Source: Arthrobacter sp. Soil764
GTDB lineage: Bacteria > Actinomycetota > Actinomycetes > Actinomycetales > Micrococcaceae
Direction: 5' to 3'
NCBI RefSeq assembly: GCF_001428075.1
Contig: NZ_LMSI01000025.1
Location: forward strand, 5,330-69,329
Length of the DNA stretch: 64,000 bases
Shown: positions 1-64,000 of the stretch, piece after piece
Layout of the letters: every line of letters begins with the position of its first letter
Numbering within the stretch: the stretch's first letter is position 1
Made by a program: the position numbers and the translations under genes
The notes under the pieces: generated by a model
What the model was told of the DNA's origin: nothing
The model's input: only the letters and a program-made list of their open reading frames with translations
The model's database searches: none

Positions 1-163
1 AGGCCCATCCACGGGGTGGACAAACCCAGCACAATCAACCAATTTAATAAAAAATCGGTATCAACAAACTTGGCACACTATTGAGTTCTCAAACAACAGA
101 CACATTCGAATATTCCCGGAAACAATTCAATAAATCGTTTATTCCGTATTTCTTCGCTGCGAT
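1..163 (-). promoter_or_regulatory. pre-16S rRNA leader with boxA-type antitermination element
   Basis: Read on the minus strand, positions 95-74 give TGTTTGAGAACTCAATAGTG, a sequence I recognise as the actinobacterial rRNA antitermination (boxA-region) leader. It is followed by AT-rich leader running off position 1. No 16S gene is inside the window, so the rRNA operon must begin beyond the left edge and point away from tyrS. The leader identity rests on the motif; the operon itself is inferred. Confidence 0.8.
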
Positions 164-169
164 GCTTCA

Positions 170-199
170 ATCTTATTTCATTCATATTCACTTTTGCAA
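170..199 (-). promoter_or_regulatory. candidate rRNA operon promoter
   Basis: On the minus strand TTGCAA (199-194) is separated by 18 bases from TAAGAT (175-170), a good sigma-70-type pair lying about 75 bases upstream of the boxA element. Transcription would start near 163. AT-rich sequence flanks it, unlike the surrounding GC-rich genes. Other rRNA promoters could exist further upstream; none as good was seen. Confidence 0.55.
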
Positions 200-339
200 A
201 TCCGGTTATTTTCCCGGAATTCACTCGGTGGAATGAATCCGCCCAGCAAAATGAGAAGCAATTTCTTCAGTTCCACGGCGTGCGCGGTAAGAATTGCTTC
301 TCAGAAGTTGGGGGTTTGTCGCCACTCAGCGGCGGCGAC

Positions 340-394
340 TCAGAAAACAATACACGCCCTCCAGCAGCCGTGCAAATCGGCTGGGGAAGGGCGT
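340..394 (-). terminator. terminator after tyrS
   Basis: Minus-strand inverted repeat: ACGCCCT (394-388) pairs with AGGGCGT (360-354), with an inner AGCCG/CGGCT pair, followed by a T-rich stretch (GTTTTC) near 350-340. It lies just after the tyrS stop codon and separates tyrS transcription from the rRNA promoter. A second GTCGCC/GGCGAC stem follows at about 319-339. Confidence 0.65.
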
Positions 395-414
395 GCATGC
401 AGGACCCGATAGTG

Positions 415-1728
415 CTAGGGAACCAGCACTTCAACGGTGGCCAGGTTCTTCTTGCCCCGGCGCAGGAGCAGGTACTGGCCGTGCAGAAGTTCGGACTCGG
501 AGATCACGGCTTCGGCATCAGAGACCTTCTCGTTGTTCACGTAGGCACCCCCCTCGCCCACTGTCCGGCGGGCGGCTGACTTGCTTTCCGAAAGACCGGA
601 CGCCACCAGCAGGTCAATAATCCCCATCCCATCCACTTGGACTGTGGTGGAAGGAAGCTCGGAGGTGGCCGCCTGCAGGGTCGCCTTGTCCAGTGCGGCC
701 AGGTCGCCGTTCCCGAAAAGAGCGGCGGAAGCTGCAATGACCTTTTCCGTGGCGTCCACTCCGTGCACCAAGGAAGTCACTTCGAAAGCAAGCTTCCGCT
801 GGCCTTCCCTGGCAAAGGGACGCTCGGCCACGGAAGCGGCGATCTCTTCAATTTCGGCCCGCGTCAGGAACGTGAACACCTTGAGCCGGTCCACCACGTC
901 GGCATCCGCCGTGTTGAGCCAGAACTGGTAAAAGGCGTAGGGGCTGCACATGCCGGCGTCCAGCCAGATGGCATTGCCCTCGCTCTTGCCGAACTTGGTT
1001 CCGTCGGAGTTGGTGATCAAGGGCGTTCCCAGGGCGTGGACGCTCTTGCCCTCCACCTTGCGGATCAGTTCGGTACCGCTGGTGAGGTTGCCCCACTGGT
1101 CCGAGCCGCCGGTCTGCAGCACGCAGCCGTAGTCGCGGTAGAGCTGCAGGTAATCCATGCCCTGCAGGATCTGGTAGCTGAACTCCGTGTAGCTGATGCC
1201 CTCATCAGAGTTCAGGCGGGAGGCCACGGCGTCCTTGCGCAGCATGGTTCCCACCCTGAAGTGCTTGCCCACCTCGCGCAGGAAGTCGATGGCGCTCAGC
1301 GGAGCGGTCCAGTCCAGGTTGTTCACGATCCTCGCCGCGTTGTCACCCTCGAAGCTGAGGAAGCGGCTGACCTGGGCCTGAAGGTAGCCAACCCACTCTG
1401 CCACCGTGTCCTTGGTGTTCAAGGTACGCTCCGCCGTCGGACGGGGATCACCAATCATGCCCGTGGAGCCACCCACCAGGCCAAGCGGCTTGTGACCGGC
1501 CAGCTGAAGACGCCGCATGACCAGGAGCTGGACAAGGTTTCCCAGGTGCAGGCTGGGCGCGGTGGGGTCGAAGCCGCAATAGTACGTGACCGGCCCATTG
1601 GCGAGGAGCTTTTCCAGCTCTGCTTCGTCGGTGGAGACATGGACCAGCCCACGCCACTTCAGTTCCTGCCAAATGTTGGCGAAAGTGGGGTCGTTGCGCT
1701 GCGGTTCGAGGTTGTTCAGTTCTGGCAC
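415..1728 (-). CDS. tyrS: tyrosyl-tRNA synthetase
   Basis: Class I aminoacyl-tRNA synthetase that charges tRNA-Tyr in the cytoplasm. The protein has 437 residues, the usual size for bacterial TyrRS. The HIGH-like motif HLGN is at residues 61-64 and the KMSKS-like motif KFGKS at about 245-249; an S4 RNA-binding domain forms the C terminus. I chose the GTG at 1728 because AGGAAGC lies just upstream; the open frame continues to 1800, but that would overlap the preceding helR gene. It follows helR by 34 bases on the same strand and ends before a strong hairpin and the rRNA promoter. Confidence 0.96.
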   Translation of the reverse strand: MPELNNLEPQRNDPTFANIWQELKWRGLVHVSTDEAELEKLLANGPVTYYCGFDPTAPSLHLGNLVQLLVMRRLQLAGHKPLGLVGGSTGMIGDPRPTAERTLNTKDTVAEWVGYLQAQVSRFLSFEGDNAARIVNNLDWTAPLSAIDFLREVGKHFRVGTMLRKDAVASRLNSDEGISYTEFSYQILQGMDYLQLYRDYGCVLQTGGSDQWGNLTSGTELIRKVEGKSVHALGTPLITNSDGTKFGKSEGNAIWLDAGMCSPYAFYQFWLNTADADVVDRLKVFTFLTRAEIEEIAASVAERPFAREGQRKLAFEVTSLVHGVDATEKVIAASAALFGNGDLAALDKATLQAATSELPSTTVQVDGMGIIDLLVASGLSESKSAARRTVGEGGAYVNNEKVSDAEAVISESELLHGQYLLLRRGKKNLATVEVLVP

Positions 1729-1762
1729 GCTTCCTAAGTTAGCAGTAACGCCCAACAGCGGG

Positions 1763-3991
1763 TCAGCCCGCGATCCCGGCGGGCACGGGTTGCGAGGCAA
1801 TCAGCCGCAGGCGCTGCGTGGCACGGGTCATGGCCACGTACAGGTCCCCCACCTTGCCGTGCTCGTGGTTGAGCATGACGGACGGTTCCAGGACCACGAC
1901 GCCGTCGAACTCCAGGCCCTTAGCCTCGCGCGGGCTGATCACCACGATGTCCTGTTCGTAGCTGCCCGCGCCGGTGCCGATCCGGCGCCCGTACACGGTA
2001 CGCAGCGCTGCGGTGGCCTCGGGCAGGAGGTCACCGTCGGCAATCACGGCGAGCAGGCCGCCGTCGAGCGCCTTGATTTCTTCCGGGAGGACCTCCACCA
2101 GCTTGCTGACCACTGCCCCTTGCCCGACTTCGTCGATGACGGGTCCCCAGCGGCCCTCCCGTACTGCCTTGGGCGCGGACACCACCAGACCGGCGGCGTT
2201 GGCCATCCTGACGGCTGCTTCAGCAATCTGGGATGGCGTGCGGTAGTTGACGGTGAGCTCCTCCAGCTGCCAGCGGTCGCCGAACATCGGGGCCAGTGCC
2301 CCCTGCCACGAATTGGCTCCGGCCACGGAACTGGTCTGCGCGATGTCGCCCACAATGGTGAAGGACTTCAGCGGGCAGCGCCGGACCAGCAGCCGCCACT
2401 GCATGGGTGAGAGTTCCTGCGCTTCATCCACCACGATGTGCCCGAAGGCCCAGGTGCGGTCGCTCGTGGCGCGTTCGGCGGCCGTCTGCCGGGCTTCCTG
2501 CTCCCGGTTCTGCTCGGCCAGTTCCTCCGCGGACATCAGCGGGTCCACGCCGGCGGCTTCCATGTTGACCAGCGTCTGCTTGGCGTTGGCCAGGTCGCGG
2601 GCTCGGTCGTGCTCCTGCTGGGCCAGGCCGCGTCCGGCAGCCGGGTCCAGCTCGCCGAGAAGTTCGGCGGCCTCGTCCAGCAGCGGTACGTCGGATTCGG
2701 TCCAGGGGGCATCGGCTGGACGCTGCAGCAGTGCCCGCTCGGCCGGGGTCAGGTTGGGGGTGCAGAATTCCAGGATTTGCGGTTTGCTGAAGAGGTCTGA
2801 GATCAGCTTCTCGGGCGTCATGGGCATCCAGCACAGGTTCAGCGCGATCCGCACGTCCCGGGCAGTGCGGACATCCTCGGCAAGGTACGAGCGGTCCGCA
2901 TTGTTGCCGAGGTTGCCGGCTTCGACGAGCTCCGTCATCTGTTCGGTCAGTTCGCGCAGCAGGATCTTCACGAACGTGACGCGTGCCTCGTTGTACGGCT
3001 TTCCGGTGGCACGGGCGCGTTCCCGGGCACGCCGGACCTGCCGGGGCGTCAATGTAAGCTTGCGGCCGTCCACCTCGAGGATCCGGTTCTGGGCAGGGAC
3101 GCGCATGCGGTTGGACACGGCGTTGGCCACGATGGCCGCCATGTCCAGGCGGCCCTTGATGGCCGCCACGTCCGCGTCGGGTTCGGGAACGGCATTGATA
3201 CCGGGCATCAGGCGGCCCAGGCTGGCCATGACAACGCCGGTCTCGCCGAGCGAGGGCAGCACCCGTTCGATGTATTTCATGAACGACGACGACGGCCCCA
3301 CCAGCAGCACGCCTGCACTCTTGAGACGGTCACGGTGGGTGTACAGCAGGTAGGCGGCACGGTGCAGGGCCACGGCGGTCTTGCCGGTGCCCGGCCCGCC
3401 CTGGACCACGACGGCGCCGGAGATGGAGGACCGGATGATCCGGTCCTGTTCCGACTGGATGGTGCTGACGATGTCCGACATGCGGCCGGTCCGCTTGGAG
3501 TTCAGCGCAGCGAGCAGGGCGCCTTCGCCCTGCAGCGATTCGTCGTCCGTGAGCATGCCGGCGTCCAGGACGTCGTCCTCGATGGCCTTTACTTCGCGCC
3601 CCTGCAGGATCAGGTGCCGGCGGCGGCGTACGCCCTGCCGGTCGAAGGCTGTGGCCTGGTAGAAGTGGCCCGCCTCGGGTGCCCGCCAGTCCACCATCAG
3701 CCGCTGCAGGTCCTCCGTGGTGAGCCCAATGCGGCCAATGTACTGCGCCTCACCGGAGTCCAGGTCCAGCCGGCCGAAGACCAGCCGGTCATCCACCGCA
3801 TCCAGCTGCGCCAGGCGGTCCTCATACAGTGCGGCGAACGCATCACGTTCGGAAACGTTCTGCATGGTGCCCACGGCTCCGGCGCGCCGGACCTGCGCCA
3901 GCTGGCGGCGCTTTTCCTCCCGGAGTTCCTCCAGCCGGGCATACAGGCCGGCTACATACTCCCGTTCGTGGGCCAATTCGGCGTCGTGCAT
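1763..3991 (-). CDS. helR: HelD/HelR-type RNA polymerase-associated ATPase
   Basis: UvrD/Rep-like superfamily 1 ATPase of 742 residues. The N terminus (residues 1-60) is a charged coiled coil beginning MHDAELAHEREYV, as in HelD proteins that insert into RNA polymerase channels. Walker A is GGPGTGKT near residue 205, a DEAQ-type Walker B (VVDEAQELSP) lies in the second half, and the C terminus has the helicase motif VAMTRATQRL. Family knowledge: actinobacterial HelD proteins recycle stalled RNA polymerase, and the HelR group displaces rifampicin. Assignment to HelR rather than another HelD class is by overall resemblance. No rifampicin-associated element was recognised in the 50 bases upstream. 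Confidence 0.82.
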   Translation of the reverse strand: MHDAELAHEREYVAGLYARLEELREEKRRQLAQVRRAGAVGTMQNVSERDAFAALYEDRLAQLDAVDDRLVFGRLDLDSGEAQYIGRIGLTTEDLQRLMVDWRAPEAGHFYQATAFDRQGVRRRRHLILQGREVKAIEDDVLDAGMLTDDESLQGEGALLAALNSKRTGRMSDIVSTIQSEQDRIIRSSISGAVVVQGGPGTGKTAVALHRAAYLLYTHRDRLKSAGVLLVGPSSSFMKYIERVLPSLGETGVVMASLGRLMPGINAVPEPDADVAAIKGRLDMAAIVANAVSNRMRVPAQNRILEVDGRKLTLTPRQVRRARERARATGKPYNEARVTFVKILLRELTEQMTELVEAGNLGNNADRSYLAEDVRTARDVRIALNLCWMPMTPEKLISDLFSKPQILEFCTPNLTPAERALLQRPADAPWTESDVPLLDEAAELLGELDPAAGRGLAQQEHDRARDLANAKQTLVNMEAAGVDPLMSAEELAEQNREQEARQTAAERATSDRTWAFGHIVVDEAQELSPMQWRLLVRRCPLKSFTIVGDIAQTSSVAGANSWQGALAPMFGDRWQLEELTVNYRTPSQIAEAAVRMANAAGLVVSAPKAVREGRWGPVIDEVGQGAVVSKLVEVLPEEIKALDGGLLAVIADGDLLPEATAALRTVYGRRIGTGAGSYEQDIVVISPREAKGLEFDGVVVLEPSVMLNHEHGKVGDLYVAMTRATQRLRLIASQPVPAGIAG

Positions 3992-4042
3992 TAACGTTCC
4001 CCTATCGCGAAAGACAGACCGTCCATTCTACAACCATTTCCG

Positions 4043-4732
4043 TTAACGCTTGTGAAACGTTGCAGCCGGTGACAGGCCTACCTGCTGCTTGCGGATCCGG
4101 GGCTTGGCGGCCTTGTATTTGGAGACGGTGGGATCGCCGGTGAGCCAGAACCGCCAGGCGTATTCCTCCGATCCCCCGGCCCCGGCCACGCCCACCCTCG
4201 GACCGGAACTGACGGGACCGCTGGTGCCGGACGGAAGTTCCACGCCAAAAGGCGGAGCCAGCGCGTCCCGGCCGCTGTCCGCCGTCGTCAATCCCAGGGC
4301 TTTGGCAAGGCGGGCCGGACCGCTGGCCAGGTCGGCGGGACTTTTCGACGTCGGACGGCGCCGTTGTGCCAGTTCAAGGCCATCCACCACCTCGCCGGCG
4401 CGCAGCAGCAGGGCGGACGCGACGCCGGCCGGGCCGCAGACGATGTTGGTGCAGTGGTGCATCCCGTAGGTGAAGTAGACGTAGAGGTGCCCGGCGGGAC
4501 CGAACATCGGGGCGTTGCGCGGGGTTGGACCGCGGTAGGTATGTGAGCCGGGGTCCGGGTGCAGGGAATCCTCGGGCCCAAGATACGCCTCCACCTCGGT
4601 GAGCCGGATGGACACGGAGCCCTCCCGGGACTGGTGCGTCAGGACGGCCCCCAGCAGTTGCGGAGCAAGCTCCCGGGCATCCCCGGACAGGAAACTCCGA
4701 AGCTGCCCGGTGTCCGAAGTACTTTCGTTCAT
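4043..4732 (-). CDS. mpg: 3-methyladenine DNA glycosylase, MPG/AAG family
   Basis: Excises alkylated purines (3-methyladenine, hypoxanthine) to start base excision repair. The 229-residue protein has the AAG-family signatures [16 protein letters not shown] near residue 45 and the strand [19 protein letters not shown], followed by a LLLRAGE segment. Length is typical. It is divergent from the ada/alkA fusion gene with only 129 bases between, which fits a small alkylation-repair island. The C-terminal 50 residues are less conserved and basic. Confidence 0.92.
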
Positions 4733-4861
4733 TGCTTGACCTTACCCAGATGGGGGCTGCTTCAGCTCCCCGCAAGGGGGCCGGGCAAAGGATTTGCGGC
4801 CCTCCACGGCCATGTCCGATTTCCGCTAGTACCGGCCGCGGCAGGCTGGCAGGATGGAGGA

Positions 4862-6355
4862 ATGGACTTCTGGCAGCGCTACCGGGCAATCGATGCCCGC
4901 GACCCCCGGTTCGACGGCCAGTTCTTTACGGCCGTCCGCACCACGGGGATCTACTGCCGCCCCTCCTGCCCGGCCCGGACCCCCAAGGCGTCCAACGTGA
5001 CGTTTTACGAGACGTCCGCCGCGGCACACGAGGCAGGCTACCGCGCCTGCAAACGCTGCCTGCCGGAGGCGGTACCGGGCACGCCGGCCTGGAACGTGCG
5101 CCAGGACGTTGCGGGCCGGGCGATGCGGCTGATCAACGACGGCGTGATCAACCGGGACGGGGTTGCCGGGCTGGCGTCCCGCCTGGGCTATTCGCCCCGC
5201 CAGCTCAACCGGATCCTGGGACATGAGCTCGGCGCCGGTCCCCTGTCGCTGGCCCGGGCTGCAAGGGCCCAGACCGCGCGGACGCTGCTGGTGTCCACCT
5301 CCATGAAGCTGGCCGACATCGCCTTCGCCGCCGGCTTCAGCAGCGTGAGGCAGTTCAACGACACCATCGCCGAGGTGTTCGACATGACCCCCACGGCCCT
5401 TCGCAATGCGGCTCCGGGCAGGTCGGCCCGGCACCCGGTGGCCGGCGGCGGCACGACAGCCCTGACCCTGGGACTGCCCTACCGCCCGCCGTTCGATCCG
5501 GGCATCTTCTCCTTCCTGGCCGTCCGCGCCCTCCCCGGGATAGAGGTGGGCACGCCCACCTCCTACGCACGGACCCTGCGGCTCCCCCACGGGGACGCGC
5601 GCTTCCGGGTGTCGTACGACGGCGGGGCGCGGGAAGGGCAGCTCACCCTCACCGTGGGCGCAGTGGACCTTCGCGACCTGCCGGCGCTGCTGAGCCGCGT
5701 GCGGCGGCTGTTCGACCTGGACGCAGACCCGGAAGCGATTGACGCCGCCCTCGCCGCAGATCCGCGGCTTGCTGCCGCCGTTGCCTCCGCTCCCGGAATG
5801 CGGCTGCCGGGGGCGCTGGACCCGCAGGAGCTGCTGGTCCGGGCCATGGTGGGCCAGCAGGTCACAGTTGCAGCGGCTCGGACCGCACTGACCCAGCTGT
5901 CCGCGGCCGGCAGCCCCAGCAGTACCGCCGGCGACGGCCTGGACAGGCTTTTCCCCACGCCGGCCCAGATAGCCGCATCAGAACATCTGCTGCGCGGGCC
6001 CAGGAGGCGGACCGAATCGCTGCTCGGTGCAGCATCAGCCATGGCCGCCGGAGAACTGGAGTTCGGTTATGGGGACGACCCCGCAAGCCTGGCCGCCAAA
6101 CTGCTGCCCTTGCCGGGGGTGGGACCATGGACCGCAGGGTACGTCGCCATGCGGGTCCTGGGCGCCCCGGACGTCTTCCTGGCCAATGACGCGGCCGTGC
6201 GCAACGGGATCCGCGCACTCGACATTGGGGAGAGCACCCTCAGCCTTGACTTCCGGGAGACCAGCCCGTGGCGCTCCTACGCCACCATGCACCTGTGGCG
6301 CGCCGCGGCACAGCCTGCACTGACAACAACCGTTCCCGCGAAAGGGATGCCATGA
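4862..6355 (+). CDS. Ada-type regulator fused to AlkA DNA glycosylase
   Basis: 497 residues in three parts. Residues 1-75 form the Ada zinc domain with Cys32, Cys36, Cys63 and Cys66 (YCRPSC and CKRC), which accept methyl groups from phosphotriesters. Residues 80-180 are an AraC-type helix-turn-helix. The C-terminal 280 residues are an AlkA-like HhH-GPD glycosylase with [18 protein letters not shown] and the catalytic aspartate in [11 protein letters not shown]. Start chosen at the ATG preceded by GGAGG; the frame is open to 4559 without a better site. It probably senses alkylation, activates its own operon and removes 3-methyladenine. The O6-methyl transfer activity is supplied by the next gene, whose ATG overlaps the stop codon (ATGA). 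Confidence 0.93.
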
Positions 6356-6846
6356 AAGCGCAATTGATGCAGCTGTCCACCCCGGACGGAGCCTTCACCG
6401 TCCTTGCCCGCGATGGTGTGGTCCTCGCTTCGGGCTGGACGGCAGGCCTTGCGGAACTGACCGGACAGGTCCATCCCGCACTGCGGCCCGACGCCGTGGA
6501 GGAGGTGACGGACCTCGGCGGGATCTCAGCCGCCGTCGAAGCCTTCTACTCAGGCGATCCCATGCCAGCCATGGCAGTCCCGGTCCTGCAGCAGTCCGGC
6601 CCGTTCCGTGCCCACGCGTGGGATGTGCTGCGCCAGGTCAAACCCGGTTCACCGGTCACATACACCGAGTATGCGGCCCTGGCGGGAAACCCGCGTGCGG
6701 TACGGGCCGCGGCCAGCGCGTGTGCCTTCAATGCGGCGGCGTTGTTCGTGCCGTGCCACCGCGTGATCCGGACCGATGGCTCCCTGGGCGGCTTCCGCTG
6801 GGGCCTGCGCATCAAGGAGAGCCTGCTGGCCCGCGAGGCCGCCTAG
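6352..6846 (+). CDS. ogt: methylated-DNA--protein-cysteine methyltransferase
   Basis: Suicide repair enzyme taking the methyl group from O6-methylguanine onto its own cysteine. The 164-residue protein carries the active-site PCHRVIR with Cys135, preceded by the DNA-binding segment [15 protein letters not shown] and followed by [14 protein letters not shown]. It starts at an ATG overlapping the TGA of the ada/alkA fusion, so the two are almost certainly translationally coupled. Together they divide the functions that E. coli Ada holds in one protein. Confidence 0.96.
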
Positions 6847-6865
6847 TTCTACCGTGAGTGCAGTA

Positions 6866-7603
6866 CTACTTCGGTTCCGGCAGCGCCGAGGGCCAGGGCA
6901 GCAGGGCGGGAAGGTCGGTGCCGTCCCCCGCGGCAGTGGCCCGGAGGCTGTCCAGTGACGGCTTCCGCCCCGCAAGCCAGGCGGCGATGTCCGTGACCAT
7001 GCCGCTGACGACGACGGTGCTGCCGCCGGCGCCGAGGGCCAGCGGCGGAAGTGCCACTGGCTGCAGGACCAGCCGGGTTTCGGCCGGAACACGGGCGGCC
7101 AGGAAATCGAAGAGGTGCGAGCAGAATTCCCGGTTCCAGGTTTCGGGTCCCGTGCCGCTGTCCAGGTCCGCGGTGTGGATGACCAGCTCGCGCCAGAGCG
7201 CCAGGCCGGCATCGAAGATGACGCCGTCGCGGAACGCGATGCGCGTCTGCCACTCGTCCTCACCCAGCGAGTCGAAGGCAGCCAGTGCGCGCTGCAGCGC
7301 AGCGTCGACGTCCGCCCGGTGCTGCTCGAGGCTGTGCCCGGCGGCGAGGTCGATGGCGCGGTTGCGGGCTTCCACGCCGCCGTCGTAAAGCTCCACCGTT
7401 TCGCCGCGGCGGCCGTACTCCACCTGCCGGGCCAGGGCGTCGCAGATTCCTGCGATGTGCGCCAGAAGGTGGCCGCGGCTCCAGCCGGGAAGGGTGGACG
7501 GAGCGGTTTCACCGCCGTCGGGAATGCGGTCCAGCCCGGCGGTCAGGGCGTCGGCTGCCTTGTGCAGTTCAGCCAGGAGCACGGCAGGGGAAGGAGAGGT
7601 CAT
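6866..7603 (-). CDS. maleylpyruvate isomerase family mycothiol-dependent enzyme
   Basis: 245-residue DinB-like four-helix protein. The MDMPI N-terminal signature is visible: STLPGWSRGHLLAHIAG near residue 45 and WRELVIHTADL near residue 135, holding the histidines expected to bind metal. The C terminus is an SCP2-like region. Family members use mycothiol, the actinobacterial thiol, for isomerisation or detoxification; the actual substrate here cannot be told. Convergent with ogt (19 bases apart) and followed by the oxidase-like gene upstream in the sequence. Confidence 0.8.
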   Translation of the reverse strand: MTSPSPAVLLAELHKAADALTAGLDRIPDGGETAPSTLPGWSRGHLLAHIAGICDALARQVEYGRRGETVELYDGGVEARNRAIDLAAGHSLEQHRADVDAALQRALAAFDSLGEDEWQTRIAFRDGVIFDAGLALWRELVIHTADLDSGTGPETWNREFCSHLFDFLAARVPAETRLVLQPVALPPLALGAGGSTVVVSGMVTDIAAWLAGRKPSLDSLRATAAGDGTDLPALLPWPSALPEPK

Positions 7604-7640
7604 GCGGCCAGCCTAGCGGAGCAGCCGCTGAGCACGGCGC

Positions 7641-8189
7641 CTATTCCAACGGCGTTCCGTCCGGCCCCACACGGTGCCGGACGTGGTTGCCGTCGTTGCT
7701 GGCCTGCCAGAACTCAATCTCGACGGGCTGAAGGGCGTAGAGCTGCCAGTGTGGATTGTCGCTGCCGTCGGCCCGGGGCCGCTCGTGCCAATCCACGGCC
7801 GAGGCTTCCGCGGAGAGCACCGCCACGGTGCCGACAACCCGGACCTGTCGTCCCATGCCCGGCCAGTAGAAGTTCATGGCGGCACGTGGCTCGGCGGCCA
7901 GTTCCCGGCCCTTGCGGGAGGTGCGGGACGTGGCAAAGTGCCAGCCGTCGTCGTCAATGTTCTTCAGGATCAGCATCCGCGAGGACGGCTGCTTCCCTCC
8001 CCCGGATGCCGCGCCCACCGTGGCCAGGCTGAACGCGTGCGGCTGCAACTCCCCCGCGTCCAGCGCCTCGTCCAGCCACTGCTTGAAGAGCAGGGCGGGA
8101 TCCTGCGGCGCGTTGGCGGGGTCAAAGCCGGGCAGGTCGGACGGAAAGTCGGGAAGGGTGCGAAGGAACTTGCGGAAGGTTTCGCTCAT
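7641..8189 (-). CDS. pyridoxamine 5'-phosphate oxidase family flavoprotein
   Basis: 182 residues with the PNPOx split-barrel pattern: PSSRMLILKNIDDDGWHFATS (about 70-90) and SRKGRELAAEPRAAMNFYWP, where FMN phosphate would bind, and HWQLYALQPVEIEFWQ near the end. True PdxH proteins are about 210 residues with a C-terminal RLxP dimer segment; here the end is HVRHRVGPDGTPLE, so this is either a shortened PdxH or a related FMN oxidoreductase. No partner genes hint at the substrate. Confidence 0.72.
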   Translation of the reverse strand: MSETFRKFLRTLPDFPSDLPGFDPANAPQDPALLFKQWLDEALDAGELQPHAFSLATVGAASGGGKQPSSRMLILKNIDDDGWHFATSRTSRKGRELAAEPRAAMNFYWPGMGRQVRVVGTVAVLSAEASAVDWHERPRADGSDNPHWQLYALQPVEIEFWQASNDGNHVRHRVGPDGTPLE

Positions 8190-8228
8190 GTGCCCAGCCT
8201 AACGGCGCGTCAAGGGCCCACGACCCCC

Positions 8229-8330
8229 AACGCCCGCTCAGATATGGCAGGGAAATTGGCAACGCCCGCTCACTTTCTTAGGAAAAGTGAGCGGGCGTTG
8301 CCCCAAATGGTGCAGGACGTGAGCGGGCGT
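8229..8330. repeat. cluster of CGCCCGCTCA-type intergenic repeats
   Basis: Four copies of a short motif lie in about 100 bases: AACGCCCGCTCA at 8229-8240 and 8261-8272, and its inverse TGAGCGGGCGT at 8288-8298 and 8320-8330. The middle two form the argH hairpin. The last copy runs to the edge of the argH stop codon. The density suggests a dispersed intergenic element of this lineage rather than chance. Confidence 0.6.
8259..8301 (-). terminator. long hairpin terminating the arg operon
   Basis: A perfect 15-base inverted repeat GCAACGCCCGCTCAC / GTGAGCGGGCGTTGC with a 13-base loop that can pair further. It sits 30 bases after the argH stop and before the convergent-side gene cluster, so it can end transcription of the arginine operon. 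There is no clear U-run, so it may act as a factor-independent stop only weakly or protect the 3' end. Confidence 0.55.
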
Positions 8331-8331
8331 C

Positions 8332-10970
<2,639 letters not shown>

Positions 10971-11015
10971 TTTAGATGCTCCTTGTTGGGATTGGTTGAT
11001 TCGTTGTCTTCAAGC

Positions 11016-11545
11016 TTATTGCCCGGCTTCCTCAGCCATTTGCAGGAAGCGGGCTGCCAGGTCCGGGCCGCCCAGCGGGTCGCGGGAGACCAGCAGGACG
11101 GTGTCGTCACCGGCGATGGTGCCCAGGATGGACGGCATCACCGAATGGTCGATGGCCAGGGCCAGGAAGTTCGCAGCTCCCGGCGGGGTGCGGAGAACGG
11201 CGATGTTGGCGGAGGCTTCGGCGGTCACCAGCAGTTCGCTGCAGAGCCGGGCCAGCCGCGCGTCCAGGATTTCCTGGGTCACGCCGCTCTTGGCGGCCCG
11301 TTCGCCGCCTTCGCCGGGGACGGCGTAGACCAGGACGCCTTCCTTGCCGCGGACGCGGACAGCGCCCAGCTCCACCAGGTCGCGGGAGAGCGTGGCCTGA
11401 GTGACCTGTACGCCGTCGTCCGCGAGCAACGCCGCAAGCTCAGCCTGGGAACGCACTGACTGCCCGGTGAGGATGGCGGTGATGCGCGCCTGCCGGGCGG
11501 TCTTGGTGGCCGGGCTGGTGCCCGGAGTGGACGGCTGGGCGGACA

Positions 11546-11546
<1 letters not shown>
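11016..11546 (-). CDS. argR: arginine repressor
   Basis: Arginine-responsive transcription factor of 176 residues. The N-terminal winged helix contains [26 protein letters not shown]; the C-terminal half holds the arginine-binding, hexamer-forming motif [12 protein letters not shown]. The GTG at 11546 shares one base with the argF stop codon. It is embedded in the operon it should repress; candidate operators are in front of argC at 17010-17051. Confidence 0.95.
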
Positions 11547-13793
<2,247 letters not shown>

Positions 13794-13797
<4 letters not shown>

Positions 13798-14753
13798 CCG
13801 TTGATCTCCTCGTCCGGGACTACCTGGGTGCCGATGCCCGCCGTCGTAAATGTTTCAAGAAGCATGGAGTGGGCCAGGCGGCCGTCCACGATGTGTGCCC
13901 GTTCAACGCCCTCGTCAACGGCCTTGAGGCAGGCAGCCATCTTGGGGATCATTCCTGATTCGAGCCTGGGCAGCATCTGCCGCAGCTCCGAGGCGGTGAG
14001 GGATGAGATCAACGAGGACTTGTCCGGCCAGTTGGCGTAGAGGCCCTCGATGTCAGTCAGGATCACCAGCTTGGAGGCGCCCAGCGCCGAGGCGACGGCG
14101 GCCGCTGCAGTGTCCGCATTGACGTTCAGGACCTGGCCGGTGGGCTGGAAACGGGCAGTACCCGCCACGCCCTCTCCGCCGTCGACAATTTCCGGGGCCA
14201 CCGTGGAGATCACCGGAATGCGCCCCGCGTCGAGGATGTCAACGATGCCGGCGGGGTCCACGCCCACCACCTCACCCACCAGCCCGAGGTCAACCTCTTC
14301 GCCGTCCACCACGGTGCCTGTGCGCACGGCGCGAAGCAGTCCGCCGTCTTCGCCGGACATGCCGACGGCGTAGGGCCCGTGGGAGTTGATCAGGCCCACC
14401 AGTTCGCGTCCCACCTGGCCGGTGAGGACCATGCGGACCACGTCCATGGCTTCGGGGGTGGTGACGCGGAGGCCGCCCTTGAACTCGGATTCAATGCCCA
14501 GCCGGCCCAGCATGGAGTTGATCTGTGGGCCGCCGCCGTGGACCACCACGGGGTGGATGCCTACGTGGTGGAGGAAGACGATGTCTTCGGCGAAGGCGCG
14601 GCGCAGTTCGTCGTTGACCATGGCGTTGCCGCCGTACTTGACCACCATGGTGGTTCCGGCGAACCGCTGGATCCAGGGCAGCGCCTCGATCAGGGTTGCC
14701 GCCTTGTCCTGGGCGGCGGACATGCTGGTGGTTTCACGCGTCTGGGTGTTCAT
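13794..14753 (-). CDS. argB: acetylglutamate kinase
   Basis: Phosphorylates N-acetylglutamate, the usual arginine-inhibited step. 319 residues with VVKYGGNAM near residue 40 and the VVHGGGPQI glycine-rich loop near residue 80. I chose the ATG at 14753, eight bases after GGAAAG; a GTG five codons upstream (14768) is possible. It lies 55 bases from argJ. Confidence 0.95.
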
Positions 14754-14808
14754 GTTGTCACTTTCCACAGCGGTTTATCCCTTGTGCGGGCAATGGCTGG
14801 CGGAGCCC

Positions 14809-17051
<2,243 letters not shown>

Positions 17052-17159
17052 TAGCGGGCGACCGCCCGAAAGGTGGGCGGCACTTGTCCTGCCGGCGGGC
17101 GGTGTCCCTAGGATGGGTCTCGGCGGCCGGGCAGCAGATGCGCCCGGGAAAGGAGAGCA

Positions 17160-18125
17160 ATGACGCATGCAATCGTCGCACGGCAGGCAGGGGGACCGGA
17201 AGTCCTCGAGTACACCGAGATTGAGCGGCCGGTTCCGGGCCCGGGCCAGGTGCTCTTCAAAGTGGGGGCGGCGGGCGTCAATTTCATCGACACCTATAAG
17301 CGCAGCGGGACCTACAAAGTCCAGTACCCCTTCACCCCCGGCACGGAAGCCGCGGGCACTGTCGAAGCAGTGGGCGAAGGTGTTACCGGCTTCTCGGTGG
17401 GCGACCTGGTTGCGACGGCAGAGGGCTTCAACTGCTACGCCGACTATGCCTTGGTGGATGAGGACGCCGCACTGCCGGTACCCAAGGGCCTGGACGTCTT
17501 CACGGCTGCAGCCCTCCCCCTGCAGGGAATCACGGCCCACTACCTGATAAATTCGACCTTCAAGGTGGAGCGCGGCCACAAGGTCCTGCTGCACGCCGGA
17601 GCCGGCGGCGTGGGGCTGCTCCTGATCCAGTTGCTTAAAGCCCGGGGCGCGGAGGTTCTCACGACGGTCTCCACGGATGAAAAAGAGCAGTTGGCGTCCG
17701 ACGCCGGCGCGGACCACGTGCTGCGCTACGACGGCTTTGCGGAGCGGGTCAGGGATATCACCAGCGGGACCGGCGTTGACGTCGTCTACGACGGCGTCGG
17801 AAAGGACACCTTCGATGGTTCGCTGGCGGCATTGCGGATCCGGGGCATGCTGGTGCTGTTCGGCGCCGCGTCCGGCCCGGTCTCGCCGGTTGACCCGCAG
17901 CGCCTCAACTCCGGGGGATCTCTGTTCCTCACCCGTCCCACCATGGGCCACTATTTGCGGGACGCTGTTGAACGGCGCTGGCGCTCGGACGGGATCTTTG
18001 CCGCCGCGACTGACGGCAGCCTCAAGGTACGGATCGGTGCCCGCTACCCCTTGAGCCAGGCAGCGCAGGCACACCGCGACCTCGAGGGCCGGAAGACCAC
18101 GGGCAAGGTCCTCCTGGTCCCCTGA
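17160..18125 (+). CDS. NADPH:quinone oxidoreductase, zinc-free MDR family
   Basis: 321-residue medium-chain dehydrogenase/reductase of the zeta-crystallin type. The N-terminal GroES-like half has GVNFIDTYKRSG near residue 42, the usual quinone-reductase signature; the nucleotide-binding loop is LLHAGAGGVGLLLIQLLKARG near residue 143. No zinc-binding cysteine cluster is present. Start ATG follows AAAGGAGAG. Divergent from argC with a 156-base intergenic region. Likely reduces quinones with NADPH; the physiological substrate is unknown. Confidence 0.88.
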   Translation: MTHAIVARQAGGPEVLEYTEIERPVPGPGQVLFKVGAAGVNFIDTYKRSGTYKVQYPFTPGTEAAGTVEAVGEGVTGFSVGDLVATAEGFNCYADYALVDEDAALPVPKGLDVFTAAALPLQGITAHYLINSTFKVERGHKVLLHAGAGGVGLLLIQLLKARGAEVLTTVSTDEKEQLASDAGADHVLRYDGFAERVRDITSGTGVDVVYDGVGKDTFDGSLAALRIRGMLVLFGAASGPVSPVDPQRLNSGGSLFLTRPTMGHYLRDAVERRWRSDGIFAAATDGSLKVRIGARYPLSQAAQAHRDLEGRKTTGKVLLVP

Positions 18126-18208
18126 TATCTGGTCCCCCTGGCCCTGGGAGGGTGGAACAGGGCTTTCGGCCCACCCCAAAGGCAGCCCCAGGGTGGGACA
18201 CTCGGCCA

Positions 18209-18847
18209 ATGATGCATCAGCGAAGCCTGCGCCGACTTCCTGCAGCCGGAACACTTATCTGTGTTCCGGCCTGCTGGTTTGCGTTCCGGCGTCTCCAACT
18301 GCGCTGGGGTGCAACCCCGGAGGAGGCGGGCGGGAAACTGCCCGGTGACGATCTGATCGCTGTCGCGGGCCTGCAGGCAACGCGGTCGGTCACCGTCAAT
18401 GCCCCGGCTGAACGGGTGTGGCCCTGGCTGGTGCAGATGGGCCAGCGCCGAGGGTGACTCTACAGCTACGATTTCCTGGAAAACCTCGCAGGCCTGGACA
18501 TCCACAGCGCGGACCGCATCCATCCTGAGTGGCAGGACATCAAAGTGGGGGACCCTGTCCATCTGGCACCCACGGACTCCTCGAATCTGGAGGTGGCGCT
18601 CCTTGAACCGGAAAGAGCGCTCGTCCTGCGGATCCCCCCGGTTCCAGCGCCCGGCCCCTTCGACTTCACCTGGGCCTTCATCCTCCAACCCAAGTCAAAC
18701 GACACCACCCGACTCGTTGTCCGTGAGCGGTACGCCTACCGGCAATGGTGGGCACGGTTCCTGGTCGAGACCGTGGAAGTCGCCAGCTTCGTCATGTCCC
18801 TGCGCATGCTCCACGGAATCACGAGCCGGGCCGAGGGTCTCATTTAA
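18209..18847 (+). pseudogene. SRPBCC-like protein gene interrupted by an in-frame TGA
   Basis: One reading frame of about 212 codons is broken only by TGA at 18455-18457. Before it the protein reads ATRSVTVNAPAERVWPWL and ends VQMGQRRG; directly after it comes LYSYDFLENLAGLDI and continues without a further stop to TAA at 18847. Both halves match a polyketide-cyclase/START-like (SRPBCC) membrane-anchored family in which GxxYSYDxLENL is continuous. The TGA probably replaces a glycine codon (GGA). The first 20 residues contain a possible membrane segment. No frameshift is needed, so the gene is either a recent point-mutation pseudogene or a sequencing error. Confidence 0.75.
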
Positions 18848-18920
18848 AGGAAGAGGCCGCAGACCGCAGCCATCCCGGGGTTTCTGCGCCATCAGCATGT
18901 TCGAACAGCTGGCGCCGTAA

Positions 18921-18967
18921 CGAAGAAGTCCCCGCACCCATTCAGTGGGTGCGGGGACTTCTTTCGT
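18921..18967. terminator. bidirectional terminator between the broken gene and pheT
   Basis: A near-perfect 20-base inverted repeat (CGAAGAAGTCCCCGCACCCA and its complement) with a five-base TTCAG loop. T-rich sequence flanks the plus-strand exit (CTTCTTTCG) and AAG-rich sequence the other side. It can end pheT transcription from the right and the pseudogene transcript from the left. Confidence 0.8.
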
Positions 18968-18983
18968 TCGGGGGGTGTCCTGC

Positions 18984-21527
18984 TTACCGCTGGACGGCTC
19001 CGAAGCGTTCTGCGGCCAACGCAACTGCCTGCTCACGTGCAGCCGAGGCTTCGTCTGCGGTGAGAGTGCGGTCGGCTGCCCGGAACCGGAGGCCGAAGGC
19101 CAGCGACTTCTTGCCTTCCTCGATGCCCTTGCCCGCGTAGACGTCGAACAGCGCCACGTCCTCCAGCAGCTCGCCGGCACCTTCACGCAGCGCGTCAAGG
19201 ACCTCATCCGCGGGCACGTCGGCAGGAACAACGAGGGCAACGTCCTGGGTGGCTACCGGGTACGTGGAGATGTGGCGGGCCACGATCACGTCCGGCGCGG
19301 CCTCAAACAGGGCGTCGGCGTCGAGCTCGAGTGCCACCGAACGGGCGGGCATGTCCGAGGCTGCCAGCAGCTTGGGGTGCAGCTCGCCCGCGTATCCCAC
19401 GGTCTCCCCCGTCCGCAGCGCCAGGCGGGCGGTGCGGCCGGGATGGAACGCCTGGTGGCTGCCCTGGCCGACCACCAGGTCGATGCCGAGGACATCACCC
19501 GCGAGCCGGGCTACATCCAATGCATCCGCCCAGTCCCACTGCCGGGGGGTGTGCCCCGCGGCGGCCGGGGAATCGTGGCCAGTAAGGACGGCGGCCACGT
19601 GGAACGGCTGGTCCGGGACGCCGTCGTAGAGTGCATCGAGCACCTCGGCGTCAGGCTTGGCGCCCAGCGGCGGGATGGATTCGGTACCCACCTTCCCAGC
19701 GGGCAGGAACACCAGGCCGGACTCGAAGAGTGCCAGATCCCGGAAGCCCCGCGAGTGGTTCCGCTTGGCCACCTCGATGAGCCCGGGCAGGATGGAGGTG
19801 CGCAGGTAGCCCTGTTCCTCACTGATCGGGTTGGCGAGCTTGACCGCGCTTCGCGCCGCACCCTGTTCAGCAACGCCAAAGGTGTCGTTCGCGGCCTTGG
19901 ACACGAACGGGTAGGACAGCACCTCGGTGAGCCCGGCATCGGCCAGGGACTGGATCAGTCGCCGGCGCTGCTCCTGGACCCGGGTAAGTCCGCGGCCCGG
20001 AGGAGCCACCGGCAGGGTGGCGGGAATTTTGTCGTAGCCCACCAGCCGCGCGATTTCCTCGGTCAGGTCTTCCTTGGTCTCCAGGTCGCTGCGCCATGTG
20101 GGCGGCGTGACGTTCCAGCCGCCGTCGTTCTTTTCCACGACGGCACCCAGGTCCTCAAGCGAGGTGACGATCTGCTCTTCGGTGAAGTCGATGCCGATGC
20201 GCGCCGCGGCGAAGCGGGCGGGCAGTTCGATGGTGATGGTCTCCGGCGCCGTGCCCACGTCGGTCCCGGCGTCGTCGGCGGTGCCGCCGGCGAGTTCCAC
20301 CAGGAGGTCGACCACGCGCTGGGCGGCGATGCCCGCCACCTGCCAGTCAACCCCGCGTTCGAAACGCTTGGACGCCTCGGACGGCAGCTTGTGCCGGCGC
20401 CGCGACCGCCCAATGGACACCTCGTCGAAGTGTGCAGCTTCCACCAGGACGTTCGACGTCGAGTCGCTCACCTCGGTGGCCGCGCCGCCCATGACACCGG
20501 CAATGCCGATGGCGCCGGAGTCATCGGTGATGAGCAGGTCCTCGGCGTCAAGAGTGCGTTCCTTGCCGTCCAGGGTGGTGATCTTCTCGCCCGCCGAGGC
20601 ACGCCGCACCACGATGTCGCCGGACAGCTTGTCCTGGTCGTAGCAGTGCGTGGGCTGGCCCAGCTCCAGCATGACGTAGTTGGAGATGTCCACGGGCAGC
20701 GAGATGGAGCGGATGCCTGCCAGCCGGAGCCGGGACACCATCCATGGCGGGGTGGGCCTGGTGGCATCGACGCCGCGCACGGTGCGTGCGACGAAGCGGT
20801 CGCAGCCGGGCTTGCCGTAGATGGGGGCGTCGTCGTTGAGCTTGACGCCGTAGCCGCCGGACAGCCCTGCCGGGGCGTTGACCTTCCCGGCGGGGTCGGT
20901 GAAGGCGGTGCCGGTGGCGTGCGCGTACTCGCGGGCCACCCCCCGGATGGAGAAGGCGTAGCCGCGGTCCGGGGTGACGTTGATTTCCGCTGCCTCGTCA
21001 TAGAGGTCCAGGAGCTCCATGGCGTCGGTGCCCACTTCCGGGTCAAGCCCGATGCGGGACAGCACCAGGATGCCGTCGTGGTCCTCGCCGATGCCCAGTT
21101 CACGGACCGAGGCGATCATGCCGGCCGACAGGTGGCCGTAGGTCTTGCGGGCCGCGATGCGGAAGTCGCCGGGCAGCACGGCGCCCGGAAGCGTGACCAC
21201 CACCTTGTCGCCCTCCACGAAGTTGTGGGCGCCGCAGATGATGCCCTGGACACCGGAGGGGTCAATCCCGTCTCCGGTGAGGGTCTGCTCCTGTCCCTCG
21301 GGGACGACGCGGACCTGGCACCAGTTGATGGTCTTGCCATTGGTCTGCGGCTCCTTGACCAGGCTCAGGACCTGCCCCACCACGATGGGGCCCTTCAGGG
21401 TGTCCGTGGGACGGTGGACTGCTTCTTCCTCGAAGCCGACCTTGACCAGCTCGGCCATGACATCTTCGGCCGATGCATCGGCCGGTACCGCCGCGAATTC
21501 ACGCAGCCAGGAAAGTGGGATACGCAC
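18984..21527 (-). CDS. pheT: phenylalanyl-tRNA synthetase beta subunit
   Basis: Beta chain of the alpha2-beta2 PheRS, involved in tRNA binding and editing. 847 residues, normal size. It begins VRIPLSWLREFA; an OB-fold tRNA-binding domain covers about residues 45-155 (VGQVLSLVKEPQ to KTYGHLSAGMIAS), the B3/4 editing and B5 domains follow, and the C-terminal 95 residues are the anticodon-binding FDX-ACB domain (ISTYPVATQDVALVV). GTG start two bases after the pheS stop; the longer frame to 21728 lies inside pheS and is rejected. Confidence 0.96.
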   Translation of the reverse strand: MRIPLSWLREFAAVPADASAEDVMAELVKVGFEEEAVHRPTDTLKGPIVVGQVLSLVKEPQTNGKTINWCQVRVVPEGQEQTLTGDGIDPSGVQGIICGAHNFVEGDKVVVTLPGAVLPGDFRIAARKTYGHLSAGMIASVRELGIGEDHDGILVLSRIGLDPEVGTDAMELLDLYDEAAEINVTPDRGYAFSIRGVAREYAHATGTAFTDPAGKVNAPAGLSGGYGVKLNDDAPIYGKPGCDRFVARTVRGVDATRPTPPWMVSRLRLAGIRSISLPVDISNYVMLELGQPTHCYDQDKLSGDIVVRRASAGEKITTLDGKERTLDAEDLLITDDSGAIGIAGVMGGAATEVSDSTSNVLVEAAHFDEVSIGRSRRRHKLPSEASKRFERGVDWQVAGIAAQRVVDLLVELAGGTADDAGTDVGTAPETITIELPARFAAARIGIDFTEEQIVTSLEDLGAVVEKNDGGWNVTPPTWRSDLETKEDLTEEIARLVGYDKIPATLPVAPPGRGLTRVQEQRRRLIQSLADAGLTEVLSYPFVSKAANDTFGVAEQGAARSAVKLANPISEEQGYLRTSILPGLIEVAKRNHSRGFRDLALFESGLVFLPAGKVGTESIPPLGAKPDAEVLDALYDGVPDQPFHVAAVLTGHDSPAAAGHTPRQWDWADALDVARLAGDVLGIDLVVGQGSHQAFHPGRTARLALRTGETVGYAGELHPKLLAASDMPARSVALELDADALFEAAPDVIVARHISTYPVATQDVALVVPADVPADEVLDALREGAGELLEDVALFDVYAGKGIEEGKKSLAFGLRFRAADRTLTADEASAAREQAVALAAERFGAVQR

Positions 21528-21529
21528 TG

Positions 21530-22591
<1,062 letters not shown>

Positions 22592-22791
22592 CTACTGTTC
22601 TTAGCTACGAGTCGTGGCTGCCGGCGGCCGGGCAGCCGTTGGCGGTTTCCCGCCCGGCGCGTCCGTCGCCGGCAGGTCATGGATGAATGCGCTGAACGTC
22701 AGGTGCATTCAATGACCAGGTCAGGGCTCGCCGGCAGGACCGGCGGCCACTGCCCTCCAGTCTAGTTGAACCCTCCGGTTACCATGGCCTC

Positions 22792-23244
22792 ATGACTTTG
22801 CGGCAGCGCGCGGGTGCCTTTCACGGCCCGACGACGGCCCAGCGGCTGAGGCGGGCAGCGAACCTCCTGAACGGGAGCACCCTGGCCGGACTCGCCGTCG
22901 CCCTCGCCGCCCGGACCCGCATCAGCCGGGGGCCGCGCGGACTGATCATCGCCGCGGGCTACCGATGGCGGCTGCCGTTCGCGCACGCCTACACCCTGGG
23001 CAACGTGGTGCTGTGCCGCAGCACGGCCGCGGAACTGCTGTCCCGGCCGGTACTCCTGGGGCACGAGGAAAGGCACAGCACCCAGTACGCGTGGTGCCTG
23101 GGATTGCCTTTCATCCCGCTGTACCTTGCAGCCGCGGGCTGGTCGGTGCTGCGTACCGGAAATCCGGGAACGGGCAACATCTTTGAACGCCGGGCAGGGC
23201 TGGCGGCCGGCGGCTACCCGCTCACGGCGGGAAGGCGACGGTGA
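22792..23244 (+). CDS. small membrane-associated protein with an HEERH motif
   Basis: 150 residues of unknown function. GHEERHSTQYAWCLGLPF (about residues 84-101) contains HEERH, which fits the HExxH zinc-peptidase pattern, and is followed by a hydrophobic segment (PFIPLYLAAAGWSVL). A second hydrophobic segment, LAGLAVALAARTRI, is near residue 32. The end has NIFERRAGLAAGG, which could supply a third metal ligand (Glu). I recognise the arrangement as a conserved actinobacterial hypothetical protein but know no characterised member. Its stop overlaps the start of the next gene. Confidence 0.72.
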   Translation: MTLRQRAGAFHGPTTAQRLRRAANLLNGSTLAGLAVALAARTRISRGPRGLIIAAGYRWRLPFAHAYTLGNVVLCRSTAAELLSRPVLLGHEERHSTQYAWCLGLPFIPLYLAAAGWSVLRTGNPGTGNIFERRAGLAAGGYPLTAGRRR

Positions 23245-23886
23245 TGGGACAGGAACCCGGCGTGAACGGGGATGCGCGGACAGTCACCGTCACGGGTACG
23301 GGATGGGCGGAAGCGGCCCCTGACCTGATGCTGGTTTCGGTGGGAGTAGAGTGCCGCGCCGAATCGGTGGAGGGTGCATATGCGGCGGCTGCAGAGGGAC
23401 TGGCCGCGGTGGGCTCGGTCCTCCGCAGCCGCGGCGTTGCCCCGGCCGATATCCGCTCGACGGGTTTATCCCTCCGCGCCGACCTCGCCTGGCGGGACGG
23501 CGAAGGCCAGAAACTCGTGGGGTACGTAGCGGCAGGCACCCTTTCGGTTCGCCGGAGCATCCGCCATCATTTCCGAAGCCGTTCGCGCCGGCGGGGATGC
23601 TGTGCGGCTGAACAACCTGCAGTTGGTCCTCTCTGACGACGCCGCGGTCCGCGCAGAGGCCAGGGAAGCGGCCTGGCATGAGGCACTCCGCACCGCCACG
23701 CAGTACGCCTCGCTGGCCTCCGCCACCCTGGGCCGGGTGCTGTCCGTGACTGAACGGCCGCCCGCAGCAGGACCGGTTCCACTTGCCGGCATGCAGCGGA
23801 CGTCCGCGTCGGAGGGCGTGGCAGTCGAGCCGGGCACCAACCGGGTGGAGGCTGCTGTCACTGCCACGTGGGCACTGGACCAATAG
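23244..23886 (+). pseudogene. frameshifted SIMPL-domain (DUF541) protein gene
   Basis: The start (residues after the ATG at 23244) reads ARTVTVTGTGWAEAAPDLML and continues through GYVAAGTLSVR in one frame. From about 23554 the match moves to the +1 frame, reading GASAIISEAVRAGGDAVRLN and on to the end at 23886 (VTATWALDQ). In intact SIMPL proteins these parts are joined by roughly RL-RDL-residues, so a small deletion of about 11 bases, or a sequencing error, is the simplest explanation. SIMPL proteins are periplasmic or membrane-linked oligomers of poorly known function; no signal peptide is evident here. Confidence 0.75.
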
Positions 23887-23930
23887 CCTTTTCAGCGGGC
23901 ACGGCCTGCTGCGCGGCGCCTTGACTTCCA

Positions 23931-23948
23931 TTCGAACATGTTTTCGAA
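23931..23948. promoter_or_regulatory. LexA box before the radical SAM gene
   Basis: TTCGAACATGTTTTCGAA is one mismatch from the actinobacterial SOS consensus TCGAAC-N4-GTTCGA. TTGACT at 23921-23926 is a good -35 element, so the box covers the spacer between -35 and -10. It ends only seven bases before the ATG of the gene at 23956. Confidence 0.8.
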
Positions 23949-23955
23949 TAGAGCC

Positions 23956-25077
23956 ATGAGATGGGAAGCGCAGGCACTGGTGCCCAATCCACCGGACACC
24001 GCAGCCGGGGCAGCTCCGGCGCTGCTTCCGCTGGCGGGACTGGTCCGCTCCGTCACCACCCCTGAGTTCGCCGGCATCACGTTCCATGAGGTCACCGCAA
24101 AGTCGGCCCTCAACAGGGTTCCGGCGGGGTCAAAGATGCCGTTCGAATGGACCGTGAATCCCTACCGCGGCTGCAGCCATGCCTGCGTTTACTGCTTCGC
24201 CCGGAAGACGCACACGTACCTGGATTTCGACGCCGGCATGGACTTTGACAGCCAGGTGGTGGTCAAGGTGAACGTCGCCGAGGTCCTCCGCAAGGAACTG
24301 AACAAGCCTTCCTGGGGACGCCATCAGGTGGCACTGGGCACCAACACCGATCCCTACCAGCGGGCCGAGGGCCGGTACCGGCTCATGCCCGGCATCATTG
24401 CCGCATTGGCGGAGTCCGGCACTCCCCTGTCCATCCTCACCAAGGGAACCCTGCTGGCCCGGGACATTCCGCTGCTCAAGAGGGCAGCCACGCAGGTGCC
24501 CGTGGGGCTGGGCATCTCCCTGGCCATGACGGACGAAGCCTTGTCGGAGGCCATCGAGCCCGGCACGCCTGGACCCAGGGCCCGGCTCAAACTCGTCTCC
24601 CGCCTGCGTGAGGCTGGACTTCCCTGCGGTGTCATGGCCATGCCCATCCTGCCGTGGTTGTCCGACAGTGACGAAGCCCTGGATGCGCTGTTCGGTTCGC
24701 TGGCGGCAGCCGGGGCAACCGGAGTGAGTGCGGGCGCCCTGTATCTGAAGCCGGGCACCAGGGAATGGTTCATGAAATGGATCGCCACCCACCACCCCGA
24801 ACTCGCAGGCCGATACCGGCGGCTGTACGGGACAGGTTCCTACGCCTCCAAGGAGTACCGCACCTGGCTGGCCGGGAAGGTCAGGTATTTCAAGGCCCGG
24901 CACGGCTTCTCACATTCGGCCGGTTTCAGCCACCGGAACTTGGAGGACCCCAGGGTGGAGGAAGCGGAATATCCCGCCGGGATCATTCCCACGGCGGTAC
25001 CCGGCGCCTCAGCTGGCCATCCTTCGGCGCCAGTCTTGGCGGCATCCCGGGATGGTGTGCAGGAATCGTTGTTCTAA
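23956..25077 (+). CDS. Rv2578c/SplB-like radical SAM protein
   Basis: 373-residue radical SAM protein. The cluster motif CSHACVYC (C-x3-C-x2-C) follows MPFEWTVNPYRG near residue 70. Further conserved parts are VALGTNTDPYQRAEGRYRL and LTKGTLLARDIPLL. I recognise the mycobacterial Rv2578c family, related in outline to spore photoproduct lyase (SplB), but there is no proof it repairs spore-type photoproducts. I chose the ATG at 23956 because the upstream ATG at 23938 lies inside the LexA box. With TSS at about the ATG, the message may be leaderless. A damage-inducible DNA repair role is plausible. Confidence 0.82.
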   Translation: MRWEAQALVPNPPDTAAGAAPALLPLAGLVRSVTTPEFAGITFHEVTAKSALNRVPAGSKMPFEWTVNPYRGCSHACVYCFARKTHTYLDFDAGMDFDSQVVVKVNVAEVLRKELNKPSWGRHQVALGTNTDPYQRAEGRYRLMPGIIAALAESGTPLSILTKGTLLARDIPLLKRAATQVPVGLGISLAMTDEALSEAIEPGTPGPRARLKLVSRLREAGLPCGVMAMPILPWLSDSDEALDALFGSLAAAGATGVSAGALYLKPGTREWFMKWIATHHPELAGRYRRLYGTGSYASKEYRTWLAGKVRYFKARHGFSHSAGFSHRNLEDPRVEEAEYPAGIIPTAVPGASAGHPSAPVLAASRDGVQESLF

Positions 25078-25106
25078 CCGGCCGTCATCCGGGCCGTCCT
25101 GATGTC

Positions 25107-25595
25107 TCAGGCCCTAGTCCTGCCCGGGGCCTCCGCCAGGAGCGCATCGGAAACCACGGGATCAGAACCCTGGGCAACAGAATCCAGCAGCGCGTGGACA
25201 ATCGGATAATCGGCAGGGATCCACGGCAGGCCAAGAACTGCCTCCCGGTCCCCCAGGTCAACCCAGCGCAGTTCATCATGGTCCTCCAGCGGCATGGGTT
25301 CGCCGCGGGCCACTTCGGCGAACCAGACCCTCATGCTGGCCCGTTCATTGAGGGGCCAGCCGCCGGGTGTTTCCGCGGGCAGCTCTGAACCAAGGTGCAC
25401 CCCGATGCCGAGTTCCTCAGCCAATTCCCGTACCAGCGCCGTCTCGGGTTCCTCACCGGGTTCCACCTTGCCGCCCGGGAACTCCCATAGCCCCGCCAGG
25501 TGCTCCGGCGCACTTCGCCGGGCCACCAGCAGCGCCGCCGGATTGGCCAGCCGGTCCACCACAGCTCCGCCCACAACCTGAATCAGTCCAGTCAC
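25107..25595 (-). CDS. MutT-like Nudix hydrolase
   Basis: 162 residues with a complete Nudix box, GGKVEPGEEPETALVRELAE followed by ELG, near residue 40, preceded by ARRSAPEHLAGLWEFPGG as in MutT (8-oxo-dGTP diphosphatase) types. The last 35 residues lack known motifs. Convergent with the radical SAM gene. Substrate likely an oxidised nucleotide, but Nudix specificity cannot be fixed from sequence. Confidence 0.88.
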   Translation of the reverse strand: MTGLIQVVGGAVVDRLANPAALLVARRSAPEHLAGLWEFPGGKVEPGEEPETALVRELAEELGIGVHLGSELPAETPGGWPLNERASMRVWFAEVARGEPMPLEDHDELRWVDLGDREAVLGLPWIPADYPIVHALLDSVAQGSDPVVSDALLAEAPGRTRA

Positions 25596-25765
25596 CGGCT
25601 CATTCTATGGGCCACAATGGAGTGTCCGGGAACAGCAGTCCCGCCGGGGAGTCATCTCCCGCGGGAATAGGTCCTGCCCAGTATGGGTTTGCCACACCGT
25701 CCGGACCGTCCTGCCCCACCGCCGTGGCATCCGCCCTTACGATCCACGTTTCGAGAAGCAGGCAT

Positions 25766-26974
25766 ATGAGCAGCGTTCTTTCCCCGTCCACGGCTACCCG
25801 CACCAAGACACCCAACACCGGCATGGCCATCTTTGCCCTGGCCATGGGCGGGGTGGGCATCGGTGTCACCGAATTCACCATGATGGGCCTGCTGAAGGAA
25901 GTTGAGGAGGGCCTGGGGATCAGCACCCCTGAAGCCGGGCACCTCATCTCCGCCTATGCGCTGGGGGTGGTGGTGGGAGCTCCCCTCCTGGCCGCCGTCG
26001 GCGCCAAACTCCCCCGCAAGAAACTCGCGCTGGGGCTGCTGCTGTTCTTTACCGTGGCAAACCTTTCCTCATTCATTGCGCCCGACTACGGTTTAATGCT
26101 GGTGTCCCGCTTTGCCGCCGGCCTGCCGCACGGCGCGTTTTTCGGAGTGGCAGCCGTCATCGCCGCCTCCCTTGTTCCGCCGACAAGGCGGGGATGGGCC
26201 ATCTCGATGGTCATGGCCGGACTCAGCGTCTCCAACGTCGTGGGAGTACCGGCCGCCACGTGGCTGGGCCAGACTTACGGCTGGCGCCTGCTGTTCGTCC
26301 TGGTCGGTGCCATCGGCCTGCTGGCGCTGGCCATGGTGTGGAAATTCGTCCCCTTCCAGCACGCGCACCCGGACGCGAGCATCAGACGCGAACTCGGCGC
26401 CCTCAAACGGCTCCAGGTATGGCTGGCCCTCCTGGTGGGCATCGTGGGTTTCGGCGGCTTTTTCGCCACCTACACCTATATCGCCCACACCATGACGGCC
26501 GTGGCCGGCATCCCGTCCACCCTGATCCCCCTGGTGGTGGCGCTCTACGGGCTTGGCATGGTGGCCGGGAACATCGTCGGCGGCAGGCTCGCCGACAAAT
26601 CCGTCATGGGCACCCTGTACCGGGTCCTCCCGGCCATCGCCGCGGCCCTGGTGGTTTACGCAGTCGCCGCGCACTGGCCCTGGAGCGCCATGGTCATGGT
26701 CTTTGTGGTGGGAGCTTCCGGCTCGATGCTCATCCCTGCCCTGCAAACCCGGCTGCTTGACGCCTCACCGGATGCCCCGTCGCTGGCCTCCTCCCTCAAC
26801 CACGCCGCGCTGAACGTGGCCAACGCACTGGGCGCCTTCCTCGGCGGCCTTGTCATCGCCCTCGGCTGGGGCTTCGTCGCCCCGGCCCTGGTCGGGGCTG
26901 TCCTCGCCGTCCTTGGTTTCGGCGTCGCCCTCCTCAGCGGCCTGCTCGAGCGCAAAAGGCCGCTGGCCGCCTGA
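25766..26974 (+). CDS. MFS transporter, AraJ/DHA1 type
   Basis: 402-residue, 12-helix major facilitator. The N-terminal helix has GVTEFTMMGLLKEV, typical of the AraJ/YdhP-type sugar or drug efflux group, followed by LISAYALGVVVGAPLLAAVGAKLPRKKLAL (motif A region). The central loop near residue 190 (HAHPDASIRRELGALKRL) separates two sets of six helices. ATG at 25766 chosen since it gives the standard N terminus; its ribosome site (GAGAAGCAGG) is weak. Substrate unknown. Confidence 0.85.
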   Translation: MSSVLSPSTATRTKTPNTGMAIFALAMGGVGIGVTEFTMMGLLKEVEEGLGISTPEAGHLISAYALGVVVGAPLLAAVGAKLPRKKLALGLLLFFTVANLSSFIAPDYGLMLVSRFAAGLPHGAFFGVAAVIAASLVPPTRRGWAISMVMAGLSVSNVVGVPAATWLGQTYGWRLLFVLVGAIGLLALAMVWKFVPFQHAHPDASIRRELGALKRLQVWLALLVGIVGFGGFFATYTYIAHTMTAVAGIPSTLIPLVVALYGLGMVAGNIVGGRLADKSVMGTLYRVLPAIAAALVVYAVAAHWPWSAMVMVFVVGASGSMLIPALQTRLLDASPDAPSLASSLNHAALNVANALGAFLGGLVIALGWGFVAPALVGAVLAVLGFGVALLSGLLERKRPLAA

Positions 26975-27129
26975 CCCCTTCCCGGTGCGTCCAAACGCGG
27001 GGAAGCAGGCGGTCCGCCGGGTCCTAACGATGCCGCAACGCCGCCCCTGGAGCTACTGACTTTGAGGGGGGCTTATGTTAGCTTGAGCCTCATCGGGACT
27101 ATTAATCCCGGTCACAATAAGGAGGAGAC

Positions 27130-27405
27130 ATGGGTTTTCTTGCTTGGATTATTTTGGGCCTCATAGTCGGGGCCATCGTTAAGGCCGTTATGCCCGGACG
27201 GGTCGGCGGCGGCTGGGTCACCAGCCTCATCCTCGGTGTCGTTGGCGCCATTGTTGGCGGCTGGATTGGCAGCCTGCTGTTCAACAAGGGCGATCTTGCT
27301 TTCTTCGACCTCGGCACCTGGATTCTCGCTATCGTCGGTGGCCTGGTTGTCGCCGGCATCTACGGAGCAGTCGTTGGACGCGGACGGACCAGCCGCGCAC
27401 CATAA
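27130..27405 (+). CDS. GlsB/YeaQ/YmgE family stress-related membrane protein
   Basis: 91 residues, almost all membrane. It starts MGFLAWIILGLIVGAIVKAV, then LILGVVGAIVGGWIGSLLF and WILAIVGGLVVAGIYGAVVG, giving three glycine-rich helices as in this family (transglycosylase-associated by name only). A very strong ribosome site, AAGGAGGAG, stands seven bases before the ATG. Family members rise under general stress; function unknown. Followed by a clear terminator. Confidence 0.88.
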   Translation: MGFLAWIILGLIVGAIVKAVMPGRVGGGWVTSLILGVVGAIVGGWIGSLLFNKGDLAFFDLGTWILAIVGGLVVAGIYGAVVGRGRTSRAP

Positions 27406-27430
27406 CCGCTCTGTCTACAACTACCCGATG

Positions 27431-27458
27431 GGCCCCGGACTTCCGGGGCCTTTTCTTT
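27431..27458 (+). terminator. terminator after the GlsB-like gene
   Basis: GGCCCCGG / CCGGGGCC hairpin (27431-27450) directly followed by TTTTCTTT, a classical intrinsic terminator. Confidence 0.85.
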
Positions 27459-27575
27459 GGGCCCGGTCGTCGTGCCCCGGGCCCCTGCCCCGGACGCCAT
27501 GCCCCGGACGCTGTGCCCGGAAGCCTCCGGGAGGAGCGGGTCCTTGACCAAGGCTCCTGCCGCCGTCGTGCGTCC

Positions 27576-28502
27576 TTATGTTGCTGCTTCCGGTTCCATC
27601 GGAGCCTGGACCCGGCGCTGGGAGCGGGCGCTGGCGTAGAGGCACACCGTGGCCGCGGTCCCCAGGTTGAGGCTTTCGGCGGCACCGTAGACGGGGACAG
27701 CCACCCGGTGGTCCGCCAGTTCCAGTTCCTCTGCGGACAGTCCCTGCGCCTCGTTGCCGAAAAACCACGCGGTAGGCGCGGCGAGATCGTAGACGGAGTC
27801 CGGCCCGGTACCGGTGAGCCTGCGCCGGGCGTTCTCGTCCTGCAGGACATCAAGGTCCAGCTGTCCGTAGCCGTCAGCGGCGAGGATGCCGATGCCCCGC
27901 ACCCTGCAGGCCTGGGCCAGTTCCGCGGGATCCGCACCAAGTACGACGGGAAGGTGGAACAGCGACCCTGCGGTGGAGCGGACAGCCTTTGGGTTGTAGA
28001 TATCCACGCTGGAGGCCGTGAAAACCACGGCGTCGGCACCGGCGGAGTCAGCCGCGCGCAGGACAGTTCCCGCGTTCCCCGGGTCCCGCACCTGGCACAG
28101 CACCGCAATCAGGCGGGGCCCGGCGTCGAGCACCTCTTCAAGGGGCACGTCCACAAACCTGCAGACGGCGACGATCCCCTGGGGGTTGACGGTGTCCGCC
28201 ATGGCTGCCAGGACCTCTTCGGTGGCGAGCCGGGCGTTGGTGCCGCCGGCTAGCTCGTCGAATTCAGGAAAACGGTCAAGGCAGCTTTCGCTGGCGAAGA
28301 CCTCGGTGACTATTCCGGGCACTCCCGCCGCGATCCGCTGCTGGTGGAGTTTGAGTGCCTCGCGCACGGCCTGCGGCCCCTCAGCCAGGAACTGGCCACG
28401 CTTTAAACGGGCCGGGCGCCCTGCAAGCTTTGCCACGTCCTTCACCCGATCGGCTCGGGGGTTGGACAGTGGAAAATCTTGCAGGCGCCCGGTTTCGTTC
28501 AT
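27576..28502 (-). CDS. TrmH/SpoU-family RNA ribose methyltransferase
   Basis: 308 residues. An N-terminal L7Ae-like RNA-binding part (GQFLAEGPQAVREAL near residue 35) is followed by the SPOUT fold with motif 1 VRDPGNAGTVLRAADSAG, motif 2 WFFGNEAQGLS and motif 3 VPVYGAAESLNLGTAA. It probably methylates 23S rRNA (TsnR-like) using S-adenosylmethionine. It lies 72 bases after rplT on the same strand, a conserved actinobacterial order, although a hairpin stands between. Confidence 0.92.
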   Translation of the reverse strand: MNETGRLQDFPLSNPRADRVKDVAKLAGRPARLKRGQFLAEGPQAVREALKLHQQRIAAGVPGIVTEVFASESCLDRFPEFDELAGGTNARLATEEVLAAMADTVNPQGIVAVCRFVDVPLEEVLDAGPRLIAVLCQVRDPGNAGTVLRAADSAGADAVVFTASSVDIYNPKAVRSTAGSLFHLPVVLGADPAELAQACRVRGIGILAADGYGQLDLDVLQDENARRRLTGTGPDSVYDLAAPTAWFFGNEAQGLSAEELELADHRVAVPVYGAAESLNLGTAATVCLYASARSQRRVQAPMEPEAAT

Positions 28503-28542
28503 ATAAGAACTGTAGTAGCTGCTGCCACCTGTTCCTGAACAG

Positions 28543-28560
28543 GCCCCTCAGTCGAGGGGC
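28543..28560 (-). terminator. hairpin after rplT
   Basis: GCCCCTC-GACT-GAGGGGC on the minus strand, followed by CTGTTCAGGAACAG, a second small stem. There is no real U-run, so this may only attenuate between rplT and the methyltransferase gene. Confidence 0.5.
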
Positions 28561-28574
28561 GGCAAGCGGCTTGC

Positions 28575-28964
28575 CTAGGCTGCTGCTGCCTTCTTGGCGG
28601 AGGTGTCTGCCGGCAGGGAATCCTTGGCCACCTGGACCAGCGCGGCGAAGGCGTTGGCGTCAGAGACGGCAAGCTCGGCCAGCATACGGCGGTCGACCTC
28701 GACCTCGGCGGCCTTCAGGCCCTGGATGAGGCGGTTGTAGGTGAGGCCGTTGGCGCGGGAAGCAGCGTTGATGCGCTGGATCCACAGGCGGCGGAAGTCA
28801 CCCTTCTTCTTCTTGCGGTCGCCGTAGCTGTACACAAACGAGTGCAGCAGCTGCTCTTTGGCCTTGCGGTACAGGCGTGAACGCTGTCCGCGGTAACCCT
28901 TTGCGCGTTCAAGAACAACCCGGCGCTTCTTGTGGGCGTTGACCGCCCTCTTCACACGTGCCAC
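28575..28964 (-). CDS. rplT: 50S ribosomal protein L20
   Basis: 129 residues. Starts [20 protein letters not shown] and contains [18 protein letters not shown] and [14 protein letters not shown], all standard L20. GTG at 28964 follows AAGGAG by six bases; a longer frame to 28994 lacks a site. Binds 23S rRNA early in 50S assembly; in several bacteria L20 also represses its own operon through the mRNA leader. Confidence 0.98.
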
Positions 28965-29082
28965 GTGCGTACTCCTTCGAAAATCTGATCCCAAGCATCT
29001 ACTGCCGGAGTTCCGGCGGCCTGAGAATGCTGTTTGGCAGGTGACGGACCACCAGGTGGCAGCCCCTCATAGAACTTGGAAA

Positions 29083-29277
29083 TTAGATGCCGAGCATCTT
29101 CCGGATGACCTTGGCATCGCCCTTGAAGACGATCTTGTCGCCGGCAAGGCGGCGGGTCAGGCGGGAGGACTTGTGCTCCAGGTAGTGGCGGCGGTTGGCC
29201 TGCTGGCGGCGCAGCTTGCCGCTGCCGGTCAGCTTGAAGCGCTTCTTAGCACCACTGTGGGTCTTCATCTTCGGCAT
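29083..29277 (-). CDS. rpmI: 50S ribosomal protein L35
   Basis: 64 residues, [20 protein letters not shown] at the start and rich in lysine and arginine, the standard L35. An AAGGAG site is present before the ATG. Middle gene of the infC-rpmI-rplT operon, 117 bases from infC and 118 bases from rplT. Confidence 0.98.
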
Positions 29278-29394
29278 GGGAACCGATCTCCTTACGTTTC
29301 TGCGGGCCCGGGGGCCGCAGTTCTATCGCGCAGCCGCCCCTGCGGGCGGCATGCTGGTTGCTGACTGCCGGGTGCATACCCCGGCAGCTGTGAA

Positions 29395-30438
29395 CTAGTT
29401 GGTCTTCTTGCCCGCCGGCTTCGGCGCTGCCTTGGGGGCAGGGCGTGCAGCAGGCTTGGGCGCAGCAGGCCTGGCCACCGGCTTGGGCGGTGCAGGCACA
29501 GCGGCCGGCTTGGGCGCCGCAGGCGCGGCGGCTTCCGGCTTGGCGGCAGCTGCGGGCCGGGGCGCCGGAGCGGCCTTCGGTGCAGCAGCCTTGGGGGCTT
29601 CCTGCTTCGGAGCTTCCTGCTTCGGTGCAGCAGCCTTGGGGGCTTCCTGCTTCGGAGCTTCCTGCTTCGGCGCAGCAGCCTTGGGGGCCTCCTGCTTCGG
29701 AGCTTCCTGCTCCGGAGCCGCAGGCGCCTCGGTGGGGGCACTGTCCTCAACGACGGCATCCGGCTCGGTGGAGACGGTGAAACCCTCCGGCAGCAGGTCC
29801 GCCAGTGACTGCGTCATGGGGGCCTGGTCCTGGCCTGAGGTATCAACGCGGCCGGAAGCCTTGGCTTCGTTCTGCGCCTTCGCCTCCGCGCGCTGGGTGG
29901 CGCGCCGGGCTTCGGCCTTGGCCTCAGCCTTGTTCTTCAGGGGACCAACCACCATGACCATGTTGCGGCCGTCAATGCGGGGGCTGGACTCCACTACGCC
30001 AACTTCGGCGACGTCGTCGGCGAAGCGCTGGAGCAGGCGGATGCCCATCTCCGGACGCTGCTGCTCACGGCCGCGGAACTGGATCATGGCCTTGACCTTG
30101 TCCCCGGCACCGAGGAAGCGCAGGGCGTGGCCGCGCTTAGTCTCGTAGTCGTGGGTGTCGATCTTCAACCGGAAGCGGATTTCCTTCAGAACAGTGTTCG
30201 TCTGGTTCTTCCGGGCTTCACGTGCCTTGACTGCGGCCTCGTACTTGTACTTGCCGAAGTCCATCAGCTTGCACACCGGAGGCTTTGCCTGAGGTGCAAC
30301 TTCAACGAGATCAAGGTCGGACTCGGCAGCCAGTCGCAGGGCATCCTCAATACGGACGATTCCTACCTGTTCACCTGCAGGGCCGACCAGCCGCACCTCG
30401 GGGACGCGGATACGCTCATTGATTCTTGGCTCGCTAAT
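29395..30438 (-). CDS. infC: translation initiation factor IF-3 with ATT start and long C-terminal tail
   Basis: 347 residues read from ATT at 30438 (rc of AAT at 30436-30438), which stands six bases after AGGAGC and gives [20 protein letters not shown], the canonical IF-3 N terminus. The rare ATT start is the well-known target of IF-3 self-control. Residues 1-170 are the two IF-3 domains ([20 protein letters not shown] near 135). From about 180 a tail of some 165 residues follows, first charged, then repeating [14 protein letters not shown] and Pro/Ala/Lys-rich to the end. IF-3 is normally about 180 residues, so the tail nearly doubles it. First gene of infC-rpmI-rplT. Confidence 0.95.
29582..29716 (-). 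repeat. three 45-bp tandem repeats inside infC
   Basis: Three nearly identical 45-base units (29582-29626, 29627-29671, 29672-29716) encode a 15-residue unit built from [15 protein letters not shown]. The differences are a few silent third-position bases. Such arrays change length readily by slippage, so the tail length may vary between strains. Confidence 0.9.
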
Positions 30439-30693
30439 GTTAAAGCTCCTGTGTTTGTTGTTGAGTCCCGGCAAATAGAGAAGGCCCCCAATTGCCGGAG
30501 CAATCGAAGGCCTCAGATAGGTTGGCTCAGCAACCCCGAAAGGGCTGCACGTGCACAGTCCCGGCGAGTGCCGGTCCGTGCCCAACCAGGTACCCGGCAA
30601 CCTTGCGTCCCCTGCAGGTTCCGAAAGGAACGCCTGGGACAGCGGCTGACGCGGGTGGGAGAGAACTCCGCTTGCAAACTGGAAGCCATTCTA
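30439..30693 (-). promoter_or_regulatory. long structured leader of infC with attenuator-like hairpin
   Basis: About 250 bases with no convincing gene separate infC from a TAGAAT element (30693-30688). Just before the IF-3 ribosome site, AGGCC/GGCCT and ATTGC/GCAAT arms (30513-30482) form a hairpin followed by TTCTCTATTT, like an intrinsic terminator. A second small stem GGTTG/CAACC lies at 30520-30535. The upstream TTGACG is only 13 bases from TAGAAT, so the promoter is uncertain. This layout suggests control of the operon within the leader, possibly by L20 or IF-3 supply. Confidence 0.45.
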
Positions 30694-30798
30694 CAGAAAA
30701 AATTCCCGTCAACGCCGCAAAAGCGCTGTTGGGAACCTGATCGTTGGGACAATCTCTGAAATAACGCCATCCAGTCGGTCTGTGTCAAGCTTACCAGT

Positions 30799-31185
30799 AT
30801 GAGCACTCCAGACAGTAATTCGTACGTCTTCGAGCCCGGCGACGCAGGCGCAGACGTTTCACAGCAGATCCGCGACATCTCGGAAGTCCCCGCCATCGAG
30901 GTCATCACCACGGCCGCCGTGCACCTCATGAGCGCCGCCGCGGTCAAGCTTGGCCTGGCCGCGGAGGACAACGCGGCCGAACTCAAGGACCTGGACGAGG
31001 CCCGGAAACTGATCACCGCACTGGCCGGCCTGGTCACCGCCGCCGCCCCCGAAATCGGTTCACAGCACGCCGGTCCCTTGCGCGACGGTCTGCGGTCCCT
31101 GCAGCTGGCCTTCCGCGAGGAGTCGCTGATTCCGGACGCACCGGGCAAGGGCCCAGGCGAAAAGTACACCGGGGCAGTGAACTAA
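30799..31185 (+). CDS. DUF1844 family protein
   Basis: 128 residues. Contains VITTAAVHLMSAAAVKLGLA and DLDEARKLITALAGLVTAAAP, the DUF1844 pattern of actinobacterial and other bacterial proteins of unknown function. Alpha-helical, no membrane segment or signal. Divergent from infC; the pair sits together in many actinobacteria, so a link to translation is possible but unproven. Confidence 0.85.
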   Translation: MSTPDSNSYVFEPGDAGADVSQQIRDISEVPAIEVITTAAVHLMSAAAVKLGLAAEDNAAELKDLDEARKLITALAGLVTAAAPEIGSQHAGPLRDGLRSLQLAFREESLIPDAPGKGPGEKYTGAVN

Positions 31186-31210
31186 GGAAAAAACCCACCC
31201 CAGCAGCGTC

Positions 31211-31254
31211 CGACGGCGGGACGGCCTTTCAAGGTCGTCCCGCCGTCGCGCTTT
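31211..31254 (+). terminator. terminator after the DUF1844 gene
   Basis: CGACGGCGGGACG (31211-31223) pairs with CGTCCCGCCGTCG (31236-31248), followed by CGCTTT. Strong GC stem, short T-run. Confidence 0.7.
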
Positions 31255-31390
31255 AACTCCATCGATTGCTCCGTACCTGCCGTTTTCCCAGCCCAAAACG
31301 ACGTTTACGCAGCAATCGATGGGCAGGCCGGCAGGGTTCCCTGGCCGAGCTTGCGAGGTTAGGGTGCCGGTGGGGAGCAATCGATGAGGA
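31255..31390. repeat. three AGCAATCGATG-type repeats
   Basis: GGAGCAATCGAT on the minus strand at 31261-31272, AGCAATCGATGGG on the plus strand at 31311-31323 and GGAGCAATCGATGAGG at 31374-31389 on the plus strand. A related GGAGCAATCGA also occurs in the infC leader hairpin (about 30497-30507). No gene is visible in this 200-base gap, and the motif may be a dispersed intergenic element. Confidence 0.55.
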
Positions 31391-31398
31391 GACGGGTA

Positions 31399-32694
31399 TC
31401 AGGCGACGGCTTTCCGGCGGCGCTGCTGGAGGACGAGGCCCACCAGGCACAGGACGACGCCGGCGGCGCCGACCGAAACGAAGCCCCCGGACGGCCCCAT
31501 GATGTCGATGAAGATGCCGGCCAGCGGCGAACCGAGGGCAACACCTGCGGTGAGGGCCGAGCCGTACCAGCCCATGGCCTCCCCCCGCCGCTCCTCGGAC
31601 ACCAGGTCCGCGACTTTTTCGGAGGCCGCGGAGAGTACGGGAGCGCAGAGCAGGCCCGGCAGGACGGAGACGAAAGCCAGGGTCCAGGTGTCGTGGGCAA
31701 AAGCCATGGGCAGGGTCAGTGCCGCCATTCCCAGCAGCAGGATGACAGGCGGGATGGGCCGGTGCATGGCGCCGTAGATGAGCCCGCCCACCACAGACGC
31801 GGCGCACCAGAAGACGAAGACGATGCCGATTTCACTCTGGTGTCCGCCGGTTTGCAGCGCCGCAACAATGCCGACGTCGGTGCCGCTCAACACCATGCCG
31901 GCGCCGGCGGCAACGGCGAAGAGTGCCGCGACCGTTGCGGTGAACCACGCAAAGCCGCCTGCCAGCCTTCCGCGCAGTCCCTGTGCAGCACTGCTGGCCG
32001 CCCCGGCCGGCGCCAGCTCCGCGGCCGCTTCCTGGACGTGGGCCGGCGCGGTGGAGACGACGGCGACTTCCGCTGCGTGCTGCTCATCCTCGACGCATTC
32101 GAGGGTTTGCCCCGAACTGCGGGTGGGCGGGTTGAACCACATAAGGAACAACCCTGCGAGGGACGTGGCCACGCCCACCACGGTCAACCCGGCAATGGTG
32201 AATCCACTGGTGGCCACCACAGCGCCGGCGGCAGGGCCGATCATGAAGACCATTTCCGTTGTGATGGCATCCAGGGCGAAGGCGGTGCGCCGCTGGTCGC
32301 CCTCCGCCAGGACGCCAAGGGACTGCCGGACCACGCTGAAGATGGGGAGGGTGAGCAGGCCGCCCACGAAGACCAGCGGGAGGAGCCACTGGTAGGAAAC
32401 GTGCGGCACGACAGACCAAATCACCGTCTCCGAGATCACGGACGGGATAAGTGCGGTCCGCAGTCCCACGGCGTCAACGCGTCTGCCCCGCCATGGAGCG
32501 CCCAGGGCAATGCCGATCGTCATGACGGCTGCGGCGGCACCGGCAGCGGCATAGCCCTGACCCAGGGTAAGGACGATATGCAGGGTCAGGAGCACCCCGG
32601 CGGCCGAGTGCGGGATGCGGGCAATCATGCCCACCAGCAGCAGCCGGCGAATCGGCCGGATGGCGAGCAACTCCCGGTAGAGAGCGAAATTCAC
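31399..32694 (-). CDS. MFS transporter
   Basis: 431 residues with about 12 hydrophobic helices. It starts MNFALYRELLAIRPIRRLLL, and the SVVRQSLGVLAEGDQRRTAFALD segment (about residue 130) resembles antibiotic or multidrug exporters of the actinobacterial MFS group. The central loop near residue 225 is charged (VEDEQHAAEVAVV). GTG start. Substrate unknown; no regulator gene adjoins. Confidence 0.82.
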   Translation of the reverse strand: MNFALYRELLAIRPIRRLLLVGMIARIPHSAAGVLLTLHIVLTLGQGYAAAGAAAAVMTIGIALGAPWRGRRVDAVGLRTALIPSVISETVIWSVVPHVSYQWLLPLVFVGGLLTLPIFSVVRQSLGVLAEGDQRRTAFALDAITTEMVFMIGPAAGAVVATSGFTIAGLTVVGVATSLAGLFLMWFNPPTRSSGQTLECVEDEQHAAEVAVVSTAPAHVQEAAAELAPAGAASSAAQGLRGRLAGGFAWFTATVAALFAVAAGAGMVLSGTDVGIVAALQTGGHQSEIGIVFVFWCAASVVGGLIYGAMHRPIPPVILLLGMAALTLPMAFAHDTWTLAFVSVLPGLLCAPVLSAASEKVADLVSEERRGEAMGWYGSALTAGVALGSPLAGIFIDIMGPSGGFVSVGAAGVVLCLVGLVLQQRRRKAVA

Positions 32695-32751
32695 GAAGCG
32701 GTCCTTCAGGGTATGCCGCAGCGCTGGCGGGGATCACCCATCCGGCTGCCG

Positions 32752-33636
32752 CTAGTCGGGAGCGCGCCTCAGTTTGATTTCCAGGGAGTCGACGCGCTCC
32801 CCAAACAATACATTCCGTGACCACTCCGACTGCAGGCCGGCCACCAACTCCTGGACCCCGGCGGCATCCAGGCCGTCCTCGAGGTACAGCACCACCTGGA
32901 GCTCCGGCCCGGCTCCGCCGCCCGGGAGCACGGAGCCGTCGGCTGTGCTGGCCACTACTCCCCTGCCCGGCAAAAGCCGGATGCTGCGGATGGCGGCGAA
33001 ACCGGAGGCCGCGCGGGACATCTCATCGGCCAGTTCGGGGTCGTTGTACGAAGGGGTCCAGCCGTGCTGCTGTGCCAGTGCCCAGACGCCGGGGCGGCGC
33101 ACCACGAACGTCACGTCTGCTCCCGGGTCCAGGACCAGGAGCTCGGCGCCTTCCGCGACAGCCGACAGGGCCGCCCGTGCAGCGTACACGGCGACGGGCC
33201 GGGCCTCCGGATGCCAGGCGGCCAGGGCGGCCGCCGAGGTGAATGCGGGGAGGGCGGTCCTGCCATCGGCCGCCTTCAGCGTCACCAGGGCCATATCTGC
33301 CTGCTTGTCGGCGTGCAGCCCGTGGGCTGATTCAGCCTCTTCGGCCAGCTGCGCAACAATCGGAATGAAGACCCGTGCCGTTGCAAGGGCGGCGACGACG
33401 CCGGCTTCGTCTCCCGTCCCCTGCCGGAGCGCGGCGACAGCGGTGAGGTAGCCGGCGTCGGCCGTGCCGTCGTCGTCCTCGAAGTTGTGGATCTTCCCAG
33501 CGTCACCGGCAAGGCTGCGTCCTGCCCATGGCTGGCCCGCGGAATCCGTGGCGCCGCCGGCACCGGCCAAGGCTGCCGCGATGTGACCGGGCAGTTGGCG
33601 GGCTGCCGGGGGCCCCGGCTCTTCGAGATTAGGCAT
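32752..33636 (-). CDS. SseB family protein
   Basis: 294 residues. The N-terminal part with AGKIHNFEDDDGTADAGYLT and FIPIVAQLAEEAE, and the middle DMALVTLKAADGRTALPAFT with AALAAWHPEARPVAV, are the SseB domain seen once or twice per protein in actinobacteria; a second, diverged copy occupies residues 150-290. Cytoplasmic and of unknown function. Starts 17 bases after priA ends, so probably cotranscribed with the histidine genes. Confidence 0.8.
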   Translation of the reverse strand: MPNLEEPGPPAARQLPGHIAAALAGAGGATDSAGQPWAGRSLAGDAGKIHNFEDDDGTADAGYLTAVAALRQGTGDEAGVVAALATARVFIPIVAQLAEEAESAHGLHADKQADMALVTLKAADGRTALPAFTSAAALAAWHPEARPVAVYAARAALSAVAEGAELLVLDPGADVTFVVRRPGVWALAQQHGWTPSYNDPELADEMSRAASGFAAIRSIRLLPGRGVVASTADGSVLPGGGAGPELQVVLYLEDGLDAAGVQELVAGLQSEWSRNVLFGERVDSLEIKLRRAPD

Positions 33637-33653
33637 GGGTGAATAGGCCGGTT

Positions 33654-34400
33654 CTAGCGACGGCCGGCGACGTCGAGGGCCTCAGGCAAGGTGAAGGCGC
33701 CTGCGTACAGGGCCTTGCCCACGATGGCGCCTTCGACGCCCAGGGGGACCAGCGACCGGAGGACCTTCAGGTCATCCAGGCTGGAGATGCCGCCGGAAGC
33801 AACCACAGGCTTGCCGGTCTTTTCCACCATCTGGCGGAGGAGTTCGACGTTGGGTCCCTGCAGCGTGCCGTCCTTGGTCACGTCGGTCACGACGTAACGG
33901 GAGCAGCCGGCCTCCTCGAGGCGGCCCAGCACGTCCCAGAGGTCTCCGCCTTCCTTGGTCCAGCCCCGGCCGGCCAGGGTTGTCCCGCGGACGTCAAGGC
34001 CGACGGCGATTTTGTCGCCAAAGCGCTCGATGGCCCGCTGAGTCCACTCCGGGTTCTCCAGCGCAGCCGTCCCCAGGTTGACCCGCGCCACACCCAGGTC
34101 AAGGGCGGCCTCCAGGGTCTGGTCATCACGGAGTCCGCCGGAGAGCTCCACCTTGATGTCCAGCCGGCCCACAACTTCACGGAGCAGGTCAGCATTGGAG
34201 CCGCGGCCGAAAGCGGCGTCCAGGTCCACCAGGTGCACCCACTCGGCGCCCTGCTGCTGCCAGTTCAGTGCAGCTTCAAGGGGCGTTCCGTAGCTGGTTT
34301 CGCTGCCGGCCTCGCCCTGGACCAGCCGGACGGCCTGGCCGTTGACGACGTCGACGGCAGGCAGCAGTTCAAGTACCGGCAGGTCATGTGCGGTGGTCAT
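33654..34400 (-). CDS. priA: bifunctional HisA/TrpF isomerase PriA
   Basis: 248 residues, TIM barrel. [15 protein letters not shown] (catalytic Asp near residue 14) and [14 protein letters not shown] (second catalytic Asp, near 170) are conserved. In actinobacteria this enzyme isomerises ProFAR for histidine and PRA for tryptophan; dual function is inferred from the family, and a plain HisA cannot be excluded. I chose the ATG at 34400, seven bases after GAGG, over an ATG two codons upstream. Histidine operon with hisH, hisB and hisC. Confidence 0.92.
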
Positions 34401-34490
34401 ACTCATCCTCGATGTTGGTTCTTCGGTTCGGGCAAAGGCTGGGTGGGGCAGGGCGTGCAGGCCGGCATGGCACTGACGCCACGGCGGCGG

Positions 34491-34649
34491 TCAGCCCGCC
34501 GGCAGCGTCAGCAGGTAGGCGGCGAGCAGTGACATGGCGGCCAGCACGTAGAACCCGATCTGGGTCCAGAGCGGCTTGTGCTGCTGCCGGAAGGAGATGC
34601 CGCCGCCGATGAGAATGCCGGCGAGACCCGTCAGGAGTACGGACCACAT
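34491..34649 (-). CDS. 52-residue two-helix membrane protein in the his operon
   Basis: A gene shorter than usual ORF limits. The ATG at 34649 directly follows the hisH stop (TAGATG), and TGA is at 34493-34491. The product begins MWSVLLTGLAGILIGGGISF, then a basic RQQHKPLWTQ turn, then IGFYVLAAMSLLAAYLLTLP, so two membrane helices with a short loop. No stop, good context and no other gene in this 243-base space support it. I know no function; the position suggests a small conserved actinobacterial protein rather than a pathway enzyme. Confidence 0.7.
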   Translation of the reverse strand: MWSVLLTGLAGILIGGGISFRQQHKPLWTQIGFYVLAAMSLLAAYLLTLPAG

Positions 34650-35411
34650 CTAGACGTCGCTGCCGGCATCCGCCGGGGCTGCAGCAGGTTGGCCGCCAAC
34701 CGGCTTGCGCAGACCTTCCACCCAGTTGCGCAGGAGCCGCGCGCCGGCGTCGCCGGACTTCTCGGGGTGGAACTGGGTGGCGCAGAGGGGGCCGTTCTCG
34801 ACCGCCGCGATAAACGGGCCGCCGTGTTCAGACCAGGTCACCAGGGGCGGCGCCATCCGGGGCTGGATGACGTCGAAGTTCCATTCCTGCACGCCATATG
34901 AGTGCACGAAATAGAACCGTTCGTTTTCGACGCCGGCGAAGAGTTTGGAGCCTTCCGGGACCTTGACGGTGTTCCAGCCCATGTGCGGAACCACTTCGGC
35001 GCGGAGTGCCTCGACCTTGCCCGGCCACTCACCGATGCCCTCGGCTTCGGTGCCGTGCTCCACCCCGGCTTCGAAGAGGACCTGCAGCCCCACGCAGATA
35101 CCAAGCACGGGACGTCCGCCTGCCACCCGCCTGCCAATGAGCCGGATTCCATCAACGGCCTTAAGTTCGCGCATGACGGTTTCGAAGGCACCCACACCCG
35201 GGACCACCAGACCGTCCGCGTTCAGTACATCTTCAGGTTTGGCGCTGAGGATCACTTCCGCTCCGGCACGTTCCAAGGCACGTACAGCGGACCGGACGTT
35301 CCCGGAGCCGTAGTCGAGCACGGTGACTGTGGGCTTGCCCTCGGGTGAAGGCAGCCTGTGTGAAGCGGACGGGTCGATGATGGCGCCGTCCTTCAGGACC
35401 TGCCCGCTCAC
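34650..35411 (-). CDS. hisH: imidazole glycerol phosphate synthase glutaminase subunit
   Basis: Supplies ammonia from glutamine to HisF. 253 residues with [20 protein letters not shown], the nucleophile cysteine in [17 protein letters not shown] and the catalytic His-x-Glu in [12 protein letters not shown] roughly 28-residue N-terminal extension precedes VTVLDYG; typical HisH is about 205-215. GTG start overlaps the hisB stop by four bases. The partner hisF is not in the window. Confidence 0.94.
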
Positions 35412-36034
35412 AGCGCCCCCTTGGTGGAGGGAATGCCCTCGACCCGGGGATCGGGTTCGACGGCGGCGCGGAGGGCGCGTGCGAAGGCCTTGAACTGTGC
35501 CTCGACGATGTGGTGCGGGTCCCGGCCGGCGAGCACGTTCATGTGCAGGCAGATACCGGCGTGCAGCGTGATCGCCTCGAAAACGTGGCGGGTCAGGGAA
35601 CCGGTGAAGTGGCCGCCAATCAGGTGATACTCCTGGCCGGCGGGCTCGCCGCCGTGCACCAGGTAAGGACGCCCGGAGACGTCCACCACAGCGTTGGCAA
35701 GCGCTTCGTCCAGCGGCACGGTGGCTTCGCCAAACCGGCGGATCCCGGCCTTGTTGCCCAGGGCGGTCCGGAGGACCTCGCCGAAGGTGATGGCCACGTC
35801 CTCCACTGTGTGGTGGACGTCGATGTGGGTGTCACCCGTGGCCTTGACCGTCATGTCGATCAGGGAGTGCTTGCACAGCGCCGTGAGCATGTGGTCGTAG
35901 AACGGCACGGAGGTATCGATGTCCGATACGCCGGTTCCGTCGAGGTTGATCTCCACGAGTACGGAGGACTCGCTGGTGGCACGCTCCATACGGGCGGTCC
36001 GGGCCGCGGCCGTATTCAATCCGGTGGGACTCAT
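35408..36034 (-). CDS. hisB: imidazoleglycerol-phosphate dehydratase
   Basis: 208-residue manganese enzyme. Two HHxxE-type sites are visible, [11 protein letters not shown] and [11 protein letters not shown], with [15 protein letters not shown] near the end. The starts and ends are coupled with hisH. Histidine pathway only; the phosphatase half found in E. coli HisB is absent, as usual in actinobacteria. Confidence 0.96.
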
Positions 36035-36095
36035 GCTGAAGGATCCTTAGTGGGAGAGGAAGTGGTTCAAGGCGTCCAGCGCCGCTGTATCAAGT

Positions 36096-37214
36096 CTAGG
36101 CGGGAAGCGCGGCCTGGCCCGCAAGGATGCGCTCCAGGGATGTAAGGAAGGTTGTGGTTTCCGCCTCAGTGCCTGCAGTGACCCGAAGGTGGCCGGGAAT
36201 TCCCACGTCGCGGATGAGCACCCCCGCATCCAACAGCTCCTGCCAGACCTGGTGCGGGTTTTCCAGGCCGCCAAAGAACACGTAGTTGGAGTCCGACGCG
36301 GCCGGGGTAAGGCCCATCCGGGTCAGTTCCGTCACGATCCGGTCGCGCTGCTTCTTGATGTCCTGGACATCAGCCATCAGCGCTTCACGGTGTTGGAGGG
36401 CGGCCAGGGCCGTCGCCTGGGTGATCGCGGACAGGTGGTACGGCAGGCGTACCAGCCGCAGCGCGTCGGTGACCTCCGGGGCGGCCGCCATGTAGCCAAG
36501 CCGGGCGCCGGCCAGGGCGAAGGCCTTGCTCATGGTCCGGGAAACGATGAGCCGCTCCCGTCCAGGCAACAGGGTCAGGGCACTGGGAGTCCCGTCGTGC
36601 GCGAACTCGTGGTAGGCCTCGTCGACGATCACAATGGCCTGGCTTGCCTCGCCGGCCTCATACACAGCCTCAACGACATCCAGTCCCAAGCCGGTCCCGG
36701 TGGGATTGTTGGGCGAGCAAAGAAACACGATGTTCGGCTGCAGTTCCTTGACCTGCCGGGCGGCGGACTCTGCGCTCAGGTCATAGCCTTCCGCGCGTTG
36801 ACCGGTGATGTATGCGGTGTCCGTTCCGCTGGCCAGCAGGGGGTACATGGAATACGTGGGCGGGAAGCCGAGCGCGGTGCGCCCCGGCCCGCCAAAGGCC
36901 TGGAGGATCTGCTGCAGGACTTCATTGGAGCCGTTGGCTGCCCAAAGGTTGGTTTCATCGAGCCCGTGGCCCAGGTATTCCGCCAATGCTTTCCGCAGTT
37001 CGGTGAACTCCCGGTCCGGATAGCGGTTGAGCCCCGCGGCAGCCTCCGTAACTGCGGCGCTGATGGCGGCACGCACGTCTGCAGGAACACCATGGGTGTT
37101 CTCATTGACGTTCAGCAGGATGGGGACGTCCAGCTGGGGTGCTCCGTAAGGGGTCAGCCCGCGAAGATTGCTGCGGAGGGGAAGCCGGTTCAGACGTTCT
37201 AGCTGGTCGTTCAC
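36096..37214 (-). CDS. hisC: histidinol-phosphate aminotransferase
   Basis: 372-residue PLP enzyme of fold type I. NVNENTHGVPADVR near residue 35, NNPTGTGLG near 170 and the PLP-lysine motif SRTMSKAFALAGARLGY near 228. GTG start. It is first in the hisC-B-H-priA block, 61 bases before hisB. In actinobacteria hisD commonly lies directly upstream; here the LysM gene does. Confidence 0.95.
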   Translation of the reverse strand: MNDQLERLNRLPLRSNLRGLTPYGAPQLDVPILLNVNENTHGVPADVRAAISAAVTEAAAGLNRYPDREFTELRKALAEYLGHGLDETNLWAANGSNEVLQQILQAFGGPGRTALGFPPTYSMYPLLASGTDTAYITGQRAEGYDLSAESAARQVKELQPNIVFLCSPNNPTGTGLGLDVVEAVYEAGEASQAIVIVDEAYHEFAHDGTPSALTLLPGRERLIVSRTMSKAFALAGARLGYMAAAPEVTDALRLVRLPYHLSAITQATALAALQHREALMADVQDIKKQRDRIVTELTRMGLTPAASDSNYVFFGGLENPHQVWQELLDAGVLIRDVGIPGHLRVTAGTEAETTTFLTSLERILAGQAALPA

Positions 37215-37326
37215 CTGAACAGTTTAGTTGCCGGGGCAACCACCGGAAAATGTGACGGGTGCTGTTCGCCAAGGGCGTGGCGGGCAATAGGCCGGGTTTC
37301 TTCCGGGACCAACACCTGCATCCCGC

Positions 37327-37746
37327 TTAGCGCGTGGGGACGAAGAGTTGCTGGCCAGGCAGGACGGCGCCGGCGGAAAGGTTGTTGAGCTGGACGATAT
37401 CTGCCACCACGTCCCGTGCATCCCGGTCCGGAGCAACGGCCCCGGCGATTGACCACAGCGACTGCCCGGCCTGCACCGTTACCGTGACCGTGGGCGTTAC
37501 GGCCAGGTCAGCAGCGGAATCGGACGCTTTGGCCGGCGAGTTGAAGAGTCCGGACAGGGACACCAGCAGGACGGCGAGAAGTACTAGAGGCACTCCGATC
37601 AGGACGATCTGCCCCCGCCGCGTGAGCCGCAAAGGCGATGCTGATGGGCCGCCGCTCTTTGCAGAAATCGAGCGCTTTGAAGTCTTCCGCCCCCGCAGGG
37701 AAACCGGCTGCGGGAGTGAAACCTGATGAAGAGATATAGCTGACAT
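37327..37746 (-). CDS. LysM membrane protein, DivS/ChiZ-like division suppressor candidate
   Basis: 139 residues. A basic N terminus, one membrane helix (GQIVLIGVPLVLLAVLLVSL near residue 55), a short linker and a C-terminal LysM repeat (TVTVQAGQSLWSIAGAVAPD to LPGQQLFVPTR) for peptidoglycan binding. ATG at 37746 follows GGAGGG by eight bases. It is divergent from lexA behind a LexA box. This is the arrangement of mycobacterial Rv2719c (ChiZ) and corynebacterial DivS, which block division during the SOS response; function is inferred from position and architecture, not sequence identity. Confidence 0.78.
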   Translation of the reverse strand: MSAISLHQVSLPQPVSLRGRKTSKRSISAKSGGPSASPLRLTRRGQIVLIGVPLVLLAVLLVSLSGLFNSPAKASDSAADLAVTPTVTVTVQAGQSLWSIAGAVAPDRDARDVVADIVQLNNLSAGAVLPGQQLFVPTR

Positions 37747-37866
37747 GAACTGAGCCCTCCTGGACCTGCCGTGCTGCCCGGGTGTCCACCCATCCAACTG
37801 CCCCTCGAAGTGTCCCGTGGCCGCCAACCGCTTCCGGCCACGTCTTCGAATAGGGCAAGCACTGGT

Positions 37867-37882
37867 TAGAACACATGTTCGA
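37867..37882. promoter_or_regulatory. LexA box 1 between the LysM gene and lexA
   Basis: TAGAACACATGTTCGA matches TCGAAC-N4-GTTCGA with one mismatch (A for C at position 2). It is 121 bases upstream of the LysM gene start, and is the likely SOS operator of that gene. Confidence 0.78.
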
Positions 37883-37933
37883 ACTTTGCTTGTTAAGTTT
37901 TAGCACCTATCAACGAATAATGTCGAGACTCGC

Positions 37934-37974
37934 TAGAACAAATGTTTGAAAAACCCATGTGGCTGGCCTAGTTT
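37934..37974 (+). promoter_or_regulatory. LexA box 2 and lexA promoter
   Basis: TAGAACAAATGTTTGA (37934-37949) is a two-mismatch SOS box. TTGAAA (37946-37951) and TAGTTT (37969-37974), 17 bases apart, form a plausible promoter whose -35 overlaps the box, giving the expected autorepression. The lexA leader would be about 125 bases. Apart from these two boxes the 350-base region between the genes shows nothing definite. Confidence 0.65.
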
Positions 37975-38104
37975 TGAAACCAAAGAACAACCACCACTGA
38001 AGTTGATCAGCAGGGTCTGACAATGACAGTGGAAGTCCTTCCGGTGGCGCTGCGGAACAGCGCCGGGCGGAAGGTCCGGCGGCAAGCGAAAGGCATTGGC
38101 GAAT

Positions 38105-38839
38105 ATGGCAGCAGCAGCCGCCGGGGGCAGGACCGCCCCGCAATCGAAGAAGACCGCCAAGGGTTTGACGCCGCGGCAGAAGAAGATCCTCGAAACGATC
38201 CAGCGCTCAGTCAATGAAAATGGCTACCCGCCCTCCATGCGCGAGATCGGCGACACCGTGGGCCTGGCGAGCCTGTCCAGCGTGACCCACCAGCTCTCGC
38301 AACTGGAAAAGCTGGGTTACCTGCGGCGCGATCCCAAGCGGCCGCGCGCCATGGAAGTCCTGATGCCGCTCACGTTGGACGGCGGCGGCAAGGCAGCAGG
38401 CACATCTCCTGCTCCCCAGGCCCATGGCAGCGGAGCCACGGTGACCGAACTCCCCACCGCCCTTGATACGGCCATGGTTCCGTTGGTCGGCCGGATTGCT
38501 GCCGGCGGCCCCATCCTCGCCGAGCAGCTCGTCGAAGACGTCATGCCGCTCCCCCGCCAGCTCGTTGGCCAGGGCGAACTTTTCATGCTCCGGGTGGCAG
38601 GCGATTCCATGGTGGACGCGGCCATCTGTGACGGTGACTGGGTGGTGGTGAGGCGCCAGGCGGACGCCGCCAACGGGGACATTGTTGCGGCTTTGCTTGA
38701 TGACGAGGCAACCGTCAAGACGTTCCGTCAGCGCGACGGCCACACCTGGCTGCTCCCCCAGAACACCCAGTACGAACCCATCCTGGGAGACCACGCCACC
38801 ATCATGGGCAAAGTGGTCTCGGTCCTGCGTTCCCTTTAG
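38105..38839 (+). CDS. lexA: SOS repressor LexA
   Basis: 244 residues. Winged helix at residues 20-85 ([20 protein letters not shown]), cleavage site in the IAAGGPIL segment, catalytic serine in [17 protein letters not shown] and lysine in [11 protein letters not shown] chose the ATG at 38105; a TTG three codons upstream is also possible. Represses recA, the LysM gene, the radical SAM gene and probably the DUF222 gene. Convergent with dinG. Confidence 0.95.
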
Positions 38840-38925
38840 CCGTTCCTTTTGGCTAAGGATCCACTGGCCACGTTCACTTTAGCCAACGGTCCGTCGGTTT
38901 ACCGGGTGTTATCCCTGGACACCAG

Positions 38926-40986
38926 CTATCTGGCCGCGTCCGCCCCAAGCCGGGTCAACGCGGCCAGTGCCTTACTGCGGTCCGTGGTGGCCCAGAACGG
39001 CGGGAGCGCTCCCCGCAGGAAGCCTGCATAGCGCTCTGTCGCCAGTCGGGAATCCAGAACGGCCACCACACCTTTGTCTCCAGTGGACCGGATCAGCCGG
39101 CCGGCGCCCTGGGCCAGCCGGATGGCAGCGTGCGTGGCCGACACCGACATGAAGCCGTTCCCGCCCGCCTGCGCCACGGCACGGGAACGCGCCGTCATCA
39201 GCGGATCGTCCGGCCTGGGGAACGGTATGCGGTCGATCACCACCAGGCGGCAGGAGCCTCCCGGAACGTCAACTCCCTGCCACAGGGACATCGTCCCGAA
39301 AAGGCAGGTGTCCGGTTCGTCCGCGAACTGCTTGACCAGGGCTGTCATGGTCGATTCACCCTGGCAGAGTACAGTCACATCGAGCTTGGGCCGGAGGGCG
39401 TCGGCGGCCTCTTCAGCCGCCCGGCGCGACGAAAACAGGCACAGTGCACCCCCGCCCGACGCTTTGATGAGCGCCTCCAGTTCCGCCAGCGCCTCCGGGG
39501 AAACGCCGCGGCCGGGTTTTGGCAGGTGGCCGGCCACATAAAGGATCCCCTGTTTGGGGTAATCGAAGGGCGAGCCGACATCCACGCCTGTCCAACTGGG
39601 TGCGCCCTCACCGATGAGGCCCAGTCCCCCGGCCGCGGGCTCAAAAGCGGAACCAATCGCCAGCGTCGCGGAGGTCAACACGACGGTGTGGTCGGCGAAA
39701 AGCCCTTCCCGCAACCTGCCCGCGACGGAAAGGGGTGCGATGTTGATCAGCACCGGCGCGCTGTCATCGGGCTGCGTGTATCCCTGTCCTGGATCGAATG
39801 TGCCGGCCCGGGAAAACCAGACAACTTCCCGGTTTTCCCGGGCAGCGATCAGCCGCTCGCACAATTCCAGGATGAGCATGAGGCGGGACCGCGACAGCTG
39901 CCGGCCGCCGTCGGCAGTGGTGTTGCTGTCCCCCTTGGAATCTGACAACGCGGCGCGGCAGGCCTCCCGCAGCTGGTCGATGCAGTCCAGCTGTTCGTCG
40001 TTCAGGCCGTTGGGGAGCAGGCCGTTCGGGGCGCCTGCAAGGGCCAGCTCAAGGTTCTCGGCTGCAGCGCTCAGTGCGTCAACGGTGATCGCCGTATGCT
40101 TGCGCGCGCCGGACGCGGCAGCGTGGACCATCGCCACGGACAGCTGTCCGGACACGGCGCCGGTAACCCGGTCCTGGAGCTCGTGGGCTTCATCCACCAC
40201 CACGACGTCATACTCGGGCAGGACTGCAAGCCCTTCGAAAGCACTGACGGCGAGCATGGCATGGTTGGTCACCACCACGTCTGCCTCGGCTGCGTCCTGC
40301 CGCGCCAGCTCGCTGAAGCACTCGGCGGCCATGGGGCATTTCTGGGCGCCCAGGCACTCCATGGAGGTAACGGACACCTGTCGCCAGGCACGGTCTGTCA
40401 CGCCGGGGAGGAGCTCGTCCCGGTCGCCGGTGGCCGTTTTCTCCGCCCACTCGCGGAGCCGCACCACTTCCTTGCCAAGCTGCGAGGAGGGTCCGCCCAC
40501 GGACGCGGCGAAGTGCGGGACGCTGGTGTCTTCGCCCAGGGAAAAGAGCTGCCCTTCGGAGGGCTCCTCGGAAGGGAAGCCGCCTTCGAGTTTGTGGCGG
40601 CAGACGTAGTTGGACCGTCCCTTCACCAGGGCAACCTTGACGGGCCGTTCCAGGGCAGGGGTGATGTTCTTCAGCAGCCGTGGCAGGTCCCTGCCAACAA
40701 TCTGCGTCTGCAGTGCCAGCGTTGCCGTGGACACCAACGCCGGCTTGTTGCTCTCAAGGGCGTGGGCGATCAGCGGCACCAGGTAGGCCAGAGACTTTCC
40801 TGTGCCGGTGCCGGCCTGGACCAGCAGGTGGTTGCCCGTTTCGATGGCCCGGGCCACCTGCCGGGCCATTTCGTGCTGTCCGGTGCGGCTTTGTCCTCCC
40901 ATACCCGCGACGGCACGGTCGAGCAGTTCAATGACGAACTGCTCGCCGTCCGTCTGCGGGGCTTCGCCGGCCGCGGGATCACTCAT
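38926..40986 (-). CDS. dinG: DinG/XPD-family ATP-dependent DNA helicase
   Basis: 686 residues. Walker A is QAGTGTGKSLAYLVP near residue 55, the iron-sulfur cysteines fit a C-x(n) pattern with NYVCRHKLEGG and SMECLGAQKCPMAAECFSEL, and the DEAH box VVVDEAHELQDRV is near 265. C-terminal helicase motif HAAIRLAQGAGRLIRS. Superfamily 2, 5'-3' XPD type, thought to resolve R-loops and structured DNA. Despite the dinG name, no LexA box was seen near its start, and it is probably translated with hflX, whose stop overlaps its ATG. Confidence 0.9.
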   Translation of the reverse strand: MSDPAAGEAPQTDGEQFVIELLDRAVAGMGGQSRTGQHEMARQVARAIETGNHLLVQAGTGTGKSLAYLVPLIAHALESNKPALVSTATLALQTQIVGRDLPRLLKNITPALERPVKVALVKGRSNYVCRHKLEGGFPSEEPSEGQLFSLGEDTSVPHFAASVGGPSSQLGKEVVRLREWAEKTATGDRDELLPGVTDRAWRQVSVTSMECLGAQKCPMAAECFSELARQDAAEADVVVTNHAMLAVSAFEGLAVLPEYDVVVVDEAHELQDRVTGAVSGQLSVAMVHAAASGARKHTAITVDALSAAAENLELALAGAPNGLLPNGLNDEQLDCIDQLREACRAALSDSKGDSNTTADGGRQLSRSRLMLILELCERLIAARENREVVWFSRAGTFDPGQGYTQPDDSAPVLINIAPLSVAGRLREGLFADHTVVLTSATLAIGSAFEPAAGGLGLIGEGAPSWTGVDVGSPFDYPKQGILYVAGHLPKPGRGVSPEALAELEALIKASGGGALCLFSSRRAAEEAADALRPKLDVTVLCQGESTMTALVKQFADEPDTCLFGTMSLWQGVDVPGGSCRLVVIDRIPFPRPDDPLMTARSRAVAQAGGNGFMSVSATHAAIRLAQGAGRLIRSTGDKGVVAVLDSRLATERYAGFLRGALPPFWATTDRSKALAALTRLGADAAR

Positions 40987-42559
40987 TGACGACGAATGGT
41001 TCCAGTTCGGACGCCAGGCCCTCGCGGACCTTCACCTCAGCCCTGGTCCCTGCCTCAACGTGGTCCACGTTGAGGATTTCGGCGTCGGACTCGTGGAGCT
41101 TGCTGATCAGGTCTCCGCGGTCGTAAGGGATGAGCACGTCCATCTTGACCGAGGGCCGGGGAATCGATTCGCTGATGGCCTTCAGCAGTTCGGGAATGCC
41201 CTCACCGGTGCGGGCGGAGACCACCACGTGGCGTGGCTCGCGCTGCTTCAGACGCTCCACCACGAAGGGGTCGGCCGCATCGGCCTTGTTCAACACGATG
41301 ATTTCCGGCACCTTGCGGGCATCAACTTCGCTGAAGACCTTCCGGACGGCAGCGATCTGTCCTTCGGGATCGGGATGCGAAACGTCCACCACGTGCAGGA
41401 TCAGGTCCGAGTCCGCCACCTCCTCGAGGGTGGAGCGGAAGGCCTCCACCAGCTGGGTGGGCAGCGAGCGGACGAATCCGACAGTGTCCGCCAGGGTGTA
41501 GCCGAGGCCGTCCGCGGTTTCCGCCTTGCGGACGGTGGGATCCAGGGTGGCGAACAGCGCGTTCTCCACCAGGACTCCGGCGTCCGTAAGCCGGTTGAGG
41601 AGGGAGGATTTTCCGGCGTTGGTGTACCCAGCAATGGCCACGGAGGGCACTTCATTACGACGGCGGTTGGCCCGTTTGGTCTCGCGCGCCGGCTTCATCG
41701 CGGCGATTTCACGCCGCAGCTTGGCCATGCGGGTACGGATCCGGCGCCGGTCCAGTTCGATCTTGGTCTCACCGGGGCCACGGGAGCCCATGCCGGCGGC
41801 AGCGCCGCCCACCTGGCCACCGGCCTGGCGGGACATCGACTCGCCCCAGCCGCGCAGGCGGGGAAGCAGGTATTCCAGCTGCGCCAGCTCCACCTGGGCC
41901 TTGCCTTCGCGGCTCTTGGCGTGCTGGGCGAAGATGTCAAGGATCAGGGCCGTACGGTCGATGACCTTGACCTTGACGATGTCCTCAAGGCCACGGCGCT
42001 GGGAAGGCGCCAGTTCAGCGTCCACCACCACGGTGTCCGCACCGGTGGACATGACGATTTCCTTGAGTTCGAGTGCCTTGCCTGAACCCAGGAAGGTTCC
42101 CGGGTCCGGCTTGTCGCGGCGCTGCACCAGCCCGTCCAGGACTTCGGAGCCGGCGGTCTCGGCGAGGGCTGCCAGCTCACGCAGTGAGTTTTCGGCGTCC
42201 GCTAGGGTGCCCTCGGACCACAGACCGGCCAGGACCACGCGCTCCAGGCGGAGCTGGCGGTACTCGACTTCGGTGACGTCTTCGAGTTCGGTGGACAGGC
42301 CTGCCCTTCGGCGCAGCGCGCGCCGTTCCTCGAGGTCCTGCTGGTCGCCGTCGTAGGTTGAGTGTTCTTCGTCGAGGCGGGAAATTGCCTGTGCCTTGCC
42401 GAGCACCGCTTTTCCATTGCCGCTGCCCTCACCGGCGGGCGTGCTGACATTCTTGGCCGGGACGTCCTTGGCGAGGATCCGGTCGATGACAGCCTGGATC
42501 TCCTGCGGACTCATGTCCTGGGCGGCTGGATCGGAACCGGTGTTGGGCTGGCTGGTCAT
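40979..42559 (-). CDS. hflX: ribosome-splitting GTPase HflX
   Basis: 526 residues. The N-terminal helical domain has SGKALELKEIV and DAELAPSQRRGLEDI, then GRGxG-like MGSRGPGETKIELDRRR, then the GTPase domain with G1 GYTNAGKSS, G3 DTVGFVRSLPTQLVEAF and NKAD. I chose the ATG at 42559, three bases after AAAGGAG. A second ATG 30 codons upstream (42649) also has AGGAG in front, so both starts are possible. HflX splits stalled or stress-damaged ribosomes. The stop overlaps dinG by eight bases. Its leader is unusually long and structured. Confidence 0.93.
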   Translation of the reverse strand: MTSQPNTGSDPAAQDMSPQEIQAVIDRILAKDVPAKNVSTPAGEGSGNGKAVLGKAQAISRLDEEHSTYDGDQQDLEERRALRRRAGLSTELEDVTEVEYRQLRLERVVLAGLWSEGTLADAENSLRELAALAETAGSEVLDGLVQRRDKPDPGTFLGSGKALELKEIVMSTGADTVVVDAELAPSQRRGLEDIVKVKVIDRTALILDIFAQHAKSREGKAQVELAQLEYLLPRLRGWGESMSRQAGGQVGGAAAGMGSRGPGETKIELDRRRIRTRMAKLRREIAAMKPARETKRANRRRNEVPSVAIAGYTNAGKSSLLNRLTDAGVLVENALFATLDPTVRKAETADGLGYTLADTVGFVRSLPTQLVEAFRSTLEEVADSDLILHVVDVSHPDPEGQIAAVRKVFSEVDARKVPEIIVLNKADAADPFVVERLKQREPRHVVVSARTGEGIPELLKAISESIPRPSVKMDVLIPYDRGDLISKLHESDAEILNVDHVEAGTRAEVKVREGLASELEPFVVNE

Positions 42560-42950
42560 GGTCTCCTTTGAAGATTCGGCAATTCCAGAATAGTGCTGAT
42601 TGGTTGGAAGTTGGAACGTATTCGCGCTGGGCTGACGGCCTGCGGTCATGCAATACTCCTGTTTTTGTGGCGGCCGGCGGCTATGCCGGGGCCGGGGATG
42701 CCGCGTCAGGACGGCGGCAGGGCAAAATGGGGCCGGAAAACAGCGGGAAGTGCAGCAGGAGGCTGACTTTCGAGTATCGTCCGGCTGCCGGGACAGACAG
42801 TTGGGTCTGGCCGGTGCACAAGCGGAAGGCTTAAAACCTGCATCGCTGCGGAACGGGCTGTCACTGGAGGACAGGCTGCGGGACGGGCATGGCCCGTGCC
42901 GGCTACTCGAAGATCAGGAACATGCGATGCAGCCTAGCAGAGCGGGTTTT
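42560..42950 (-). promoter_or_regulatory. long structured leader upstream of hflX
   Basis: About 390 bases between hflX and the divergent methyltransferase gene hold no recognised gene. On the minus strand GCATCGC (42930-42924, in TGCATCGC) pairs with GCGATGCA (42839-42846), flanked by AAAACC/GGTTTT (42950-42945 with 42838-42833). Inside are an ACGGGC/GCCCGT hairpin (42897-42883), a CTGTC/GACAG hairpin (42874-42858) and tiny minus-strand reading frames ATGTTCCTGATCTTCGAG-stop (42923-42903, MFLIFE) and MPVPQPVLQ (42890-42861). The outer stem ends in TTTT on the hflX side. The pattern fits translational or transcriptional attenuation. Confidence 0.45.
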
Positions 42951-42995
42951 GCACGGTTTCCCATTACGCTGCAAGGGGAACTACTCTGGCCAGTT

Positions 42996-43619
42996 ATGGA
43001 GTCCGCACACTATTTCAGCACGTCCCCCGCCGGCCCCTTCACCCGGAAGCCCCTGACCGTGGAGTTGGCCGGTGAAACGCGCAGGCTCCAGACTTCCACG
43101 GGCATCTTCAGCCCGGACGGGATCGACAAGGGTACAGCGGTGCTCCTGGCCGAAGTTCCGGCGCCGCACCCCACGGGAAACCTGCTGGATATCGGATGCG
43201 GCTGGGGTCCCATCGCGCTCACCATGGCCCTGCTGGCGCCCGGGTCAAAGGTCTATGCTGTGGATGTCAACGAACGCTGCGTCACCCTCACCAACGAAAA
43301 CGCCGCTTCACTGGGACTGTCCAACGTCGTGGCCAGCACTCCCCAGGAGGTAGACCCCGACCTGCGGTTCGACACCATCTGGTCCAACCCGCCCATCAGG
43401 ATCGGCAAGGACGAACTGCACGCGCTGCTCAAGCTGTGGCTTCCGCGCCTGGCAGAGGGCGGGACTGCATGGCTGGTTGTGCAGAAGAACCTGGGCTCGG
43501 ACTCCCTGCAGCGCTGGCTGGCCGCTGAACTGGACAGTTCCTTCAGCGTGACGCGCGAGTCCACGTCAAAGTCCTTCCGGATCCTGAAGGTTACGAAAGC
43601 GTCCCGCTCGCAACAATAA
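42996..43619 (+). CDS. RsmC-like class I methyltransferase
   Basis: 207 residues from ATG at 42996 ([20 protein letters not shown]). SAM-binding motif [20 protein letters not shown] near residue 65 and the N-methyltransferase motif [16 protein letters not shown] near 130. The RsmC/MTS group methylates guanine or adenine N positions in RNA; this one most likely modifies 16S rRNA, but without an N-terminal swivel domain. The frame extends to 42648 without support. The stop overlaps dapF on the opposite strand by 29 bases. Confidence 0.82.
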
Positions 43620-44535
43620 CGGCGGGGCCGCTGAGTTCCACGTGCTCATGGCCGCCGGGGCCGGCAAAGAACTTCACGCCCACCACACCGCCAGGAACGT
43701 GGACCCGCCAGGCATCGGGGGCTTCCGCTCCGGCCCAGTGCCGGATGGCCACGGCTGCGGCGCAGGCCCCGGTTCCGCAGGACTGGGTCTCCCCCACACC
43801 GCGTTCGTGCACCCGCATGGTCACAGAGCCCACACCTTCATGGACCAGCGGCTCCGCGGGGACCACGAACTCCACGTTGGTCCCGTTGGGGGGTACCGGA
43901 TCGACCTTGGGTGCGGTGAAGAGCCGGGTACCTTTGAGTTCGTCCAGTTCCGCGAGGGCCACCACCGTGTGCGGGTTCCCCATGCTCACGGACAAGGCAG
44001 GACGGGCAACTTCCAGTCCGTCGGCGGTGACCAGGGAATCCATGGCCTTGGCGCTTGCCTCCCCGGGGAAGATGAACTCCCAGGGGCCCATGTCCACGGC
44101 ATACCCGTTTCCTGTCCGGACCACGGTCTTTACCCCGCCGCGGGTGCCGATGGTGAGCGATCCGCCGTCGGGCAGATCGATCAGGCCCTCGGACCGCAGG
44201 AAATGGACGAACACCCTGACCCCGTTGCCGCACATTTCAGACAGTGAGCCGTCGGCGTTGCGGTAGTCCATGAACCATTCCGCGTCCGGTGCTTCGGCGA
44301 GCAGTTCCCGGCCCTCGGGCAGGAAACGGGAAGGGACCGCACGGATCAGGCCGTCGGCGCCGATCCCCCGGTGCCGGTCGCAGAGCGCGGCGGCCTGGTC
44401 CGCGCCGATGGCCTGGGCGCTTTCAGGGTCGGCCACCAGGACGAAGTCGTTGCCGGTCCCGTGCCCCTTGGAAAAGCGGAGCCCGCTCAGCGTGTGCAGG
44501 ACGGGTCCGGTGGTTTCGGCGGGGGTTGCATTCAT
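43591..44535 (-). CDS. dapF: diaminopimelate epimerase
   Basis: Converts LL- to meso-diaminopimelate for peptidoglycan and lysine. 314 residues with both catalytic cysteine motifs, [17 protein letters not shown] (near 112) and [16 protein letters not shown] (near 245), plus [15 protein letters not shown] at the start. ATG at 44535 fits the usual N terminus; an open frame to 44589 overlaps miaA and is rejected. Confidence 0.96.
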
Positions 44536-44579
44536 GGTCCCAAGCGTAACGGCGCATGCTGCCGGCGCTGAAACCGCAG

Positions 44580-45476
44580 CTACCGGCACAACTTCGCCGC
44601 CTTGCCAACGAGTGCCGGATCCTGCCAGTCCAGCCAGGTGATGCGGGGGTCGGCGCGGAACCAGGTCAGCTGACGGCGGGCGAACTGCCGGGTGGCCACG
44701 ATGGTCTCCTCCGCGGCGTCTGCAACGGTCGACGTGCCGTCGACCACCCGCAGGAACTGCGCATAGCCAAGTGCGCGAGAGGCGGTTTTACCCCGCCGCA
44801 GGCCCCGGGCATCGAGCAGCCGGACTTCCTCCAGCAGGCCGGACTCCACCATCCGGTGCACCCGTGTGGCCAGCCGCTCCCGCAGGACCTCCCGGTCCAC
44901 GCCCAGGCCCACCTGGACCGCCGGCTGGTAGTACTCCCGGCGGGGCATGAAGGAACTGAAGGGCCTTCCGGTCAGTTCATGGACTTCCAGGGCGCGAATA
45001 ATCCGCCGGGCGTCCGAGACCCTGTCAGCGGATGCGGGATCTACTGCCCTCAACCGGTCCAGGAGCACCTGGGTGCCCAGCTGCGCGTGCTCCGCCTCCA
45101 GCCGGGCACGCAGTGTTGGTTCCGTGCCCGGGAATTCCAGGACATCCAGGGCGGCCCGCACGTACAGCCCGGAGCCGCCGGCAAGGACTGCGCGTTTGCC
45201 GCGGGAATGGATGTCCTCGATGACGTCCCGGGCCTGCTGCTGGAAGTCCGAGACGCTGGCTTCCTGCGTTACGTCCAGGATGTCCAGGAGGTGGTGCGGC
45301 ACTCCCCTGCGCTCGGCCATCGTGATCTTGGCGGTGCCGATGTCCATGCCGCGGTAGAACTGCATGGCATCGGCGTTAATGACCTCGCCGTCCAGTTCCA
45401 ATGCGAGGTTGACGGCAAGGTCCGATTTACCGGAGCCGGTGGGGCCGACGACGGCGATGACGGGCGGGGCAGCCAC
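44580..45476 (-). CDS. miaA: tRNA dimethylallyltransferase
   Basis: Adds a dimethylallyl group to A37 of tRNAs that read U-initial codons. 298 residues, Walker [18 protein letters not shown] at the N terminus, [15 protein letters not shown] near 38 and [18 protein letters not shown] near 62. GTG start two bases after the miaB stop. Together with miaB it makes the hypermodified ms2i6A37. Confidence 0.96.
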
Positions 45477-45478
45477 CT

Positions 45479-47050
45479 TCAGCGGGTGCGCAGCGGCAGC
45501 GAGGGCATGCCCAGGGAGACAGCCTTGGGTCCGGAGTCGGAACCAGGGGCAGGTGCACCGCAGGAGTCCGCCTGCGACCTGTCCCAGGCGTCCCCTGCGC
45601 GTGAGCGGCGCAGGCTGTAATCCTGGGGAGCGGGGTCGGCCACCAGGTGGAAGGCTGCGGCCTCGGTGATGGTGACGGTGACGAGGTCCCCGGGCCTGGG
45701 GGCAGGAGCGCCGTCCGGGACCGAGAAGTGCACCAGCCGCTGGTCCTGGGAGCGGCCGGACAACCGGTGGGTTTCCCCGGATTTCCGTCCGGACTGTGCG
45801 GTGACCATGACCTCGAGCCTGCGGCCGAGCTGTTTCCGGTTCTCCTCGGCAGCGATCCGGTCCTGGAGGGCGGTGAGGCGTTCGAAGCGCTCCTGCACAA
45901 CAGCCTTTGGCAGCTGGTCAGGCAGGTCGGCCGCGGGCGTGCCGGGGCGCTTTGAGTATTGGAAGGTGAAGGCGGTGGCAAAGCGGGACTTTTCCACCAC
46001 GTCCAGCGTCGCCTGGAAGTCCTCCTCCGTTTCGCCGGGGAACCCGACGATGATGTCGGTGGAGATGGCGGCCTGCGGAATCCTGTCCCGGACCTTGTCC
46101 AGGATGCCCAGGAACTTGGTGGACCGGTAGGAACGCTTCATGGCCTTGAGGATGCGGTCCGAACCGGATTGCAGCGGCATGTGAAGCTGTGGCATCACGT
46201 TGGGCGTCTCTGCCATGGCGTCGATGACATCATCGGTAAAGGCGGCAGGATGCGGGCTGGTGAAGCGGACGCGTTCAAGGCCCTGGATATCGCCGCAGGC
46301 GCGAAGGAGCTTGGAGAAGGCCTGCCGGTCCCCGAATTCGACACCATAGGAGTTGACGTTCTGGCCAAGGAGGGTCACTTCGATGGCGCCGTCGTCCACA
46401 AGGGCCTGGATCTCGGCGAGGATGTCACCCGGCCGGCGGTCCTTCTCCTTGCCGCGGAGCGCCGGCACGATGCAGAAGGTGCACGTGTTGTTGCACCCGA
46501 CCGAGATGGACACCCAGCCGGAGTAGACGGAGTCGCGTTTTGTGGGCAGCGTGGACGGGAAGACGTCCAGGGACTCCAGGATTTCCAGCTGGGCCTCGTT
46601 GTTGTGCCGTGCACGCTCCAGGAGCGCGGGCAGGGCACCGACGTTGTGGGTGCCAAAGACTGCGTCCACCCACGGGGCCTTCTTGAGGATGGTTTCGCGG
46701 TCCTTTTGGGCCAGGCACCCACCCACGGCGATCTGCATACCGGGGTTGGCTGCCTTGACGGGGGCCAGGATGCCGAGGTTGCCGTAGAGCTTGTTGTCCG
46801 CGTTTTCCCGGACAGCGCACGTATTGAACACCACAACGTCAGCATGTTCGCCCTCTGCGGGAACATAGCCCGCATCCTCAAGCATGCCCGCCATCCGCTC
46901 CGAATCGTGCACGTTCATCTGGCAACCGAACGTGCGGACCTGGTAAGTACGCGGCTGCGCTTCGCCGGCTGGAACAGAACCGGACAGCGGGACAGCACCG
47001 GGCTCAACGGACGGGGCGCCGGAACGGGGGGAAGGAATGGTCAAACTCAC
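45479..47050 (-). CDS. miaB: tRNA 2-methylthio-N6-dimethylallyladenosine synthase
   Basis: 523 residues. The N-terminal iron-sulfur cysteines are in [15 protein letters not shown] and GGCLAQ; the radical SAM motif CNNTCTFC is near residue 195; a C-terminal TRAM domain ([14 protein letters not shown]) is near 400. GTG start ([12 protein letters not shown]). Both the N terminus and the last 50 residues ([14 protein letters not shown] to the end) extend beyond the core, commonly seen in actinobacteria. Adjacent to miaA. Confidence 0.95.
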
Positions 47051-47053
47051 CAG

Positions 47054-47671
47054 TTAAGGGTACCGGCTTTGGAGCATGCCGCCGTCGGGATCCTGCCGGG
47101 AATCCAGGACGTAATTGACGATCCTGAACGCCAGGGAGGGCTGGTAGCCCTTCCTTGCCAGCATGGAGGCCAACCGCCGGACAGTTTTGTCCCTTTCCGC
47201 GCGGTCGGTCAAGTCCGTTCCGGACCGGAGTTTACGCTCCACCAGCATGCGTGCAGCGGATTCCTCGTCGGCGTCGGTCAACTGCTCCAAGGCAGAAGCA
47301 GCTGTCTCCTGGTCAATGCCTTTTTCGGCGAGTTCACGCCGGAGAGCACCCTTGGCAAGCTTGCGGGACTGTGACCGGCTCCTGACCCACATGTCCGCGA
47401 ACTCGGCGTCATTGATCAGGCGGACCTCCTGGAACTTGTCCAGCACCGCCTCGGCGACGTCTTCCGGGATGTTCCGCTCGGCCAGTTTCCGGGCAAGCTG
47501 AAGCCTGCTTTTAGGGGCTGCGGTGAGTTGCCGGTACACGATGGCCTGCGCCACCGTGAAGGGATCCGGTTCTGCGTCAACGGCCTGCGGATCATCTGGA
47601 AGGTTAAAGCCGTCCGGCGGCCCTGAAGAAGGGCCGCCGGTACGCTCCCGCTGTGAACGTGGTCCTGTCAA
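47054..47671 (-). CDS. recX: RecA regulatory protein RecX
   Basis: 205 residues, three-helix repeats typical of RecX: SRLQLARKLAERNIPEDVAE (near 60), AEFADMWVRSRSQSRKLAKG (near 95) and VRRLASMLARKGYQPSLAFR (near 165). It inhibits RecA filament growth. The start given is TTG at 47671, three bases after the recA stop; a ribosome site is not clear, so the true start could be slightly later. Operon with recA in the usual actinobacterial order. Confidence 0.9.
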   Translation of the reverse strand: MTGPRSQRERTGGPSSGPPDGFNLPDDPQAVDAEPDPFTVAQAIVYRQLTAAPKSRLQLARKLAERNIPEDVAEAVLDKFQEVRLINDAEFADMWVRSRSQSRKLAKGALRRELAEKGIDQETAASALEQLTDADEESAARMLVERKLRSGTDLTDRAERDKTVRRLASMLARKGYQPSLAFRIVNYVLDSRQDPDGGMLQSRYP

Positions 47672-47674
47672 GGG

Positions 47675-48730
47675 TTAGAACCCGTCGACGGCTTTCAGCT
47701 TTGGCGCGTCCTTGGATTCATCCTCGGCAGGCTTTACGCCGACACCGAGCTTCTCCTTGATCAGTCGCTCCAGTTCCGCCGCGAGCTCGGGGTTGTCGCG
47801 CAGGAAACGGCGCGAGTTCTCCATGCCCTGGCCCAACTGGTCGCCGTCGTAGGTGAACCAGGAGCCGGACTTCTTGATGATGCCGTGCTCCACGCCCATG
47901 TCGATGATGCCGCCTTCGCGGGAGATGCCCTGGCCATAGATGATGTCGAATTCGGCGACCTTGAAGGGCGGGGCCATCTTGTTCTTGACGATCTTGGCCT
48001 TGGTCCGGTTGCCGACAGAGTCCGCACCTTCCTTGAGGGTCTGGATCCGCCGGACGTCGATGCGGACCGACGCGTAGAACTTCAGGGCCTTACCACCGGT
48101 GGTGGTTTCGGGGGAACCGAAGAAGACACCGATCTTTTCGCGGAGCTGGTTGATGAAGATGGCGGTGGTCTTGGTCTGGCTCAGGCGGCCGGTGATTTTA
48201 CGGAGGGCCTGGCTCATGAGCCGCGCCTGGAGGCCCACGTGGCTGTCGCCCATGTCGCCTTCGATTTCAGCGCGCGGCACCAGGGCGGCGACGGAGTCGA
48301 TGACAATGACGTCCAGCGAGCCGGAGCCGACCAGCATGTCCATGATCTCGAGCGCCTGCTCACCGGTGTCCGGCTGCGAGACCAGGAGGGCGTCGGTGTC
48401 CACGCCCAGCTTTGCGGCGTAATCGGGGTCCAGGGCGTGTTCGGCGTCAATGAACGCTGCGATTCCGCCGGCACGCTGGGCATTTGCCACGGCGTGCAGG
48501 GCAACGGTGGTCTTACCGGAGGACTCAGGACCATAGATTTCGATGACGCGGCCGCGCGGGAGCCCGCCAATGCCAAGGGCTACGTCCAAAGCGATGGAGC
48601 CGGTGGGAATGACTTCGATCGGGGCACGGACTTCGTCGCCCAGGCGCATGACCGAGCCCTTGCCGAACTGCTTGTCAATCTGGGCAAGCGCTGCTTCCAG
48701 CGCTTTTGCACGATCCGGGGCTGCCGCCAT
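47675..48730 (-). CDS. recA: recombinase RecA
   Basis: 351 residues. Walker [14 protein letters not shown] at 67-79, with [14 protein letters not shown] and [19 protein letters not shown] further on. I chose the ATG at 48730 ([20 protein letters not shown]), which follows AGAGG, over a longer frame from 48787. Forms filaments on single-stranded DNA, mediates recombination and triggers LexA self-cleavage. Preceded by a LexA box. Confidence 0.98.
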
Positions 48731-48859
48731 GGTTGACACCTCTAATGCTTTCTCGATGGTGGCCTTCGCGGCCGTTTTATTGGTCATCTCTGACGCTAAT
48801 CGGACCCACTGACATTCCGGCCTGAGGACAACGGCTATGTGGATAAGCCCAACAGAAAA

Positions 48860-48888
48860 AGCATAGCGTTATCCGAACAGGTATTCGA
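48860..48888 (-). promoter_or_regulatory. recA LexA box and -10 element
   Basis: CCGAACAGGTATTCGA (48873-48888, plus strand) fits TCGAAC-N4-GTTCGA with two mismatches. On the minus strand TATGCT (48865-48860) is a possible -10 downstream of it, about 18 bases from TTCGAA. The leader to the recA ATG would be about 125 bases. Confidence 0.7.
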
Positions 48889-48919
48889 AGAGTGCGGAGC
48901 GTGCGGCGTGTCAGACGCC

Positions 48920-49144
48920 CTAATCGCGGCGCGGGGCGATGTCCCGGCCCAGCCGCCGTTCAGCCGGCACGTCCTGGACATCGCAGACTGCCAGCCACAC
49001 CTTGCGGGGGTCGACGCCTGAAGCCAGGGCCTGGTCGGCGGTGCGGCCGCCCACACTGGCAAGGACCAGGGTACTGCTCAGCACGCGGGAGTATCCCGCG
49101 CCGAACTCGTCATCCATCAGACGCCAGTACTCGCTGATTCGCAT
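48920..49144 (-). CDS. DUF3046 protein
   Basis: 74 residues. MRISEYWRLMDDEFGAGYSR and DPRKVWLAVCDVQDVPAERR match DUF3046, a small actinobacterial family that sits near recA in many genomes. Function unknown; likely cytoplasmic and helical. Confidence 0.88.
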   Translation of the reverse strand: MRISEYWRLMDDEFGAGYSRVLSSTLVLASVGGRTADQALASGVDPRKVWLAVCDVQDVPAERRLGRDIAPRRD

Positions 49145-49185
49145 CGGTAAATCCTCTCATGATTGCGGACCCTAGAATTGTTGCC

Positions 49186-49716
49186 ATGAGCAACTCCCCT
49201 GATCTCCCGCCGCAGCAGGCCGCCGGCGATGATGCCGCCGATACCGCACTGCAGAATGTCGAGCACCAGATCAGCCTCTTTTGGCGGCGGGCAAGGGCCA
49301 TCTCCAACCAGCTTTCGCGCGAAGTCCACCCCGACATGGAGCCTGCCGCCTACGGACTGTTGACGGTGATCCGGAGGGAAGGCCCCATCCGCCTGACCGA
49401 GCTCGCCATGAACATCGGGGTGGGCAAACCGTCAGTCAGCCGGCAGATTGCCTTCCTGGAGGGCCTGGGCCTGGTGTCCAAGGAAGCGGATCCCCAGGAC
49501 CGCCGCGCGCAGTCCATCCGGTTGACGCCAAAGGGCGAAGAGAAGATGCACCAGGTCCAGGACGCGAGGCGCCAGGTCTTCCAGGAGCGGCTGCGTGAGT
49601 GGCCGGTGGAGGACCTGCAGGAACTGGCCCGCTACATGGCCAAGTTGAACTCCACCTATGAGCGTGACGGGTTCCCCCGGGAAGGTGCGGGCGGATCCAC
49701 GGCAGAGGAGGAATAG
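49186..49716 (+). CDS. MarR-family transcriptional regulator
   Basis: 176 residues. The winged helix spans about 40-135: RREGPIRLTELAMNIGVGKP for the recognition region and ADPQDRRAQSIRLTPKGEE for the wing. The C terminus is a short acidic tail. ATG at 49186, preceded by no strong ribosome site. Divergent from DUF3046 by 41 bases. Target and ligand are unknown. Confidence 0.85.
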   Translation: MSNSPDLPPQQAAGDDAADTALQNVEHQISLFWRRARAISNQLSREVHPDMEPAAYGLLTVIRREGPIRLTELAMNIGVGKPSVSRQIAFLEGLGLVSKEADPQDRRAQSIRLTPKGEEKMHQVQDARRQVFQERLREWPVEDLQELARYMAKLNSTYERDGFPREGAGGSTAEEE

Positions 49717-49760
49717 CCCGCAGGGCACAACGGGTAGATCAACCGCGGGTGACATGCAGG

Positions 49761-49785
49761 AAGCCCCCGGCATGGCCGGGGGCTT
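49761..49785. terminator. terminator after the marR gene
   Basis: AAGCCCCCGGC-ATG-GCCGGGGGCTT, a perfect 11-base stem, followed by CTGCG on the plus side. A second hairpin with GGCCCGCC/GGCGGGGGCC lies at 49797-49820 and can end clgR transcription from the right. Confidence 0.75.
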
Positions 49786-49822
49786 CTGCGTTCCAAGGCC
49801 CGCCTCGCGGCGGGGGCCGCCT

Positions 49823-50182
49823 TTAACGGGCGCCGGAGAGAAGGCCTGTGGAGAGTTCGTCGTTCAGTTCAGTGTTGAGGTCGCGTTCCAGGTCGCGGCC
49901 GTAACGCTGGGAGAATTCCTGCGGAACGGTGTCCGGAACCGCGACGCCTTCAGCTACTGCCACACGGTCGCTGACCTCACGGAGCATGCTTGACAACGGA
50001 ACATCCAGTGCCGAGCAGATCGAGGACAGGAGCTCTGACGAGGCTTCCTTCTGGCCGCGCTCCACTTCGCTGAGGTACCCCAGGGAGACGCGGGCGCTGT
50101 GCGAAACTTCACGGAGCGTGCGTCCCTGACGCTGGCGGACATCGCGCAGCACATCACCGATTTCGTGACGAAGTACTACCAT
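49823..50182 (-). CDS. clgR: ClgR-like XRE-type regulator
   Basis: 119 residues. The helix-turn-helix reads [20 protein letters not shown] and [15 protein letters not shown], very close to ClgR, which activates clp protease genes in Streptomyces and mycobacteria. The ATG at 50182 follows AAGGAG by six bases; the frame extends another 31 codons upstream (to 50275), and some annotations use that longer form. Its place after cinA and pgsA matches the mycobacterial gene order, which supports the name. The region 50183-50442 holds no clear gene. Confidence 0.85.
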
Positions 50183-50442
50183 CTTGCGCTCCTTCTGTTC
50201 GCTCTTAGCCTGTTCGGCGAGGCCCACATCCTTCCAGCGGACAACGCCGTTTACGGATACGGGCTGCTTTACCATCTGTATCGCCTTGCTCCCTCATTGG
50301 TCAGGTCCGCCGTGGGCGAACCGTCGTGGTCATTTCATCCTAGGCGCCTCCGCTATCCGGAAGCGACACAATGTAATAACTAATCGGTACCGGCTTTTGT
50401 TCCCGTCAACTTTACGCCCGGTAACTTGGTGGCCGCCACGTG

Positions 50443-50922
50443 TCAGGCGGACAGTGCTTCAAGGAGCCGTTCCAGGGCCGCGGCGCAGGCCGCGCCCCTG
50501 ATGTCGGGCCTGCTGCCGGTAAAGGAGTATTCGAAAGCTGCGGTTCCGGCCGCCGTGGCAATCCCAATGTAGACGCGCCCCACGGGCTTGCCGTTGTGGG
50601 CGTCCGGACCTGCCACCCCGGTTGTGGAAATTCCGACGTCGGCGCCCAGGACCGTGCGCGCGCCGGCTGCCATGGCACAGGCAACGTCCGGGTCCACGGA
50701 TCCGGCACTGGCAAGGAGGTCGGCAGGGACGTGCAACACCGACTCCTTCACGGAGTTCTGATAGGCGATGACCCCGCCCTGCAGCATGCCGGAGGCACCG
50801 GGGGTATCGGCGAGGACAGCGGACACCATGCCGGCCGTCAGCGACTCCGCTGTGGCAACGGTCTGCCCGGAGTCGATTGCCTGCCGTACAGCCTGCCCGG
50901 CCAAAAGGTGCAGGTTGCTCAT
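50443..50922 (-). CDS. CinA/PncC-type nicotinamide-nucleotide amidohydrolase
   Basis: 159 residues. VATAESLTAGMVSAVLADTPGAS (near 25), GGVIAYQNSVKES (near 48) and GISTTGVAGPD (near 98) are the conserved CinA C-terminal domain motifs, an NMN deamidase fold. The N-terminal domain of full CinA is absent. ATG overlaps the pgsA stop by four bases. In enterobacteria this domain alone is PncC. Confidence 0.92.
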   Translation of the reverse strand: MSNLHLLAGQAVRQAIDSGQTVATAESLTAGMVSAVLADTPGASGMLQGGVIAYQNSVKESVLHVPADLLASAGSVDPDVACAMAAGARTVLGADVGISTTGVAGPDAHNGKPVGRVYIGIATAAGTAAFEYSFTGSRPDIRGAACAAALERLLEALSA

Positions 50923-51581
50923 GCCTGGTCCGGCCCCGTCGCTGTTTCCTGCCCGGGGGCAGTCCCTGCCTGCCGTCTGCCTTTCGCCCGAAGGCGCAGT
51001 GCTTCGACCACATATTCGACGCCGGTCCACAGGGTGATGGCCACGGCGGCCATCATGACGGCGAACGCAACCCAGGACATCCACGGCGCGAAGGCCCCGA
51101 ACGGCAGGAGGTAGAGGAAGATCGCCGCCGTCTGCACAACGGTCTTGAGCTTGCCGCCGCGGGAGGCGGGAATGACCCCATAGCGGATCACGAAGAAGCG
51201 CAGTGCGGTGATGCCCCATTCCCGGACGAGGATCACCAGGGTTGCCCACCAGGGCAGCTCGCCCAGCAGGGAGAGCATCACCAAGGCGGAACCGGTCAGC
51301 AGCTTGTCAGCAATGGGGTCGGCGATCTTTCCGAAGTCCGTGACGAGGTTCCGGCTCCTGGCGATGTCGCCGTCGAGCTTGTCCGTGTAGATGGCCACGG
51401 CGAATGCCGCCACGGCTGCCCAGCGCCAAGGCCCGGAGGTACTGTGCAGCCCGGGCGCGTCCGCCACGAGGAACCAGACGAAAAACGGGACCAGCGCGAT
51501 GCGGATCATGGTCAGGACGTTGGGAAGGTTCCAGACCCCGGCACGGCCCTGGCCGGCGGCGGTTGCATCGGTGCTAGTCAC
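50919..51581 (-). CDS. pgsA: phosphatidylglycerophosphate synthase
   Basis: 220-residue integral membrane CDP-alcohol phosphatidyltransferase. The catalytic motif D-G-x2-A-R-x8-G-x3-D-x3-D is present as DGDIARSRNLVTDFGKIADP (near residue 72). Several helices follow. It condenses CDP-diacylglycerol with glycerol-3-phosphate. Operon order ftsK-pgsA-cinA-clgR. The GTG start at 51581 follows CGTGACTAG; MTSTDATAAG is the N terminus. Confidence 0.93.
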   Translation of the reverse strand: MTSTDATAAGQGRAGVWNLPNVLTMIRIALVPFFVWFLVADAPGLHSTSGPWRWAAVAAFAVAIYTDKLDGDIARSRNLVTDFGKIADPIADKLLTGSALVMLSLLGELPWWATLVILVREWGITALRFFVIRYGVIPASRGGKLKTVVQTAAIFLYLLPFGAFAPWMSWVAFAVMMAAVAITLWTGVEYVVEALRLRAKGRRQAGTAPGQETATGPDQA

Positions 51582-51598
51582 GTTCCTAGGCTACCGGC

Positions 51599-54499
51599 CT
51601 AGCGCCCGGTGAGGGACCAGGCGTCTTCGGAGCCGTCGTCATCATCGCCATACCCGCCCGGAGCGGCATCGGAGCCGTCGTAATATTCGACGTTCTGCTT
51701 CCGCTTGTCGAGGTCTGCCGCCACGAGGTCTTCGGCGTAGCCGCCCTGGGCGATGTTGGCGTTGGCATTGTCGCTGAGGGCGGCGGTTTGGGAGTCCGGC
51801 GCCGCGGGGGCCTCCTGGCCCTTCATGGCGGCCAGCACGGCGGCGAGGTCGTCCGGCTTGACCAGCACATCGCGCGCTTTGGAGCCCTCGGAGGGACCCA
51901 CCACGCCGCGGGACTCGAGCAGGTCCATGAGCCGGCCTGCCTTGGCGAACCCGACGCGGAGCTTGCGCTGCAGCATGGAGGTGGAACCGAACTGCGTGGT
52001 GACCACCAGTTCGGTGGCCTGCAGCAGCACCTCGAGGTCGTCCCCGATGTCGTCGTCGATCTGCTTCTTCTCCGCTTCAGGGGCAACGTCGTCACGGTAA
52101 ACAGCCTGCAGCTGACCCTTGACGTGCTCCACCACCTTGTGGATTTCCGATTCGGTAACCCAGGCGCCCTGGACGCGCATGGCCTTGGAGGCGCCCATGG
52201 GCAGGAAGAGCGCGTCACCCTGGCCAATGAGCTTTTCCGCACCAGGCTGGTCCAGGACCACGCGGGAGTCGGTGACGGATGACGTGGCGAACGCCATGCG
52301 CGAGGGCACGTTGGCCTTGATGAGGCCGGTGACGACGTCCACGGACGGACGCTGTGTGGCCAGCACAAGGTGGATGCCGGCGGCACGCGCGAGCTGGGTA
52401 ATGCGGACGATCGAGTCTTCGACGTCGCGGGGCGCCACCATCATCAGGTCGGCAAGCTCGTCGACGATCACCAGCAGGTAGGGGTAAGGGCGGATGACCC
52501 GCTTGGAGTCCACGGGCGGCTGGACCTTGCCGGCCCGCACCGCCTTGTTGAAGTCGTCAATGTGCTTGAAGCCGTAGTTGGCGAGGTCGTCGTAGCGCGC
52601 ATCCATTTCACGCACCACCCACTGCAGGGCTTCCGCGGCCTTCTTGGGGTTGGTGATGATGGGTGTGATCAGGTGCGGGACGCCTTCGTAGGCGGTCAGT
52701 TCCACCCGCTTGGGGTCCACCATCACCATGCGCACCTCATCGGGGGTGGCGCGCATCAGGATGGAGGTGATCATCGAGTTCACGAAGGACGACTTACCGG
52801 CACCGGTGGCACCGGCCACCAGCAGGTGGGGCATCTTGGCGAGATTGGCCACCACGTAGCCACCCTCAACGTCCTTGCCCACGCCCATGACCATCGGGTG
52901 GTCCGTGCGCCGGGCGTTCTGGCTCCGCAGGACATCGCCCAGGGACACCGTCTCGCGGTCCGTGTTGGGGATTTCGATGCCGATGGCGGACTTGCCCGGG
53001 ATGGGACTGAGGATACGCACATCGCTTGACGCGACGGCGTAGGAGATGTTCTTGGAAAGCGCGGTAACCCGCTCCACCTTGGTGCCCGGGGCAAGTTCGA
53101 TCTCGTAGCGGGTCACAGTGGGACCGCGGCTGAAGCCCGTGACGGTGGCATCGACGTTGAACTGCTGCAGGGTGTCCGTCAGGGCAGCGACGACGGCGTC
53201 ATTGGCTTCCGTGCGTTCCTTCGGGATGGAGCCCGGGGTGAGGTAGTCCGAGGCAGGGAGTGTGTAGGTGACGTCTCCGGCCAGGGACAGTTGTTCGGTG
53301 CGCTGCGGAATGGGAACGGGCGGCGGCGCGGGGGCTACAGGATTCGACGGCACGGTGGGAGCAGCGGGTGCGGCGCCTGCCTTGGCGGGAGCGGCGGCAC
53401 CGGGGATGACAAGCGGGATGGCCTCGGTGGCGTTTTCTGCCGGGGGCGCCTGGGCGCCGGCACCCAGCCCCTGTGCGGCCTTGATCTTTTCGACGGCGAT
53501 CTCCGCCTGGGTGGGCCGCCGCACTCCGGGCGCGGGCCGCGCAGGTTCGCGCTCGTCGTCGTCAATGACGGCGTGCTCGAAGGCCTCGTCACCCACATAG
53601 CCCTCAAGGCCGGCGTCGGACTCCTGGTCCTTGCCGAACAGCTTGCGCTTCTTCTTTTTCGGTGCCGCGGGTGCAGACCGCTCCAGGTAGCTGCGGTCGT
53701 GGGCGTCCCCGGGATGTTCCTGGTCCATCAGGTCGATGCCCATGAGGTGTTCGTAGGCTCCGCGGATCCGGCGCGGGATGGCCGTGAACGGCGTGGCGGT
53801 GATGATCAGCAATGAGACAAAGGCCAGCAGGCCGTAGAGGACCACGGGCACGGCGGCATGGATGGCGGCCAGGGGCGTGGCCGCCAGGAAGCCGAGCATG
53901 CCGCCTGCTTTGCGGAGGCCGTCGAAGCCGTCGGCAACCGTGGGCTGGCCGCCGAGGATGTGCGCCAGCCCGCAGCCGGCGAACGTCATGATCAGGAAGC
54001 CGATGCCCACCCTGTTGTTGCCCCGGCCGTCTGAGGGCTGGCGGAACAGCCGGAAGGCGCACACGAAAAGCATGAGCGGGAGCAGCAGGGAGATCCAGCC
54101 GAAGGTGCCGTTCACCACGGCGTAGACGGCGTCCGGGAACCAGCCCGTCAGGCCCCACCAGGCGAAGGTGGCGATGAAGATGCCCAGTGCCAGGTTGAAC
54201 AGGGCGGCGCCGTCGCGGCGTTCCTCCGCGGGGATGTCGCTGACGTCGTGGCCGATGCGGCGCACTCCCCCGCCCACCAGGTGGCCCACTCCCAGCCATG
54301 CTCCGCCGACGACGCGCAGCAGCCAGGGCTGGTGGTGTTCGACGGCGGGAAGCTGGCGGGTGCGTGCGGTGCTGGATGAGCCGCCGCGCCCCGTCCTGCT
54401 GGCGGTGGAGCCGGTTCCGCGGCCTGTGGAGCTGCCGGCTTTGCTGCCGGAGCTCCCCCTGCCGGTACCTTTGGGCGCGGAAGTAGTACGTGTGGCCAT
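51599..54499 (-). CDS. ftsK: DNA translocase FtsK/SpoIIIE
   Basis: 966 residues. A Ser/Gly/Arg-rich N terminus of 50 residues, four or five membrane helices (about 90-250), a linker rich in Pro/Ala with charged patches, and the motor domain: Walker A VAGATGAGKSSFVNSMI (near 575) and DPKRVELTAYEGVPHL. The winged-helix gamma domain ends near 850 (SESEIHKVVEHVKGQ and MLQRKLRVGFAKAGRLMDLL). A disordered tail follows. It pumps DNA at the septum during chromosome segregation. Same strand as pgsA, 17 bases away. Confidence 0.96.
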   Translation of the reverse strand: MATRTTSAPKGTGRGSSGSKAGSSTGRGTGSTASRTGRGGSSSTARTRQLPAVEHHQPWLLRVVGGAWLGVGHLVGGGVRRIGHDVSDIPAEERRDGAALFNLALGIFIATFAWWGLTGWFPDAVYAVVNGTFGWISLLLPLMLFVCAFRLFRQPSDGRGNNRVGIGFLIMTFAGCGLAHILGGQPTVADGFDGLRKAGGMLGFLAATPLAAIHAAVPVVLYGLLAFVSLLIITATPFTAIPRRIRGAYEHLMGIDLMDQEHPGDAHDRSYLERSAPAAPKKKKRKLFGKDQESDAGLEGYVGDEAFEHAVIDDDEREPARPAPGVRRPTQAEIAVEKIKAAQGLGAGAQAPPAENATEAIPLVIPGAAAPAKAGAAPAAPTVPSNPVAPAPPPVPIPQRTEQLSLAGDVTYTLPASDYLTPGSIPKERTEANDAVVAALTDTLQQFNVDATVTGFSRGPTVTRYEIELAPGTKVERVTALSKNISYAVASSDVRILSPIPGKSAIGIEIPNTDRETVSLGDVLRSQNARRTDHPMVMGVGKDVEGGYVVANLAKMPHLLVAGATGAGKSSFVNSMITSILMRATPDEVRMVMVDPKRVELTAYEGVPHLITPIITNPKKAAEALQWVVREMDARYDDLANYGFKHIDDFNKAVRAGKVQPPVDSKRVIRPYPYLLVIVDELADLMMVAPRDVEDSIVRITQLARAAGIHLVLATQRPSVDVVTGLIKANVPSRMAFATSSVTDSRVVLDQPGAEKLIGQGDALFLPMGASKAMRVQGAWVTESEIHKVVEHVKGQLQAVYRDDVAPEAEKKQIDDDIGDDLEVLLQATELVVTTQFGSTSMLQRKLRVGFAKAGRLMDLLESRGVVGPSEGSKARDVLVKPDDLAAVLAAMKGQEAPAAPDSQTAALSDNANANIAQGGYAEDLVAADLDKRKQNVEYYDGSDAAPGGYGDDDDGSEDAWSLTGR

Positions 54500-54592
54500 A
54501 CTGCCACGGTACCGGAAGCATGCTGTGATTCCGGGGATATCGGGGCCGCCGGCCTACCCTCCGGGCGGCAGCGTAGAACCGCCCGGGATACG

Positions 54593-54629
54593 CGGAAGGG
54601 CCCGGTCCATGAAGAACCGGGCCCTTCCG
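54593..54629 (-). terminator. hairpin between rnj and ftsK
   Basis: CGGAAGGGCCCGGT pairs with ACCGGGCCCTTCCG across an 8-base loop, about 30 bases after the rnj stop. No U-run is visible, so termination is likely but not certain. It separates rnj from ftsK. Confidence 0.55.
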
Positions 54630-54658
54630 GGGATCCGCCGACGCGGTGCCGTCTGGTA

Positions 54659-56350
54659 TCAGGCCTCGAGCACCACGGGAATGATCATGGGCTTGCGGCG
54701 CAGCTTGCGGTTGACCCAGGTGCCTACGACGCGGCGCACTACCTGCTGGAGCTGGTGGCTGGTGTGGTCGGCGTGGTTCTGGACCGCTTCCTCCAGTGCA
54801 GCGTTGATCTTGGGGATGATGTCGTCGAACACCGAATCATCCTCGGCAACGCCGCGGGCATGGATCTCCGGGCCGGACACCACCTTGCCGGTAGCGCGGT
54901 GGATGACCGTGATGATGGAGATGAAGCCCTCATCGCCCAGGATGCGGCGGTCCTTGAGGTCTGCGTCGGTGATCTCGCCCACGCTGGAGCCGTCCACGTA
55001 GACGAAGCCCACCTCCACCTGGCCGACAATGTCCGCCTGGTGGTCGCGGAGGTCGATGACGGTGCCGTTGTCCGCAAGGATGACGCTGGCGTCCGGGACG
55101 CCGGACTCAATGGCGATCTTGCCGTTGGCAATCAGGTGCCGGGTTTCACCGTGCACCGGCATGGCGTTGAGCGGCTCAAGGATGTTGTAGCAGTACAGCA
55201 GCTCACCGGCAGCGGCGTGCCCCGATACGTGGACCTTGGCGTTGCCCTTGTGGATCACGTCGGCGCCAAGCTTCAGGAGGCCGTTGATGATCCGGAACAC
55301 CGCGTTCTCGTTGCCCGGGATGAGGCTGGAAGCCAGGATGACGGTGTCGCCGTCGCCCACCACCACCCTGTGGTCGCCGTTGGCCATCCGGGACAGGGCT
55401 GCCATCGGCTCGCCCTGTGATCCGGTGGACATAAGCACCACGCGATTGTCCGGGAGGTTGTCGATGTTCTTGATGTCCACGATCAGCCCGGCGGGGACGT
55501 CCAGGTAGCCCAGCTTCTCGGCGATGGCCATGTTGCGGACCATGGAGCGGCCCACGAAGGCCACCTTGCGGTTGTGCTTGGCCGCGGCGTCCAGGACCTG
55601 CTGCACACGGTGGACGTGGGAGGAGAAGGAGGCCACGATGATGCGCTTGGTGGCCTGGCCGAACAGCCGCTCCAGGGTGGGGCCGATTTCCTTCTCCGCG
55701 GTGGTGAATCCGGGGACGTCGGCGTTGGTGGAGTCGGACATGAAGAGGTCCACGCCCTCTTCGCCGAGCTTGGCGAAGTGCCGGAGGTCGGTGATGCGCC
55801 CGTCCAGCGGCAGCTGGTCCATCTTGAAGTCGCCGGTGTGCAGGACCGTACCGCCCGCGGTGCGGATAAACACGGCCAGGGCGTCCGGGATGGAGTGGTT
55901 CACGGCCACGAACTCGCATTCGAAGGGCCCGAACTTCTCCACCTGGCCCTCTTCCACGGTCAGCGTGTAGGGCCGGATGCGGTGCTCCTGCAGCTTCGCC
56001 TCGATCAGGGCGAGGGTCAGCTGGGACCCCACCAGGGGGATGTCGTTGCGCAGGCGCAGCAGATACGGCACGGCGCCGATGTGGTCCTCGTGGCCGTGCG
56101 TCAGGATGACGGCCACGACGTCATCCAGCCGGTCCTCGATGTACGAGAAATCGGGCAGGATCAGGTCAACACCGGGCTGGGTTTCCTCCGGAAAGAGGAC
56201 GCCGCAGTCCACGATCAGCAGCTTGCCGTCGATTTCGAACACGGCCATGTTCCGGCCGATCTCCCCCAGGCCGCCAAGCGGAACAATCCGGAGCGTGCCC
56301 TGGGGCAGGCGCGGAGGGGTAACAAGGCCGGTAAGGGCAGATTGGGTCAT
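54659..56350 (-). CDS. rnj: ribonuclease J
   Basis: 563 residues. Metallo-beta-lactamase core with the metal motif LTHGHEDHIGAVPYLLR near residue 82, plus HTGDFKMDQLP, DSTNADVPGFT and MSTGSQGEPMAAL (beta-CASP region). It degrades and matures RNA as a 5'-3' exonuclease and endonuclease. Start ATG at 56350 (MTQSALTGLVTPPRL). Follows dapA by 40 bases, a common actinobacterial pairing. Confidence 0.95.
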   Translation of the reverse strand: MTQSALTGLVTPPRLPQGTLRIVPLGGLGEIGRNMAVFEIDGKLLIVDCGVLFPEETQPGVDLILPDFSYIEDRLDDVVAVILTHGHEDHIGAVPYLLRLRNDIPLVGSQLTLALIEAKLQEHRIRPYTLTVEEGQVEKFGPFECEFVAVNHSIPDALAVFIRTAGGTVLHTGDFKMDQLPLDGRITDLRHFAKLGEEGVDLFMSDSTNADVPGFTTAEKEIGPTLERLFGQATKRIIVASFSSHVHRVQQVLDAAAKHNRKVAFVGRSMVRNMAIAEKLGYLDVPAGLIVDIKNIDNLPDNRVVLMSTGSQGEPMAALSRMANGDHRVVVGDGDTVILASSLIPGNENAVFRIINGLLKLGADVIHKGNAKVHVSGHAAAGELLYCYNILEPLNAMPVHGETRHLIANGKIAIESGVPDASVILADNGTVIDLRDHQADIVGQVEVGFVYVDGSSVGEITDADLKDRRILGDEGFISIITVIHRATGKVVSGPEIHARGVAEDDSVFDDIIPKINAALEEAVQNHADHTSHQLQQVVRRVVGTWVNRKLRRKPMIIPVVLEA

Positions 56351-56390
56351 AGTGCACTACTTTCCAGGCGGAAGGGTGCCGGTCTTAGCC

Positions 56391-57299
56391 TCAGGAGAAG
56401 ACCAGCCCCGCTTCCGCCAAATCCCCGCGGATGGTTTCGATCTCGGTTTCGTCCGGCTCCACGAGGGGCAAACGGACAATCGAGTTGGGCAGGACTCCCT
56501 GCCATTTAAGAATCTGTTTGGCCGCCACGGCGCCCTGGACCCGTGTCATGGTTGCGCGGACCACCGGCTGCAGCTCGAAGTTGATCTTGCGGGCGGTGCC
56601 CAGGTCGTTTGCGTTGACGGCGTCGATGAGTTCGCGGAAGCGGCGGGTGGCCACGTGGGTGGTAACGCCCACCAGGCCGACGGCGCCCAGCGCCATCCAG
56701 GGAAGGGTCAGTCCGTCGTCGCCCGAGTAGAACAGGAGGTCCGTTTCCGCCATGACACGGGTGGCTGCCACAAAGTCGGCCTTGGCGTCTTTGACTGCCA
56801 CGATGTTGGGGTGCTGGGCCAGCCGGATCATGGTGTCGGGTTCGATCGGGATGGAGGACCGGCCGGGAATGTCGTACAGCATGACGGGTACGTCCACGGC
56901 GGAGGCGATGGTCTCAAAGTGGGCGCGGACACCGGCCTGGCTGGGCTTGTTGTAGTAAGGGGTCACCAGGAGGAGGCCATCGACGCCGAGGGCTGCAGCC
57001 TGCTGGGAGAGGTGGACCGAGTGCGCGGTGTCGTTGGTACCGGTACCGGCGATGATGGCCGCACGGCCGCCCACGGCGTCCTTCACGGCGCGGAACATGC
57101 CAAGGTTCTCTTCGTCCGTGAGCGTGGAGGTTTCGCCGGTGGTGCCGGTGACCACCAGGCCGTCACAGCCGTCGTCGACCAGCTTGCTGGCCAGCGCTGC
57201 CGCCTGGTCGTAATCCACTGCGTCGTCCTTGGTGAACGGCGTGACCATGGCGGTCAGGAGGGTACCGAGGGCAGGGATGTGCGCGGAAGAGTCAGCCAT
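56391..57299 (-). CDS. dapA: 4-hydroxy-tetrahydrodipicolinate synthase
   Basis: 302 residues, TIM barrel aldolase that condenses pyruvate and aspartate semialdehyde. GTTGETSTLTDEEN near residue 50, YNKPSQAGVRAHFE near 112, and the Schiff-base lysine in NIVAVKDAKADF near 165. ATG at 57299 (MADSSAHIPAL); the frame is open to 57473 without a site. Upstream in the operon is a truncated DUF222 gene, which is unlikely to be related. Confidence 0.95.
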   Translation of the reverse strand: MADSSAHIPALGTLLTAMVTPFTKDDAVDYDQAAALASKLVDDGCDGLVVTGTTGETSTLTDEENLGMFRAVKDAVGGRAAIIAGTGTNDTAHSVHLSQQAAALGVDGLLLVTPYYNKPSQAGVRAHFETIASAVDVPVMLYDIPGRSSIPIEPDTMIRLAQHPNIVAVKDAKADFVAATRVMAETDLLFYSGDDGLTLPWMALGAVGLVGVTTHVATRRFRELIDAVNANDLGTARKINFELQPVVRATMTRVQGAVAAKQILKWQGVLPNSIVRLPLVEPDETEIETIRGDLAEAGLVFS

Positions 57300-57357
57300 G
57301 GAAAAAACGTTACCCTGTCCCCGGCTGGTTAGGACAATGCCACGGGCGTGACAAGCG

Positions 57358-57747
57358 TCAAATACGGTTCCGCCCGGACTGTCGCGCATCCGTTCCGGCA
57401 TGGCAATAGCGGCCGACGGCGGCCTGCCGGAGGCCCTCAGCCCAGGAGGCGAGCCGCTGCGCAGCCCGTACATAGTGAAACAGCTCGGTGGGCGTCAGGG
57501 CGTCAAGGTCCGTCTCTGCCAGCCGGCGCGCAAGCTCCGCCCCTTCCGGCTGCGCGGCCAGGGTGACGCCTTCCCGTTCCCACTGGACGTCCTCGGCTGG
57601 GCGCCCGGAGACAAGCTGCCGGAACAGGTAGTCCACCACGCCCGGACTCATGGCCTTCAACAGCCCATCTCCCGCGTTCCCGTCGGCGGGCACCGGTGGA
57701 GGGTTGAATCCCTGCGGGGCAATGGCTTCTGACGGTGGCATCTCCAT
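57358..57747 (-). pseudogene. truncated DUF222 (HNH endonuclease family) remnant under a LexA box
   Basis: 129 residues in frame. The end MEMPPSEAIAPQG, then LTPTELFHYVRAAQRLASWA and EGLRQAAVGRYC, resembles the N-terminal DUF222 part of actinobacterial DUF222-HNH proteins, which normally have 400-550 residues. The frame then closes at ARQSGRNRI without DUF222 middle or HNH motif. It is cut just before dapA. I treat it as a remnant; a short functional form is possible. A LexA box lies 14 bases upstream of the start. Confidence 0.6.
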
Positions 57748-57760
57748 GGCCCCATGGTAT

Positions 57761-57776
57761 TCGAACATATATTCGA
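57761..57776. promoter_or_regulatory. LexA box upstream of the DUF222 remnant
   Basis: TCGAACATATATTCGA, one mismatch from the consensus, within TATTCGAACATATATTCGAA. It stands 14 bases before the ATG at 57747 and 72 bases upstream of the divergent gene at 57848, so either or both may be SOS-controlled. Confidence 0.78.
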
Positions 57777-57847
57777 ACACAAGAGTGTGCTGGACTGCGC
57801 CTTCCGTGTGACAGCCACGCCTCAGGCGTATGTGAGACGATCTGGTC

Positions 57848-59083
57848 ATGACGTCCCGCACCCCGGCCACCCGGCCCCGGAAGACCGCAAGCCGTCATCA
57901 ACCGGGCCGCCTTCGGGGCGTGGATGCAGCCCGCGGCCTGGCGCTGCTGGGCATGATGGCCACCCACCTGCTGCCGACATTCGAATCGAATGCGGATCTC
58001 ACGCCGACGTGGATAGGCCTCACGTTTTCCGGCCGCGCTGCCGCCCTGTTCGCCGTGCTGGCCGGGGTGGGACTTGCCCTGTCCACGGGGAAGGACAAGC
58101 CGTTGCAGGGCCCCGAACTCTCGGCGGCCCGCCGCGGCGTGGCACTCCGCGCCCTGGTGATTGCCGCCGTCGGGCTGACCCTGGGCGCCCTGGAAGTGAA
58201 CGTGGCCATCATCCTGGTCCACTACGCCGTGCTGTTCCTGTGCGTCCTTCCCTTCCTGGGACTGGGCGTGAAGCGCCTGTGCGCGTGGGCCGCCGGCTGG
58301 ATCCTGGTGTCGCCGGTGCTGGCCTACCTGCTGCGGCCCTGGCTCCTTGCCCCCGAGCCGCCCCTGAGGCTGGGCCACAACCCACGCTGGGAGGACCTCG
58401 GAACACCGTCCCGGCTGCTCGCCGACCTGTTCCTCACGGGCTACTACCCCGTCTTGCAGTGGCTGGCCTACCTGCTGGTGGGACTGGCCATCGGCCGGCT
58501 GCTCCTGGCCAAGGCAGTGGTGCCCGTGCTGCTGCTGGTGGGCGGAACAGTGGTGGCTGTGGTAGCCAAGACACTGGGTGTGGCGGCGATGGAGGATTGG
58601 GGCGGCCGGGCGGCGCTGGAGAAGATCCTCAACTCGCCGGGATACCCGCTGGGCAGCGTACTGCAGGTGAACCTGGCCGGACTGCCACAGGAGGGTTCGT
58701 GGTGGTGGCTTGCATCGGCCGCACCGCATTCCGGCACCCCGCTTGACCTGCTGCATACCTCGGCCGTGGCGGCGGCCGTCATCGGTGCGTGCCTGCTCCT
58801 GGAGCGCCTCGCAGAATGGGTGGACCTGGACCTGCTGCTGCCGTTGCGGGGCCCCGGTGCCATGACGCTGACCCTGTACACCGTCCATGTCTGGGTGGTC
58901 TCCGGCTTCTACCTCAAACCCATGCCGGCAGGCTGGACCCAGGACGGGATGTACTTTGCCCACGCCGCCCTTGCCATCGGTGTGGGCATCGTGTTCGCGC
59001 GGCTGATGTGGCGGGGCCCGCTGGAATGGGTGGGCCATGGGGCAAGCCTGGTGGGGCGTGGCGGCTTTAAGGCCCTGGCCTGA
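57848..59083 (+). CDS. DUF418/HGSNAT-type membrane protein
   Basis: 411 residues with about ten helices. RLRGVDAARGLALLGMMATHLLP near residue 22 and ALFAVLAGVGLALSTGK are the heparan-alpha-glucosaminide acetyltransferase-like/DUF1624 start; the second half with GPGAMTLTLYTVHVWVVSGF is DUF418-like. Proteins of this group are suspected acyl transferases of the envelope. Substrate unknown. ATG at 57848, close to the divergent DUF222 LexA box. Confidence 0.8.
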   Translation: MTSRTPATRPRKTASRHQPGRLRGVDAARGLALLGMMATHLLPTFESNADLTPTWIGLTFSGRAAALFAVLAGVGLALSTGKDKPLQGPELSAARRGVALRALVIAAVGLTLGALEVNVAIILVHYAVLFLCVLPFLGLGVKRLCAWAAGWILVSPVLAYLLRPWLLAPEPPLRLGHNPRWEDLGTPSRLLADLFLTGYYPVLQWLAYLLVGLAIGRLLLAKAVVPVLLLVGGTVVAVVAKTLGVAAMEDWGGRAALEKILNSPGYPLGSVLQVNLAGLPQEGSWWWLASAAPHSGTPLDLLHTSAVAAAVIGACLLLERLAEWVDLDLLLPLRGPGAMTLTLYTVHVWVVSGFYLKPMPAGWTQDGMYFAHAALAIGVGIVFARLMWRGPLEWVGHGASLVGRGGFKALA

Positions 59084-59138
59084 ACCCCAGGGGTTGCACA
59101 CGGGGCTGCGCGAGGAGCTTCGCATCACATGAAAAGGA

Positions 59139-59172
59139 ACCCGCGGCCGGCCACTGGATGGCGCCGCGGGTT
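59139..59172. terminator. bidirectional terminator after the DUF418 gene
   Basis: AACCCGCGGC and GCCGCGGGTT flank a 14-base loop, then TTTCCTTCC on the plus strand. It lies between the convergent DUF418 and TM2 genes. Confidence 0.7.
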
Positions 59173-59202
59173 TCCTTCCGGACAGTTAAGTTGCGCCCCG
59201 GG

Positions 59203-60210
59203 CTATTGCGGGGTCAGCGTGAAGGTTGCCGTCTTGTCGCCGTAGTCATCGTTCACCACCACCTGGACCGGGCCCTTCTTCACGTCGAACGCAATGACAC
59301 CTTCGCGGACATCGCCGGCGCCGACCTCATCGGTGGGCAGGGCTCCCAGTCCCTCATCCAGGTAGACCAGTTCACCCTCTTTCCCGTCGGCATCGTAGAC
59401 CGTGAAATTCGATGGGCTGGAGAAGCTGCTGCCGGTCAGCGTCTCCCAGGAAACCTGTACCGCCAGGAAGCCGCCATTCTTCGGTTCAAGATAAGTCATG
59501 TCCGGTATCTCGGTGGTGTAAATGGAGTCGAGAACGCCGATCTTCACAGTGTTGCCTTCGGACACCGTGGCCACGAAGGAGTTCGCACCGGCCCCGGTCG
59601 CATTGGACGGGGATGTCCCATTTGACGGTGCGGTCCCATTTGAGGGTGCGGTCCCATTTGAGGGTGCGGGTGCGGCTTGGGAAGCCGAAGGAAGGTCCGG
59701 TGGAACGGGGATGTTCCGGCCGCTAACCGCAGCAGTAATCATGGCCACGGACATAATGGCCAGCACAACCCCGGTAATGATGCTCACCAGCCAAACGACA
59801 CCGGTGATGATCCAGGCCTTCTTCTTGTTCTCCGGATAGCCGTCCAGGGGTCGCCCGTCTTTATCCCTGGTGTTCCCGGTCAAGGTCATGATCAGGTCCA
59901 CAATGGACCAGATACCCAGGCCCCCAGCAGTCAGCAGCTTGGCAACACCCGAGCCGATCTTGCCAAGGTAGAAGCGGTCGGCGCCAAAGGTGCCCAGGAG
60001 CAGGGACAGGATCCAGGTGGTCACGAAGGACTTGCGGGGCCGGTCGGAGTATGGACCCTGCCCATAGGATCCTGGCTGGTATTTCCCCTGGGGGCCTGCC
60101 GGGTACCGCCCCTCGAAGGAGGGCTGCCCTTCAAAGCTGGACGGCGCTGGGGGAATCGGCGGCGCCGACGGTCCGCCCTGGGGCGCGTGGGGGTAGTTCG
60201 GGTGGCTCAT
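59203..60210 (-). CDS. TM2-domain protein with C-terminal beta domain
   Basis: 335 residues. A Pro/Gly/Tyr-rich tail (GGPSAPPIPPAPSSFEGQ) precedes a TM2 domain with two helices (WILSLLLGTFGADRFYLGKI and LTAGGLGIWSIVDLIMTLTG), then a third helix (WIITGVVWLVSIITGVVLAI). A five- to six-residue repeat APSNGTAPSNGT links to a DUF4352-like extracellular domain (FVATVSEGNTVKIGVLDS and later). ATG at 60210 follows AAAGGACG. Role unknown; probably a surface protein. Confidence 0.8.
   Translation of the reverse strand: MSHPNYPHAPQGGPSAPPIPPAPSSFEGQPSFEGRYPAGPQGKYQPGSYGQGPYSDRPRKSFVTTWILSLLLGTFGADRFYLGKIGSGVAKLLTAGGLGIWSIVDLIMTLTGNTRDKDGRPLDGYPENKKKAWIITGVVWLVSIITGVVLAIMSVAMITAAVSGRNIPVPPDLPSASQAAPAPSNGTAPSNGTAPSNGTSPSNATGAGANSFVATVSEGNTVKIGVLDSIYTTEIPDMTYLEPKNGGFLAVQVSWETLTGSSFSSPSNFTVYDADGKEGELVYLDEGLGALPTDEVGAGDVREGVIAFDVKKGPVQVVVNDDYGDKTATFTLTPQ
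59609..59671 (-). repeat. 18-bp tandem repeats in the TM2 gene
   Basis: GGTGCGGTCCCATTTGAG repeats at 59627-59644 and 59645-59662, with partial copies on either side. It encodes APSNGT, a six-residue unit. Length may vary between strains. Confidence 0.8.
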
Positions 60211-60449
60211 TGGTCGTCCTTTGTAAAGGTGTGCAGGTGCGCAAGTGGGGTTCAAGGGACGACCGTGGCGGAATAACCGCCAACCCCATGTCCGCCCCCC
60301 AAGCCGGAAAATGTTGCACAACGAACCTACCGCGTGCGGCAGGGAGGTGCGATGGGCAGAAATACCCATCGCAGAAAGTGAGCGGCCGCCGGCAACCGCC
60401 ACTGATGTTGATGCCTCCCCCGCAGCAGGGGGTTAGACCGTGCGCGGGG

Positions 60450-60932
60450 TTAGCGCGGCTGGGACGCCGCGGTGAAGAGCTTCACGGCGTCACGCATGGA
60501 AGAACGCGCGCGCTTGCGGTCCCCGGCCGCGTCATAGGCACAGCTCAGCCGGAACCAGGATCGCCAGTCACCAGGAGCAGCCTCAGCTTCAGCCCTGTAC
60601 TTTTCGAACTCCGCGTCGGCAGCGGCGCGGACGATCCTGCCGCCGGGCGTGCGGGGAAGTTCATCGACGGGCAGCCCGCCCTCGGCTTCCAGGACCTTTG
60701 CCATCTGCTCCGTCCGGGCACCGAACATCAGCTCGCGGATCAAGGCCCACGCGCCGACGATGGGCAGCACCAGGTAGGCAGCGCCGATGGCCTTGGCCGT
60801 CAGGTTGCTGTCCGCCAGCAGCAGGAGGGAACGCTGGAAGGACACCACCAGGTAGAAGACCAGTAGCAGGGTCACCGCTCCCACCCAGATCTTGGTGCGG
60901 TTCTTCCGGAAGCCGGCTGCGAAAGCGTTCAC
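60450..60932 (-). CDS. conserved membrane protein with a TPR-like tail
   Basis: 160 residues. Two helices (WVGAVTLLLVFYLVVSFQRS and AIGAAYLVLPIVGAWALI), then a cytoplasmic part with an alpha-helical TPR-like end (APGDWRSWFRLSCAYDAAGD, then RKRARSSMRDAVKLF). Found beside dapB in many actinobacteria; function unknown. GTG start four bases before dapB ends. Confidence 0.75.
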   Translation of the reverse strand: MNAFAAGFRKNRTKIWVGAVTLLLVFYLVVSFQRSLLLLADSNLTAKAIGAAYLVLPIVGAWALIRELMFGARTEQMAKVLEAEGGLPVDELPRTPGGRIVRAAADAEFEKYRAEAEAAPGDWRSWFRLSCAYDAAGDRKRARSSMRDAVKLFTAASQPR

Positions 60933-60935
60933 GGC

Positions 60936-61706
60936 CTAGAGACCCAGGTCCAGGTAGCCGTCCAGGCCCACGGTCAGGCCGGGGTGTGCGGCGACGTTGC
61001 GGACGCCCAGGAGCACGCCCGGCATGAACGACGCGCGGTCGAAGGAATCATGGCGGAGGGTCAACTGCTCGCCGGACCCGCCGAGCAGGACTTCCTGGTG
61101 TGCCACGAGGCCGCGGAGCCGGACGCTGTGGACGCGGACACCGTCCACGTCGCAGCCGCGCGCGCCGGCACGTTCGGTGGTGGTGGCATCGGGGCTGGGC
61201 GGCACCTGGGCGGCCGCGCGTTCAGCGGCAATGAGTTCTGCCGTGCGGACGGCGGTGCCGGAAGGGGCATCCACCTTGTCCGGATGGTGGAGTTCGATGA
61301 TTTCCACGGATTCGAAGTACTTGGACGCCTTCGCGGCGAAGGCGGAGGCCAGCACCGAGCCCAGGGCAAAGTTCGGCGCGATGAGTACGCCCGTCTCCGG
61401 GTGCCCGGCCAGGAGGGATTCCAGCGCGGACAGGCGGCCGGCGTCCCAGCCGGTGGTGCCCACCACGGCGTGGATTCCATGCTCAACGGCGAAGCGCACG
61501 TTGGCTTCGGTGCTTTCGGGGACTGTCAGGTCCACCAGGTACTGGGCACCGGAGGCGGTCAGCTGCTCCAATGAGTCACCCCGTCCCAGGGCTGCGACGA
61601 GCTTCATGTCGGGCGCGGCATCAATGGCCTTGACGGCCTCGGCGCCCATGCGTCCGTTGGCACCAAGGACGGCCACCAGCTTGGAAACGGAGTGTTGTTC
61701 GGTCAT
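60936..61706 (-). CDS. dapB: 4-hydroxy-tetrahydrodipicolinate reductase
   Basis: 256 residues. NADPH-binding VAVLGANGRMGAEAVKAID at the N terminus and the substrate motif ELHHPDKVDAPSGTAVR near 150. ATG at 61706 (MTEQHSVSK); the open frame to 61778 is rejected for lack of a site. It acts after DapA in lysine and peptidoglycan precursor synthesis. Confidence 0.95.
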   Translation of the reverse strand: MTEQHSVSKLVAVLGANGRMGAEAVKAIDAAPDMKLVAALGRGDSLEQLTASGAQYLVDLTVPESTEANVRFAVEHGIHAVVGTTGWDAGRLSALESLLAGHPETGVLIAPNFALGSVLASAFAAKASKYFESVEIIELHHPDKVDAPSGTAVRTAELIAAERAAAQVPPSPDATTTERAGARGCDVDGVRVHSVRLRGLVAHQEVLLGGSGEQLTLRHDSFDRASFMPGVLLGVRNVAAHPGLTVGLDGYLDLGL

Positions 61707-61817
61707 GGCGTTAACCCTACCGGCGGGACAGGATGGTGCAGGAACCGGGCAGCGTGCGTTACCTCGCAGTTGGGGCATCCAGCGGGCGCATTGAGCGGCG
61801 CCTGGCCCAGGACGGCA

Positions 61818-62309
61818 TCAGCCGCCGGCGCCGACCCATTCCACGGTGCCGTCCGCGAAGAACTGTTCCTTCCAGATGGGCACCTGTTCCTTGATCCGGT
61901 CCACCAGTTCGGAGCAGACCGCAAAGGCCTGCCCGCGGTGCGCAGCGGATACTGCGCACACCAGCGCCGGGTCCCCGATCTCCAACGTCCCGATCCGGTG
62001 TGCGGCCCAGATCCGGACCGGCTGGCCGGCCTTGCCCCCGGAAGTCTCCCCGGCAGCCTCCTCCCCCACTGCGTTCTGCTCGGCAACCAGCCGGGCGACG
62101 ACGTCGGCCATCACCTGGTGCGCCGTGGGGTGCGCACTGTAGCTGAGGCGCTCCACGGCCTTGCCGCCGTCGTGGTTGCGCACCACGCCGCTGAAGCTGA
62201 CCACCGCACCGGCGGTATCGCTTTCCACCGCGGCAATCGCCTGGTCCACGGAGATGGGCTCCGCGCTCAGGACTGCCCGCACTACCTCGAATGCTGCGTC
62301 AGTGCCCAT
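61818..62309 (-). CDS. moaE: molybdopterin synthase catalytic subunit
   Basis: 163 residues. GAVVSFSGVVRNHDGGKAVE (near 33), AHRIGTLEIGDPALVCAVSA (near 105) and the catalytic region IWKEQFFADGTVEWV near the end. It inserts sulfur into precursor Z with MoaD, which is not in the window. The ATG overlaps the mogA end by 11 bases. Confidence 0.94.
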   Translation of the reverse strand: MGTDAAFEVVRAVLSAEPISVDQAIAAVESDTAGAVVSFSGVVRNHDGGKAVERLSYSAHPTAHQVMADVVARLVAEQNAVGEEAAGETSGGKAGQPVRIWAAHRIGTLEIGDPALVCAVSAAHRGQAFAVCSELVDRIKEQVPIWKEQFFADGTVEWVGAGG

Positions 62310-62829
62310 GTCCGCCCTCCAACTGGTCGCAAAGGTGCCCGATCACCGGGTCCAGGACGCTGAGCCCGTCCATGACCCCTTTCGGTGACCCGGGCAGGTT
62401 CACAATAAAGGTCCGGCCCGCGGCGCCGGCGTAGCCCCTGCTCAGGGCCGCCAGCGGGGTCTTGGCAGCGCCGGCCCGCCTGATCGCTTCCATGATGCCG
62501 GGGATTTCCCGGTCCAGCAGCGGCAGGGTGACATCGGGCGTGCGGTCGTCCGGGCTGAGGCCGGTGCCGCCGCTGGTAATGACGACGGCGGGACGCTGGG
62601 TGAGGAGGGCCCTGATGGCAGCGCCCACGGGATCACCGTCGGGGACCACCATGGCAGGGAAGACGTCGAAGCCGTGTTCCGTGAGCCAGTCGGTGATCAC
62701 GGGACCGGTTTCGTCGTCGTAGATGCCGGCCGCGGCGCGGGTGGAGGCGATCACGACGCCGGCCTTCCGCCCCTGCACGTCGCCGTGGCGGTGGGGTTCG
62801 GAGACGTCCATGACGTTGGGGTTGGTCAC
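62299..62829 (-). CDS. MogA/MoaB-family molybdopterin adenylyltransferase
   Basis: 176 residues. [20 protein letters not shown] near 25, [20 protein letters not shown] near 80 and [20 protein letters not shown] near 140, the MoeA/MogA nucleotide-binding fold. Adenylates molybdopterin before metal insertion. The family name MogA versus MoaB cannot be settled from sequence. Overlaps moaE; moaC end is four bases away. Confidence 0.92.
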
Positions 62830-63317
62830 AGTGCCCAGTCTCCGCTCTTGCCGCCGCTCTTGGCCAGCACCTTGATTTCCGTCAGGACGGCATGCTTGTC
62901 CACCGCCTTGATCATGTCGTAGACACTAAGGGCTGCCACTGACACTGCGGTCAGGGCCTCCATCTCCACGCCGGTGACACCCCGGGTCTTCACGGTGGAG
63001 CTGATGGTCACGGCGTCAGTGCCGAGGTCGAAGTCAACGGTGACTTTTGAGAGGGGCAGCGGGTGGCAGAGCGGAATCAGGTCCGGCGTCTTCTTGGCGC
63101 CCATGATGCCTGCCACGCGGGCCACGGCCAGGGCATCGCCCTTGGGGAGGCCGCCAGTGCCCAGGAGCTGCATCACCTCGGTGGTGGTCCTGACGGTGGC
63201 GGTGGCCGTAGCTTCCCGGGTGGTCTCGGCTTTGGCGGAGACATCCACCATCTGGGCGCTGCCGTCCTGGCGCAGGTGCGTCAGTGCGGGGGTATGTTCT
63301 GCGTTCACAGCATCCAT
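62826..63317 (-). CDS. moaC: cyclic pyranopterin monophosphate synthase
   Basis: 163 residues. [17 protein letters not shown] (near 78), [20 protein letters not shown] (near 110) and [20 protein letters not shown] near the end, the standard MoaC. It acts with MoaA in the first step of molybdopterin synthesis. Overlaps moeA by 13 bases. Confidence 0.96.
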
Positions 63318-64000
63318 ACTTCCACCTCGTCGCCGCCGGCGAGTTCCGTTACACCGGAAGGAACGTGGACCAGGACGTTCGATCCGGCGAGGGCGTGCAT
63401 CAGGTGCGAGCTCTCGCCGCCCTCCAGCCGAACGGTTCCGTCCGGCTGCAGGCTGCCGCGCCGGACCTGGTGCTTGTGCCGGGGCGAGGTGAGTTTCCCG
63501 CCCGCCCCTCCAAGGTCGAGGCGGGCGCGCAGCGGCAGCCTTCGGGCCGGCGCCCCAAGCAATTCCGACAGTGCGGGGCGGAGGAACATCTCGAAGGACA
63601 CCAGGCAGCTGACCGGATTGCCGGGAAACCCAACGAAGGGGACACCGTCGAACGTTCCCAGTCCCTGGGGCCCGCCCGGCTGCATGGCCACGTGCAGGAA
63701 GTCCACCGGCTGGTCCGCCATTGCCTGCCGAACCACTTCGTAGGCCCCCTTGCTGACCCCGCCGGTGGTGACGATCAGGTCGGCGTCCCGGCCTTCGGTC
63801 CGCAGCAGCGCCTGGAGTTCGGCCGGGTTGTCGGTTGAAATGCCGGTGCGCCGGACTGCCAGGCCCGCCTGTTTCATGGCGGCTTCCAGGAGTGTTCCGT
63901 TGGAGTCGTAGATCTTGCCGGGCGGGAGCGGCAGGCCGGGTTCCACCACCTCGTCCCCCGTGGTGACCAGCAGGACGGTCACCACCTTGTACACTGCCAC
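63305..64000 (-). CDS. moeA: molybdopterin molybdenumtransferase, cut by the window edge
   Basis: C-terminal 231 residues of a protein normally about 400-420. Visible motifs: [52 protein letters not shown] and the beta-barrel end [20 protein letters not shown]. Inserts molybdenum into adenylated molybdopterin. The N terminus lies beyond position 64000. Confidence 0.94.

Follow-up and report, generated by a model that had tools for sequence, protein, structure and literature searches.

The window, by which we mean the whole 64,000-nt stretch of DNA that was analysed, carries hflX on the minus strand. Its divergent neighbour, which faces away from hflX, encodes a methyltransferase with an MTS domain, and the 436-base gap described between the ATG of hflX (42559) and that of the methyltransferase (42996) was confirmed in the letters.

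40979..42559, minus strand: hflX, 526 amino acids from the ATG at 42559, preceded by the Shine-Dalgarno (SD) sequence AAAGGAG; Pfam domains GTP-bdg_N, GTP-bdg_M, MMR_HSR1 and HflX_C

A single-sequence fold of the 436-nt leader had no excess stability (z of -0.97, with 17 of 100 shuffles equally good). A simple scan of 42400-43150 returned 0 consensus promoters and 0 U-tract terminators, and nothing in Rfam 15 matched the 64,000-nt window at gathering score or 42540-43000 up to E = 1. Since the leader showed no excess stability as a single sequence, we used comparison across leaders instead. Within the window's genus, 120 of 121 genomes gave a match to the region, and 110 of those 120 loci, the window's own included, were used as leaders L001-L110; the other 10 were left out.

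The original prediction had placed a six-residue reading frame, MFLIFE, at 42923-42903. Indeed, a tiny ORF stands behind the same -10 element in every one of the 110 leaders, which is beyond chance.

42931..42939, minus strand: P1, the distal promoter, an extended -10 element TGCTAGGCT 7 nt ahead of the uORF1 ATG
42903..42923, minus strand: uORF1, a six-codon mini-gene (MFLIFE-stop), leaderless by promoter spacing and conserved in the leaders of the genus

TGnTAnnnT precedes the uORF1 ATG in 110/110 leaders, the start codon is ATG in all 110, and the spacing from the -10 hexamer to the ATG is 7 nt in 109 and 6 nt in one. Six codons followed by TAG or TAA were found in 109/110; the exception, L092, has lost codons and reads MFLI-stop. 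The peptide is MFLIFE in 82 leaders, MFLNFK in 7, MILNFK in 6 and MILISK in 4, and the rarer peptides occur in one or two leaders each (MFLVFE, MILIFK, MFMIFE, MFLTFK, MFLNSK, MILNFQ, MILIFQ and MFIILV, the last in L094). Cysteine codons were absent from the uORF1 codon tally, and Arg-Leu-Arg was absent from the 110 genus peptides and from the peptides listed for other genera. A -10 element at such a distance places the transcript start at the ATG, an established promoter geometry. Because the spacing puts the start there, uORF1 is very probably leaderless, and from the same spacing we infer a transcript start at about 42924-42923.

A leaderless six-codon pattern with T as the second letter of codons 2-5 occurs a single time in the window's own genome, at hflX. 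Furthermore, a scan for the leaderless MFLIFE pattern in one genome per species (84,980 species) gave 92 loci, 84 of which have hflX downstream at 272-508 nt; in the remaining eight the sequence spans only 40-357 nt from the -10 element, too little to tell, with no hflX within it. The named loci belong to Arthrobacter, Pseudarthrobacter and Paenarthrobacter, plus one Micrococcaceae bacterium, and since the 92 loci overlap the genomes of the 110 leaders, the two sets are not independent. uORFs of 3-6 codons are far under annotation limits, and promoter spacing together with conservation makes them detectable.

Upstream of P1, TTGAC(A) begins 13-14 nt before the -10 hexamer in 26 of the 110 leaders (e.g., L075, L080, L096 and L107). 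The resulting spacer of about 8 nt is far below normal -35 spacing; its near-fixed length points to either the site of a regulator or a promoter of unusual type.

Other elements named for the gap fared less well. An outer stem had been proposed between GCATCGC (42930-42924) and GCGATGCA (42846-42839). Both stretches are present, but the stem is neither conserved nor beyond chance: the 3' arm was located in 109 leaders, of which one, the window's own, forms all seven pairs of GCATCGC/GCGATGC and the others form one to five. Moreover, its 5' arm lies within the 7 nt separating the -10 element from the ATG and is thus outside the predicted transcript. The AAAACC/GGTTTT edges were rejected as part of a switch. 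A second tiny frame, MPVPQPVLQ (42890-42861), can be read in the letters, but just 4 of the 110 leaders have its start codon (the search pattern being C(C)ATGCCCGT). Of the three besides the window's own, two retain much of the peptide and read past the stop, which leaves the nine-residue ORF to the window alone. The working helix is formed not by the outer stem but by uORF1 itself with 42775-42763.

42905..42917, minus strand: 5' arm of helix P0, uORF1 nt 7-19 (codons 3-7), covarying with 42775-42763
42763..42775, minus strand: 3' arm of helix P0, the anti-uORF segment X, pairing and covarying with uORF1

Judged by comparison of the leader sequences, the pairing partner of codons 3-7 of uORF1 is segment X, which lies some 130 nt further down, and the pairing is accompanied by compensatory changes. 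In alignment A1, which holds 46 of the 110 leaders, taken from L001-L076 with hardly any of clade C and hand-picked for clean alignment (a choice of rows that, as in alignment A2 below, favours the structures being counted), 88.4% of the cells in the 12 pairs of P0 are standard pairs and four pairs changed on both sides. The pair at uORF1 nt 16 is GC in 28 leaders, AU in 14 and GU in 4; that at nt 11 is UG in 26, AU in 10 and something else in 10; that at nt 10 is unpaired in 26 of the 46. The complete 23-pair structure in A1 is 92.0% paired versus 34.4-47.2% when slid by 1-3 columns, and its covariation score was reached by 0 of 500 shuffles. The number of pairs changed on both sides (6) was reached by 30/500 shuffles and the number of pair types (19) by 197/500, which is no clear excess. 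Thus, two of five measures in A1 do not clearly beat shuffles, and we counted this against the structure. RNAalifold recovered the core of P0 (nt 13-18) unaided.

For all 110 leaders, X was defined by the best duplex found within +95 to +200, a choice that itself favours pairing. The pair at nt 11 is then UA, UG, AU or CG, that at nt 15 CG, UA, UG or AU, and that at nt 16 GC, AU, GU or CG. Compared with shuffles over a wider window, the P0 duplex reached the 5% level in 69/110 leaders and fell short of it in 41 (e.g., L056, L065, L084, L088, L094 and L105). On average, 14% of the other natural uORF arms fitted a given X better than its own arm did. An unconstrained partition function gave at least five expected P0 pairs in 70/110 leaders (37/47 in clade A, 12/28 in group B and 21/35 in clade C).

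P0 encloses a structured domain.

42883..42897, minus strand: hairpin P1h (ACGGGC/GCCCGT), right after the uORF1 stop; 92.8% paired, with two of six pairs changed on both sides in 46 leaders
42822..42846, minus strand: near-invariant core, GCGAYGCAGG, a variable hairpin, then CC(W)TTCCGC; located by regular expression
42788..42816, minus strand: hairpin P3 (CACCGG.../...CCCGG), variable between clades; from RNAalifold of 45 leaders and by eye

A permissive regular expression for the core matched 103/110 leaders, and close variants were seen by eye in the other seven. The core occurs once in the window's own genome, and its two halves were found together in 0 of 40 hflX upstream regions of other genera (the first 40 of 80). 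Its near-invariance suggests a binding site or a tertiary fold.

The original prediction also held that two inner hairpins pair alternatively. Competing hairpins are indeed supported, but they differ from the ones named.

42753..42765, minus strand: alternative hairpin P4 (CAGC/GCTG); 85.4% paired, with three of four pairs changed on both sides in 24 leaders
42780..42785, minus strand: 5' arm of P5 (GCCGGA); 97.9% paired in 24 leaders
42732..42737, minus strand: 3' arm of P5 (TCCGGC), the partner of GCCGGA
42699..42719, minus strand: P6, a GC-rich hairpin and candidate terminator without a U-tract; 90.3% paired, with four of six pairs changed on both sides in 24 leaders

The 24 leaders are those of alignment A2, all from clade A and again hand-picked for clean alignment, in which the structure is 91.9% paired versus 24-62% when slid. 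P4 competes with P0 because its 5' arm overlaps segment X, and in clade A segment X lies inside helix P5. P5 is without covariation support within clade A because it is nearly invariant there. An anti-SD role for the loop of P4 (CUCC), seen by eye in some leaders, was dropped since others do not have CUCC. Comparison across relatives, the check that the original prediction had proposed, thus supports the tiny frame and helices other than the outer stem it had named, but not that stem.

A ribosome on uORF1 was mimicked by forbidding pairing of nt 1-33 in 20 of the 47 clade A leaders. The mean probability of P0 dropped from 0.91 to 0.00, that of P5 rose from 0.06 to 0.64, and that of P4 rose from 0.21 to 0.82 in the 18 leaders in which P4 could be placed. 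In all 110 leaders, pairing of X with downstream sequence rose from 0.22 to 0.59 in clade A, from 0.14 to 0.38 in clade C and from 0.24 to 0.35 in group B, where an increase of at least 0.2 was seen in just 7/28. These computations predict an RNA with two states chosen by ribosome occupancy, the prediction being weaker outside clade A. SD accessibility stayed flat on blocking in the same 20 clade A leaders, at 0.33 to 0.35 for ORF2 (described below) and 0.55 to 0.57 for hflX. That the change of fold spares the translation starts favours transcription as the output.

Hairpins with a T-rich tail were found in 38/110 leaders, with no site common to most. By our grouping, X/P4/P5 accounts for about 12 of them and the SD of ORF2 for about 6, with the others elsewhere. 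The approximately 12 over X/P4/P5 are from clade A and stand at +162 to +192; in these leaders the ribosome-on fold may itself terminate transcription, which would give the response the opposite sign. P6, or Rho acting in the C-rich leader, are further candidates for termination.

A transcription start close to hflX had been named as a finding that would speak against an attenuator leader. A -10-like element does lie some 30 nt before the hflX ATG, yet the tiny frame is conserved.

42587..42592, minus strand: P2, the proximal promoter, -10-like TATTCT, 28-33 nt before the hflX ATG
42560..42649, minus strand: ORF2, an SD-led start (CAGGAG, 42661-42656, by eye) open in frame into hflX; start conserved

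TATTCT was present in all 32 leaders viewed and is near-invariant in the genus alignment, and TAnnnT was seen by eye at the place of P2 in most other genera (TACGAT, TACCAT, TATCCT and TAGAAT). hflX probably has a proximal promoter besides the leader promoter, and a conserved proximal promoter could leave just a part of hflX expression to the leader. In six upstream regions of other genera (L148, L155, L157, L158, L168 and L172), TGTCRG was seen by eye 10 nt before the proximal TAnnnT; in its place the window's genus has a conserved CAGCCCAGCGCGAAT block further upstream.

The alternative hflX start that had been pointed out at 42649 was borne out. The start codon of ORF2 is at the same place in 98/110 leaders, and none of these 98 has an in-frame stop before hflX. 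Third-position bias was absent from ORF2 (entropies of 0.504, 0.566 and 0.561), and there was a mild excess of synonymous changes over other frames. Its sequence may be held by the promoter; an N-terminally extended HflX made from long transcripts is possible. By eye, an SD-led in-frame start about 30 codons before hflX is also seen in L149, L151 and L156, from other genera. Four clade C leaders (L075, L078, L081 and L110) have a local hairpin in which the ORF2 SD, AGGAGG, is paired with GCCTCC (in L078 with GCTTCC) and after which a T-rich stretch follows; translational control is possible in clade C.

We then surveyed 80 regions upstream of hflX from other genera of the family. Of these, 42/80 contain a leaderless ORF of 3-9 codons, at least half of them hydrophobic, versus 12/800 block shuffles. 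The shuffles of this survey, of the other-family scan and of the pairing test outside the genus moved two-letter blocks and did not preserve exact dinucleotide counts. An extended -10 element with any peptide of 3-8 codons was found in 37/80 versus 3/1,600 shuffles and 0/80 antisense strands. The extended -10 scan skips all 13 mini-genes of g7, which are without TGn, and the hydrophobic scan skips those of g8; combined, the two scans gave 52/80 by our count. Mini-genes such as MRLFK, MLFFN and MLLFI were present in 13/13 regions of g7, MTFL, MTYL, MTYI and similar ones in 11/11 of g22, MTLFFV, MTLIFV and similar ones in 8/8 of g23, MLIFL, MFLFI and VKIFL in 6/6 of g26 (VKIFL, in L156, is less sure, with a GTG start about 775 nt upstream), and MANK, MWNK and MKK in 6/7 of g8. 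No mini-gene was found in g31 (8 regions), g32 (3), g27 (2), g13 (2) and several genera with a single region. Outside the family, 0/20 hflX regions, drawn from 16 further families of the same order, had a leaderless mini-gene; the sequence covered extends some 1 kb upstream from the matched portion of hflX (0.57 and 0.81 kb in two loci). A leaderless mini-gene ahead of hflX thus looks like a trait of the Micrococcaceae (the family being that of the named matches), with turnover of the peptide.

Pairing of the uORF with downstream sequence was, outside the genus, mostly within shuffles: 5 of 42 regions came under 10/100, and two of the five are near-identical. In g23 (L173, L294, L295, L298 and L299), a CAAAGT was seen by eye about 80-100 nt past the ACTTTG of the mini-gene, and in L298 both have changed to match (ACTCTG/CAGAGT); this is perhaps an independent uORF/anti-uORF pairing.

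We have high confidence that the conserved tiny uORF and the RNA switch ahead of hflX are a real feature. Comparison also supports the view of the original prediction that this is an attenuator-type leader with a tiny ORF, unlike that of Listeria in kind. The reading that we consider likely is that the hflX leader is an attenuator of the distal promoter P1 that responds to ribosome occupancy and works beside the proximal promoter P2. Transcription from P1 would begin at the AUG of the MFLIFE mini-gene, so that the first option of a free ribosome on the leader RNA would be to bind the 5' end. If no ribosome stays on the mini-gene, codons 3-7 would pair with X and P0 would close the structured domain. 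If a ribosome is held there, by a translation-blocking drug or by failed recycling, P0 would be barred and X freed into P4/P5. The choice of fold would then set whether transcription from P1 runs through the C-rich leader into hflX, and P2 would provide the basal level. What we infer in this scheme is the holding of a ribosome, the agent behind it, an output at the level of transcription instead of decay or translation, and the direction of the response. MFLIFE carries, to our knowledge, no drug-stalling motif, and we counted this against the attenuator reading. If the scheme is right, hflX, whose product splits ribosomes and is linked to macrolide-lincosamide resistance in Listeria and mycobacteria, would be controlled in cis in a large soil genus, and a mini-gene whose coding letters serve as one side of the switch helix would sense the state of the ribosome in compact form.

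Such a sensor bears on the question of WhiB7, a protein that carries an AT-hook. Exactly two WhiB-family matches per genome were found in 21/21 genomes of the genus (G000-G020). The two WhiB proteins of the window's own genome, which we take to be WhiB1-like and WhiB2-like, have no visible AT-hook, and WhiB7 seems to be missing from the genus. hflX of Mycobacterium abscessus, according to the available text of PMC10727445, is bound and activated by WhiB7 and confers macrolide-lincosamide resistance. With WhiB7 seemingly absent, a cis sensor on hflX would fill a gap.

If the leader were a drug-specific attenuator as in Listeria, a macrolide, a lincosamide or a similar compound would stall the ribosome at a set codon and the peptide would be the sensor. 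Indeed, short peptides (4-6 residues) with many F, L, I, V or Y occur in several genera (MFLIFE, MRLFK, MLIFL and MTLIFV), and these presumably resemble the short macrolide-resistance peptides (E-peptides). Moreover, the hflX homologue of Listeria gives resistance to lincomycin and erythromycin and is induced through a stalled uORF, as the available text of PMC6310831 has it. Against this, the peptides vary widely (MANK, MWNK and MKNL) and none has Arg-Leu-Arg, and the conservation of the peptide in the window's genus is confounded because the same codons are under pairing constraint. We hold drug-specific sensing to be tenable as a tentative alternative.

Alternatively, the fold could govern translation of ORF2 or hflX, with Rho ending the untranslated RNA. 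The leader is C-rich (median C/G of 1.66 from +170 to -100 in 97 leaders), the start of ORF2 is kept in 98/110 leaders, GCCTCC pairs with its SD in some clade C leaders (L075, L081 and L110), and a precedent has been proposed for toiL-topAI of E. coli, according to the available text of PMC12121999. Blocking of the mini-gene left the predicted SD accessibility unmoved in the 20 clade A leaders, which speaks against it. We regard translational control as somewhat unlikely.

HflX is a 70S-splitting factor. Leaderless starts are mostly made by intact 70S ribosomes, the substrate of HflX, and a leaderless mini-gene would therefore be a natural gauge of that substrate. The 3-6-codon leaderless mini-genes of the Micrococcaceae could thus report idle or unrecycled 70S ribosomes to hflX in a feedback loop. 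In line with this, leaderless initiation proceeds mostly via direct binding of 70S at or near the 5' end, as stated in the available text of PMC9031893, the start codon is ATG in 110/110 leaders, and the peptides differ between genera while the leaderless design recurs. If true, this would be a direct homeostat of the ribosome pool that replaces WhiB7 in a lineage seemingly without it. However, it leaves the conservation of the peptide in the genus unexplained except through P0, and we consider it decidedly unlikely. That the leader senses no ribosome at all and is kept for RNA decay, for a trans-acting RNA or because the GCGAYGCAGG core binds a protein, be it HflX or a different one, with P2 driving hflX, would agree with the near-invariance of the core, its 0/40 occurrence in regions of other genera and the presence of P2 across genera by eye, but it would leave unexplained why the genus keeps a leaderless ORF of constant length and why such ORFs recur with other sequences elsewhere in the family but in 0/20 regions outside it, and is hardly to be expected.

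We found no published description of such a leader for hflX, judged mostly by titles and the starts of abstracts. The reading that we favour, an attenuator of P1 set by ribosome occupancy, has relatives among known systems. In mycobacteria, leaderless polycysteine short ORFs reportedly act as cysteine-responsive attenuators (Canestrari in 2020, going by the title). Like these, uORF1 is a short ORF in Actinobacteria, predicted from its sequence to be leaderless; unlike them, the mini-gene has no cysteine codon, and the downstream gene is one of ribosome rescue. Leaders with uORFs were reportedly also described for whiB7/wblC by Lee in 2022. Here the likeness is a stalling-sensing uORF upstream of a response that includes hflX in M. 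abscessus, whereas the uORF of whiB7/wblC controls the transcription factor whiB7 and the sensor described here would act in cis on hflX. That the whiB7 uORF senses ribosome stalling is stated in the available text of PMC13236596.

Closer in its target is rli80 of Listeria hflXr, in which, in the available text of PMC6310831, an hflX homologue is likewise preceded by a leader that has competing folds and a tiny ORF. According to the same text, the ORF of rli80 has 14 residues with RLR and the leader has an intrinsic terminator, whereas here the ORF is very probably leaderless, has six codons and is without RLR. Also unlike rli80, the ORF here itself forms one side of the switch helix, no terminator site is common to most leaders, and a probable second promoter lies by hflX. 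uORFC-6-1, before hflX in Bacillales, is likewise a structured uORF leader found by comparison; as far as the available text of PMC8632094 goes, it belongs to Firmicutes and has a conserved Arg-Leu-Arg peptide, which is absent here. toiL of E. coli topAI resembles the leader in that a uORF reads several ribosome stresses via RNA refolding, but in the available text of PMC12121999 the fold hides the ribosome-binding site and Rho then acts, whereas predicted SD access is unchanged here. A uORF attenuator of hflX is of a known kind; a leaderless mini-gene as the arm of the switch appears to be new.
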